This document shows positions 1-40,012 of a DNA stretch of 40,012 nucleotides, piece by piece. Made by a program: the position numbers and the translations under genes. The stretch spans positions 1 to 40,012 of the IMG/VR virus record IMGVR_UViG_3300021077_000048; one strand, 5' to 3'. Positions within the stretch are counted from its first letter, which is position 1. Each line of letters begins with the position of its first letter. The stretch is from a virus. The notes beneath the pieces were generated by a model, which was not told where the DNA came from, searched no databases, and worked only from the letters and a program-made list of their open reading frames with translations.

Positions 1-372
1 TTATATCATATTCATGGAGTTAAATTTACAGAAGAACAATTTAATAAACAAAAAACTGCAAGTGTAGTAGAAATACTTTCTTGGGAAGATATAGACCAGC
101 GTTCAGTACTTTTAAGAGAAAGACCTATTGATGAACTTTTAAAGAATGTAGACAAAAAACTTATAGACCGTACAGATGAATGTGGAGGATATGATTTATT
201 TGAAATAGAACTAAAAGGTATAGGAAAAGCTCGTCTATTATCATATAAAAGTTGGTCAAGTAATAAAATGTATGCAAAGTTTGTACCCTTAAAATCAGAA
301 AAGTGTTTAGAAACAGTAGCTAGTCTTCGTCATCAGTCGGTTGACGAACTTATTAATTCTTACAAATCATAA
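1..372 (+). CDS. C-terminal part of a DUF6745-like protein (5' truncated)
   Basis: The reading frame is open from the window edge and ends at TAA, giving 123 C-terminal residues. The visible part begins near LYHIHGVKFTEEQFN, followed by an EILSWEDIDQRSVL segment, then a block with a YDLFEIEL strand and a final SLRHQSVDELINSY tail. From memory this matches the end of the DUF6745 family, which reads 'LHGV...P...DP..VL...N...R' and then a small beta domain. The function of that family is unknown. The next gene starts 1 nt after the stop and looks like the protein that usually accompanies it, which supports the call. Without the N-terminus the assignment stays tentative. Confidence 0.5.
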   Translation, partial: LYHIHGVKFTEEQFNKQKTASVVEILSWEDIDQRSVLLRERPIDELLKNVDKKLIDRTDECGGYDLFEIELKGIGKARLLSYKSWSSNKMYAKFVPLKSEKCLETVASLRHQSVDELINSYKS

Positions 373-373
373 A

Positions 374-697
374 ATGAAACTCAACAATCACGGAGATTTA
401 GTATTATACCCAGTAGATACTAAAACACCTAAAACAGCAAAGTCATCTAAAATTCATGTTTTACAAGATAGTGGAGTAACAGGAAATAGACACGAAATAG
501 TCTCAAAGAAAGAACCTATTTATCGTTGGACAAAAGACGGACAAGAATATATCTCATGTAAAAAAGACTATATTATCCGTCATATAGGTGGAGACTGCGA
601 ACACGGAGAACAACCCGTCGAAGCAGGAACTAGAAAAGTATTACACGAAATGGAACATGATGTTTGGTCGAATGAACTTCGTGTCGTTATAGACTAA
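374..697 (+). CDS. DUF6745-partner-like small protein
   Basis: This is a 107-residue protein. I chose ATG at 374, directly after the upstream TAA, over an in-frame TTG at 341 that would overlap the previous gene. It starts with a GDLVLYPVD strand, has a GVTGNRHEIVSK motif near residues 34-45, and ends with a block carrying EHGEQPVEAGTRKVLHEMEHD. The pattern 'xVTGxRHxI ... EHxxxPVExGxxxVxxExExD' matches, from memory, the small protein usually encoded beside DUF6745 proteins in diverse bacteria. That neighbour relation is conserved here with a 1-nt gap, so the two are probably cotranslated. The role is unknown. Possible metal ligands are the several His residues. Confidence 0.55.
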   Translation: MKLNNHGDLVLYPVDTKTPKTAKSSKIHVLQDSGVTGNRHEIVSKKEPIYRWTKDGQEYISCKKDYIIRHIGGDCEHGEQPVEAGTRKVLHEMEHDVWSNELRVVID

Positions 698-721
698 CCC
701 TAAGCATTAAGTTGCATAACT

Positions 722-1144
722 ATGAACCAAAACATTAAAAATTTTATAGAGGAAGGTGAGAAGGAACTACTTGAAGAATTAGCAGAGTTAGAACACCAGC
801 AATGGTGTGATTGGAGTAGGAATTTAAGAACTACTGAAAAGTTAACACCAGAAAGAATAATGAGATGGGAAGAACTTTGGATAAATTATAAAGATTTACC
901 AGAAGACCAAAAAGAAAGTGATAGAAAATATGCTAGAAAAGTTTTAGAAAAGTCCTCCTCTCGCCAAATCTCACTGATAAAGATGATTAAAGATATGGTG
1001 GAGAGTGAAAAGAAAGATGCGTTAGATAAAACTAGGGACAAAATTGTAAAAGACGGATATGGATATTTATACGAAAGACTAATCGGTCATAACATAGCAC
1101 TAGACACCATTTCATCAAAATTAACAAGCCTAATTAAAGAATAA
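722..1144 (+). CDS. Phage RyR-domain-like protein
   Basis: This is a 140-residue, highly charged and probably all-helical protein. Residues about 18-72 read LAELEHQQWCDW ... RWEELWINYKDLPEDQKESDRKYARKVLE. This fits the short RyR-repeat pattern common in phage proteins: 'A.L.HE.W..W', then 'Y..LPE.EK..DR..A'. The remaining helices are not recognised. In phages such proteins have no established biochemical role. The gene follows its neighbour by 24 nt and lacks a clear Shine-Dalgarno sequence. The family match is by motif only. Confidence 0.55.
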   Translation: MNQNIKNFIEEGEKELLEELAELEHQQWCDWSRNLRTTEKLTPERIMRWEELWINYKDLPEDQKESDRKYARKVLEKSSSRQISLIKMIKDMVESEKKDALDKTRDKIVKDGYGYLYERLIGHNIALDTISSKLTSLIKE

Positions 1145-1148
1145 ATAT

Positions 1149-1469
1149 ATGAAATACACATTAAAAAACAAAGAAATAGAATTAAGTGAAGAAGAAGTAA
1201 AGGAAATTATTAAACAAAATACTACACCAGTAGAGGAAAAGAAAGTAGGTATTGCAATAAATAGCCGTTATGGTGGTATTAAGTTTCAAAGTACCAAGAC
1301 AATTTTTAAAGAAGCTGTAATTGAAGGGAAGTCTAACCTTAGCGGTGCTGACCTTAGCGGTGCTGAATTAAATTGTGCAAAATTTTATGGTCGTGGTGGA
1401 ACTAAACCTTTAAAGAGAAGTCAATTACCTTCTTTTCTGGGTGCATTAGGATTTATTATTGAAGAATAA
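1149..1469 (+). CDS. Short pentapeptide-repeat protein
   Basis: This is a 106-residue protein that starts 4 nt after the previous stop. The N-terminal third is a charged helix (SEEEVKEIIKQN). Residues about 61-79 form a minimal pentapeptide-repeat run, SNLSGADLSGAELNCAKF, which fits A(D/N)LXX. Only about four repeats are present, fewer than in proteins that form a full quadrilateral beta-helix. The end carries a more hydrophobic LPSFLGALGFIIEE. After the TAA the frame continues as Leu-Thr-Asp-Gly-Lys-TAG, which belongs to a repeated intergenic element (see 1468-1510), so the original gene end may have been exchanged. Function unknown. Confidence 0.6.
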   Translation: MKYTLKNKEIELSEEEVKEIIKQNTTPVEEKKVGIAINSRYGGIKFQSTKTIFKEAVIEGKSNLSGADLSGAELNCAKFYGRGGTKPLKRSQLPSFLGALGFIIEE

Positions 1470-1510
1470 CTAACCGATGGTAAATAGCCATCTAAAACAT
1501 TATGAAAAAG
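1468..1510 (+). repeat. Repeated intergenic element, copy 1 (GATGG hairpin)
   Basis: The core ctaaccgatggtaaatagcc atc forms a 5-bp hairpin, GATGG/CCATC, with the loop TAAATAG, followed by TCTAAAACATT and the start codon of the next gene. Two further copies lie at about 1704-1751 and 3493-3535, each at the same place between a stop and a start. In each copy the left side can be read as Leu-Thr-(Asp/Asn)-Gly-Lys-TAG. Confidence 0.75.
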
Positions 1511-1663
1511 AAAATAATAAAAAAAGTAAAGGAAAATAAGCAAATAGTAGAAATACATATCTATATTCATCAAAATAATGTTCCACAATATCCATCAGTC
1601 CCTTATAATCCAAATGGAACTTATCCAAACCCATTAAATCCACCTTATATAGTAACTTGCTAA
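1502..1663 (+). CDS. Small basic/proline-rich protein, unknown
   Basis: This is a 53-residue ORF that begins right after repeat copy 1. The N-terminus is strongly basic (MKKKIIKKVKENKQ), followed by a beta-like VEIHIYIHQNN segment and a Pro/Asn/Tyr-rich tail (VPQYPSVPYNPNGTYPNP). No family is recognised. It is supported by its position, by the tight packing of genes here, and by starting in the same context (ACATTATGAAAAAGAAA) as the gene at 1741. It may be an early-expressed small phage protein, or a decayed gene start shared with the gene at 1741. Confidence 0.4.
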   Translation: MKKKIIKKVKENKQIVEIHIYIHQNNVPQYPSVPYNPNGTYPNPLNPPYIVTC

Positions 1664-1669
1664 CCCTAT

Positions 1670-1726
1670 ATGGAAAACTCAAACGAAAAATCAAAAGAAT
1701 TATCAGAACTAACCAATGGTAAATAG
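1670..1726 (+). other. 18-codon ORF, probable gene-end remnant
   Basis: ATG at 1670 opens MENSNEKSKELSELTNGK, which ends at TAG inside repeat copy 2. The last residues ELTNGK match the ELTDGK end of the methyltransferase at 3513. The likeliest reading is the leftover 3' end of a gene lost by recombination between repeats. A real micropeptide cannot be excluded. Confidence 0.3.
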
Positions 1727-1751
1727 CTATCTAAAACATTATGAAAAAGAA
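1704..1751 (+). repeat. Repeated intergenic element, copy 2
   Basis: The core gaactaaccaatggtaaatagc tatctaaaacattatg matches copy 1 except for CCG to CCA and CCATC to CTATC, which weakens the hairpin (AATGG/CTATC). The downstream ATGAAAAAGAAA is also shared with copy 1. The whole 45-nt block was therefore probably copied together with the start of the following gene. Confidence 0.7.
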
Positions 1752-2076
1752 ACCTAAAACAATATATAATACTCCTTGTAAAACCTGTGGCTCTCTCAAA
1801 GGAGGTTTAGTAAGATATATAAATGGTATAGCAACTTGTTATACTTGCGTATTAAAAGAAAATGAAGATACTGTTCCTACTTGGATAATTGAACTTGCCG
1901 AAAGAATTGTGATTGATTATGCAAATTTGTCTGGAAGAGCCGATAACAGACCTGAATTTAGAGGTAATGTTATAAAACACTTATTGAATTATACTGCCCG
2001 ACCAAATAATTTAATAAATAAAGAAACAAAATGTTGCATGGGTGGGTGTGGAGATATAAACTGCAAACATTGTTAA
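1741..2076 (+). CDS. Small two-cluster zinc-binding protein, unknown
   Basis: This is a 111-residue protein. The N-terminus has a treble-clef or ribbon-like Cys arrangement, CKTC at 13-16 and CYTC at 33-36, typical of a zinc ribbon. The middle is helical (TWIIELAERIVIDYANLSG), with basic residues in RADNRPEFRGNVIKH. The C-terminus is a second Cys cluster, CCMGGCGDINCKHC. The combination suggests a small nucleic-acid or protein-binding adaptor. I do not recognise the family. It starts directly after repeat copy 2. Confidence 0.6.
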   Translation: MKKKPKTIYNTPCKTCGSLKGGLVRYINGIATCYTCVLKENEDTVPTWIIELAERIVIDYANLSGRADNRPEFRGNVIKHLLNYTARPNNLINKETKCCMGGCGDINCKHC

Positions 2077-2110
2077 ACATTATTAATTAACAGAGATTAG
2101 GAAATAAGAG

Positions 2111-2218
2111 ATGAATGATTTTATAAACAAAGTTATACAAGGAGATTGTTTAGAAGTAATGAAAGATATACCTGATAAGAGTATTGATATGATACTTTGT
2201 GATTTACCTCTTGCATAA
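2111..2218 (+). pseudogene. 5' fragment of a DNA methyltransferase
   Basis: ATG at 2111 opens 35 codons reading VIQGDCLEVMKDIPDKS and IDMILCDLP, then LA and TAA. This is the N-terminal part of a beta-class N6/N4 methyltransferase up to the catalytic (N/D)(L/P)PY motif IV. The reading breaks exactly after DLP, where Tyr-Gly should follow. The bases that follow form the promoter of the HNH gene at 2246. A second, diverged head of the same kind of enzyme lies after the HNH gene (2725). This piece is therefore a cut-off remnant and not an active enzyme. Confidence 0.75.
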
Positions 2219-2239
2219 CAGCGTGTAATATGATAGAAT
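2211..2239 (+). promoter_or_regulatory. Promoter of HNH gene
   Basis: TTGCAT, a 17-nt spacer, then TAGAAT with an extended -10 TG (TGATAGAAT). The -10 box ends 6 nt before ATG 2246, which predicts a leaderless transcript. The promoter begins right at the break in the methyltransferase fragment, so it appears to have arrived with the endonuclease. Confidence 0.65.
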
Positions 2240-2245
2240 AGAAGT

Positions 2246-2728
2246 ATGAAAAGAGTATTTACAAAAACACATAGAGAAAATATAAGCAAAGCGTGTAAGG
2301 GTAGAAAGGTTTGGTCTGAAGGAAAGAAAATGAGCCGAGACCACAATCTAAAGAATATGAAAGCACACTTGAAGTATGAAGTTTCACTTGAATGGCTTAA
2401 TCAGTTTGGGGATATAGAAAAACTAAAGTATCTCAATCGTTCACTTTCAAGGAAGCGAGATTGCGAAGGATTTACCACAGAAATATACAAGAAGTTTATT
2501 GAAAAGTTTTATAACGATAAGAAGTTTAATGAGTTGTTTGGAGAGTGGAAGTTTACAAAAGATAAATGGATTAAGCCCTCGCTTGACCACATTGAAGCAA
2601 AAGCGAACGGGGGAACACTTTTACTGGATAACTTGCAATTTGTATCTTGGCTTGAAAATAGAGCAAAAGTTGATATTCCACAGGTCGTATGGGATAAGAT
2701 TAAAAAGAATATAAATTATTATTTATGA
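2246..2728 (+). CDS. HNH homing endonuclease with NUMOD3-like N-terminus
   Basis: This is a 160-residue protein. Residues about 6-30 (TKTHRENISKACKGRKVW) look like a NUMOD3 DNA-binding motif. Residues about 111-141 hold the HNH core: LDHI (113-116), ANGG (120-123) and DNLQFVSWLENRAK (128-141). That core nicks or cuts DNA with a metal ion. It has its own promoter and probably a leaderless mRNA. It ends at TGA overlapping the next ATG (ATGA). It sits between two partial methyltransferase heads, exactly at the codons for motif IV, as expected for a free-standing homing endonuclease that targets a conserved coding site. There is no room around it for a group I intron core. Confidence 0.9.
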   Translation: MKRVFTKTHRENISKACKGRKVWSEGKKMSRDHNLKNMKAHLKYEVSLEWLNQFGDIEKLKYLNRSLSRKRDCEGFTTEIYKKFIEKFYNDKKFNELFGEWKFTKDKWIKPSLDHIEAKANGGTLLLDNLQFVSWLENRAKVDIPQVVWDKIKKNINYYL

Positions 2729-3513
2729 TAAACGAAACAAAAGAAGGTTTGCTAAAATTAAATTCGGTTAATCAAGGGGATTGCCTTGAACTGATGCAAA
2801 ATATCGCTGACAAGTCAGTGGATATGATTTTGGCAGACCTTCCTTGACTATACGGAACGACCGCCTGCAAGTGGGACACCATCATCCCTTTTGAGCCACT
2901 ATGGGAACAGTATAAGAGGATTATCAAAGACAACGGGGCGATAGTTTTGACTGCCTCACAACCTTTCACAAGTGCTTTGGTGATGAGTAATGTGAAGATG
3001 TTTAAGTATGAGTGGATATGGATTAAAAATAGAGGAACAGGACACCTTAATGCAAAAATTATGCCTCTTGCTTCCCACGAAAGTGTATTAGTTTTTTGTA
3101 AAGGTAAAACTATTTATAATCCTCAAAAAGAAAAGGGCGAACCATATCAGAGACTAAACTGTTCAAGAGATGCCACAAATAAAGGAACTTATGGAAAAAT
3201 GAATAAGACAACAAATACAATAAACACTGGTGACAGATACCCAAAGACTTATTTAAGTTTTAATAAAGTTGAAAGAACCCTCCACCCCACCCAAAAACCA
3301 GTAGCCCTATTTGAATACCTCATTAAAACCTACACTTCCGAAGGAGATTTAGTTTTAGATAACTGTGCAGGTTCATTCACGACAGCCATAGCTTCCGAGA
3401 ACCTTAAAAGAAACTGGATTTGTATTGAGAAAGAAGCAGAGTATTGTGCTGTCGGTGAGAAACGAATTAAGGAGAATAGAGAAAGATTATTAGAACTAAC
3501 CGATGGTAAATAG
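2725..3513 (+). pseudogene. Beta-class DNA N6/N4-methyltransferase, interrupted by in-frame TGA at motif IV
   Basis: From ATG 2725 the frame reads a complete enzyme of about 262 residues except for TGA at 2845-2847. Motif IV should read DMILADLPYGTTACKWD. The DNA has DLP, then TGA CTA, then YGTTACKWD: six extra in-frame bases that create a stop. Downstream are the intact features IIPFEPLWEQYKRI, AIVLTASQPF, HPTQKP, and a SAM-binding motif I variant (LDNCAGSFTTAIA) at the C-terminal end. This motif order defines the beta class. Unless the stop is bypassed, only a piece from ATG 2947 (188 residues, without motif IV) can be made. It ends ELTDGK-TAG in repeat copy 3. Codon use around 2840-2960 is more GC-rich than in its neighbours. 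Confidence 0.85.
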
Positions 3514-3535
3514 CCATCTAAGAAATATATGAAAA
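3493..3535 (+). repeat. Repeated intergenic element, copy 3
   Basis: gaactaaccgatggtaaatag followed by ccatctaag. It encodes the last residues and TAG stop of the methyltransferase and then the GATGG/CCATC hairpin. The downstream part diverges from copies 1 and 2 (agaaatatATG instead of aaacattATG). Confidence 0.75.
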
Positions 3536-3774
3536 CATTTGAAGAATTTTTAAACGATAAATGTCCTTGTCATACAAACAATAGTCCTGAAGGGTTTGAA
3601 AAGTGGGAAGAGCAGTTAGATATTCAAGAGTTAGAAGATTTTGCACAAGAATATGGAGAATTAAAATATAACGAAGGGATAAAAAGCACAACGATAGCAA
3701 ATAAATACAATGATGCTTTAGAAATAGATGAAATTGTAGAACTAATTAAAAATCAAGGTAATATAAACTGCTAA
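3529..3774 (+). CDS. Hypothetical acidic protein
   Basis: This is an 81-residue acidic protein that starts right after repeat copy 3. It has a CPCH motif near residues 12-15 and a C-terminal Cys, with helices such as WEEQLDIQELEDFAQEYGELKY. No family is recognised. It lies in a run of tightly packed small genes (the next ATG is 2 nt after its stop) and is probably cotranscribed with the HAD phosphatase at 3879. Confidence 0.5.
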   Translation: MKTFEEFLNDKCPCHTNNSPEGFEKWEEQLDIQELEDFAQEYGELKYNEGIKSTTIANKYNDALEIDEIVELIKNQGNINC

Positions 3775-3775
3775 T

Positions 3776-3877
3776 ATGTGGACAAAATTTGATGAATTTA
3801 TAGAAGTAACTTTACTAATAATGCTTATTTTAACGATTGGCGTTGGAATATTTCTTGTTTTCACTTGTTGTAAATAA
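3776..3877 (+). CDS. Single-pass membrane micropeptide
   Basis: This is a 33-residue ORF. After a short polar head (MWTKFDEFIEV) comes one hydrophobic helix (TLLIMLILTIGVGIFLVFTC) and a CK end. It is packed between two genes with 1-2 nt gaps, which supports it being real. It could be a small membrane-active protein such as a spanin- or holin-like accessory, but nothing identifies it. Confidence 0.45.
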   Translation: MWTKFDEFIEVTLLIMLILTIGVGIFLVFTCCK

Positions 3878-3878
3878 T

Positions 3879-4217
3879 ATGAAAATAGCATTTGATGTAG
3901 ATGACACACTAATAATACCAAGAGTTATAACTGGACTAGAAGTAGATACACCTCACTATGAAACTATTGCTATCTATAATTGGTTCAAAGAACAAGGGCA
4001 TTATATGATAATTTGGTCTGGTGGTGGAGTAGACTATGCTCGTATGTGGGCAGAGAAACTAGGATTGAAACCAGATGCAATATTAGAAAAGAAATACAAT
4101 GAAGAAGTAGATATTTGCTTTGATGATTGTACTGTAGATTTAGCAAAGATGAATATAAAAGTTAAAAGATTAGATAATTCTGTTAGTCGTGCAGAATGGA
4201 ATAAACATAATGATTAA
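3879..4217 (+). CDS. Minimal HAD-family phosphatase
   Basis: This is a 112-residue protein. I chose ATG 3879 because it places the HAD motif at the very N-terminus and leaves the membrane micropeptide intact. Motif I is FDVDDT (nucleophile Asp6, general acid Asp8). Motif II is probably the IIWSGGG strand (Ser47). The acidic motif IV is CFDDCTVD (residues 80-87). A clear motif III Lys is not obvious, although KK at 71-72 is a candidate. The cap is minimal. Phage HAD proteins of this size usually act on small phosphorylated metabolites or nucleotides, and the substrate is unknown here. A second, different HAD phosphatase is encoded at 8076. Confidence 0.8.
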   Translation: MKIAFDVDDTLIIPRVITGLEVDTPHYETIAIYNWFKEQGHYMIIWSGGGVDYARMWAEKLGLKPDAILEKKYNEEVDICFDDCTVDLAKMNIKVKRLDNSVSRAEWNKHND

Positions 4218-4301
4218 TACGGCAATTAAAATAACAATATGATTGAATTAATTAAAATAGATAATTATTAACTAACTCTAAGTAAGTAATAGATTAAAAT
4301 T

Positions 4302-4541
4302 ATGGATAAAGAAACACAGATTGGATTATTAAACGGACAAATACAAAAACTTCAAAGAGAAAACATTGAATTAGAACAAAAAATACACGATTTAATAGAA
4401 GAAAACACTAAGAAAGTAAAGAAAGAAGTGCGAGAAGCTATTAAGGAAACTATAAAATTCAGCACAGAAAGAATATTAGGTGAAGAATTATATTTATTAG
4501 GATTAAACGATTGTTTAAATTTAACAGTTTTAAAGGAATAA
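4302..4541 (+). CDS. Coiled-coil small protein
   Basis: This is a 79-residue protein. Residues 5-60 are a heptad-rich coiled coil (IGLLNGQIQKLQRENIELEQ), followed by a short LGEELYLLGLNDCLNL tail. Function unknown. It is preceded by an 84-nt AT-rich gap that contains a taactaactctaag stretch resembling the taaccctaag found before the gene at 722. Confidence 0.5.
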   Translation: MDKETQIGLLNGQIQKLQRENIELEQKIHDLIEENTKKVKKEVREAIKETIKFSTERILGEELYLLGLNDCLNLTVLKE

Positions 4542-4555
4542 TTATACGTTAGAGC

Positions 4556-4583
4556 TTGCAATCAAAAAAGTAGGTAGTATAAT
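4556..4583 (+). promoter_or_regulatory. Promoter of lysin gene
   Basis: TTGCAA, a 16-nt spacer, then TAGTATAAT. The -10 hexamer at 4578-4583 lies 8 nt before ATG 4592, so the message is probably leaderless or nearly so. The TAGTATAAT form recurs at several late promoters. Confidence 0.7.
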
Positions 4584-4591
4584 TATATTAT

Positions 4592-4798
4592 ATGGAAAAC
4601 TTTAACTTCGCTCACGGTTGTGAGCCATCAAAAAAAGACAAGCGAACAATAAAACATAGTGATTTAGTTACAGCAACTGAAACACTGGTAACTGGCGGAA
4701 CTGAATATCTAGCCGACGATATCGAACACCAACACACAGTTGGGGTTTGTTGCGCAGCATCAATTATTCAAGTAGTACAAAAAATGTATAGTCAATAA
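4592..4798 (+). pseudogene. N-terminal fragment of papain-like lysin peptidase (split gene)
   Basis: This 68-residue ORF carries the active-site Cys region of a C1-type (papain-like) peptidase. In QHTVGVCCAAS, Gln47 and Cys53 are six residues apart, as papain's Gln19 and Cys25 are. It ends QKMYSQ-TAA, where the HNH gene at 4837 begins. The C-terminal part with catalytic His and Asn resumes at 5336, starting MKKKYSIEFQ, so the junction KMYS/KKYS is represented on both sides. Homologues that I recall are continuous through this region. The two pieces might still be made separately and assemble, but a broken gene is the simpler reading. It has its own promoter. Confidence 0.8.
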
Positions 4799-4824
4799 TA
4801 GTTTCCTTTATGCACAAAATAGTG

Positions 4825-4830
4825 TATAAT
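4825..4830 (+). promoter_or_regulatory. -10 box of the HNH-AP2 gene
   Basis: TATAAT lies exactly 6 nt before ATG 4837, the same spacing as for the other endonuclease gene. A -35 match is poor (TTTCCT at 17 nt). Confidence 0.5.
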
Positions 4831-4836
4831 TAATCT

Positions 4837-5331
4837 ATGAGAAAAAATGAAGCATATAGATTAAAAAAATTATTAGAAAAAATAACAAAACATGGAGAAT
4901 GTGGAAGTAATGAGTATAACACTTGGCAAAATATGAAAAGAAGGTGTTATAACAAGAAGAATAAAGATTATTATAATTATGGTAAAAGAGGAATAAAAGT
5001 TTGCAAAAGATGGAAAGATAGTTTTATTAATTTTTTAAATGATGTGGGGCGTAGACCAAGTTCTGAATACTCTATTGATAGAATTGATTCAAATAAAGAT
5101 TATGAACCAAATAATGTACGCTGGGCTAATAAATTGAGTCAAGCTAGAAATAGAAATGGTTGGAAAAATAAACAAAATGAAGGAAATTTTAGAGGAATAT
5201 CATGGAGAAAAGATAACAATAAATGGTATGCAAGAATCGGAGTAGGATATAAAAATATAAATTTAGGAGCTTTTTCTACAAAAGAAGAAGCAATAAAAAT
5301 AAGATTATTAGCTGAAAAAAAATATTGGTAA
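4837..5331 (+). CDS. HNH endonuclease with C-terminal AP2 DNA-binding domain
   Basis: This is a 164-residue protein. Residues about 25-60 hold a Cys/Tyr-rich segment (NMKRRCYNKKNKDYYNYG). The HNH-type core is SIDRIDSNKDYEPNNVRWA (79-97). Residues 118-164 form an AP2 domain (FRGISWRKDNNKWYARI, then LGAFSTKEEAIKIRLLAE). HNH-AP2 proteins are mobile homing endonucleases of phages. It is inserted between the two parts of the lysin peptidase, right after the helix that carries the catalytic Cys. Its predicted message is leaderless. It is unrelated in domain content to the HNH gene at 2246, so two independent insertions are likely. Confidence 0.92.
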   Translation: MRKNEAYRLKKLLEKITKHGECGSNEYNTWQNMKRRCYNKKNKDYYNYGKRGIKVCKRWKDSFINFLNDVGRRPSSEYSIDRIDSNKDYEPNNVRWANKLSQARNRNGWKNKQNEGNFRGISWRKDNNKWYARIGVGYKNINLGAFSTKEEAIKIRLLAEKKYW

Positions 5332-5335
5332 ATAT

Positions 5336-6133
5336 ATGAAAAAAAAATATAGCATTGAATTTCAATATCTGTTAATGAAAAAGTTTATAGACGGTAACTG
5401 GACAGAAGGAAGTAGTGTACTTTCTGCCTTAAAAGTAGGTAAAAAATATGGTTTTCTTCCAACAGAACTATTTAAAGATTTAAACGGCAATCCATATCCT
5501 GGAGAACAAGACCGTTATCTTCCTTATTCACAATACATTGCTAAATTGAAAGCAATCCCAGATAGTGAAGTTCAAAGATTAATTGGATTATGTGAAAATC
5601 CTATCGCAGGTTATGCACAAGTCCAATTAGACTCACAAAGCATTGCTAAGGCGATTGTAGACGCTCAGGCAGGGGTATTATGTCGATACGGGTGTCAGAA
5701 GCTGTGGTGGACACCATCTTGGTTAGAAAAAGATATTTCTCCTCTAAGATATGCACCTGAAACTTCAGGACACGCTATAGGAATGACTAATTTTAATTAC
5801 ACAACAAAACTTCTTCAAACATTGTGTAATACTTGGGGAAAAACATATTGCCGAAATGGAAGTATTGATATTATTTTCAATGAATATTTACCAACTGAAG
5901 TTTGGACGATATTACAAAGCAATCCTATGTTCCAATTTAAAAATGATTTAAAATTAGGTAGTAGATTATCTCCTGATGTTAAAGAATTACAGAAGCGATT
6001 AGGTATGCCACAGTTGCTTTGGACTGGTTTTTATGGAACAATTACTAAAGGGTATGTACAAAAATACCAAACGGCACATGGATTAACCGTGGACGGCGTT
6101 GTTGGTCCATTAACTAGAGCTTCCCTTAATTAA
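5336..6133 (+). CDS. C-terminal part of papain-like lysin with peptidoglycan-binding domain
   Basis: This is a 265-residue ORF. Residues 1-190 continue the papain fold: FQYLLMKKF, YEG-like TEGSSVLSALKVGKKYGFLP, SGHAIGM with catalytic His146, and CNTWGK with Asn165 in the NSWG-like motif. Residues about 207-265 are a PG_binding_1 domain (LSPDVKELQKRLG, then GLTVDGVVGPLTR). The catalytic Cys lies in the separate ORF at 4592, upstream of the HNH-AP2 gene. Adjacent genes encode a holin (3 nt downstream), so this is the lysis module. The product would cleave peptide bonds in, or anchored to, the cell wall. Activity requires Cys53 of the other piece, so the lysin is either inactive, bipartite, or replaced by another lysin outside the window. 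Confidence 0.85.
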   Translation: MKKKYSIEFQYLLMKKFIDGNWTEGSSVLSALKVGKKYGFLPTELFKDLNGNPYPGEQDRYLPYSQYIAKLKAIPDSEVQRLIGLCENPIAGYAQVQLDSQSIAKAIVDAQAGVLCRYGCQKLWWTPSWLEKDISPLRYAPETSGHAIGMTNFNYTTKLLQTLCNTWGKTYCRNGSIDIIFNEYLPTEVWTILQSNPMFQFKNDLKLGSRLSPDVKELQKRLGMPQLLWTGFYGTITKGYVQKYQTAHGLTVDGVVGPLTRASLN

Positions 6134-6136
6134 TAA

Positions 6137-6421
6137 ATGGACATAACAGATATCTCGTATTTAATAAAAAAAGGTCGAGATTATCAACCAAATAATAGTA
6201 ATTTAATGTTAACAAATATAAAAAGTGCATTAGTATCAACTGTTTTAATGGCTGTATTAGTTGTTTTAACGAATATAATCGCCGCAGGTAATGTATTTAA
6301 GCTAGATTGGTACGCACTAGCTAATGCGGGCATAATAGCCCTGTTTACGGGGTTTGTATCACTCTTAAAGTCATTGCTTACAACAAGTAGTGGCACTATT
6401 GCAGGCATACAAATAAAATAG
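6137..6421 (+). CDS. Holin (two membrane segments)
   Basis: This is a 94-residue protein starting 3 nt after the lysin stop. It has two hydrophobic segments, about residues 30-50 (ALVSTVLMAVLVVLTNIIAA) and 58-80 (WYALANAGIIALFTGFVSLL). They are followed by SLLKSLLTTSSG, which resembles the end of r1t-type phage holins. The expected role is pore formation in the inner membrane to time lysis. Position beside the peptidase supports this. Confidence 0.8.
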   Translation: MDITDISYLIKKGRDYQPNNSNLMLTNIKSALVSTVLMAVLVVLTNIIAAGNVFKLDWYALANAGIIALFTGFVSLLKSLLTTSSGTIAGIQIK

Positions 6422-6484
6422 AATTTTTTTAGGATAACGCCTACACTAAATGTGATTTTTCGACACTAACCAAATGAGGTCTGT

Positions 6485-6493
6485 TTATCCACA
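6485..6493 (+). promoter_or_regulatory. DnaA box
   Basis: Perfect TTATCCACA in an intergenic region, just before the terminator and candidate small RNA. One of four perfect boxes in the window, all outside recognised genes. Confidence 0.6.
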
Positions 6494-6498
6494 AAAGA

Positions 6499-6524
6499 CT
6501 ACAAGTGACCGCTTGTGGTTTTTT
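6499..6524 (+). terminator. Terminator after the lysis genes
   Basis: CTACAAG/CTTGTGG stem (one G-T pair) with a 6-nt loop, followed by TTTTTT. It closes the holin operon before the candidate small RNA. Confidence 0.65.
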
Positions 6525-6549
6525 GTTTGCAAAAGAGTATAATAATATA

Positions 6550-6672
6550 GGAGTAGCTATTGCTCTCACGGCTACAAGTAAACAAAAACATTCTCGCTTA
6601 TGTTTGGTAACCACTATAAAATAATACTCGAGCAGCAAAAAGGACACGCCGTTGTTGGTTGTCTTTTTTGTT
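6550..6672 (+). ncRNA. Candidate small RNA in the 6422-6722 gap
   Basis: The 300-nt gap has no ORF. A TATAAT at 6538-6543 (with TTGTGG 19 nt upstream) would start an RNA near 6550. The RNA can fold a GTAGC/GCTAC hairpin (from 6552) and an AACAT/ATGTT hairpin, and it ends in a strong terminator at 6637-6669 (AAAAAGGACA/TGTCTTTTTT with a GCC/GGT inner part). The promoter-hairpins-terminator layout of about 120 nt suits an independent sRNA. A short stretch (actataaaataatact) resembles one in the candidate RNA at 37090-37260. Confidence 0.45.
6637..6669 (+). terminator. Strong intrinsic terminator of the candidate sRNA
   Basis: An A-tract stem pairing with a T-tract (AAAAAGGACA with TGTCTTTTTT) around a 13-nt inner hairpin. 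It could work in both directions. Confidence 0.7.
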
Positions 6673-6722
6673 TTATAGGTGATATAATTAATTTGAATTA
6701 ACTCTTTTAAAAATAAATATTA

Positions 6723-6911
6723 ATGGAAAATGCTATTGTAATCTACAAAGAAGAACGCTGGACTTGTGACTTGCCAGTACGGAGAAGTTTATTTCATCTC
6801 TATCAAAAGTCAGACCCTAATTTTATGGTTTATCTCCACAAAGAACATTCTTATCCTAAACTTGTAAAAGTTTCTGAAATTGTTTTATGTACTAAAGTAT
6901 TAATCACTTAA
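6723..6911 (+). CDS. Hypothetical protein, paralogue of the gene at 7135
   Basis: This is a 62-residue protein: IVIYKEERWTCDL, then KSDPNFMVYLHKEHSYPKL and VKVSEIVL. The gene at 7135 has the same order (IVMYKGTAWLYN, EEHPNFKIVICNNHEI, VKFCEVEL), so the two are diverged copies of one small beta-rich fold. Role unknown. It begins a three-gene cluster ending in the terminator at 7322-7351. Confidence 0.5.
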   Translation: MENAIVIYKEERWTCDLPVRRSLFHLYQKSDPNFMVYLHKEHSYPKLVKVSEIVLCTKVLIT

Positions 6912-6922
6912 AATCTACAGCT

Positions 6923-7135
6923 ATGAACAAAAAACATCTTTCCCATTTATCTCGTTGCACTAAATGTGACAAGGTAACCGAACACATTTCACTTTATACT
7001 TTCAAGGAAGTTGATGGTCATAAAGGAGATGAATTTGATTCTACTATCTGCTTGGAATGTCATCCCCGTAAAAAGATGATTGATATTGTTATGCGAATTT
7101 TACTTGGTGAATTAAAAGAACAGGAGAAGGGATAA
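6923..7135 (+). CDS. Small zinc-ribbon protein
   Basis: This is a 70-residue protein. CTKC (12-15) and CLEC (43-46) form a four-Cys zinc site, followed by HPRKKMIDIVMRILLGELKEQ, a basic helix. It resembles small phage zinc ribbons, but no specific family is recognised. Its TAA overlaps the ATG of the next gene (TAATGA), so the two are translationally coupled. Confidence 0.55.
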   Translation: MNKKHLSHLSRCTKCDKVTEHISLYTFKEVDGHKGDEFDSTICLECHPRKKMIDIVMRILLGELKEQEKG

Positions 7136-7335
7136 TGAAAAGATTTAAAGAACACACTATTGTGATGTATAAAGGCACAGCTTGGCTTTATAATACATCT
7201 GACGAAGATGCTATCACTCAAAAGTACAAAGAGGAGCATCCTAACTTTAAGATTGTGATTTGTAATAATCACGAAATACTTGAAGTAAAATTCTGCGAAG
7301 TAGAATTACAATCAATGATTAAACAAGAGAATTAA
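7135..7335 (+). CDS. Hypothetical protein, paralogue of the gene at 6723
   Basis: This is a 66-residue protein that shares a YK..W / DPNF-like HPNF / EVEL pattern with the product of 6723-6911. It starts on the last base of the upstream stop and ends inside the stem of the next terminator (MIKQEN-TAA lies in ACAAGAGAA). Function unknown. Confidence 0.5.
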   Translation: MKRFKEHTIVMYKGTAWLYNTSDEDAITQKYKEEHPNFKIVICNNHEILEVKFCEVELQSMIKQEN

Positions 7336-7351
7336 TTTCTCTTGTTTTTTA
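7322..7351 (+). terminator. Terminator after the 6723-7335 cluster
   Basis: ACAAGAGAA / TTCTCTTGT perfect stem with a short loop, then TTTTTT. The stem includes the stop codon of the last gene. Confidence 0.85.
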
Positions 7352-7361
7352 TTCCACAAAG

Positions 7362-7370
7362 TTATCCACA
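7362..7370 (+). promoter_or_regulatory. DnaA box before RNA copy A
   Basis: Perfect TTATCCACA ending 8 nt before the -35 box of the RNA promoter at 7379. The same order (box, 9 nt, TTGCTA) occurs at 37617. Confidence 0.6.
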
Positions 7371-7378
7371 GTTTATAC

Positions 7379-7406
7379 TTGCAGATATTTTTTACGGGTG
7401 TATACT
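7379..7406 (+). promoter_or_regulatory. Promoter of structured RNA copy A
   Basis: TTGCAG, a 16-nt spacer, TATACT. The predicted start is near 7413, about 19 nt before the first conserved helix. Confidence 0.7.
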
Positions 7407-7412
7407 ATTTAT

Positions 7413-7706
7413 GTTAGTCATTTTGATTAACCACTAGACACCCACCCGATGAATCTTTTCAGTGGGTCTCCAGAGCAATCTGGAGGTCTAGTGAAAGGAT
7501 TTTTTTTGTTTTTAGTCTGGGGGTATAACTTGGGGACTTTAAATTGCCAAGTTCTCGTGAACCTTAAAGCTAGGGAAGTGCTTTACAAAACTCAAGGGTA
7601 ATATTCCATAGATTTATAGTTTAGCGTTTCTTATTTCCATTTTACATTTTTAAATGTTATGGGGGTAAGGGGGCGTAACTACAAAATCTAAGGGTAAGAA
7701 ATAAAT
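7413..7706 (+). ncRNA. Structured RNA, copy A (homologous to 36756-37043)
   Basis: This fills the 374-nt gap before the gene at 7710. A perfect three-way junction has no unpaired joints: P1 7432-7439/7486-7493, P2 7440-7445/7462-7467, P3 7468-7474/7479-7485 with a GCAA loop. The P2 loop (AATCTTTT, 7452-7459) pairs with AAAGGATT just after P1. Next comes AACTTGG/CCAAGTT (7527-7533/7547-7553), whose loop GGACT pairs with AGTCT upstream (7514-7518). Further down are an ACATT/AATGT hairpin and GGGGGTAAGGGGGCGTAAC. The word AAGGGTAA occurs twice (7594 and 7690). The second copy shares these elements with different bases. It either leads into the gene at 7710 or stands alone. It does not match RNase P RNA, tmRNA, 6S RNA or a group I intron by conserved core. 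Confidence 0.75.
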
Positions 7707-7709
7707 ATA

Positions 7710-8066
7710 ATGATATCAATACAAGAAATATTAGAACAAAGACTTAACTCTGCTCAGTCAAGAGAGAGTTTAGAGAAACAGTTAAAGGAAGATGCTGGAA
7801 AATACCACCAGAATTGGTTATTTGCTGTACAATGTTTTCAGAAGAGAGTTAATAAGGATTGTTTTAGGGAAGGGAAACGACAATATCCATTTATGGCTAT
7901 TCATCAGAAACTACAACATATTAAAGGAATCGACGACCTTCGATGGTTTTATCAAGAGTGTTTAAAATACTCATACCATAGAGATAAAAAGACAGGTAAA
8001 TTAAATAAATTTTCAAAATGCTTCTTTGGTGCTCTTAAGGTGGACAATAAAAATAGAAAGTATTAA
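7710..8066 (+). CDS. Hypothetical protein downstream of RNA copy A
   Basis: This is a 118-residue protein, Lys/Arg-rich and mostly helical. It contains LEQRLNSAQSRESLEKQLKE, then CFQKRVNKDCFREGKRQYPF and FYQECLKYSYHRDKK. No family is recognised. It begins right at the end of the structured RNA with no clear Shine-Dalgarno sequence (taaatataATG), so its translation may depend on that leader. The next gene follows by 9 nt. Confidence 0.55.
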   Translation: MISIQEILEQRLNSAQSRESLEKQLKEDAGKYHQNWLFAVQCFQKRVNKDCFREGKRQYPFMAIHQKLQHIKGIDDLRWFYQECLKYSYHRDKKTGKLNKFSKCFFGALKVDNKNRKY

Positions 8067-8075
8067 AATATAGAT

Positions 8076-8513
8076 ATGACAAAACTACCACAATGTTTTA
8101 TTTGGGACATAGATTGTACTATCTCCCACAAAACTAATAGAACTGCCTATGACTATTATAAAGTAGGAAGTGATGAAGTTGATAAACCGATGCAAATGGT
8201 CTATAAGGCATTGAAATTAGCCAACCCAGACACCTATTTTTTCTTTATTACGGGGCGTGAAGATTACTGTGTTAAGCAAACAGAACACTGGTTAGGAACA
8301 AATGGTTTTCAACATCAAGGATTATTCATGAGGGCAACAGGAGACAGACAGCCATCGGCAAACCTAAAGTTAAAATTATTTAGAGAGTTTATCGCTAATA
8401 AATACGAGGTGATTGCTGTTTTTGAAGACGAAGAACGCTGTGTAAAAATGTATCGTGAGTTGTTGGGATTAAAAGTTCTACAACCACAAGACGGACCAGA
8501 TAAAACTAGATAA
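8076..8513 (+). CDS. PNK-type 3'-phosphatase (T4 PseT phosphatase-domain-like)
   Basis: This is a 145-residue protein that covers the phosphatase domain of T4 polynucleotide kinase without the kinase domain. Motif I is WDIDCT (Asp11, Asp13). YDYYKVGSDEVDKP follows, then ITGRED (58-63), LFMRATGDRQPSANLKL (83-99, as in the MR..GD.R.D..VK pattern), and VFEDEERCVKMYRELLGLKVLQ (115-136). This enzyme type removes 3' phosphates or 2',3'-cyclic phosphates from nucleic acid ends, usually so that a ligase can act. The kinase and ligase are not in the window. It is the last gene of the plus-strand block before a bidirectional terminator. Confidence 0.85.
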   Translation: MTKLPQCFIWDIDCTISHKTNRTAYDYYKVGSDEVDKPMQMVYKALKLANPDTYFFFITGREDYCVKQTEHWLGTNGFQHQGLFMRATGDRQPSANLKLKLFREFIANKYEVIAVFEDEERCVKMYRELLGLKVLQPQDGPDKTR

Positions 8514-8514
8514 A

Positions 8515-8550
8515 AACTAAAAAGCCACCGTAATGGTGGTCTTTTAGTTT
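8515..8550. terminator. Bidirectional terminator between convergent blocks
   Basis: AACTAAAAAGCCACC / GGTGGTCTTTTAGTT with loop GTAAT: a GC core flanked by A- and T-tracts on both sides. It separates the plus-strand early block from the minus-strand virion block. Confidence 0.9.
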
Positions 8551-8582
8551 AAGCGTGGCTACTATGTGCTTCACACTTATCT

Positions 8583-8654
8583 TTATTTGTTTTTCTTGTT
8601 AGGTGAAGAAACTTTTTTTTGTTTTCCACTAACTCGAGCTTTATGTGTAGGCAT
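8583..8654 (-). CDS. Tiny basic protein (23 aa)
   Basis: ATG at 8654 opens 23 codons, MPTHKARVSGKQKKVSSPNK and then KNK and TAA. Nine Lys/Arg residues and no acidic ones. It lies downstream of the ATP-grasp gene and just before the bidirectional terminator, so it would be in the late transcript. It is followed in the same direction by nothing else. It may bind DNA or line the capsid. The lack of a family makes this tentative, but the neighbouring 23-residue basic ORF strengthens it. Confidence 0.45.
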   Translation of the reverse strand: MPTHKARVSGKQKKVSSPNKKNK

Positions 8655-8685
8655 TTAATTAAAAATTAATGCTTATAATTGACGA

Positions 8686-8757
8686 CTATTTAACTGCTTT
8701 CTTTGCACCCTTTTTAGCAACTTTCTTTGCTACTTTTTTAACGATTTTTTTTGCCAT
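8686..8757 (-). CDS. Tiny Lys-rich AKK-repeat protein (23 aa)
   Basis: ATG at 8757 opens 23 codons made almost only of Lys, Ala and Val: MAKKIVKKVAKK, then VAKKGAKKAVK and TAG. The VAKK/GAKK repeat resembles the tails of histone H1-like bacterial proteins and basic phage core peptides. It sits 15 nt after the stop of the ATP-grasp gene. It could neutralise packaged DNA charge or bind a polyanion. The plus-strand reading of the same bases is a hydrophobic artefact. Confidence 0.5.
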   Translation of the reverse strand: MAKKIVKKVAKKVAKKGAKKAVK

Positions 8758-8772
8758 AATAATTATTCTCGT

Positions 8773-10176
8773 TTATTCCCCAGCCGACTCCTCTGGTTCT
8801 TTAATAATATCCTCAATCGCGTCCAATCTGTCTAAAATGTTTCCGTCGTAATTCCTGCAAATAAAATCATCATAAGAACGGAAATATAGTTCATCGAAAC
8901 TAAAACCTTCAATCGCCTCGTATGCCTTAATTATAGCATAGTCTACATCATCCGATGAACCTGTAAACACCGCTAACAGCTCCCATTCGTAGCCAGAGTT
9001 AACATATTTACCAGTTTTGTCATCTCGTCTGCAATCGTAGAAATAAATTTGGTCTTCGATTTCTTCATTCCAACGGATAGTCATATCTTTCGCTGAATTA
9101 CCATCGTGGTCTCGATGTAAATTAAAACCACGAACAGCTACTCCGTATTTGCTTTGGTAAGGAGATTCTCCGTTAGCTAAAGCTTCAAAATAATTTGAAA
9201 CACCGCCCGCCATTTCACACTCTGTTTGGTACGCATCATAACCCATACGGTTGGAACAGAATTCAAGATAGTAGTAAATACCATCCTTTAAAATGATGTT
9301 AGCATCCATATAGTAGAGTCCTTTATGCTTCTTAGCGAGCTTTTGAACTACCTCTGGGAAGGCTATTTTAACGATTTCCGCGTCATTAGGTATAGAAACC
9401 ACTACATCCATCGCACAACCGCCTTTAATGCTTAAATTTGCGTTACCTATAGCCTTATTTTCAAGGTCTACTGAGTAGGCAACAGGTTCTCCGTTGTAAA
9501 AGATGGCTTGTGGGCAGAACTCAATCCCATCTCTAATCTGTTTTTCTAGAATAAATCCTTGTCTTTCGTAGTCTTCTTTGTGGGAACGCAAAGCGTCAAT
9601 AATTTCTTCCTTTGCAAACCCTAGATTCTTAGTACAAGGAACAACGGTCTGACAGCAAATATCATTTCCCTTTAACGCCCAAAATTCTTCTGAATCAAGA
9701 ACCATGTCAATACCTTCCTCTATAGACTTGTATTCTTCCATTGGAGCAACCTTAAGGTCAGGATAGTACATTTGCACAAACTCCTTACCAAAGGCTCTAT
9801 CATTTTCTAGTTTATAGTCAAACTTTGAAGGAAACAGTCCATGAACGAAGCCCATTTTTAGCACCTTGTCTGCTAGTGGGTGCAAAGAATTAAAGTCAAA
9901 AATAATAAAGTAGTTATCTTTATCTGTGTCTTTAACCTTAGAAAGTTTTTCAATCATCTTCTCTGCTGTTGTCTTTTCAATCAAACCATCACCAGGAGAT
10001 GTTCTGCGTTTCTTTGTATCTTTTTCTTCTGCACTACCCTTAGTTCCAATTATCTTTAAATCGTCAATTTGAGCCAAAGTTACATTTTTCCCCTCTTTTT
10101 TAAGGTGCATACATAAACCTAAACTCTCTGAGTATGCAGTAAAAACAATCCAATTTTGAAATTTTATTTTATTCAT
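8773..10176 (-). CDS. ATP-grasp / PurD-like ligase
   Basis: This is a 467-residue protein. I chose ATG 10176 (MNKIKFQNW) because it overlaps the upstream TGA as ATGA. Upstream in-frame codons would run deep into the previous gene. Residues near 85-165 contain NYFIIFDFNSLHPLADKVLK, GLFPSKFDYKLENDRAFGKEFVQ and PDLKVAPMEEYKSIEEG, which follow the 'DR..aK.....G.P...y..f' region of glycinamide ribonucleotide synthetase (PurD). GCAMDVVVSIPNDAEIV and YYMDANIILKDGIYYYLEFCSNRMG fit the ATP-grasp core with its metal-binding acidic/Asn residues (EFCSNRMG). The role in a phage is not established. It may act in nucleotide metabolism or ligate an amino acid to a small molecule. It is expressed with virion genes. 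Confidence 0.7.
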   Translation of the reverse strand: MNKIKFQNWIVFTAYSESLGLCMHLKKEGKNVTLAQIDDLKIIGTKGSAEEKDTKKRRTSPGDGLIEKTTAEKMIEKLSKVKDTDKDNYFIIFDFNSLHPLADKVLKMGFVHGLFPSKFDYKLENDRAFGKEFVQMYYPDLKVAPMEEYKSIEEGIDMVLDSEEFWALKGNDICCQTVVPCTKNLGFAKEEIIDALRSHKEDYERQGFILEKQIRDGIEFCPQAIFYNGEPVAYSVDLENKAIGNANLSIKGGCAMDVVVSIPNDAEIVKIAFPEVVQKLAKKHKGLYYMDANIILKDGIYYYLEFCSNRMGYDAYQTECEMAGGVSNYFEALANGESPYQSKYGVAVRGFNLHRDHDGNSAKDMTIRWNEEIEDQIYFYDCRRDDKTGKYVNSGYEWELLAVFTGSSDDVDYAIIKAYEAIEGFSFDELYFRSYDDFICRNYDGNILDRLDAIEDIIKEPEESAGE

Positions 10177-10562
10177 AGGTTTACAACGGTGTCGTCGTAA
10201 GTTTTCCAATCAACACCTAATTCTTTAGCTAATAATTTTTCAATTTTAGTGGCAAAAGCGTGTTCGTTTTTGTAAGGGCAGTTCTTGGCAAACCCTGGCT
10301 CGTCAACATTTCCCTTAACTCTCATTGCTTCAAAAAGTAAGTCAAAGGCGGTAATATCTTTCTCCTTGATTCCTCTTTTTTGAGTTAAGTACCACTCTGT
10401 AAGTTCGTGCATCAACACTAAAAATTCATAGTCAGGATTAGACATTCGAGAAATTAAAAATTCTTGCTCATTACCATTAAAAAAATAATCACCAACAGTC
10501 TCGTATCTTTGAGATTTATGTGGAATTGCTGAGATATTTATTTTTGGTAAATGTTTAGCCAT
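10173..10562 (-). CDS. Putative zinc-binding, metalloprotease-like protein
   Basis: This is a 129-residue protein. Residues 48-57 read LVLMHELTEW, an HExxE-type motif (His52, Glu53, Glu56) in a hydrophobic helix. A later segment carries further possible ligands (FAKNCPYKNEHAFATKIEKL), and the end is LGVDWKTYDD. The same layout occurs, from memory, in uncharacterised phage proteins with MHEL(T/V)E. A metal site is likely, but proteolysis is unproven because a standard HExxH is absent. The stop (TGA) overlaps the start of the ATP-grasp gene. The ATG directly follows the stop of the GroES-like gene. Confidence 0.55.
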   Translation of the reverse strand: MAKHLPKINISAIPHKSQRYETVGDYFFNGNEQEFLISRMSNPDYEFLVLMHELTEWYLTQKRGIKEKDITAFDLLFEAMRVKGNVDEPGFAKNCPYKNEHAFATKIEKLLAKELGVDWKTYDDTVVNL

Positions 10563-10901
10563 TTAATTAACAAGTCCTATAATCTCATTATCTTCTAAAA
10601 CATAAAGGGTTAAGTCTCCTTCTACTGCCTTAATTTCAAGTGTATCAATAGAGTATTTTCTAAAGTAAACCCATTGACCAATTTTATATCGTGGTTTTAA
10701 TCCTAATAAAATTTGTAGTTTTTCTACCCAAGTCTTTTTACCTAGTACTGCAATTTGTGCCATAGCTGGCATACCTTGATTATCGTTTTCTGGTAATAAA
10801 AAACCGCTTGTTGTTGTCGTTGGTCTTTTGGGGACATTAACTAAACAACGAAAACCGATTGGGAGTAAACTATTTATTTTAACTTCATTATTATTTTCCA
10901 T
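10563..10901 (-). CDS. groES: GroES-like co-chaperonin
   Basis: This is a 112-residue protein. Its order fits the Cpn10 fold: LLPIGFRCLVNV (first strand), a TTTTSGFLLPEN segment that corresponds to the mobile loop with its hydrophobic I-V-L-like tripeptide (FLL), AQIAVLGKKTW, RYKIGQWVYFRKY (the GD.V.F.KY strand) and LTLYVLEDNEIIGLV (the last strand). It is about 15 residues longer than bacterial GroES because of an insert (WVEKLQILLGLKP). It would cap the GroEL-like product of 32970-34559. The two genes are 22 kb apart, unlike the adjacent groES-groEL pair of bacteria. Confidence 0.8.
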   Translation of the reverse strand: MENNNEVKINSLLPIGFRCLVNVPKRPTTTTSGFLLPENDNQGMPAMAQIAVLGKKTWVEKLQILLGLKPRYKIGQWVYFRKYSIDTLEIKAVEGDLTLYVLEDNEIIGLVN

Positions 10902-10932
10902 TTTTATTTTTAAGTTATCTTTTAATGGTTAT

Positions 10933-10938
10933 ATTATA
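10933..10938 (-). promoter_or_regulatory. -10 box before the GroES-like gene
   Basis: TAGTATAAT on the minus strand with TAGACA 18 nt upstream. Leader of about 25 nt before ATG 10901. It would drive groES-like, metalloprotease-like, ATP-grasp and the tiny basic genes as a separate unit. Confidence 0.6.
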
Positions 10939-10970
10939 CTATAAAAATATACAAGTTGTCTATTTCTTTA

Positions 10971-13544
10971 TTAACTAGAATCATCCTGAGGGTTGTCCTT
11001 TTTAAAGGAGGCAGCATTAATTCCACCTAAGACATTTTTCTTGCTAAAAATATTAACAGGAGGTTTTTCTTTTTTAGGTTTTATTCCAGTAGTTCTTTCT
11101 CTACCGCTCAACTCTTCTATGTTTTTCTTTCCACCAGTAGCCGCACGAACAACTTCAAGTCCTCCCCAGAGTGTATGTCCCATAGCAAGAAGAATTGCCC
11201 CAAAAACTCCCTTCATCATTCTTCCCGCAGCACTCTTACTAGAAGCTGTCTTTAACTTCTGGTATTCTTCATACTTTGCCTTTAATTCTTTTAAAGCCTT
11301 CATTCCATCTTCCCCAATAATTCTATTGTTTACTTTTTTGTATTCAACTCCGTCTTCACTCTTACCTATTTCTTCTAATTGTTTAATTACTTCTCCAGTT
11401 TTGTTTACATCAAAAGGAACATTCTTGTCTTCCAACAATTTAGGGTCGGCTTTTTCAATAATAGCTTGAATGATAACCTTTCTAATCCCTTCGATGTCTT
11501 GACCAGATTTAGAGACAAAATCATTTAATTCTTTTATTGACTTTATGCTTTTTATATTTTTTATTACAGCATCTGGATTTTCTCCAACACTCTTTGAGTC
11601 AGACTTAATTTGCTTTTGTTCTTCCTCGAGCTTTTTTAGGTCAATTTTTGTACTAGACACTTCCCCTTTTTTGGATTCAACTATACCTTTAGAAGACTCA
11701 ATGGTGCTTCCTAGTACATTATGTAGGTTAACAACTCCTTCTAGTTTAGCCTTTGATTCATCCCCTAGGACATTACCAAATTTTTTTACTCCTTCATTTA
11801 TAGTATTTACATTAAAAGAACCATCTGGCTTTTGAGCATTTTTGAGAATTTGTTCTGTTGTATAGTTCTGTAGTTTTTCAATCATTTTTTGACCTTCAGG
11901 AATTTGTTCGGCATTTTTATTAAAAGCATCCCAGTTTTTTTGAATATCCAACAAGGTTGGTGATTCTTTTCCAACCAAAGGATTAGACATTAAATCTGTC
12001 CAAGCCTTATCTGTTTCATCTAAGTTTTTTAAAGTAGCATCTCCGTATTCACTTTTAATAGCCTCTCTAAAAGATGTCTTTAATTCAGGAGTAATAGTTT
12101 TGTCGTACATCTTTAAAGCATCCATGTTATTGCTTTTGATTGTTTCCTTTATAACATTTCTTGTTCCTTTGAAATTCTCAGAAGTCATAGCAGGATATTC
12201 TTTTTGGTATTCAGCTAAACTAGAAAATTCTGGGTCAATACCTTTTTTTGCCATTTCATTAAAAAATCCTTTTTCATCTCCAGAATATTTAGTAACCATA
12301 TCTCTTAATTTTAAGTTTTCAAGAATAGGGTTTAAAGCCTTTATTGTTTTACTATCAGAAATACTCTTCAAGTATGTTTGCATTTTGTCCATACCAGTAA
12401 AAAATCCATCCAATTTAATTGGAGCATTGCCTAGATTATCTTCATAAGATTTTCCTAGTTTATCTTTAATTGAACCAAAAAAATCAGAAACTGAAGTTTG
12501 CATTTCTTTTAAAGAAGGAAAACCTTTTCCTGCTGCTTCACTCATTGTTTCTTCTGAAGCCTTTTTAACATACTCTTTTTGTATTTTACCAACATCAGCA
12601 AGTTCTGATTTTGCTTTTTGTAATTCAAGTTCCTTCTGAATCTGTTGAGTCTTTTTTGCTTGAATGTCTCCTTCCTTTGCAGAAACTTTTTCTGTTGTTT
12701 TTTTTGACATATTATCTAATTCTTTTTGTAAATCGGTAACTTTTTTCTGCGTATCAATTTGATGTCCAATAGTATCAGCTACTTCAACTGTTCTTTTGTG
12801 TAGAGACGAGTCTGTCATGAAATTAAGTCCACTTGCTTTCAAGTTAGCTTTAGCATTAGCAAATACTTCTTTTCCTTTATCTAAACCTTTAGTGACGCCT
12901 TCTGTTGTTTTTTTTGCAAACTCCATTGGATTTTTTAATGCTTCAGCTCCACCTTTAGCTCCTTCTATTGCTGCAATAGTTTGTAAAGGATGGTCAATCA
13001 TAGAAACAGTTGCTTTTTGCAGGTCTTGTTCAATTCTAGAATAATCTCCTGTTTTTAAGCCTTCTCTAATTGCACCAAATGTTTCACCTGCAATATTTGA
13101 ATAATATTCAATCATTCCTTTCGCTGAATCAATAGGATGAACAACCATATTAACCATACCACTAACAATAGAAGGTAAATCTGATACAACGTTTCCAAGA
13201 GTCTTTCCTGCTATTTTGATTGGATTAAACCCTTTATCTCCAGCGTTAACATCAGATTTTCCCGCTGGAAAAAGAGGAGCTCCACTGAAAGCCGCCCCCA
13301 CTGCACTTTTTTCACCAGCCTTCACTGCGGTGTTTTGTTTTTTAAACGAAGATTGTGAGGAAATAAAATTTCCAACATTATCTGAAGTTTTCGCAGGTTC
13401 TACTGGTTTACTTGGAATTGAATACATTCCCTTGAAATCATTAACAACTCCTTGAATATATGAGTCTGATTCCTTGTTTGTCGTCATTTTTTGAACAAGA
13501 CCATCTAATTGTTTTCTTTTGTCATCAGGTAATATTTTATCCAT
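10971..13544 (-). CDS. Large internal virion / ejection-like protein
   Basis: This is an 857-residue protein, rich in Lys, Glu, Ala and Gln with long coiled coils (about residues 270-340 and 640-680). The N-terminus, LPDDKRKQLDGLVQKMTTNK then GVVNDFKGMY, has the 'short helix-YIQGVVNDFK' form seen at the start of big phage structural proteins. Residues about 130-170 and 790-810 are less polar (MMKGVFGAILLAMGHTLWGG) and could insert in a membrane. Together with the preceding 663-residue protein it occupies the place of podovirus internal core or ejection proteins. Assignment rests on size, composition and position, not on a sequence family. Confidence 0.55.
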   Translation of the reverse strand: MDKILPDDKRKQLDGLVQKMTTNKESDSYIQGVVNDFKGMYSIPSKPVEPAKTSDNVGNFISSQSSFKKQNTAVKAGEKSAVGAAFSGAPLFPAGKSDVNAGDKGFNPIKIAGKTLGNVVSDLPSIVSGMVNMVVHPIDSAKGMIEYYSNIAGETFGAIREGLKTGDYSRIEQDLQKATVSMIDHPLQTIAAIEGAKGGAEALKNPMEFAKKTTEGVTKGLDKGKEVFANAKANLKASGLNFMTDSSLHKRTVEVADTIGHQIDTQKKVTDLQKELDNMSKKTTEKVSAKEGDIQAKKTQQIQKELELQKAKSELADVGKIQKEYVKKASEETMSEAAGKGFPSLKEMQTSVSDFFGSIKDKLGKSYEDNLGNAPIKLDGFFTGMDKMQTYLKSISDSKTIKALNPILENLKLRDMVTKYSGDEKGFFNEMAKKGIDPEFSSLAEYQKEYPAMTSENFKGTRNVIKETIKSNNMDALKMYDKTITPELKTSFREAIKSEYGDATLKNLDETDKAWTDLMSNPLVGKESPTLLDIQKNWDAFNKNAEQIPEGQKMIEKLQNYTTEQILKNAQKPDGSFNVNTINEGVKKFGNVLGDESKAKLEGVVNLHNVLGSTIESSKGIVESKKGEVSSTKIDLKKLEEEQKQIKSDSKSVGENPDAVIKNIKSIKSIKELNDFVSKSGQDIEGIRKVIIQAIIEKADPKLLEDKNVPFDVNKTGEVIKQLEEIGKSEDGVEYKKVNNRIIGEDGMKALKELKAKYEEYQKLKTASSKSAAGRMMKGVFGAILLAMGHTLWGGLEVVRAATGGKKNIEELSGRERTTGIKPKKEKPPVNIFSKKNVLGGINAASFKKDNPQDDSS

Positions 13545-13545
13545 T

Positions 13546-15537
13546 TTAATATTTATATTTAGTTCTTGCCGCTTGTATTTCTGGGGGAGTAGAAGTATCG
13601 GCAGTACTACTACTTAAACCCGCGGCTTGTTTGTCCTCTTCACTTCCATATTTTTGAATGAATGTTTCAGCTGATTTTAATTGACTCGAATAACCATCTA
13701 TTTTCGCAGCTTCACTAGGGTAATCGTTTTTGACAGAATCAACTCCTTCTTTTGCTTGAACATAAGCAGGCAAGGCAACTTTAATTTGTTCTCCAGCAAT
13801 CTTTTTTGCTTGTGTTTTAATTTGTTCAACCTGATTTGCAGTAAGAATAGTATTTGCCCCCATGGGTTTACCGCTAAAATTAGACATAAATCTATTTAAG
13901 GTATCTGAGTATGTTCCTGATTTTTCTAGAATATTAACCTGACCTTCACGGATAGCTTGCCCTCCTGTGTCAAGTTTAACGAGAGCATCAAGTAAGCCAA
14001 GGGCGGAAACACCTTCGCCTGAAGCCGCCTCGATACGAGCAAGGTATTGCTGTCCAGTAGCCAAAGAACCAGAAGATGTATTCGTTTTAGTGAATTGATT
14101 TTCAATATCTTTTGTCTGCGTCCTTGCTGCTGTTTCATCCGCTCTTTGGTCTCTATTTAAAGCGATACTCAGCATTGCATCTGCTCTGTTTGCACTTAAA
14201 TCAGCCCTATTGGCTGCTCTTTCTGCGAGGGTCTCCCTTTTCTGTGCTAAATCAGAAGAAGTTGCAGCTGCGTCAATACTTGCTTGTTTTGCTTTAGCAT
14301 TAGCAACTTCTGATTTTAACATTGGAATTGCTAATTCTTGTGGAACTCCCATACCAGTAGCTGTTTGAATAAAAGACTGAACTTTATCGTAAGAACCAGT
14401 AATTTCACCTGCATCATTAAATAATTTAGCCACATCAGGATTCCCCGTGATAACTTTTTGGAAGTTATCAATAGAAGTGTTAAGCATCGATGAAGCGTCT
14501 TTTTTCATTTGTTGTGCATTTGCTTGACTTGTTTGAATTGCGTTTTGTAATTGTCCTTGAATATTCTGTAGGTTAGAAGTGTGAGTTTGGTAAAGGTTTG
14601 TGAGGTCAGCGTTGGCATTAGAAGTCAAAGTTTCGTTTTGTGCATCAAACTTTGAAGCAATTCCAGACAAGTACTCGTTCATATCACTACCAGCACCCTC
14701 TGGGTTATCTTTTAAGTAGGTAGTCTTTGCAGCAGCTAACTGAGTTTCTTTATCAGCGTTATTGGAATCAATCGCACTTTTTAATTGAGACTGAATCAAG
14801 GAAACAGATGACTGATAAGAACTATTCTCGTTTGTAGTAGCTTGAGTTGCCTGAAGATTAGCTTGTGCAACAGCTGGGTCTTGTAACGACGCATCGCTGG
14901 GTTTAACAATATTACCACTTGGGTCAATAGTTAATCCATTTGGGTGTTCAGTGTTTCCATCAGCATTTATTTTTGCTGTAGATGCAGTTCCACCAGCTTC
15001 TGCTGTTTTAATTGCCTGTTCCATTTGTTGTGTTAATGGTCCGTACTTATTATCTAGTTTTAATTGTGGCAAGTTTATTCCTAGCTGTTGAGCTTTAGCA
15101 TTTAGTTGAGACTGTAAACTTCCAACAGCAGGACCTTGTGTTCCAAAAGTAGGTTGTGCTGTTCCTTGTAATGGAGTATAAGTTGTAGGAGCTTTTCCCG
15201 TTATAGCTTGAATACCACCATTCATGGCGGTTGTTGTTGCCATACCACTTGTGACAGAAGGACTACCAGAGATAGATTTATTATCAACATTTGCTTTTGT
15301 TGCATCATACCCAATAGAGTTAAGAGCAGAATTAACTGAAGAAGAGACCCCAGGAATTGTTGTTTGAACTTCTTGTTGAGTTTTGTTATTGTAAGATTTT
15401 CCGTCACTACCTACATAAGTGTAGCTTGTAGAGACTGGAGCATTTTTACTTCCAGAAACAACCATTCCTCCGACTGGAACACCAGCTTCATTTGCTGCTG
15501 TTTTTGTTTGTCCTCCTTGTGTGTATGTTATTACCAT
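13546..15537 (-). CDS. Large Gln/Ala/Ser-rich internal virion-like protein
   Basis: This is a 663-residue protein. The start is a Gly/Thr/Ser-rich beta segment (MVITYTQGGQTKTAANEAG). Residues about 140-175 look like a degenerate peptidoglycan-binding motif (LNAKAQQLGINLPQL, then DNKYGPLTQQMEQAI). After this comes a long helical part with Gln/Asn/Ala heptads and ARxANRADLSANRAD repeats near 445. It ends RTKYKY. It is separated from the next gene by 1 nt. A role in the internal core or tail extension during DNA entry is likely by position. Its promoter predicts a leaderless message. Confidence 0.55.
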   Translation of the reverse strand: MVITYTQGGQTKTAANEAGVPVGGMVVSGSKNAPVSTSYTYVGSDGKSYNNKTQQEVQTTIPGVSSSVNSALNSIGYDATKANVDNKSISGSPSVTSGMATTTAMNGGIQAITGKAPTTYTPLQGTAQPTFGTQGPAVGSLQSQLNAKAQQLGINLPQLKLDNKYGPLTQQMEQAIKTAEAGGTASTAKINADGNTEHPNGLTIDPSGNIVKPSDASLQDPAVAQANLQATQATTNENSSYQSSVSLIQSQLKSAIDSNNADKETQLAAAKTTYLKDNPEGAGSDMNEYLSGIASKFDAQNETLTSNANADLTNLYQTHTSNLQNIQGQLQNAIQTSQANAQQMKKDASSMLNTSIDNFQKVITGNPDVAKLFNDAGEITGSYDKVQSFIQTATGMGVPQELAIPMLKSEVANAKAKQASIDAAATSSDLAQKRETLAERAANRADLSANRADAMLSIALNRDQRADETAARTQTKDIENQFTKTNTSSGSLATGQQYLARIEAASGEGVSALGLLDALVKLDTGGQAIREGQVNILEKSGTYSDTLNRFMSNFSGKPMGANTILTANQVEQIKTQAKKIAGEQIKVALPAYVQAKEGVDSVKNDYPSEAAKIDGYSSQLKSAETFIQKYGSEEDKQAAGLSSSTADTSTPPEIQAARTKYKY

Positions 15538-15543
15538 ATATTT

Positions 15544-15571
15544 ATTATACTATATTATTATTAATTGTCAG
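15544..15571 (-). promoter_or_regulatory. Leaderless promoter of the 13546-15537 gene
   Basis: CTGACA (inside the end of the upstream gene), a 16-nt spacer, TAGTATAAT, then 6 nt to ATG 15537. Confidence 0.75.
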
Positions 15572-16658
15572 CTACTCCGCTGTTTGAACGAATCAAAGTG
15601 GTTGTACCCAAGTCATTAACAGCTCCTAAGCCAGAACCATCAAAAGTATTGATTGAAATTATATTATTTATATCATTAGCATTTTCTATATTTATTCCAT
15701 AACCAGTTATATTTTTAAAATTATTATTTACGATTGTAGCCCCTCCACTATCTGTTAATTTAATTCCATCTCCGCCGATAACATTTAAGTAACCTATTCC
15801 AATAGTTATTCCATCATTAGTATTAGTAACTATTTCAATTCCATTTCCTACAATTTCAACCCCCGTAAAGTTTTGCATTGCTATGTTTGAACAATTTTGT
15901 AGAGTAATACCATTTCCAGTAATAGCCTGAAGTAGAAATATTTCTAAGGAGGTATCTGAAACTTTATTCATAAAAACTCCAGCTCCCTCTATAATAAAAA
16001 AGTTAAATAAAGTTGCATCTGGTGCATTGTCTAGGTAAATACTCCAAGTGGTGCAGTCATCAGCTGAAATATTCTGAAACAATACATTGGCTGAATCTAT
16101 AAATTTATAACCATAGTCTCCAGTAATTGCATTGGTAAAGTTCAAAGTTACTCCGTCACAATACTGACCTTCAAACAAAGAGACAGTAGAATTTTGAACC
16201 GTTAAATCCCTAAAAGTAATATTGGTTTCAAAGTTGGCTATAACATAAGTTTCATTTATAACATTTGTTCCTAAAAACGGTGAGGCTAAAATAATAGTTG
16301 TTTCATCTACTACATCAATAATGTCGTAACGATATTCTCCAATCAGAATAGATTGACCAATCATATCAATAGTCCAAACAGTATTTGTTCCAACTAAAGT
16401 TATATCTCCGAAATTAATAGTAACTGTTCCATCAGAGTAAGGAGTATCACCTAAAATTTTAATTCCAAAAGCATCATTTTGAAAATCTATTATTGCACCA
16501 TTTCCTTCGATGGTAGTGTTGCCGTAAACAAATAAATCAGTGTTTTGGTAAAAGATATCAGTTGGAGATAAATTTAAGTTACCACCACCAGCTTCATGCA
16601 GTTGGTTTAATTTATTTTGAAGTAAATCAACATTAGGTTGTGCTACTAAGTTTAACAT
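15561..16658 (-). CDS. Right-handed beta-helix tail spike
   Basis: This is a 365-residue protein built of short beta-turn repeats: GITLQNCSNIAMQNFTG, GIEIVTNTNDGITIGIG, GIKLTDSGGATIVNNNF and GINIENANDINNIISINTF. These are typical of pectate-lyase-like parallel beta-helices. The N-terminus (LVAQPNVDLLQNKLNQLHE) resembles the 'DTAALQAALDA..G' head of spike proteins. In phages such spikes bind or degrade surface polysaccharide. No catalytic residues can be assigned from sequence. It follows the glycine-rich fibre gene by 5 nt. Confidence 0.75.
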   Translation of the reverse strand: MLNLVAQPNVDLLQNKLNQLHEAGGGNLNLSPTDIFYQNTDLFVYGNTTIEGNGAIIDFQNDAFGIKILGDTPYSDGTVTINFGDITLVGTNTVWTIDMIGQSILIGEYRYDIIDVVDETTIILASPFLGTNVINETYVIANFETNITFRDLTVQNSTVSLFEGQYCDGVTLNFTNAITGDYGYKFIDSANVLFQNISADDCTTWSIYLDNAPDATLFNFFIIEGAGVFMNKVSDTSLEIFLLQAITGNGITLQNCSNIAMQNFTGVEIVGNGIEIVTNTNDGITIGIGYLNVIGGDGIKLTDSGGATIVNNNFKNITGYGINIENANDINNIISINTFDGSGLGAVNDLGTTTLIRSNSGVADN

Positions 16659-16663
16659 TTATT

Positions 16664-18883
16664 TTAATAATAATATTCTTTTACAATTACAACTCCATTT
16701 CCTCCGTTTCCACCATAAACAGTACTTCCCCCAAAAGGTGACTGTCCCCCGTTACCTCCTCCCCCATAAAGTCCAGCATTAATTGAACTAGTACTTGCGG
16801 CTGCTCCTCCTCCCAGCATAGATGAACCACCCGCTCCGCCAAGACCTCCATTATTATGTGTTCCACTATATTGAGTGTCTCCTGAACCGCCTCCACCACC
16901 AGCGATATTGATATCTCCACTTGAACCAACTCCTCCTGCTCCAGTATTTAATCCCTTTGAAGCAGACAATAAGTTTCTAAATAAAGAAATAGCTCCGTCT
17001 CCACTATTGGTACCTATTCCTCCTGGACCAGCCAATACTGGTTCTGTTCCCAAGAGTAAAGATGCTACTATTGTTTTAAATGAATAACCTCCTGCTCCTC
17101 CTCCGTTCGCTGAAGTTGTTGCTCCTGCTGCACCCCCTGAGGCTCCTCCAGCTTGAACTTCAACTTCAATGTATTTTAAGCCAGCTGGCTTTGTCCAAAA
17201 AGCTCCTTTGTTAATAAATCCAGTTCCAATAGTTTTAGTTGCTTCTGCTACACCTGCGGCATTTGTTACTTCAAAATAATTTGTTCCACTTCCTGTTACT
17301 GTAAATTGTCCTTTATTGTTTGAATTAAATCCAGATGCCTGAACATCAACATAAAGTCCAACAGGGAAAGTAGCGGCACTAATAGAAGGGTTTGTTCCAG
17401 TACCAGTAAAAGTATAACGATAAGTTGTTCCTGAGGTGTTTGTTATAGTAAAGGTAGTACTTGAATCACCAATAACAGAAGGATTGATTATTGTCGTAGT
17501 TGGAATAGAAGAAATATAAGAAAGCTGATTAGTTGTTCCCTGTAATGTTTTAAAGTAAAGGTCAATGTTGGCAATAGCAACATAACCATCAGTTGTATTC
17601 CAATATTTAGCTGAACCATTAGCATAACCACCCGCGGTATTTGTTCCTAGATTTGGGTGGTTGGAATTATCCGCAGTTGAAGATGAGACTTGAATCCAAT
17701 ATAAAGAACCTGCTACTTGACTTGAGTATTCTGATGAAAATATTACTTCAAACTCTCCAACAGGCATTGCTAACCATTGGGCATTTGTTAGTGTGACTGT
17801 ACCAAGAGCTAAACCTGTTGGACTACCAGCAGAATCTGCATACAAGGCAACAGTTACTGTTCCAGTGAACACACCAGTGTCAGCTGTTTTATATAGATGC
17901 ACTCCACGATTTTTTGTTTTTACTGGAGTAAATGATTGGTTTATTTTATTCTTTTGTCCAGTTGTACTAGCCATTCCAAATTCAACAGTAGAGTTTTGTG
18001 TTGTTTGTTGTTGGTCGTAAGTTGAAGCATAAACATTATCAAGAGTCACGTAAGTATTTGTTGCACTTGGAGCTCCTTGTGTTCCAACAAGTGCTGCTTT
18101 TTGGGCAACGGTTGGAAGTTGAGTTGTGTCATTTATTCCAACGGCTACTGGGGTTGTTCTAATTAAAGTATGAACTCCACTCTGAGTTCCAGTTGTTACT
18201 ATTGCTGTTCCACCAGCGGTTAAAGATAGCTCAAAAGAGTTTGCTCCAAACCCTGCTGCAATAATATAGTAGGTAGTTCCAACGATTAATCCTGTTGGTA
18301 ATGCTCCTGTTGTAGTAAATCTAATTGAATCTGCTATGGATAATCCATGAGAAGCTAAAGTAACAACCGCTGGATTTGCAACTGAGATAGTAGGTGTTCC
18401 AATAGTTAAAGCAGGAGCAGTGCTTAATTTAGTCACTCCTGCAATTTGGTCACTAGCATAAACGCCGTTAACTACTATCATACTATTTATTAAGCCTTCT
18501 AAATAAGTTTTATTACTAGAAACAACATCCATAATATCTTGAATGTTATGTGTACCAAAAGAGATGATAACTGGAGTTCCTACAACATTAAATTTTTGAT
18601 TTGCTGGAATTTGATTATTTCCCTTAAATGATAAACCCCGAGATACTCCAGAAATTCCACCATTATTCCCGATACTTGGGTCAACAGTAGTGAAAGAAGC
18701 AAACTCAACTCCAGACAATGATGTTGGATTAATAGTTATAACTCCACGACTAAATTGGGCAAAATCAGCTGTTGTTACAACTTGACCATCCTGTGTATAA
18801 ATTGTTGATAATGAAATTTCTGTATCATTTCCACCAACAGAAAGTGTTTGAGCTAAACTTGAAATAAAATAGTTGGATAGCAT
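16664..18883 (-). CDS. Tail fibre with glycine-rich adhesin C-terminus
   Basis: This is a 739-residue protein. The N-terminal half has beta-rich repeats seen in phage fibres, for example IRFTTTGALPTGLIVGTTYY with FELSLTAGGTAIV, and YRYTFTGTGTNP. Near residue 565 it reads FWTKPAGLKYIEVEVQAGG, the usual entry into a glycine-rich lattice. From there to the end are GGGAGGYSF, GGGGGSGD and GGNGGNGVVIV blocks, ending KEYYY. This architecture matches receptor-binding tips with polyglycine sandwich domains. It is probably a host-range determinant. The start follows a TATAAT by 6 nt, so the message is probably leaderless. Confidence 0.8.
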   Translation of the reverse strand: MLSNYFISSLAQTLSVGGNDTEISLSTIYTQDGQVVTTADFAQFSRGVITINPTSLSGVEFASFTTVDPSIGNNGGISGVSRGLSFKGNNQIPANQKFNVVGTPVIISFGTHNIQDIMDVVSSNKTYLEGLINSMIVVNGVYASDQIAGVTKLSTAPALTIGTPTISVANPAVVTLASHGLSIADSIRFTTTGALPTGLIVGTTYYIIAAGFGANSFELSLTAGGTAIVTTGTQSGVHTLIRTTPVAVGINDTTQLPTVAQKAALVGTQGAPSATNTYVTLDNVYASTYDQQQTTQNSTVEFGMASTTGQKNKINQSFTPVKTKNRGVHLYKTADTGVFTGTVTVALYADSAGSPTGLALGTVTLTNAQWLAMPVGEFEVIFSSEYSSQVAGSLYWIQVSSSTADNSNHPNLGTNTAGGYANGSAKYWNTTDGYVAIANIDLYFKTLQGTTNQLSYISSIPTTTIINPSVIGDSSTTFTITNTSGTTYRYTFTGTGTNPSISAATFPVGLYVDVQASGFNSNNKGQFTVTGSGTNYFEVTNAAGVAEATKTIGTGFINKGAFWTKPAGLKYIEVEVQAGGASGGAAGATTSANGGGAGGYSFKTIVASLLLGTEPVLAGPGGIGTNSGDGAISLFRNLLSASKGLNTGAGGVGSSGDINIAGGGGGSGDTQYSGTHNNGGLGGAGGSSMLGGGAAASTSSINAGLYGGGGNGGQSPFGGSTVYGGNGGNGVVIVKEYYY

Positions 18884-18889
18884 AAATAT

Positions 18890-18918
18890 ATTATAAAACT
18901 AAACTAATAAAAAGTCTA
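18890..18918 (-). promoter_or_regulatory. Leaderless promoter of the fibre gene at 16664-18883
   Basis: TAGACT, a 17-nt spacer, TATAAT, then ATATTT and ATG. The -35 overlaps the stop codon of the nozzle gene. Confidence 0.65.
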
Positions 18919-21084
18919 CAAGGTAACTGCTGGTGCAGAACTTGGAGACATAACTAAGGCAGTTTCGATTGACTGCTCTGGTTCGGTTATTAAACAAATA
19001 TTTGAAATTCCCCATTGTGAACCCATTTCATTGGAGAAAATTTGAAGTTGCAGATTGTGCTCACGAGTAGCCTGAGATACTTCTAGGTAAACACGGAAAA
19101 ATAAAGGACTAGAAAATGTTTCAATAGTTTTTAAGTCTACTCCACCTAAAAGTCCTGAACCTAAAACAAAAGCTCCAAGTCCACCAGTAAAAGCATTTGA
19201 AACTATTACAGTATTACTACCAGAAATTTGATAGGACTGAGTTGCAAGTGAACCACCTTCATTGGCAAAAACATTTGCATAAAATTTTGTCCCCTGAGAA
19301 ACTAATCCTTCCATATAAATATATTTAGCCTTCATTAATGTCGCTGAACTATTTAAGTTGAATCTTTTTGTTAAAAATCCTGAAGTGTAAGCAGTAGGTT
19401 CTCCACTAATTTCATCTTGATATCCTTGATATGCCTCATACAAAGCACCATCTAAGGTAGAAATAAAATAAAGTTTACCATTTACTGGTTTTATATCAAT
19501 AGCGTTCCAGTTATCAAAGATAGTCCACGCACTAGCTGTTTGATTTTCACTAGCTCTAACTAAATCGTACATCAAAACTAAATTATTTATTCCAGCAGGT
19601 GTTCCTATTGAGGGTAACGCAACAGTCCAGTAAAGTTTCTGGTTTAATCCACAAGTTCTTGAAGTAGTAAAATCTAGTTTATTAGTAACTAAGTTATTTA
19701 TCTTCTGAGACAAAAGATTAACTCCAGTTGTCGTACTAGTCCCCGTAGTAGTAGGAGAAAAGGAAACGATTCCTTCTCCTTGTGTTGGGTAATAAAGTTC
19801 ATTCATATAATTAAGTATTTCAGAATTATTTGCTGGACCTATTCCATCACCAGAAATCAATGGATTAACTTCCACAATAAATCCAGTGTTGTCAGCAGCT
19901 ACATTGAATGAAAATTGAGAGATGGTATCAACTTTTTCGATAGTTAAGAATTGACCATAATCAGTCATACCTAATATTCCCCCTTTTCCTCTATATAAGG
20001 TGTAAAAACCACCTGAATCAACATTTGATGAAATAGTGTAATTCTCTGGGTCTCCTGCAACTGAATAATGAATTGTATTCTCTGCTCCTACTGCATTAGC
20101 AACAAACAATCTAGCTTGAGATTTGCAGAAAACATTTGCTTGTGGAACATCAAGAGCATTTTCAATAGGCATTGTAACAGTTACTCCAACTGGAATATTT
20201 TTATCAATAGGCGTAACAAGAGTTAAAACTTTTTCTCCAATTCTTTCAATTTGAATAGGTGAACCTTTTGCTTCTAGTACTGTGTCCTGTAAGACGGTAA
20301 TAGTTCCAGCAACAACTTTTGTTATTGTAAAAATTTGATTATTATTTTTTGTTCCAGTAATTCTAATTCTATCGTCAACTTGAAACCCATTGGTAACAAA
20401 CCCATTAGCAGTGTCCGTGATGGTATTTGTTGCCGTAAACGCAATGGTTGACGCTTTGTAATAACCTGCTGCAATGTTTTTGTATGGCAAGATTAAAACT
20501 CCAGTAGAAGTGGCAATTAAAACTGTTCCGCTAGAAGGAAAAGCAGAAGTATTATTTAAGGTGATGGTGGTATCTCCTACTGAAATAGGTAAAGCTAAAG
20601 TTGATATCGCCATTTGCCATTTCATTGTGTCATCATTTCCATTTCCAAAATAAAGTCGGTCGTCAGATAGACCATTGTTCCAGTTTGCTGAGCCGTAAAA
20701 CAAATTATCATTAAACGGGGTGTACCCATTATCAGTTGTATCATTAAGTAGAATCCATTGATTATTTTTTGTATCCCATAAGTAAAAATTAGTTCCATAT
20801 ACGCCGATTAAATAATCAACACCAGCAGAGTCGGTGGCTTTAAGCATTTGAGTTGGAGTTTGTGTCTCGGTTGTTAAAATACCTAATTCATTAAAATAAC
20901 TAGGTGTATCAATAGTCAGGAGTGAACCTTTCCTTGGTTGAATAATACCATCTTCAAAAACCATGTTACGAACATTAACCATTTCATTGTCTTGAATATC
21001 GCTAGGGTCGTCAAAAGTATTTAACCCACCAAGGGCTATTTTTGCGACTGGATAAAGTTGTGTATTTGCACCTAAAAGTGGCAT
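18916..21084 (-). CDS. Tail nozzle / tubular protein B-like
   Basis: This is a 722-residue protein. The N-terminus has the characteristic GGLNTFDDPSDIQDNEMVNV followed by RNMVFEDGIIQPRKG. It is the 'G.n....p..l..ge...a.N.....g.l..R.G' form common to podovirus tail nozzle (gp12-like) and P22 gp10-like proteins. Repeated WD-like beta segments (YLIGVYGTNFYLWDTKNNQW, LFVANAVGAENTIHYS) suggest a beta-propeller. It follows the adaptor gene by 3 nt, as expected for genes that build the tail tube. It is the best evidence for a short-tailed virion. Confidence 0.75.
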   Translation of the reverse strand: MPLLGANTQLYPVAKIALGGLNTFDDPSDIQDNEMVNVRNMVFEDGIIQPRKGSLLTIDTPSYFNELGILTTETQTPTQMLKATDSAGVDYLIGVYGTNFYLWDTKNNQWILLNDTTDNGYTPFNDNLFYGSANWNNGLSDDRLYFGNGNDDTMKWQMAISTLALPISVGDTTITLNNTSAFPSSGTVLIATSTGVLILPYKNIAAGYYKASTIAFTATNTITDTANGFVTNGFQVDDRIRITGTKNNNQIFTITKVVAGTITVLQDTVLEAKGSPIQIERIGEKVLTLVTPIDKNIPVGVTVTMPIENALDVPQANVFCKSQARLFVANAVGAENTIHYSVAGDPENYTISSNVDSGGFYTLYRGKGGILGMTDYGQFLTIEKVDTISQFSFNVAADNTGFIVEVNPLISGDGIGPANNSEILNYMNELYYPTQGEGIVSFSPTTTGTSTTTGVNLLSQKINNLVTNKLDFTTSRTCGLNQKLYWTVALPSIGTPAGINNLVLMYDLVRASENQTASAWTIFDNWNAIDIKPVNGKLYFISTLDGALYEAYQGYQDEISGEPTAYTSGFLTKRFNLNSSATLMKAKYIYMEGLVSQGTKFYANVFANEGGSLATQSYQISGSNTVIVSNAFTGGLGAFVLGSGLLGGVDLKTIETFSSPLFFRVYLEVSQATREHNLQLQIFSNEMGSQWGISNICLITEPEQSIETALVMSPSSAPAVTL

Positions 21085-21087
21085 AAA

Positions 21088-22305
21088 TTATGGTCGTCTT
21101 AAAATACTACTGGATAAGTTGATAATTCTTTTTCGTGGATAAATTTTACCGTAATCTTTTAGAGCATCTTCATAGTCATCTTTGTACATCTTCATAAAAT
21201 CTTTATCTCCTGACAACTGTGGCATTAAAACATAAGCACCACGCAAGGCAACCATATTAAGGAAGTCGGGGAAAAATTGCATAAAATTAGGAAGGTCACC
21301 AAGACTATCAAGTATAATTTTTGGAGTAGTTCCAGTTGAGTCTGTACCCTTGTATTGAGAATAGTAAACCAAATTCATTGCATCTGGGTAAGTTGAATAA
21401 AGGTCGTCAATTCTAAAGTATGAGATTGGAACAACTCCGAATCCTGCTCCTTCGTTGTATCGAACTTCATAAGAAGTAATCTGTGTTACATCAGGTGAAC
21501 CAGTAATAACTGCGTTATTAAAATCAAAGGCAGTTTTAAACCAAGTCTGTAAATCAAAAGGAGTTCCATCGTCTTGGTCTGTAACATTAAAGGTATAATA
21601 ATTTCCAGCCGAAGAAGTTAAAATAAATTCTATTGAAGATATATCTAAACTTTGCAGATAGTGGTAACACTTAAACAAACCACCTTGCTGTAGGATTTGT
21701 TGGAACGACATTATTCCAAAACCTGTTGTTTTAATCCCAGCGTAACCAAAACCTAAGGTTGGGTCGATGGTGAAAGATAGTGAACCACCAGTATTTACAA
21801 AAACATTATTATCAATAGCTAATGAAGTGGCATCTCCAGTCGTGGTTGTTAGATTTGTTGTAGTGTACGGATTGATAACACTCCCTTGAATAACATTAGC
21901 TCCATTTTGAATTAACTGTTTTTTTCCATTAATATTGGTGGAACTAAATTTCTTTTGACCATAAGCATTTAAAGCGTTAGTCCTATTTCTTCTTCCAGAG
22001 TTTTGTAAAAGATTTGTATATTTATCCCAAGACCAGCCAGATTGTCCACCTAGATTGTAATTATCTTTTTCGTAGTAAAGTAAGATTGGTTCATCGTAGT
22101 CTTCAGGTAAGTCTGTAAACATATTGTCTTGTGCATAAGGAAAATTAAAGATAGTTTCATCGCAAGTCAATCCTAAATTCCTGTGCACATCTTCTATTGC
22201 ACGGTTAATAGCACGTAGGCGTTGGTTAATGTCTACGTTTCCTACTGTGTAATTTGCACAGTAGTCATTCATTTGGTCAAATGTGGGTTTCAAGCTTCTG
22301 TCCAT
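21088..22305 (-). CDS. Head-tail adaptor / tail tubular protein A-like
   Basis: This is a 405-residue protein. Residues 1-45 form a helical head (DQMNDYCANYTVGNVDINQ, then RLRAINRAIEDVHRNLGL) like the gp11/gp4-type connectors, in which small helical proteins join the portal. TDLPEDYDEPILLYYEKDNY follows, and the middle is beta-rich. The C-terminus has a helical bundle (KDFMKMYKDDYEDALKDYGK) and RKRIINLSSSILRRP. It precedes the nozzle gene. Its own TAGTATAAT lies 6 nt before ATG, so transcription probably restarts here. Assignment is by pattern and neighbours. Confidence 0.6.
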   Translation of the reverse strand: MDRSLKPTFDQMNDYCANYTVGNVDINQRLRAINRAIEDVHRNLGLTCDETIFNFPYAQDNMFTDLPEDYDEPILLYYEKDNYNLGGQSGWSWDKYTNLLQNSGRRNRTNALNAYGQKKFSSTNINGKKQLIQNGANVIQGSVINPYTTTNLTTTTGDATSLAIDNNVFVNTGGSLSFTIDPTLGFGYAGIKTTGFGIMSFQQILQQGGLFKCYHYLQSLDISSIEFILTSSAGNYYTFNVTDQDDGTPFDLQTWFKTAFDFNNAVITGSPDVTQITSYEVRYNEGAGFGVVPISYFRIDDLYSTYPDAMNLVYYSQYKGTDSTGTTPKIILDSLGDLPNFMQFFPDFLNMVALRGAYVLMPQLSGDKDFMKMYKDDYEDALKDYGKIYPRKRIINLSSSILRRP

Positions 22306-22311
22306 AAATAT

Positions 22312-22317
22312 ATTATA
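22312..22317 (-). promoter_or_regulatory. -10 box of the adaptor gene (leaderless)
   Basis: TAGTATAAT on the minus strand, then ATATTT and ATG 22305: exactly the same 9 bases as before the fibre gene at 18883. No good -35. Confidence 0.6.
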
Positions 22318-22336
22318 CTATAATTAATTAATAATG

Positions 22337-22699
22337 CTATTTTAAGTTAATCAGTTTGATAATAAGATTTCCTAAATAAGCCAATAAACCACCTCCTATT
22401 CCTACACCCAACCAGATTAAAACTTTCTCAACCCAAATTCCAGCTTTTTTATCAAGAGCCTTATCTAATTTATCATTTAAGTCTTTCATATTAGAAAACA
22501 TCATTGTATGAAAATCTTCCATACTCTTTTTTAAATCACCATGTTCTTTTTTGTTTTCTTCCATAAATAATTTTTGGCTAGTTTCTAATGCTGCTAATCG
22601 TTCTCTTGTTTCAGGTGCTGGTTCAGAATGAGATGTCCTAATAGCTTCTTGAATAATATTATGAATGTCCCATTTTTTATTTATTTCTACTTCGTCCAT
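22337..22699 (-). CDS. Coiled-coil protein with C-terminal membrane helix (XhlA-like)
   Basis: This is a 120-residue protein. Residues about 30-85 are coiled coil (RERLAALETSQKLFMEENKK, then MKDLNDKLDKALDKK). Residues about 91-117 are one hydrophobic segment (VLIWLGVGIGGGLLAYLGNL). This layout is that of XhlA/hemolysin-type holin helpers and related phage proteins. Being within the tail-gene block, it may act during entry or lysis. The classical holin is at 6137. Functional assignment is moderate to low. Confidence 0.5.
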   Translation of the reverse strand: MDEVEINKKWDIHNIIQEAIRTSHSEPAPETRERLAALETSQKLFMEENKKEHGDLKKSMEDFHTMMFSNMKDLNDKLDKALDKKAGIWVEKVLIWLGVGIGGGLLAYLGNLIIKLINLK

Positions 22700-22700
22700 G

Positions 22701-22913
22701 TTAGCTACTTGTTAATTTATCTAATAATGCTTGTTTGTCTGCTATTTGAGCTTGTGCGTCTGTGATACTTTGATTAAACGATGCAATGCTATCATTTAGC
22801 ATATCAATACTTGCTTTAATATCGTTTAAGTTATAAACAATTTCTGTTGGTGTATAATCTATAACTTTTACATTTGTGTCGTCTATTTTTACTATGTCTT
22901 CTTTGTTTTCCAT
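22701..22913 (-). CDS. Small coiled-coil protein
   Basis: This is a 70-residue protein. The N-terminus is a beta-like VKVIDYTPTEIVYNLNDI. The rest is a heptad coil (IKASIDMLNDSIASFNQSIT, then QAQIADKQALLDKLTSS). It begins 18 nt after the fibre gene and ends 1 nt before the next ORF. It may chaperone or trimerise the neighbouring fibre. Function unknown. Confidence 0.5.
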   Translation of the reverse strand: MENKEDIVKIDDTNVKVIDYTPTEIVYNLNDIKASIDMLNDSIASFNQSITDAQAQIADKQALLDKLTSS

Positions 22914-22931
22914 AAAATTTATTGTTAATTA

Positions 22932-25145
22932 TTAAATCCACGTTGTTCCATTATAAGAAGACAATGTGTGTGTTGTTAAATCCCATACAACCATTCCCTC
23001 TGTTGGTGATGCTATTGCATTTTTCTGCGTAGTCGTCATTCTTGGTGGCATAAATGCTTTTGTGGTAGAAGTTACATCAAGAATAGCATTTGCATTTGGT
23101 GTTGCTATTCCAATTCCTACATTACCATTACCTAAAACTGTAAATAAGTTTCCACCTACGAGAGTATAAACACCAGAATAAGTGTTAGTCCAAGCATTAG
23201 TGGTCATTGAAGTATCACTAGCAATAGCAGAGATAGTTCTAGTTTCACCATTAGCTGTGATAGTTTGACCGACACTAAATTGAGTTGTGAACTTTGTATT
23301 TGTTCCAGTAACTGTTCCACTTGCTGCTGTAACTGAAATTGAACAGTTTCCAAATGAAGTAGTTGGTTCATTTACTTGGAAATTTCCTGCTGGAGTAGTT
23401 GTGTTGATACCAACCAATCCATTACTTCCTAAACTCATTACAGTAGTATCAGCTAAGTTATCAGAAGTTTTGTTTGTTTGTAAAAGTTTTATATCAAGTC
23501 TTGTTGATTGAGTATTAATACCACCAGAAGACAATAAAAAGTCAGCAGCGGCGGCATTCTGAACACCAGAGTTGTAGTTTCTTAGTAAATGTAAAACAGC
23601 TGTTGGAGTAAGCGTGTTTAAAGCACCAGCTAATGAAAGTCTGGATAAAGCAGAAGCAACACCAATACTAACATTTTGAGAGGAATCAATAGTCATTGCT
23701 GTAACCATTGATGTGGCACTATTAGCTGTATTGAAAAGCAATGAACCTTGAGCTGTAGCAGCTGAGTTCCAATTATTAGCAGCATTGCCTTGAATTAAAG
23801 CAAATGGATACATTGTTGAGTTATCACTTCTAAAAGCTCTCCACTGTAGTTGTCCGCCATAACCACCTGATGCTATGTTATCAATAGTAATAGCTGGTGT
23901 TGTTTGGTTTGCTTGACTAAACGATGTATTTATTAAAGATATAGGAGTAGTTGTACCAAATCCAACTCTGTGATTAGTAGCGTCTACGAATAAAGTGTTT
24001 GTATCTACAGTTAGATTATGTATTCCTAAATTTACATTTGAAGTTCCACCAGTGTAGGGAATGTATCCAGATAATGAAGATGAAGTTAAATATGTTGATG
24101 AATCAAGTGAGCCGTCGCCTTTAACAAATTGAGTTACAAGACCGCCTGATGTTATAAGTTTTGTTGCGGTGATATTAAAAGCACCAAGGTTTACTGAACC
24201 AGTTGCTCCTGTATATGGTACAACATCATCTTTAAATGCCACTTGTTTAGCACCAGCGGCTGGGTCATAAACAGAAGTCAGCATATCTCCTGAACTAGAA
24301 GATACCCAACTTAAAGTACCAGAACCATCAGTTTTCAAAAATTGTCCAGTTGTTCCATCTTTATCAGGAAGTGTCCAAGTAACTGAATTATTTACCGTTA
24401 AAGGAGCTTTAAATCCAATATAAGCTCCATGAGTATTATCATAAAAACGAAAAGGTGTAGTTGAACCAGCTCCTGTTGGTGTCCAAATGTTTATAGTTGC
24501 ACCAGTTTGTGTAACAAATCCAATATCTCCACCTCCTTGTGGTATCCAACGAACACCACCAAAAGACACACTACTCCCTCCTGTAAAAATAGTATCAGCA
24601 TTGGCTGAACCTATTTTAAGATTAGCAGGACCTACTGTGTTTAAATAAACATCATTACCTCCACCTGCGAAGAAGGAAAATTGTCCAATGTTTGCAAGTC
24701 CACCAATTCTTAAAAAACTATTAGCTGGATTTGTTGAACCCTTTGTTGCAATAAATAAATCAATATCATCAGCCGTACCTAAATAATCAGAAAGTGAACC
24801 AGAAGTTCCTGTATTTCCACCAATATTCCACTTAGTATTTAAAGCGTTTTGTAAATCTGTTTGGTCAGAAAGAGTACCTGTAATAGAACCCCAAGTATCA
24901 CCTCCACTAGTTGAAACCCAAACTGGAACAGTTTTTGTTCCATCGTTTCTATAGGTATTATTACCAGTTAATATATCTTTACGAGTTATTCTACAACCCG
25001 TATTGAAAATACCCGAATCTGTAGCAACAACATTCGGGTTTCCATTACACTCTGCCTCCATAGCAAGACCAAAATCATCAGTTAAAGAAACTTTAACAAA
25101 TTCATTTATTTGTCCAAAATAGTTTGTTCCTGCTGGTGATTGCAT
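22932..25145 (-). CDS. Tail fibre protein
   Basis: This is a 737-residue protein. It is a low-complexity beta-rich fibre with phage-fibre motifs: GSITGTLSDQTDLQNALNTK, WTLPDKDGTTGQFLKTDGSG and LSWVSSSSG, and twice YTGAT/YTGGT..VNLG (GSVNLGAFNITA, SNVNLGIHNLTV). Its C-terminus, AFMPPRMTTTQKNAIASPTEG then MVVWDLTTHTLSSYNGTTW, is the widespread fibre tip end. It probably binds the host surface. This is a second fibre distinct from the glycine-rich one at 16664, so the phage carries at least two receptor-binding candidates plus two beta-helix proteins. Confidence 0.8.
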   Translation of the reverse strand: MQSPAGTNYFGQINEFVKVSLTDDFGLAMEAECNGNPNVVATDSGIFNTGCRITRKDILTGNNTYRNDGTKTVPVWVSTSGGDTWGSITGTLSDQTDLQNALNTKWNIGGNTGTSGSLSDYLGTADDIDLFIATKGSTNPANSFLRIGGLANIGQFSFFAGGGNDVYLNTVGPANLKIGSANADTIFTGGSSVSFGGVRWIPQGGGDIGFVTQTGATINIWTPTGAGSTTPFRFYDNTHGAYIGFKAPLTVNNSVTWTLPDKDGTTGQFLKTDGSGTLSWVSSSSGDMLTSVYDPAAGAKQVAFKDDVVPYTGATGSVNLGAFNITATKLITSGGLVTQFVKGDGSLDSSTYLTSSSLSGYIPYTGGTSNVNLGIHNLTVDTNTLFVDATNHRVGFGTTTPISLINTSFSQANQTTPAITIDNIASGGYGGQLQWRAFRSDNSTMYPFALIQGNAANNWNSAATAQGSLLFNTANSATSMVTAMTIDSSQNVSIGVASALSRLSLAGALNTLTPTAVLHLLRNYNSGVQNAAAADFLLSSGGINTQSTRLDIKLLQTNKTSDNLADTTVMSLGSNGLVGINTTTPAGNFQVNEPTTSFGNCSISVTAASGTVTGTNTKFTTQFSVGQTITANGETRTISAIASDTSMTTNAWTNTYSGVYTLVGGNLFTVLGNGNVGIGIATPNANAILDVTSTTKAFMPPRMTTTQKNAIASPTEGMVVWDLTTHTLSSYNGTTWI

Positions 25146-25152
25146 TTAATTT

Positions 25153-25647
25153 TTAATGATTACTAATAATTGAAGCAAGGTCTGCGTGTAGTTTTACTAT
25201 GGCTTTTTTTATGTTAGTCATTTCATCTTCTGCTTTTTTCTTATTTTCAGAATGATTATCTTGGAATTGCTCCATTTCTTTTTGCAAAAGAACAATCATT
25301 CTTTGCAGTTTATCAATATCAGCAACATAGTTTTTCTTTTGAGTAACAACAAAGTTTAATTGTTCAATTTCTTGTTCAAGGGTTGATTTTTTAACAATCA
25401 ACTTGTTCATTTCTTCTGTTGTTGTCGACATTATTCCTTTTCGTGCCTCAATTTCCTTTAATAGTTCAGTCAACTTAACTTCTGTCTCATTGATATTGAT
25501 ACTATTAGCCTGATGCTTAGCAATTTTTGTATCCAAGTCACGCTTAACATCTTCAAGTTTATATATAAAACCTGAAAGAGTTTCAATTTTATCTTGATAT
25601 TGTTTTACGAGAGGACCATACTTTGCTTCTAATTCTTCATCGTTCAT
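25153..25647 (-). CDS. Coiled-coil structural protein
   Basis: This is a 164-residue protein that is coiled coil almost throughout (YQDKIETLSGFIYKLEDVKR, KLTELLKEIEARKG, LQRMIVLLQKEMEQFQ). It lies between a decoration-like protein and the fibre gene. A role in trimerising or attaching the fibre is possible. No family recognised. Confidence 0.5.
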   Translation of the reverse strand: MNDEELEAKYGPLVKQYQDKIETLSGFIYKLEDVKRDLDTKIAKHQANSININETEVKLTELLKEIEARKGIMSTTTEEMNKLIVKKSTLEQEIEQLNFVVTQKKNYVADIDKLQRMIVLLQKEMEQFQDNHSENKKKAEDEMTNIKKAIVKLHADLASIISNH

Positions 25648-25670
25648 AGTTGTTAAAGTTAAATTAATAA

Positions 25671-26096
25671 TTAACGACTTGTATCACTTGATGCAGATAC
25701 TTCGACAGAAATTGTGCCCGCACTATAGTTTGAAACAATAGGACACAACCATTTAATACTATTAGATGTATTGATAGAGTTTACTTCATACATTTTGATA
25801 ATATCAGCTCCAGACAAGGCAATACCTGTTGACCCAGATAATTTATCTGCGGTTAGTTGACTATTAATAGGACTTATTTGAACATAGTCATAAACATTAG
25901 TTACACTTGCAGCTAAAGTAAAATCTGGGGCTTTTAATGCGTTAGAAACTGCAAATTTAATTGTTGCAGTTGTTGTTCCAGAAGTGTAAACAGACAAAGT
26001 AATATTTTTATAATCGCTAATGTCTACATAGTGCCCTGCTCCGTTAGCATGAACACCGTCTAAAACTTTTATAGGTGCAAATTTTTCTCTTGACAT
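25671..26096 (-). CDS. Beta-rich virion protein (decoration-like)
   Basis: This is a 141-residue protein with alternating Thr/Ser/Val beta strands (YVDISDYKNITLSVYTSGTT, TIKFAVSNALKAPDFTLA, NVYDYVQISPINSQLTAD). It looks like the small all-beta proteins that decorate capsids or tail fibres in phages, by composition and location only. A 38-nt hairpin lies 48 nt upstream of its start (26145-26181). Confidence 0.45.
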   Translation of the reverse strand: MSREKFAPIKVLDGVHANGAGHYVDISDYKNITLSVYTSGTTTATIKFAVSNALKAPDFTLAASVTNVYDYVQISPINSQLTADKLSGSTGIALSGADIIKMYEVNSINTSNSIKWLCPIVSNYSAGTISVEVSASSDTSR

Positions 26097-26144
26097 AAAA
26101 TAATTTAATTTAATTAGATTTATAATACCGACTTGTTTCGATAC

Positions 26145-26181
26145 TTAATCCACCGCCCCATATATTTGACGGTGGGATTAA
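26145..26181 (-). promoter_or_regulatory. Long hairpin between virion genes
   Basis: TTAATCCCACCG / CGGTGGATTAA with a 14-nt loop, one bulged base. It is not followed by a T-run in the direction of transcription, so it is more likely a processing or mRNA-stability element than a terminator. Confidence 0.55.
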
Positions 26182-26185
26182 ATAC

Positions 26186-26524
26186 CTAAACAGTTTCCTT
26201 TACTTCGACTTCATCTTCAACATCTTCTTTTTTATTAGAAGTTTCAGGTGTTGTTCTAGTTTCAGGAATTTCTCCAATAATTTCACCATCATTGTCAACA
26301 TTGACAACTTTGGCTTCAATTACTACGACTTCGGGTTCTTCTTTTTTAGTAGAAGTATTAACTCCAATACTTTTAATTTGAGAACCCAATCTTGATTCTA
26401 ACACTCTAAACTCCATTTCTTCAACTTGAGTAGGAACGATAGGGTCGATAACCAATGTTCTTGTTGAAGATAAGTTGAAAGAGATTTTAGAACCAGTTGT
26501 ACTTACTATGTATTTATTGTTCAT
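26186..26524 (-). CDS. Hypothetical virion-block protein with acidic tail
   Basis: This is a 112-residue protein. The N-terminal half is beta-like (NKYIVSTTGSKISFNLSSTR, TLVIDPIVPTQVEEMEFRVL). The C-terminal 50 residues are low-complexity and acidic (ETSNKKEDVEDEVEVKETV). It could be a small capsid accessory protein. No family recognised. Confidence 0.45.
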   Translation of the reverse strand: MNNKYIVSTTGSKISFNLSSTRTLVIDPIVPTQVEEMEFRVLESRLGSQIKSIGVNTSTKKEEPEVVVIEAKVVNVDNDGEIIGEIPETRTTPETSNKKEDVEDEVEVKETV

Positions 26525-26542
26525 ATTTTTATAGATTAACTA

Positions 26543-27445
26543 TTAAGATGGGTTTGCTGCAGTAATACCAGCAATGTTAAAGTTTCCTGCCCAGTCATCA
26601 CCTGAAGCACCTACCTTATATAGAGATGAAGAATATGTTCCTCCTAAGAAGTTACCATGAACTGCATTTCCATAAGAAGAAGTACCAGAAAGGTCAAGAG
26701 CTAAAGTACAAACAGCTGCCCCTGCACCAGCGGCATTAATGCCGTTAATGTTAAAGTGGTTACCTTGCACTAAGCAAACTTTACCATTGATATTTACTTC
26801 TGTAACGCAAGAATTAAATAGGTTTCCCTTAATTTGCCAATTTGAATATGACAAACCACCAGCTTCAACCCCTAAAATAGCTGCTCCATAAGTTGCAGTA
26901 TTCATGTATTCAAAGTTGTTGTTTTCAATTCTAACATTATCACTATTACATACTCCTGAGTAGATTGCGTTCCAACTACCTGTTTGACCTTGGAATCTAT
27001 TGTTGTGAATGTAAGCATAGTTAGCTCCATTTAATGCAATAGATGCAGGAATACCAGCTGTGTATGTTGGTGGTTTCATATAAAAACCAGAAACTTCTAC
27101 ATAATTTGTTGCAATAGTTAATGTTTTTGTGTCTGTTGCACTTGTCCATTGTACTGATTTTGTCGCAGTACCTAAGGCAATAAAGCGTAATCCTGCTACC
27201 GCAGTTGTTATAGCTGATTCTGTGTAAGAACCAGGCAAAACTAAGATAACATCATTAGCACTAGCTTGAGCGTTTGCAGCATAGATTGTTTTCAATGCTG
27301 ATTTTACGCTATGTCCAGTATTTCCATCATTTCCGTTTGTGCCATCAACAAACCAATAATTTCCGTTAGTAAGTGGTACTCCACTTCCTTGTACGGGAAC
27401 TCCTTGACTTGTTAATCCACCTGGAAAATTTGTGTTCTCATCCAT
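26543..27445 (-). CDS. Beta-helix (pectate-lyase-like) virion protein
   Basis: This is a 300-residue protein. Residues 29-80 read GNYWFVDGTNGNDGNTGHSV, KSALKTIYAANAQASANDVI and LVLPGSYTES. This is the standard 'vdg..Gnd...G....p..Ti..A...a...d.i.v.pG.Y.e' entrance of right-handed beta-helix proteins. Coils follow (YIHNNRFQGQTGSWNA, NVRIENNNFEYM, WQIKGNLFNSCV). It lies directly after the major capsid gene, so it might decorate the head rather than the tail, which is unusual for this fold. Any enzymatic role is unproven. Confidence 0.7.
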   Translation of the reverse strand: MDENTNFPGGLTSQGVPVQGSGVPLTNGNYWFVDGTNGNDGNTGHSVKSALKTIYAANAQASANDVILVLPGSYTESAITTAVAGLRFIALGTATKSVQWTSATDTKTLTIATNYVEVSGFYMKPPTYTAGIPASIALNGANYAYIHNNRFQGQTGSWNAIYSGVCNSDNVRIENNNFEYMNTATYGAAILGVEAGGLSYSNWQIKGNLFNSCVTEVNINGKVCLVQGNHFNINGINAAGAGAAVCTLALDLSGTSSYGNAVHGNFLGGTYSSSLYKVGASGDDWAGNFNIAGITAANPS

Positions 27446-27488
27446 AATGTATTTAAAATTTAATTAATAATGGCATTAGAGTGTCGTA

Positions 27489-27513
27489 CTCCCCACCATT
27501 CGCAGGCAGGGAG
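27489..27513 (-). promoter_or_regulatory. Hairpin after the capsid gene
   Basis: CTCCC / GGGAG with a 15-nt loop, next to an AGAGA/TCTCT mini-stem, 15-40 nt after the capsid stop. No T-run follows. It may attenuate or process the very abundant capsid message. Confidence 0.4.
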
Positions 27514-27528
27514 AGACATCTCTTTAAA

Positions 27529-28647
27529 CTAACTTGAGTAGGCTGTTCCTTTTCCATTTGAGCCAAGAGTGTTTCTCCATTCTGCCCAACCGTATGCGTA
27601 TTCTTCCTTCATTTTGAAGGCAATAGAATCAATAGAATCAACTTTTTGAACTCTAGAATCCATTCCTAAGAACTCAACACGAACGAATCCTGTTCCGATT
27701 TCTGGGTCAAGATTTGAACGGTCAATAACGAACCATTCAGTGTTAGCAGTGATTGTAGGAGAGTAGTAAGAAGTTCCCAAGTATGGACCAGTAACGATTC
27801 TTTCAAAAGAACCTTGATATACGTTGATATCATTGTTACCAGTTTTTGGCTGCCACATAGACTCGTTAAGAGTCTTAACTGTAGCAACTTGACCATTAGC
27901 GTTGGCAATAAAGATATCTTTTTGTCCTCCGAATAGTGGCATTGGCTCATTAACATCGTCAACAGTAGCACCACCTTGTTCTAGAGCAGCGTTGTAGGCT
28001 GTTACTGAGAATGGAGCAGCATTTCCATTTGTGTTAATTGCGTTTGATTGAGTTGTTCCACCGTTAGCCAAAGCGTGTTGTGTAGAAACTAATCTTTCAT
28101 TCAAAGCAGTAAAGTTACCATCAAGACCTTGTGTTCCTTTCGCAAAGAACAAAGCATTTGGGTAAGAAGTTGGTGCAGTGAAAGCCAAGTTAAAGTGTTC
28201 AAAAAGGTCTACAACATTTTGACGAGCAAATTTCTCGTAAAGTTTTTGAGCACGATTCAAGTATGACTTATACAAAGCATCTTCCTTCATCAATCTTTCT
28301 TCTGCTTCAACTAACTGTTCTGCTAATTGCAAATCAGGGTCATAAACAGCAGTTAAGTAAGTTCTGATATAGGTAGCGTCAGAGTATCTATCCTTAGAAC
28401 CTCTGTGGGCAATAGGACCTTGCAATCCTGTTGTTCCTGTGTGTCTCCATACAGCTCTACCACCAGATTCTGTAGTACTTCCTACGTTTGTAAATATTCC
28501 GCCGACTTTGTTGTCAGCTCCTAGCATAGAATAGTCCATCAAAGCCTTCAATGATTGACGAGATTGGTCAGTAACTGAGTCAATATCTGCAATCACTCCA
28601 GCTAAGAATATGTCTAAACTACCTTGGTTAAGTAATCCGTTATCCAT
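27529..28647 (-). CDS. Major capsid protein (HK97-type)
   Basis: This is a 372-residue protein. The pattern fits an HK97-fold coat protein: N-terminal helix (LNQGSLDIFLAGVIADIDSV), E-loop-like part with RAVWRHTGTTGLQGPIAHRG, spine-helix region EEERLMKEDALYKSYLNRAQ-like (AEERLMKEDALYKSYLNRAQ), P-domain strands (DIFIANANGQVATVKTLNES) and a C-terminal Y-rich A-domain (ERIVTGPYLGTSYYSPTITA, then NTEWFVIDRSNLDPEIGTGF). It lies right after the scaffold and decoration-like genes and has the expected size. No direct family search could be run. Confidence 0.75.
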   Translation of the reverse strand: MDNGLLNQGSLDIFLAGVIADIDSVTDQSRQSLKALMDYSMLGADNKVGGIFTNVGSTTESGGRAVWRHTGTTGLQGPIAHRGSKDRYSDATYIRTYLTAVYDPDLQLAEQLVEAEERLMKEDALYKSYLNRAQKLYEKFARQNVVDLFEHFNLAFTAPTSYPNALFFAKGTQGLDGNFTALNERLVSTQHALANGGTTQSNAINTNGNAAPFSVTAYNAALEQGGATVDDVNEPMPLFGGQKDIFIANANGQVATVKTLNESMWQPKTGNNDINVYQGSFERIVTGPYLGTSYYSPTITANTEWFVIDRSNLDPEIGTGFVRVEFLGMDSRVQKVDSIDSIAFKMKEEYAYGWAEWRNTLGSNGKGTAYSS

Positions 28648-28693
28648 AAATTAAATAAAGTTAAACTAATAATAAACTTAAGCCGACGATGAC

Positions 28694-29194
28694 TTAAATT
28701 CTACCTATTGTTGAGAAAATTCCACGAACTTGTGTTGTACTACCTGGGACAGCTCCAAATGAAAGGAATTGTTTTGGTGTACCAGCACTATAAGATGCTT
28801 CTGACAATTTTCCAGGTGTTCCTGAAACCATTGCGAAGTAACCATAGTATTGTGAGTTTGTAGTTGTTCCAACCGCTGCATCAAGGTCAGCAATCATAGT
28901 GTCTCCACTATTTGAAATCAAGATATCACAAGAAATTTGACCAACAGTTAAGTTGTTATTTGCTGTGACAACTGAATTTACTTGCAAGTAAGAGTTACCT
29001 GAAGATGGACCATTCTTGAAATTCAAGATAGTTCCAAAAATTGCTAATGTTTGGTTTGTGCCGTTTGTAACTACGGCTTGTGGGTTAGAGGCATCAATGA
29101 TGACGGCATCTCCAACCTTCAATGTTTGTGAATTACTAATCAAAACATTTTTGATTATATAATTATCTAAAAGTTGTTTTTCTGGCTTTATCAT
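28694..29194 (-). CDS. Head decoration-like protein
   Basis: This is a 166-residue beta-rich protein: NVLISNSQTLKVGDAVIIDA, NQTLAIFGTILNFKN and YLQVNSVVTANNNLTVG. It resembles the 'L..GD.V......G.v......G...GIv' family of phage head decoration proteins. It sits between scaffold and major capsid, where decoration proteins often lie. Its leader follows a strong hairpin (29201-29251). Confidence 0.55.
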   Translation of the reverse strand: MIKPEKQLLDNYIIKNVLISNSQTLKVGDAVIIDASNPQAVVTNGTNQTLAIFGTILNFKNGPSSGNSYLQVNSVVTANNNLTVGQISCDILISNSGDTMIADLDAAVGTTTNSQYYGYFAMVSGTPGKLSEASYSAGTPKQFLSFGAVPGSTTQVRGIFSTIGRI

Positions 29195-29200
29195 ATAAAT

Positions 29201-29251
29201 TAAAACTAAAAAGCTATTAATAATGTCAATGGAAATGACTTTTAATAGCTT
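29201..29251 (-). terminator. Terminator/attenuator between scaffold and capsid genes
   Basis: On the minus strand AAGCTATTAA / TTAATAGCTT with an inner GTCA/TGAC stem, followed by TTTTAGTTTT. It is about a 41-nt near-perfect hairpin. It sits within an otherwise continuous virion operon with no visible new promoter before 29194, so partial read-through or RNA processing is more likely than a full stop. Confidence 0.65.
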
Positions 29252-29280
29252 CTAGAGGAGTTCACTATTTAGTTATATTA

Positions 29281-29910
29281 CTAAGATACTCTGCCTTTGT
29301 TTCGTGCACCATCGAGAGCTTTTTGGGCAAATTCAGGGGTAACAGTTCTACCCATTCTTCTAAATTGCTCCATAACATCTTTTACTTCTTTTGAAGGTTT
29401 TTTTGTTTCAGCCCCTCCAGCACTTGAACCATTAGCACCTGCGTTTTGAGCGTTATAGTCTTCAGCTTCTTCTTCAGATTTCTTTTGTCTCTTCTTTAAG
29501 TCAAAGTATTCGTCTGACTTAGTGGATGCGTAATATGCTCGCATATCTTTTACAATATTTTCAACATTTACACTCCCAGAATCGAACTTCTTAAATCCAT
29601 CTTTGAAAGAAATTTTGTCCTCATCTTTCTCAATACCCAAGTCATTAAAAATTTGTTGTTCAGCGGCTGTTAAGTTTTCAGTTCTCATCTTAGTGGCAAG
29701 AGATGAATCGTCTTGATTTCCTTTTTCAGAAATTTTAGAGATACCTCGTCTTACTCCTATAAGTTTTTGAACAGCGTCAGGCAACTTAGCCTTTGCTTCT
29801 TCGTCCAGTTTTATTTTTTCTTCTGGACTTAACTTATCAGTCTCAGTGTTAAATTCTTCCTCAGTAATTTCACCATTAATAAACTTTTCTACAAGCTGTT
29901 TTGTTTCCAT
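29281..29910 (-). CDS. Scaffold-like protein
   Basis: This is a 209-residue protein. I start it at ATG 29910 (METKQLVEKF). An in-frame TTG lies nine codons earlier. It is very charged and helical (EEFNTETDKLSPEEKIKLDE; LKKRQKKSEEEAEDYNAQN), with an AGANGSSAGG linker and a basic C-terminal helix (EVKDVMEQFRRMGRTVTPEF). Acidic coil plus basic C-terminal helix is typical of phage scaffolding proteins that bind coat protein. Position between portal and capsid agrees. Confidence 0.65.
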   Translation of the reverse strand: METKQLVEKFINGEITEEEFNTETDKLSPEEKIKLDEEAKAKLPDAVQKLIGVRRGISKISEKGNQDDSSLATKMRTENLTAAEQQIFNDLGIEKDEDKISFKDGFKKFDSGSVNVENIVKDMRAYYASTKSDEYFDLKKRQKKSEEEAEDYNAQNAGANGSSAGGAETKKPSKEVKDVMEQFRRMGRTVTPEFAQKALDGARNKGRVS

Positions 29911-30003
29911 TGTTTTGTTTGTCGGCGGGGAACCCAACTTACACCCTCGTTATTTTAATTGTCTCCCATTGTGACTAAGGTCGGAGGCACCTTTGATACA
30001 TTT

Positions 30004-30033
30004 ATTATACTACTACCTATATTCACAAGTCAA
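30004..30033 (-). promoter_or_regulatory. Strong late promoter before the scaffold-capsid unit
   Basis: TTGACT, an 18-nt spacer, TAGTATAAT. Predicted start near 29997, so the leader to ATG 29910 is about 87 nt and contains an AAGGT/ACCTT hairpin. A perfect DnaA box (30048-30056, minus strand) lies 14 nt upstream of the -35. Confidence 0.8.
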
Positions 30034-30047
30034 ATAATATTGCAACC

Positions 30048-30056
30048 TGTGGATAA
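30048..30056 (-). promoter_or_regulatory. DnaA box before the scaffold promoter
   Basis: TTATCCACA on the minus strand, upstream of the promoter for the capsid unit and downstream of the 30-residue basic ORF. Confidence 0.55.
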
Positions 30057-30061
30057 CTTTT

Positions 30062-30154
30062 CTATTTATATTTCTTAACTTTTATTTCAGATGGTTTCAA
30101 AGTAAACTTTTTACTAGAAAATTTATTTACTTTTGTCGACCTATTTTTACTCAT
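30062..30154 (-). CDS. Tiny basic protein (30 aa)
   Basis: ATG at 30154 lies 1 nt after the stop of the upstream gene and opens 30 codons: MSKNRSTKVNKFSSKKFTLK, then PSEIKVKKYK and TAG. Ten Lys plus one Arg, one acidic residue. With the two at 8583 and 8686, it is the third very small basic ORF in the virion block. It may be packaged with DNA or be a capsid component. Tight spacing to its neighbour supports translation. Confidence 0.45.
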   Translation of the reverse strand: MSKNRSTKVNKFSSKKFTLKPSEIKVKKYK

Positions 30155-30155
30155 C

Positions 30156-30611
30156 TTAAGCGGTTTGGTTTTCGGTGTCTTGATTTGCTTTATAATTTTT
30201 GTTGACATTATTTTTAAACTCTTCGATACCTGATAATGCTGCGTCTATGTAGGGGGCTTCGACCTTTTTGTCTCCAATGTTGCCTTTTGCTTCTACAAAA
30301 GAACTTTTTTTATTTGTCTTTGCCATTGTATTTAGAACTTTTAAATAAACCATCATTCCATCATAGAAGGTAATTTTAAGTGGGTCTCTTATTGCCTTAT
30401 GGTTAATGTACCAAGATTGCCATAATGTCCACTTTTCAAATTGTTCTCCAAACTCTCTAAATACTTTTAAAGTTGGCTCGTTTATTTCTTTAGGAATATA
30501 ACCAATAAAATCTTTTACAAGTAGAGTTTCAAATTCGTACTTGTGCTCGTTAAAAATTTTTTCTAAATCAAGTGGTTTAACTTTTTCTATTTTCCAATTT
30601 AATATTTTCAT
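30156..30611 (-). CDS. Hypothetical protein after portal
   Basis: This is a 151-residue protein, mostly helical: PLDLEKIFNEHKYEFETLLV, FGEQFEKWTLWQSWYINHKA and FYDGMMVYLKVLNTMAKTNK. It starts 24 nt after the portal gene. Phages often have a small unknown protein between portal and scaffold. No family recognised. The C-terminal tail is Asn/Lys/Gln-rich. Confidence 0.5.
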   Translation of the reverse strand: MKILNWKIEKVKPLDLEKIFNEHKYEFETLLVKDFIGYIPKEINEPTLKVFREFGEQFEKWTLWQSWYINHKAIRDPLKITFYDGMMVYLKVLNTMAKTNKKSSFVEAKGNIGDKKVEAPYIDAALSGIEEFKNNVNKNYKANQDTENQTA

Positions 30612-30635
30612 TTTTTATGTTTTAATTTTAATAAT

Positions 30636-32657
30636 TTACGAGTTGGGAACTAATGTTTTAGCCCCACCATTTGCGTCCGCCCCCATTCCTTGAGAACCTG
30701 CACCCCCATTCATAATCCCAGTTTTTGATTGGTTAAGATTTGAAGTTTGTGCACCAGTCTCTCCCTTTTTTGCATTAGGGTCTGGCATTTGAAATTCCAT
30801 TTCGTTTCCCCAAGTAGACATCAACTGTGGCATTATTTTATCAGAGCTAAAGTCTGCTGGATGTTCTCCCATTTTTTCAAGCAATCGTAAGTATAATTTA
30901 GCTGGGTCAACTAAACCAGACTGAACAAAGTTTTGTAGTAACGGATTGAATACTTGTTCAACCCAAGTAGCTCTTTCCATTTCATTAGACTGAGCTGGTG
31001 CAATTTTAATTTCAGAGATAATAAACTCTAAGTCTCGTAACACATCAACAGGAGCTTCAATAATCTGTGTCATCTTTCCATTCTTTACAGATTCTTCGAT
31101 GGCTTCAAAGAAGGTAATTAAGTCGTCTTGCTTTGACTTAACCAAACGAACTTGCAAAGCCCCCATACCTCCACCAATCAATGAAGTGTGTGGTATTTTA
31201 ATTGAACGAGTTATTCTTTTTTCATTAAATTTATTTACTGGATAGAACTGTAATGCTGTTTTAATAACAAGCAACATTTCTTGGCGTAACATATTGTAGT
31301 ACATCAATAAAGAGTTACCTAGTGCTTGCTGTTTAGCTAACTGCATCTGCATAACTTCACGGGAAGATTTTGGTTGTTTAGTAGGACTGATTGATTGAGT
31401 TCCTCCTTGTGCTTGAGCTGACATTAATCCCTGTAATGAATTTATCATTTGGAAAAAAGAAGAAGAACCTTCTTTTGTTTCCATCACCTTGTAAGCATTA
31501 ACATCATTGACTGGAATAACTTTATGTTGACCATAAATTAAATCAGGAGCTTCAAAGTCAGAAGATAATGTTGGTGGGTCGATAGCCCGAAGTTCTGCTT
31601 CAACTCCCATAGTCAAACCAGTATTTAAAATCTTCTGATAGTCCTTAAGTTCAAAAGGAGAAGACATTCCGTATGCAAATTTTTCATCAATAGCTTTCCA
31701 AATAGTCCAACCAAAAGGCATTTGCTTGTGATTAAATGGCATAGGTGCACGTTCTTGGTTTTCACCTTTACCAATAGGATTTAACCAAACTCCATTAGCT
31801 ACGATAGTGTATTCATCCTCAATCACATCGTACTCCTTAATAACTTCAACCATATCAAAGGAAGTAACTCCTGAACCCTTCAGAAGCCTAAAGAACAAAG
31901 AATCTTCTGCTATTTGGTTGCCAGGATAAACATACTCAGCATTGTCAAAGGATTTAAAGTTTAATTTAAAATCTGACCACTTCATTTGATTTCTCCAAAT
32001 CAATTTACCTTGACGCTGAACATCTCGTTCCCAAGTCTTTGATAAATAAATATCTTCTAGTGGAGCGATTTCTACCCATACATCATTGTAATAATAATCT
32101 TCTTTTTCTTCTATTCGATAACCACCTTCGGCTTTAGAGTATTCCTTTAAATAACGATGTTTAATTTTAGCATTATTGTAACCAACGTATTCACAAACAG
32201 TTCCATTCACAACTCCATAAAGAATCTGCCAAAATTTTTCTACTTTATCATTAGACTTAAATCTCCACTTGTCGTAGATAGACTGAAGAACTTTTACCCC
32301 AAAGACATCAAGACTTTCTCCATCAATTTTTGCACGAAAATCTTGTGCTGTTAATTGTGAACAAAAGTCCCAAACTTCTTTTCTTATAAAACCGATAGAT
32401 AAAGATAAATCCAGGGCGGCTAAATCATTAGATGGAGTCACCACAGAGTTCCAGAACATCTCACGGGAGGTCGTCAAAAAATCTTCAAGTTGATTTCCTT
32501 GAAATTGGTCTTGGCAACTATCTCGCTGTGACTTAAATTTATAATAGTCTTCGTATGACTTTGAAATTACCTGAGTCTCTGCGTCACTTATTTTGCCACG
32601 AAGATTCTCTAAGTTTATTTTTGTTTTATCTACAGCTTCTTTTGTATAGTCTGCCAT
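30636..32657 (-). CDS. Portal protein
   Basis: This is a 673-residue protein. Its pattern matches podovirus portals: an N-terminal helical start with RDSCQDQFQGNQLEDFLTTS, stem regions (FWNSVVTPSNDLAALDLSLS; FWQILYGVVNGTVCEYVGYN), WVEIAPLEDIYLSKTWERDV and RNQMKWSDFKLNF (wing-type beta segment). There is a clip-like turn, FAYGMSSPFELKDYQKILNTG, then a long C-terminal region with SAQAQGGTQSISPTKQPKSS. The last 30 residues are Gly/Asn/Gln-rich. It would form the 12-mer DNA channel with TerL. It follows GroEL and the 91-residue gene. Confidence 0.8.
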   Translation of the reverse strand: MADYTKEAVDKTKINLENLRGKISDAETQVISKSYEDYYKFKSQRDSCQDQFQGNQLEDFLTTSREMFWNSVVTPSNDLAALDLSLSIGFIRKEVWDFCSQLTAQDFRAKIDGESLDVFGVKVLQSIYDKWRFKSNDKVEKFWQILYGVVNGTVCEYVGYNNAKIKHRYLKEYSKAEGGYRIEEKEDYYYNDVWVEIAPLEDIYLSKTWERDVQRQGKLIWRNQMKWSDFKLNFKSFDNAEYVYPGNQIAEDSLFFRLLKGSGVTSFDMVEVIKEYDVIEDEYTIVANGVWLNPIGKGENQERAPMPFNHKQMPFGWTIWKAIDEKFAYGMSSPFELKDYQKILNTGLTMGVEAELRAIDPPTLSSDFEAPDLIYGQHKVIPVNDVNAYKVMETKEGSSSFFQMINSLQGLMSAQAQGGTQSISPTKQPKSSREVMQMQLAKQQALGNSLLMYYNMLRQEMLLVIKTALQFYPVNKFNEKRITRSIKIPHTSLIGGGMGALQVRLVKSKQDDLITFFEAIEESVKNGKMTQIIEAPVDVLRDLEFIISEIKIAPAQSNEMERATWVEQVFNPLLQNFVQSGLVDPAKLYLRLLEKMGEHPADFSSDKIMPQLMSTWGNEMEFQMPDPNAKKGETGAQTSNLNQSKTGIMNGGAGSQGMGADANGGAKTLVPNS

Positions 32658-32686
32658 TTAATAATTATGGTTGTTTATAATAATAG

Positions 32687-32962
32687 TTACGACTCGTAAA
32701 TAGTTTTTCCTAATCTTTTTTTTGTATAGAACTGATTCCGATATTTTTCTTCAATATTGTTTCTCAATCCTAATTTTATAATTGGTAGCAACCCTTTTTC
32801 CCGAGCGTCTTTTGGCATTTGATAAAAGACTTGTGCATTAAAACCTTGTATAGCTTTTCCTTTAAAGTGAAGCATATAGATGTCTTTGTGTGGAAGATAA
32901 AAACTTGACAATCCATATTTCTTACAAACCCTTATGCAGAATTTCTTTATATCAGGAAGCAT
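32687..32962 (-). CDS. Hypothetical protein, 91 aa
   Basis: I start it at ATG 32962 (MLPDIKKF) because TATAAT lies exactly 6 nt upstream. An upstream in-frame ATG at 32998 would overlap the GroEL gene. It is a small basic protein (CIRVCKKYGLSSFYLPHKDI; NNIEEKYRNQFYTKKRLGKT). It carries HKDIYMLHF, but no catalytic motif is clear. It lies between GroEL and portal. Function unknown. Confidence 0.5.
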   Translation of the reverse strand: MLPDIKKFCIRVCKKYGLSSFYLPHKDIYMLHFKGKAIQGFNAQVFYQMPKDAREKGLLPIIKLGLRNNIEEKYRNQFYTKKRLGKTIYES

Positions 32963-32968
32963 AGAATT

Positions 32969-32998
32969 ATTATACAACAGGATTGTTGTTTTGTGCAA
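32969..32998 (-). promoter_or_regulatory. Leaderless promoter inside the GroEL 3' end
   Basis: TTGCAC, an 18-nt spacer, TATAAT, then AATTCT and ATG 32962. It would start a transcript for the 91-residue gene and portal independently of GroEL. Confidence 0.6.
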
Positions 32999-34559
32999 CC
33001 TCAGGCAATGGAGTTATTAACACCTCATAAGTAATGAAGTCTCCTGCAAAGTCAGAAGCATTAGAAAAGGAGGTAGAAATAACCTTCGTAGCATCAACAA
33101 TCCCAGCCTTAACCATGTCTGGCTCGTATTCCATAGTAATAGCGTTATATCCACCGCCATTTTCTTCAATCTTCTCTAAAATAATATCATCTTCTCCTCC
33201 ATTCCTTAGTAACTGTAGAAGTGGAGCAGAGCAAGCATGATAAATTAAGAACTCTCCATTGGTTAAGTTCTCACCTTTTAATAGTTTTTGTCCTGCCTTA
33301 AACAGTGCAGTTCCACCACCAGTGACAACCCCATCGTCTTTAACCTTCCAAACTTTCTTTAGGGAGTTAACAGCATCATCAACCTTATCTCTTAAATGCT
33401 TTAAGGCAGCTTCAGTCTTTGCTCCAACATTTAAGATAAAGATTTTACCAGTTAGCCTAGCAACTCTTTCCTCTAATTTAATCTTTGATACTTCATCTTC
33501 ACAAATAGCTAATTGTGCCTTTAGGTCATTAACATAACCAACTGCTCCAGTTATCTTTGAATCATCAATAAAGATAGTTGTATTCTTCATATTTAAAACA
33601 ACCTTCTTTGCGTTACCAAAATATTCTATCTTTGGAAAAATCATTCCCTTATCTCCAGTCATCGCAGTTGCTCCAACAATAGCAGCAATATCTTCTAAAT
33701 ACTCTTTCTGCATTGGCTTTTTAACCAACATTAAATTAAATTTACCTGCAAACATATTCTGCACAGCAAACTTTACCAAACGTGGGTCAATCTCATCACA
33801 AACAATTAATATATTCTTTCTTCCTTGCTTGGCAACCAACTCCTCCATCAATCCTAAAAATTCATTTGTAGGAAAATTTATCTGAACATCAGTAATTAAA
33901 ACAGCAACATCTTCAAGGACAGTCTCCATTCTATCTGGATTTTTAATTAAATATGGAGTTAGTAATCCTTGTCTAAATTGATAGCCTTCATCTTGTTCAA
34001 CACTGATACCAATATCTTTATGTTCATTAACATAAACAATACCATTGTCTCCAGCTTCATAAATAGTTTTTGCGATAATCTTTCCGTATTCTTCTGACTC
34101 AACAGAAGTGATGGCAAGTTTTTCTAAGTCTTCTAATGTCTGCAAAGTAACAACTGAATTTTTTAATTCAACTAAAACTTTTTCAGTTGCGTCCTTCATT
34201 TCTTTTCGCAACTTCATAGGACTTATTCTTGTATTTGAATTAAGCATTTCAACTCCATTCTTAGCTAGTGTGTAAGAGTTAATAATAGTGGCAGTAGAAC
34301 CATCTTCTAATTCAGCATTAGTATTACGAGCAACTTGCTTTAATAAATTAGCTCCTTGCTGTAAGGATAAATCTTCTGGAATAACTTGGTCCGCAATATT
34401 TTCTCCGTCATTACTTGCAACTGGAGTTCCTGACCATTTATTAAAAACTACATTGCGACCGTTTCCTCCGAAAGTTGGAGACACCGCGTCAAAGACTTCC
34501 TTCATTCCAGCTAATAATTTCTCACGAGCTTCTGCACCTCTAAATATTTTTGTTGACAT
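32970..34559 (-). CDS. groEL: GroEL-like chaperonin
   Basis: This is a 529-residue protein, close to the usual ~545. The N-terminus reads FRGAEAREKLLAGM (the FG.DAR..ml.Gv form). PTFGGNGRNVVFNKWSGTP matches LGPKGRNVVLDKSFGAP. ATP-site residues appear kept: Asp51 (NDGENI), Asp86-Gly87 in LEDGSTATI (GDGTTTAT, with Gly to Glu), and Asp395 in KVDDAV (catalytic Asp398 of E. coli). GVVTGGGTAL follows at 410. The Gly-Gly-Met C-terminal tail is missing. Being between terminase and portal, it may fold the capsid or another phage protein. The matching GroES-like gene is at 10563. A phage coding for both is uncommon. Confidence 0.93.
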   Translation of the reverse strand: MSTKIFRGAEAREKLLAGMKEVFDAVSPTFGGNGRNVVFNKWSGTPVASNDGENIADQVIPEDLSLQQGANLLKQVARNTNAELEDGSTATIINSYTLAKNGVEMLNSNTRISPMKLRKEMKDATEKVLVELKNSVVTLQTLEDLEKLAITSVESEEYGKIIAKTIYEAGDNGIVYVNEHKDIGISVEQDEGYQFRQGLLTPYLIKNPDRMETVLEDVAVLITDVQINFPTNEFLGLMEELVAKQGRKNILIVCDEIDPRLVKFAVQNMFAGKFNLMLVKKPMQKEYLEDIAAIVGATAMTGDKGMIFPKIEYFGNAKKVVLNMKNTTIFIDDSKITGAVGYVNDLKAQLAICEDEVSKIKLEERVARLTGKIFILNVGAKTEAALKHLRDKVDDAVNSLKKVWKVKDDGVVTGGGTALFKAGQKLLKGENLTNGEFLIYHACSAPLLQLLRNGGEDDIILEKIEENGGGYNAITMEYEPDMVKAGIVDATKVISTSFSNASDFAGDFITYEVLITPLPEVAQNNNPVV

Positions 34560-34595
34560 TTTTTATGTTTTAATTACGAACTTTATAATATAAAT

Positions 34596-34601
34596 ATTAT
34601 A
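34596..34601 (-). promoter_or_regulatory. -10 box before the GroEL gene
   Basis: TAGTATAAT (minus) 36 nt before ATG 34559, in the short AT-rich gap after TerL. Leader of about 30 nt. Confidence 0.5.
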
Positions 34602-34612
34602 CTAATAATAAA

Positions 34613-36223
34613 TTACACACGCAAGTTTTGAATTAGTTTATTAATAAAACCACCTTCATTCATTTTGCCTTCAGTACTTTCTTTTCTTTGACTTTTAAAA
34701 ATTCTTCCAACATTAACACATAGGTTTTCTAGAGCAGCTCGATAATCAGCGATTTCGTCATCGTGAACTGGTTTCATCGAACTTGTTTTACTTGAAGTTG
34801 CTGTTCCATATCGAGAGTTCTCCACCGCGTCTAACAGTTTCATTACATTGGGAGAAGCCTCATTAAAAACCATCTTTGGAAGTAATAGAGCAGTGGCAAT
34901 ACGACGAGGTTCGTGCTCTACTGCAAAGGTATTCCACATTAAACGGATTGCACAACGAGCTAGAGAACTTGCGATTGAAGAGTTGTCTGCCATTGACTTG
35001 ATACTATGAGCTAACTCTCCAAAGTAACCAACAGGCTTAGCCCACTTTTGAATGTGCTTAATAAAGTCTAGTGCTTTTGGAGTATAGACTAAGTTTGGGT
35101 CAATAACATAATTAGGAACTAAGAAGGGAGCGTACCATGCTGCTGTTCCTTTGCCACTATTAGCATAACACTCTAAAATATTTATTTGATTACCGTCAAA
35201 CTGAGCCCACACAATAACAGTTAAGTCTCCTTTACCAAAATCTAAGCCGCAATAAAGTGGCAAGTTTGGATTATATTGAATTGTTATAGTTTTAGCTTGC
35301 TCTACTTCAGGATAGTACTGCATTTTTTTGGCAACAGAATAACCCTTATCAATTTCCTTCTTTGCTTCAGGGTCAAATTCTGCTTTCTCTAATTGTTGTT
35401 TGTACCATATTTCATCTTTCCATGGGTGGTCTCTCCACTCTAAGCTAATATAGTATTTATCTTTGATAGAATCTTTAAAGGCTTTTGCTTCACGACTTGC
35501 TTTAGTGGTTGATACATAAAGTTGCACACGAGCAACTGAGGTAAGGGAGCGGTGAACTTCAGTAAATCTATCAATTGAAAAACATTCATCGACAAAAACC
35601 AGACTATACCTACGCGACCTTCCTGCATTACTATTAGTAGAACTCCCAAAGATACCTGACTTGATTTCAGGATTGATTATCTTTAAAGTAGAATCGTTAG
35701 AATTTCCCTTTTCTTGTTTTAATTTAAAACCATCTGGAAGTGTCCAAGCTGGTAAGTGTGCAACCAACCAACGAAACTTAGAAAATAAACTATTGTTTGG
35801 TACTTGAGTTCCATCATCAACTTCAACTTCAGTACGAGAAAGAAGGAAGGCTGTCCAGTTGGGATAGAAGAGCCAACGCCAAACAAAATAGGCAACAATC
35901 AACCACGATAATCCCATCCCCCTAGGTTTATCAATCAAGATTTCAACATCATCTCCACTAGCTTCTGCTTCCCGTATTTTTGTAATAATATCTTTCTGGT
36001 ATTGAAATAAGAAGAAGGGTTTGATTGAGTCATTGAATTCTGGAATCATTAGAAATAAAAAGTTCTCACAGAATCCTTCAAAATCATTGGCATATAAATC
36101 TCGCAACAACTGCTTCTGGTTAATTGAATCAGCTGCCAATAACTGCATTGCATCAAAACGTTCTTTGAGTTTAGTTTTATATTCCTCCCCCTTATAGTAA
36201 TCTTGTATTAGTTGGAATCTCAT
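34613..36223 (-). CDS. terL: Terminase large subunit
   Basis: This is a 536-residue protein. Walker A is a variant: DKPRGMGLS (98-106, with Lys99 and Arg101 ahead of GMGLS). Walker B is SLVFVDE (207-213). A coupling motif candidate is LYVSTTKASREAKAF (about 235). The nuclease domain begins LYCGLDFGKGDLTV (Asp328) and ends with an acidic HDDEIADY around residue 493, the RNase H-like metal site. It pumps DNA through the portal and cuts concatemers. The start overlaps the TerS stop by one base (TAATG). Confidence 0.93.
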   Translation of the reverse strand: MRFQLIQDYYKGEEYKTKLKERFDAMQLLAADSINQKQLLRDLYANDFEGFCENFLFLMIPEFNDSIKPFFLFQYQKDIITKIREAEASGDDVEILIDKPRGMGLSWLIVAYFVWRWLFYPNWTAFLLSRTEVEVDDGTQVPNNSLFSKFRWLVAHLPAWTLPDGFKLKQEKGNSNDSTLKIINPEIKSGIFGSSTNSNAGRSRRYSLVFVDECFSIDRFTEVHRSLTSVARVQLYVSTTKASREAKAFKDSIKDKYYISLEWRDHPWKDEIWYKQQLEKAEFDPEAKKEIDKGYSVAKKMQYYPEVEQAKTITIQYNPNLPLYCGLDFGKGDLTVIVWAQFDGNQINILECYANSGKGTAAWYAPFLVPNYVIDPNLVYTPKALDFIKHIQKWAKPVGYFGELAHSIKSMADNSSIASSLARCAIRLMWNTFAVEHEPRRIATALLLPKMVFNEASPNVMKLLDAVENSRYGTATSSKTSSMKPVHDDEIADYRAALENLCVNVGRIFKSQRKESTEGKMNEGGFINKLIQNLRV

Positions 36224-36669
36224 TATTCCTCGTCAGGCTGATTAACATTAATAATCGCCGCCTCTAAATCTTCAACACTAGCTTTGGTAGAATTAATTTT
36301 AAAGAAGTTCATATTAGTTTTACTTGGAGTCTTCTTTGTTGCAGCATGAATATAGGAGAGCTTCTGTAGAGCTAGAATTTTGTCACTGGTCTTCATTTCC
36401 TTAATCTCTTCCTCTGTAATAGACTCAGCAACCTTGTTATAGACATGGATAACTCTATTGATTGCATTTAACAGAACCTCACTAGCGTTCTGTGGGTCTG
36501 TAACAGTAATAGGCGTTCCATTTATTTTGTTCATAATAGCCCTATCTTTATCAGCAGCCATTTCAGCTCGAGTTCGTCTTTTCTTTCTAGTAGATAATGG
36601 AGTGTATTCAATAGTTAAAGTTTTTCCATCTTGTTCTTCGTCTGTTTCAATTAGATTAACATTTTCCAT
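36223..36669 (-). CDS. terS: Terminase small subunit (candidate)
   Basis: This is a 148-residue protein. I choose ATG 36669 (MENVNLIETDEEQ), 9 nt downstream of a TATAAT, over ATG 36708, which overlaps the promoter itself. It has a basic RKKRRTRAEMAADKDRAIMN segment (DNA-binding helix-turn-like) and a central coil (ASEVLLNAINRVIHVYNKVA; IKEMKTSDKILALQKLSYIH) that could form the oligomeric ring, then a more acidic tail. The call rests mainly on position directly before TerL (1-nt overlap). Sequence itself is not diagnostic. Confidence 0.6.
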   Translation of the reverse strand: MENVNLIETDEEQDGKTLTIEYTPLSTRKKRRTRAEMAADKDRAIMNKINGTPITVTDPQNASEVLLNAINRVIHVYNKVAESITEEEIKEMKTSDKILALQKLSYIHAATKKTPSKTNMNFFKINSTKASVEDLEAAIINVNQPDEE

Positions 36670-36678
36670 ATTATTTTT

Positions 36679-36708
36679 ATTATAGAACAAAAAGATATCC
36701 ACAGTCAA
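36679..36708 (-). promoter_or_regulatory. Promoter of the terminase operon
   Basis: TTGACT, an 18-nt spacer, TATAAT, 9 nt to ATG. A DnaA-box-like ATATCCACA (plus strand, 36695-36703, one mismatch) lies within it. Divergent from the RNA promoter at 36721. Confidence 0.8.
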
Positions 36709-36720
36709 CTAGTAAAACAC

Positions 36721-36749
36721 TTGACATTAAATTGCGGTGGGAATATAAT
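36721..36749 (+). promoter_or_regulatory. Consensus promoter of structured RNA copy B
   Basis: TTGACA, exactly 17 nt, TATAAT: full sigma-70-type consensus, the strongest promoter in the window. The predicted start (36756) is the first base of helix P1. Confidence 0.85.
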
Positions 36750-36755
36750 TTAATT

Positions 36756-37043
36756 GCTGGTGATATCGTATACAAAAATTCCCCTGCAAGTTTTTCCCGA
36801 AAGGGAGAGGCTCACACGATACCTCCAGCAAATTACTTGTTGGGGGATTTTTGTTTATATAGTCGTGGGGGTTAACTGGGCGACTTTAAACCATGCCAGT
36901 ATAAGCGTTGTGCTGTGTCGGCTAAAATAGACACCGAGAACTCAAGGCAACAATGCTTCTCTACTTTTCTAAAGATTTTTTTATCTTTGGGGGGGTAGGG
37001 GGGTCGTAACAACTTAAATCTAAGGCAACTATGAAAAATAAAT
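36756..37043 (+). ncRNA. Structured RNA, copy B (homologous to 7413-7706)
   Basis: P1 pairs 36756-36769 with 36816-36829 (GCTGG and TATCGT halves, 3-nt internal loop). P3 is GTTTTTCCC/GGGAGAGGC with a GAAA loop. ACAAAAATTCCCC (36772-36784) pairs with GGGGGATTTTTGT (36842-36854) across P1, the counterpart of the pairing in copy A. ACTGG/CCAGT (36875/36896) has loop CGACT, which pairs with AGTCG at 36861-36865. An AAAGAT/ATCTTT hairpin precedes GGGGGGGTAGGGGGG and CGTAAC. AAGGCAAC occurs twice (36944, 37022). No tmRNA, RNase P or 6S core is seen. The start coincides with the end of a consensus promoter spacer, so it is probably a real transcript. Confidence 0.8.
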
Positions 37044-37099
37044 TAGAATACAATTGCAGAAAAAATATTAGGTATGCTATAATAGAGATAATTGAATAA
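37031..37099 (+). CDS. 22-residue ORF at the end of RNA copy B
   Basis: ATG directly after the second AAGGCAAC opens 22 codons (MKNKLEYNCRKNIRYAIIEI, then IE and TAA). In copy A the same place leads into the 118-residue gene at 7710. It may be a leader peptide or a gene remnant. It overlaps the promoter at 37054-37083. Weak evidence. Confidence 0.25.
   Translation: MKNKLEYNCRKNIRYAIIEIIE
37054..37083 (+). promoter_or_regulatory. Promoter of candidate RNA C
   Basis: TTGCAG, an 18-nt spacer, TATAAT with extended -10 (TGCTATAAT). The start is near 37090. Confidence 0.65.
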
Positions 37100-37260
37100 A
37101 TTTAAGTAGACGGTGAAGCTCGCCGTTCCTATTGCCAGAGATAGTTCTGGGTAAAGGATAAACAACTGACATCAAACAGTATAAATTACTTAAAAAATAA
37201 TACTATCGGAGAATACTCCAACCCTATTTGTAGGAGCTCGAGCTTTAGCGTAGTGCGTTA
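37090..37260 (+). ncRNA. Candidate RNA C, tandem hairpins
   Basis: No ORF lies here. Successive stems are ACGGTGA/TCGCCGT (37109), TCCT-CCAGA/TCTGG-AGGA (37125) with a symmetric 4x4 inner loop, ACTG/CAGT, AGTAT/ATACT, GGAG/CTCC and CCTA/TAGG. The close order after a good promoter suggests a structured transcript. No terminator is clear. It is one RNA after copy B. There is slight likeness to the candidate sRNA at 6550 (CTATTGC; AAAATAATACT). Confidence 0.4.
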
Positions 37261-37544
37261 ATTAATTAAATTTAACCAAAACATCAAAATCCACATATCG
37301 TTTTTGGGGCTTAATCCATTCTATATCTTCTAACCCCAGAAGATACCCCTCTATGAGACGATAAAAAGACTTTTAAAGCTCTATATATAGTATGTTTTAT
37401 TCTTTAGAGGAGAGAGGAGAGGGTGAGGAAGGACCCCAACCTAATCCTAAGTATAACACTCTATACAGTTTAACTATTAATATATATATGAACGCTCGTT
37501 CACCTTTTCATTATCTTTAAGCTGATACTCTGCTTAGTTTACTA

Positions 37545-37573
37545 TTGACATTACCATATTAGTATGCTACTAT
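37545..37573 (+). promoter_or_regulatory. Promoter in the gene-poor region
   Basis: TTGACA, 17 nt, TACTAT with an extended -10 TG (TGCTACTAT). It points toward the right-hand plus-strand genes. Confidence 0.6.
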
Positions 37574-37616
37574 ATTAATATATATTATAACACACGGGCT
37601 GATTTACAGGAGGCAG

Positions 37617-37625
37617 TTATCCACA
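37617..37625 (+). promoter_or_regulatory. DnaA box
   Basis: Perfect TTATCCACA, 9 nt before TTGCTA of a promoter-like tandem repeat, mirroring the layout before RNA copy A (8 nt before TTGCAG). Confidence 0.6.
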
Positions 37626-37635
37626 TAGTAAAACT

Positions 37636-37671
37636 TGCTAGTATATATGTATATGCTAGTATATATGTATA
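37636..37671 (+). repeat. Tandem 18-bp repeat (2 copies)
   Basis: tgctagtatatatgtata occurs twice with no mismatch. It is AT-rich and contains TATA boxes, so it could be an unwinding element or tandem promoter. Confidence 0.9.
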
Positions 37672-37718
37672 AGGTTATAGGGTCGATACATTATCAATGT
37701 AATAAATTAAAAATCGCT

Positions 37719-37817
37719 ATGAGTATAGAGCAATTTAAAGAGGGATTAAAGGCTAAAGGTTTAGGGTTCGGGTGGTGGAATGGTTTGTTCGTAGTAGTAG
37801 ACGCAAACGAAGATTAG
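37719..37817 (+). CDS. Small hypothetical protein (32 aa)
   Basis: I use ATG 37719 (MSIEQFKEGLKAKGLGFGWW). An upstream in-frame ATG at 37635 would translate the tandem repeat as MLVYMYMLVYMY, which is less likely. The product has SIEQFKEGLKAKGLGFGWWN then GLFVVVDANED. No family recognised. Confidence 0.4.
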   Translation: MSIEQFKEGLKAKGLGFGWWNGLFVVVDANED

Positions 37818-37859
37818 TAATAAAGGTCAATCAATTAATATTAATATAAATTAAAATAT

Positions 37860-38018
37860 ATGTGTAAGATAAAAAATTATAGAGGTTGCGAGTTTGTAGA
37901 GATGAGGACAAAAAAGACAGCAAAAGAGATTAAGCGTTTATTGATTTTAAATGAAGTTATCTGCTGGATTTGTGCTATAGCTATCGGGCTACTACTAGTA
38001 TGCGCAATCCTATTCTAA
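37860..38018 (+). CDS. Small membrane protein (52 aa)
   Basis: A 52-residue ORF: a basic head (NYRGCEFVEMRTKKTAKEIK), then one hydrophobic helix (LILNEVICWICAIAIGLLLV) and CAILF at the end. It has a positive-inside, single-pass layout. It stands alone with clear stops on both sides. Unknown function. Confidence 0.45.
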   Translation: MCKIKNYRGCEFVEMRTKKTAKEIKRLLILNEVICWICAIAIGLLLVCAILF

Positions 38019-38099
38019 ACTATTAATTAATTAAACACCCTCCAATCCCTATATAAGCATTGTTTGCCTTGTGTAGGGATTAAAGGGAAAACTAATAAA

Positions 38100-38306
38100 A
38101 TGAAAGATATAATCAGATTTAAGCAAAATGGTAAAAAAATACTAATAATGGCGGGAGTTAAAACAGAACAAGCACAAGAGTGGTGCAGTAGTCCATTAAC
38201 AAAAGGAAAAGATTATTTTGATGGCTTTGCTCAACAAAATACTTATTGCGTAAAATCTAGTCCAAAATATACGCATTATTTTACACCTAATGAAATTTAT
38301 AACTAA
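38100..38306 (+). CDS. Small hypothetical protein (68 aa)
   Basis: I start at ATG 38100 (MKDIIRFKQNGKKILIMAGV). The upstream ATG at 38064 lies in a hairpin (AATCCCTA/TAGGGATT around 38043-38080) that is better read as the leader. A beta-like N-terminus is followed by KTEQAQEWCSSPLTKGKDYF. Many small phage proteins contain such a 'T.eqAqeWC..p.t.g..wFdGF' form, from memory; their function is unknown. Confidence 0.5.
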   Translation: MKDIIRFKQNGKKILIMAGVKTEQAQEWCSSPLTKGKDYFDGFAQQNTYCVKSSPKYTHYFTPNEIYN

Positions 38307-38307
38307 C

Positions 38308-38553
38308 ATGTACAACAAACTAATAAGAAAAACAATAAAAGTATTATTTAACACAATGAAAGACGACAAACGCATGGACATATACCATAAATACGAAACA
38401 ATTGGGGATTTAGCTTATTCTTTACCATTTACTACTAAAGAAACAAGAATCAAAGACATATCAATGCAAGATAATAATCTCGAAGAGCAATCTAAAAAAG
38501 CTGGTTTCTATGTTTTAGGACATAAAAACTATGGTGATGTGTACGAGGCATAA
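38308..38553 (+). CDS. Hypothetical protein
   Basis: ATG at 38308 (MYNKLIRKTIKVLF) follows the previous stop by 1 nt. An upstream ATG at 38290 would overlap it by 17 nt. The 81-residue product has YHKYETIGDLAYSLPFTTKE and ends KNYGDVYEA. No family recognised. It is followed immediately by the first copy of the hairpin leader repeat. Confidence 0.45.
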   Translation: MYNKLIRKTIKVLFNTMKDDKRMDIYHKYETIGDLAYSLPFTTKETRIKDISMQDNNLEEQSKKAGFYVLGHKNYGDVYEA

Positions 38554-38610
38554 CATTAAAAACAAACATAACACGCCAAACCCGCCAGCGTATAAAATAA
38601 AGGCGGGGGA
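38554..38610 (+). repeat. Hairpin leader repeat, copy 1
   Basis: cattaaaaacaaacataacacgcc continues into CCCGCC-N15-GGCGGG and GGA before ATG 38617. The stem's right arm carries the G-rich ribosome-binding-like GGCGGGGGA. Second copy at 39210-39265. Confidence 0.9.
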
Positions 38611-38616
38611 TTAAAA

Positions 38617-38910
38617 ATGAAAGCAATTACAATATCAAAAATAGGTTATAACGCACCAAGCCAAGCTAACTGGGCTTATGGAATATGGAAGATAGATTTT
38701 ATTGATACAGAAAAGCAATATTGTTTCAGTGAAACAGTAAAAGAAAATTTCGGTGGTGATAGTAGAATTAAAAAAGAAATACCCGCTATTATTGAAGTCA
38801 AAGGAGTTTATACATCAACAGGAACGCCAAAAATAACAGGTATTGCAAAACTTCGTAATATGGAAGATAAAGACCTAATAGCAGAATGTAAAGACTTTTT
38901 AACTATTTAA
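38617..38910 (+). CDS. Hypothetical protein under the hairpin leader
   Basis: This is a 97-residue protein, beta-rich: ISKIGYNAPSQANWAYGIWK, YCFSETVKENFGGDSRIKKE, IPAIIEVKGVYTSTGTPKIT. It might be a small OB-like fold binding nucleic acid, but no motif proves it. It starts 6 nt after the G-rich arm of the hairpin, which is one of the few clear Shine-Dalgarno-like sites in the window. Confidence 0.45.
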   Translation: MKAITISKIGYNAPSQANWAYGIWKIDFIDTEKQYCFSETVKENFGGDSRIKKEIPAIIEVKGVYTSTGTPKITGIAKLRNMEDKDLIAECKDFLTI

Positions 38911-38914
38911 AGTT

Positions 38915-39226
38915 ATGCCAAGCCCAATAGATAAAATTAAAATCCCCGTTGGTTATGATAGACGCATAAAAATACCACAAACAGAATATGCCTATATTAT
39001 ACAGAGACAAAAGAACGGGGAGGCAATAAGAGCCATTGCGAGAGATTACGGGGTTGACCATAGGCTAATACAGTTTATCATCTACCCCGAACGCAAGGCT
39101 ATAAACTATGCTAACAGGCTAGCTCGCGGAGGCTCGAAGCAATACTATAATAAAGACAAATGGAGAGAGACTATGCGAGAGCATAGAGCTTATAAAAAAA
39201 GTCTTATAACATTAAAAACAAACTAA
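38915..39226 (+). CDS. Helix-turn-helix DNA-binding protein
   Basis: This is a 103-residue protein. Residues about 32-60 are a resolvase-like HTH: NGEAIRAIARDYGVDHRLIQ, then FIIYPER. The C-terminal half has RGGSKQYYNKDKWRETMREH and RAYKKS, a basic tail. A common phage pattern is '..G.siraIAreygVs.r.iqfilfPer...n...r..rg.skkYy.ke....mrehR.yK', from memory. It probably binds DNA as a regulator or accessory. The last codons form the start of the second leader repeat. Confidence 0.75.
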   Translation: MPSPIDKIKIPVGYDRRIKIPQTEYAYIIQRQKNGEAIRAIARDYGVDHRLIQFIIYPERKAINYANRLARGGSKQYYNKDKWRETMREHRAYKKSLITLKTN

Positions 39227-39265
39227 CACGCCAAACCCGCCAGCGTATAAAATAAAGGCGGGGGA
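39210..39265 (+). repeat. Hairpin leader repeat, copy 2
   Basis: Nearly identical to 38554-38610 (one base fewer in aaact/aacata). It begins inside the end of the HTH gene (the ATTAAAAACAAAC encodes its last residues) and ends 6 nt before ATG 39272. Confidence 0.9.
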
Positions 39266-39271
39266 ATAAAT

Positions 39272-39772
39272 ATGAAAACAGAACTTGAACAAGCATTAAA
39301 AGATTATAAAATAAAAAAAGATTTTGATAGGGACGCAATACCAACAGTTTGGAAATTATACCAAGAATGGTGCAAAGAACACAAAGACGAAACAAGATAC
39401 TTTTCTACTATCCAAAGTTATGTTTTATCAAAAGAAAATATACCCGACGAATTGCACGAACAATTACATCGTGAAATTTATTTAGCTAATCATCAAGAAG
39501 ATAGAGCTAAAGAACAAGCTAAAGATATTGAAATGTTCGCAAATGGTTATCTTAAAATACCAAAGCCAAGACGAGATGAGCCAAAATTTGAATACCGTGG
39601 AAATATTGAAATAGTGGCAAGTAAAGATAATGATATGTTTACGCATAGAATAGTTACAACAGGTAAAATAATAACAGACGGACGAGGCGAAGCGTTTTTT
39701 ATACCAAAAGGCAAAAGGTCAAGAGGTTATACATTTCAATTATTAAATGGTTATTATAAATTAATTAATTAA
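39272..39772 (+). CDS. Hypothetical protein under the second hairpin leader
   Basis: This is a 166-residue protein. The N-terminal half is helical and charged (TELEQALKDYKIKKDFDRDA; TVWKLYQEWCKEHKDETRYF). The second half is beta-like (EYRGNIEIVASKDNDMFTHR; GEAFFIPKGKRSRGYTFQLL). No family recognised. Its leader hairpin is the same as for the gene at 38617, so both may be co-regulated. Confidence 0.5.
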   Translation: MKTELEQALKDYKIKKDFDRDAIPTVWKLYQEWCKEHKDETRYFSTIQSYVLSKENIPDELHEQLHREIYLANHQEDRAKEQAKDIEMFANGYLKIPKPRRDEPKFEYRGNIEIVASKDNDMFTHRIVTTGKIITDGRGEAFFIPKGKRSRGYTFQLLNGYYKLIN

Positions 39773-39782
39773 ATAAAACTAT

Positions 39783-40012
39783 ATGCAAAACAAAACAAAA
39801 ACAATAATTATATTTGGTACCATAGGAATTATAACATTGCTTGTGATTGGAGCAATTATTTTTAAGGTGGTTGAAAAAAATAATATACAACAAGCAGGAA
39901 CACAAACCCAGCCAGAAAATCAAACACCAACAGTTGATCCCAAAACACAAGCGCAACTCAATGAACTGGATGCGCTGCGAAATCAGCAGGGAACTGTTCA
40001 GCCGCCAACACC
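39783..40012 (+). CDS. Membrane-anchored protein, 3' truncated by window end
   Basis: The frame is open to the window edge, with 76 complete codons visible. The N-terminus is a single signal-anchor (NKTKTIIIFGTIGIITLLVI, then GAIIFKVV), followed by a Gln/Pro/Thr-rich linker (QQAGTQTQPENQTPTVDPKT) and QLNELDALRNQQGTV. The linker suits a protein with an exported or periplasmic C-terminal domain that lies outside the window. No function can be given. Confidence 0.5.
   Translation, partial: MQNKTKTIIIFGTIGIITLLVIGAIIFKVVEKNNIQQAGTQTQPENQTPTVDPKTQAQLNELDALRNQQGTVQPPT

What the first reader, a model, noticed from the sequence alone, without database searches (positions are those of the whole stretch)
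7413..7706. Duplicated, diverged structured RNA of about 290 nt (copy A; copy B at 36756-37043)
Two intergenic regions 29 kb apart, each right after a strong promoter, share a layout rather than plain sequence identity. P3 is capped by a GNRA loop in both (GCAA, GAAA). A strand inside P1 pairs with a GGATTTTT segment just outside P1 in both, with different pairs. A second helix (AACTTGG/CCAAGTT in A, ACTGG/CCAGT in B) has its loop pair back to AGTC (AGTCT:GGACT, AGTCG:CGACT). Both then have an AT hairpin, two G-runs, CGTAAC and AAATCTAAGG. Changes that keep pairing argue for a functional RNA. I recognise no known class.
Basis: partly seen in the sequence, partly recalled or inferred. Interest (0 to 1): 0.9.

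Follow-up and report, generated by a model that had tools for sequence, protein, structure and literature searches.

The report
New phage RNA with self-matching segment
Two stretches of this phage genome, and matching stretches in at least seven other uncultured phages, encode a previously undescribed folded RNA that carries an internal copy of the DNA just beyond its own 3' end; it may be the primer of a phage replication origin, although that role has not been shown.

Summary
A and B are homologous, promoter-driven, non-coding structured RNAs. Rfam has no match. Two independent motif scans of IMG/VR found the same RNA in eight further records (C-H; six distinct sequences, because D and G each occur in two near-identical records). 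Swapping strands between copies destroys the core pseudoknot: only 4 of 40,320 permutations do as well, and no column shuffle (0 of 500) reaches its covariation. A model built from B, D, G and H alone ranks A, F and E as its top three held-out matches in 713 kb.

First, every copy holds an internal segment (IR1) that nearly repeats the DNA about 17-21 bp after the terminal G-runs (IR2). The sequence differs between copies, even between A and B, but matches within a copy (0 of 200,000 permutations). Second, the G-runs are the 3' strand of a pyrimidine/G helix, and exact DnaA boxes are 14-fold enriched near the elements.

Best guess, 35%: an RNA-primed (R-loop) replication origin resembling ColE1 RNA II, with an added self-guide. 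Main rival: a polymerase-modifying leader RNA of the HK022 put type. The RNA family is solid; its function is inferred.

The parts
7321..7347 (.). Intrinsic-terminator-like hairpin that separates copy A from the upstream operon
   Evidence: 11-bp stem plus T-run, found on the + strand
7362..7370 (+). Exact DnaA-box sequence TTATCCACA upstream of the copy A promoter
   Evidence: exact boxes enriched 14-fold near elements
7379..7406 (+). Copy A promoter-like site: TTGCAG, 16 nt, TATACT
   Evidence: sequence; below the threshold of the scanner
7432..7507 (+). Copy A domain 1: P1 CACTAGAC 7432-7439/GTCTAGTG 7486-7493; P2 7440-7445/7462-7467; P3 7468-7474/7479-7485 with GCAA loop; Pt AATCTTTTCA 7452-7461/TGAAAGGATT 7492-7501 crossing P1; U-run 7500-7507
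   Evidence: 1 of 300 shuffles reach it; same layout in B, C, D, H
7514..7553 (+). Copy A core H-type pseudoknot: S1 AGTCT 7514-7518/GGACT 7534-7538; G-run 7519-7523; S2 AACTTGG 7527-7533/CCAAGTT 7547-7553
   Evidence: held-out model hit
7584..7601 (+). Copy A IR1, internal segment TACAAAACTCAAGGGTAA matching IR2
7627..7673 (+). Copy A P8: pyrimidine strand 7627-7638, AT hairpin 7641-7658, G strand GGGGGTAAGGGGG 7661-7673
   Evidence: 12 pairs; UUA/UAA replaces UA/UA of other copies
7680..7697 (+). Copy A IR2, TACAAAATCTAAGGGTAA, just before the 118-aa ORF 7710-8066
36695..36703 (+). DnaA-box-like ATATCCACA (1 mismatch) between the divergent promoters at copy B
36721..36749 (+). Copy B promoter TTGACA-17-TATAAT, 12 of 12
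36754..36852 (+). Copy B domain 1: P1 TTGCTGG 36754-36760/CCAGCAA 36825-36831 and ATATCGT 36763-36769/ACGATA 36816-36821; P3 36791-36798/36803-36810 with GAAA loop; Pt AAAAATTCCCC 36774-36784/GGGGGATTTTT 36842-36852
   Evidence: 0 of 300 shuffles; alternative terminator hairpin 36822-36846
36861..36900 (+). Copy B core pseudoknot: S1 AGTCG 36861-36865/CGACT 36881-36885; G-run 36867-36871; S2 ACTGG 36875-36879/CCAGT 36896-36900
36905..36956 (+). Copy B P6 36905-36911/36950-36956 and P7 36915-36919/36930-36934; these enclose or overlap IR1 AAGGCAACAATG 36944-36955
36956..37003 (+). Copy B P8: pyrimidine strand 36956-36969, AT hairpin, G strand 36989-37003
   Evidence: 15 pairs
37022..37033 (+). 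Copy B IR2 AAGGCAACTATG
37617..37625 (+). Exact DnaA-box sequence TTATCCACA downstream of copy B

Best explanation
The element is a promoter-driven structured RNA that works in cis as the primer-forming transcript of a phage replication origin, in the manner of ColE1 RNA II. Proposed steps: host sigma-70 RNA polymerase starts at the promoter beside a DnaA box. The RNA folds into the core pseudoknot, which presents a TGGGGG loop, and a P6/P7 region that presents IR1. When polymerase has passed the terminal G-runs and IR2, the upstream G-run and IR1 of the same RNA pair with the template strand (C-runs and IR2 complement) and hold an R-loop. RNase H or another nuclease cuts the RNA near IR1, and host DNA polymerase extends it rightward. 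Shown: homology, pseudoknot, P8 pairing, copy-specific IR1/IR2 repeat, promoters, DnaA-box enrichment. Inferred: the R-loop, the priming and the origin role.
For: (1) IR1 equals IR2 within each copy but not between copies, so nucleic-acid pairing with the DNA at IR2 fits better than a shared protein site (2 of 40,320 permutations; 0 of 200,000 with three more loci). A and B in the same phage differ. (2) IR2 has no complement in its own transcript, so the natural partner is the template DNA strand. (3) The order TGGGGG then IR1 in the RNA mirrors TGGGGG(G) then IR2 in the DNA. (4) Exact DnaA boxes: 8 in 12 kb near elements against 12 in 251 kb elsewhere. (5) B, C and G lie at the cumulative GC-skew minimum. 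(6) No recognised polymerase, primase, helicase or initiator was found among the window proteins scanned. (7) ColE1 and human mtDNA CSBII origins also use a promoter-started RNA and a G-rich stretch to form an R-loop primer (PMC5043065, PMC6317783).
Against: Nothing here shows DNA synthesis, an R-loop or even a transcript. The GC-skew minimum coincides with the switch of gene strand (in the G pair it is seen only in G007, not in G008), and third-codon-position skew on either side is inconclusive. TTATCCACA also occurs away from the elements, the enrichment window was chosen after seeing the data, and with one mismatch allowed the enrichment falls to 2-fold (p = 0.015). E and F have no exact box nearby. 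IR1/IR2 is weak in H (6 nt) and G (9 of 10). The record is of unproven completeness. ColE1 is not known to have an IR1/IR2-like repeat.
Confidence: 0.35

Rival explanations
1. A put-like leader RNA. Each copy, made at the start of a transcription unit, stays bound to RNA polymerase and makes it ignore pauses and terminators downstream.
For: Copies sit right after strong promoters. B, C and G start the operon that diverges from the terminase genes. HK022 likewise has two put RNAs, both downstream of its early promoters (PMC9378689). Domain 1 contains a terminator-like stem and U-run.
Against: put is about 70 nt with two stem-loops; this is about 290 nt with two pseudoknots. It does not explain the copy-specific IR1/IR2 repeat or the DnaA boxes. 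Only two small genes lie between A and the convergent operon end at 8.5 kb. The terminator-like stem lies before the core, not after it.
Confidence: 0.22
2. A cis-regulatory leader (attenuator or translation switch) for the gene just downstream. Domain 1 is a conditional terminator, and IR1 and IR2 compete for a common partner that controls the start-codon region.
For: IR2 lies 0-25 nt before an ATG in A, B, C, E, F and H. Domain 1 has crossing P1/Pt helices ahead of a U-run in most copies, and a terminator-like hairpin in B.
Against: No complement of IR2 exists in the own transcript above that of other copies. IR2 is not near a start codon in D and G. No downstream gene or protein is shared by all carriers. 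G lacks domain 1 entirely.
Confidence: 0.18
3. An RNA guide for a protein that cuts or recombines DNA at IR2 (compare bridge RNA, omega RNA or an RT template), acting in cis or in trans.
For: A variable internal segment equal to adjacent DNA is what a guide or template would look like.
Against: No protein family is shared by all carriers. Pfam scans show no IS110, TnpB/IscB or reverse transcriptase. Copies do not move with flanking terminal sequences.
Confidence: 0.12
4. A trans-acting small RNA (for example a ~100-nt RNA ending at the U-run, or the full RNA) that binds a host protein or RNA; IR1/IR2 would be a by-product.
For: Domain 1 could be a self-contained terminated RNA with a GNRA-capped pseudoknot.
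Against: The most conserved parts are the core and the P8 tail, beyond the U-run. Domain 1 is missing in G.
Confidence: 0.1

Closest known systems
ColE1/pMB1 RNA II primer and origin
   Same: Promoter-started non-coding structured RNA, a G-rich stretch just upstream of the proposed priming site, dependence on host enzymes, cis action
   Different: About 290 nt instead of about 550 nt; different fold with two pseudoknots; a copy-specific IR1/IR2 repeat; no antisense RNA I identified; found in phages; no Rfam match
Human mtDNA LSP-CSBII R-loop primer
   Same: Promoter, then a G-run cluster on the non-template strand about 100-300 nt on, at which an R-loop primer forms
   Different: CSBII works through an RNA/DNA G-quadruplex without a conserved upstream pseudoknot; here the G-runs are paired with a pyrimidine tract in the RNA
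HK022 putL/putR antiterminator RNAs
   Same: Two copies in one phage, at the start of transcription units
   Different: About 70 nt, two simple stem-loops; no G-run tail and no internal repeat of downstream DNA
IS110 bridge RNA
   Same: Internal RNA segments match nearby DNA and vary between elements
   Different: No IS110 recombinase, no element ends, different fold

Membership tests
Any Rfam 15 family | Score at or above the curated gathering score | tested here: not met
   0 hits; only sub-threshold hits
ColE1-type RNA II origin | Promoter-driven non-coding transcript with a G-rich stretch upstream of the priming site | tested here: inconclusive
   promoter and G-rich stretch are present; transcript and priming site are not shown
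ColE1-type RNA II origin | Sequence or covariance similarity to ColE1 replicons | tested here: not met
   no similar plasmid record for copy H, the only copy tried; no Rfam hit
ColE1-type RNA II origin | RNase H-processed RNA primes leading-strand DNA synthesis | not testable with these tools
   needs experiment
HK022 put RNA | About 70 nt, two stem-loops that bind the RNA polymerase beta' zinc-binding domain | tested here: not met
   size and pseudoknotted fold differ (PMC9378689); polymerase binding not testable
IS110 bridge RNA | Encoded next to an IS110 recombinase | tested here: not met
New RNA family (A-H) | Core pseudoknot with compensatory changes in diverged copies | tested here: met
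   held-out model hits A, F and E
New RNA family (A-H) | Copy-specific IR1/IR2 direct repeat | tested here: met
   weak in H and G
New RNA family (A-H) | Transcribed in infected cells | not testable with these tools
   no RNA-seq available

The most novel reading that the evidence does not exclude
A cis-acting self-guide RNA: a phage RNA whose fold presents a short internal segment that programs where the same RNA invades its own gene's DNA. The guide and its site evolve freely as a matched pair, including between two copies in one genome. No described origin RNA, antiterminator or guide RNA is known to me to work this way.
Probability: 0.35. Interest if true: 0.9.

Novelty: new variant of a known kind. 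Interest (0 to 1): 0.76.

Why it matters
It is a structured RNA family without a name or an Rfam entry, found in phages with different structural genes. The matched IR1/IR2 pairs give a sharp prediction: change one and function fails, change both and it returns. If it primes replication, it would show how phages lacking recognisable replication proteins start DNA synthesis with host enzymes, and would extend the ColE1/mitochondrial R-loop principle to phages with a programmable element. If it is instead an antiterminator, it would be a much larger and unrelated counterpart of put.

Tried and rejected
Exact or near-exact tail and core patterns found only chance hits (loci L003-L006 inspected). 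Nucleotide searches gave no homologue: copies A, B, G and H in named phages and copy H in plasmids. The tail pattern in prokaryote genomes gave two unrelated hits. A third core pattern returned only G/H-type records and coding chance hits.

Group I intron and HDV-like ribozyme readings were considered for the pseudoknot topology and dropped: no Rfam hit, and the expected elements are absent. A four-strand G-quadruplex was considered; the G-runs pair with a pyrimidine tract instead, although a hybrid quadruplex is not excluded. Target-site duplication as the cause of IR1/IR2 was rejected: the repeats sit at the same place in the RNA in all copies, and flanking conserved parts lie on both sides. 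Translational bypass was rejected: no frame is conserved. Protein iterons were judged unlikely because A and B in one phage have different repeats.

A first leave-out model had its structure one column off (R2) and was replaced by R3. The automated P1 x Pt search fails for E and F; F has the layout by eye (AATACATTTTGA/TCAAAGTGTATT crossing GGCGAATC/GATTCGTC).

Full report
What the window is. The window is the whole of one virus record of 40,012 bases, classed as linear, i.e. of unproven completeness. Genes on the + strand fill 37-40 kb and 0.3-8.5 kb. The late genes (terminase, GroEL-like, tail) fill 8.8-36.7 kb on the - strand. If the record is circularly permuted (inference), B starts the early operon and A lies about 10.7 kb further on in the same direction.

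B follows a perfect sigma-70 consensus promoter. A follows a weaker one, behind a terminator that isolates it from the operon upstream. No Rfam family matches.

Homologues. Terminase relatives gave two more phages, one of which (L008/L023 = copy C) has the RNA at the same place. Two independent motif scans of IMG/VR, one for the U-run/AGTC/G-run segment and one for the G-run tail, converged on the same loci. Inspection gave C, D (two near-identical records), E, F, G (two records) and H. A descriptor with pairing constraints returned only these in 1.19 Mb at its strict setting, and these plus two chance hits when relaxed. A covariance model of the core finds all copies except C, which was not in the model. 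More tellingly, a model trained only on B, D, G and H ranks A, F and E first among everything else in 713 kb, with rough E-values of 0.06, 0.09 and 0.17 against 1.7 for the next.

Anatomy. The RNA has these parts, 5' to 3'. (i) Domain 1, in seven of eight copies: a helix P1 crossed by a second helix Pt whose 3' strand runs into a U-run, with a hairpin, usually GNRA-capped, between them. Dinucleotide shuffles reach the observed score in at most 4 of 300 cases for A, B, C, D and H; the automated test is not significant for E and F. G has no domain 1 and starts directly with the core. (ii) The core, an H-type pseudoknot: S1 5', TGGGGG, S2 5', S1 3', a loop usually beginning TTAAA or CTAA, S2 3'. 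Swapping 3' strands among copies shows that the pairing is copy-specific (S1: 4 of 40,320 permutations as good; S2: 140). S1 is paired in every cell, with seven double changes. (iii) P7 and, in several copies, P6, around IR1. (iv) P8: a pyrimidine tract pairs, largely by G-U, with the G-runs. UA/UA in most copies becomes UUA/UAA in A and F and is lost on both sides in E. Its permutation support is weak (1,812 of 40,320) because the strands are low in complexity. (v) A short conserved stretch (CGTAAC-like) and IR2.

The internal repeat. Each copy contains, 40-53 nt after S2, a segment that recurs in the DNA about 17-21 nt after the last G-run. Examples are CTCAAGGGTAA/TCTAAGGGTAA in A, AAGGCAACAATG/AAGGCAACTATG in B, CCTTCAATGGATAAA/CCTTCAATAAATAAA in C, TCGTAATGAAGT/TCGTAATAAAGT in D, AGGGAATC twice in E and AGGAAGGT twice in F. 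G and H are weaker. Only 2 of 40,320 re-pairings of IR1 with IR2 among copies do as well as the true pairing, the identity included. Adding L094, L095 and L104, three loci with the same P8 tail but a different 5' domain, none of 200,000 do. Because A and B, in one phage, differ, a shared protein site is unlikely. Because the repeat has no complement in its own transcript, the plausible partner is the template DNA strand at IR2.

Setting. Exact DnaA boxes (TTATCCACA) occur 8 times in 12 kb around the elements and 12 times in the other 251 kb. The window for this test (-300 to +1200) was set after looking, and the excess is modest when a mismatch is allowed (2-fold, p = 0.015). One exact or near-exact box lies 126-170 bp before S1 in A, B, C, D and H. 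B, C and G (record G007) lie at the GC-skew minimum, which is also the gene-strand switch, so this is weak evidence. No protein is common to all carriers, and Pfam shows no IS110, TnpB/IscB or reverse transcriptase. The window proteins scanned include no recognised replication enzyme.

Mechanism. I favour an RNA-primed origin. ColE1 RNA II starts at a promoter about 550 bp upstream, forms a persistent hybrid and is cut by RNase H to prime Pol I (PMC5043065). ColE1 and the mitochondrial LSP both need a G-rich stretch at the R-loop (PMC6317783). Here the upstream TGGGGG loop and IR1 would anchor the same RNA on the template at the terminal G-runs and IR2. The anatomy, the repeat and the DnaA-box excess are shown; the hybrid, the cut and the DNA synthesis are inference. 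The main rival is a put-like leader RNA. HK022 also has two such RNAs, both downstream of its early promoters (PMC9378689), but size and fold differ and the repeat is unexplained. I put the origin reading at 0.35 and put at 0.22; the rest is shared by regulatory, guide and trans-RNA readings. That this is a real conserved RNA family I hold at about 0.95.

Novelty. The family has no Rfam entry, and I found no description in the papers searched, which is a limited library. I call it a new variant of a known kind because the likeliest mechanisms belong to known kinds. The self-matching segment would make it categorically new if it proves to be a programmable self-guide.

Limits. There are eight distinct copies, all metagenomic, with no known host. 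No transcript data exist here. The collection scans were limited by motif patterns, so diverged copies will have been missed. The IR test used alignments of short segments, and two copies are weak.

Noticed in passing
L094 (- strand, near position 3570), L095 (+13063), L104 (+7840): Three other phage loci share the P8 tail (YYCUACYY, hairpin, GGGGGGUAGGGGGGG, CUGUACC) but have a different 5' domain. L094 and L095 share AGAGAGGTGCAACTCCTCAA. Possible second class of the same RNA, also with short IR1/IR2 matches (GAATGA, AGAATA, GAAATGA).
   Followed up: partly
window 37110-37290; L008 reverse strand just after copy C: Downstream of B and of C there is a further hairpin-rich, non-coding stretch with shared words (such as GGATAAACA). 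It could be a second structured RNA or part of the origin region.
   Followed up: no
window 6485, 7362, 30056 (-), 37617; also other records: TTATCCACA recurs several times per phage, so it may be a DnaA- or other-protein site used elsewhere, for instance as an operator.
   Followed up: partly
L007/G001, region upstream of the terminase genes: The closest terminase relative (74%) lacks the RNA at this place and has instead an unrelated hairpin-rich stretch (CCGCTCC...GGTTGCGG, CGTCTTTTTGC).
   Followed up: no
window 32970-34559 (-): Phage-encoded GroEL-like chaperonin next to the large terminase gene, also present in G001, G002 and G005.
   Followed up: no
window 8076-8513 (+): Polynucleotide kinase phosphatase domain protein downstream of copy A; an endonuclease VII-like gene lies at 2246-2728.
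   Followed up: no
L119 12731-12808: Domain 1 of copy H gives a weak sub-threshold hit to Rfam SpF43 sRNA (24.8 bits, gathering score 70). Probably due to long perfect stems, but noted.
   Followed up: no
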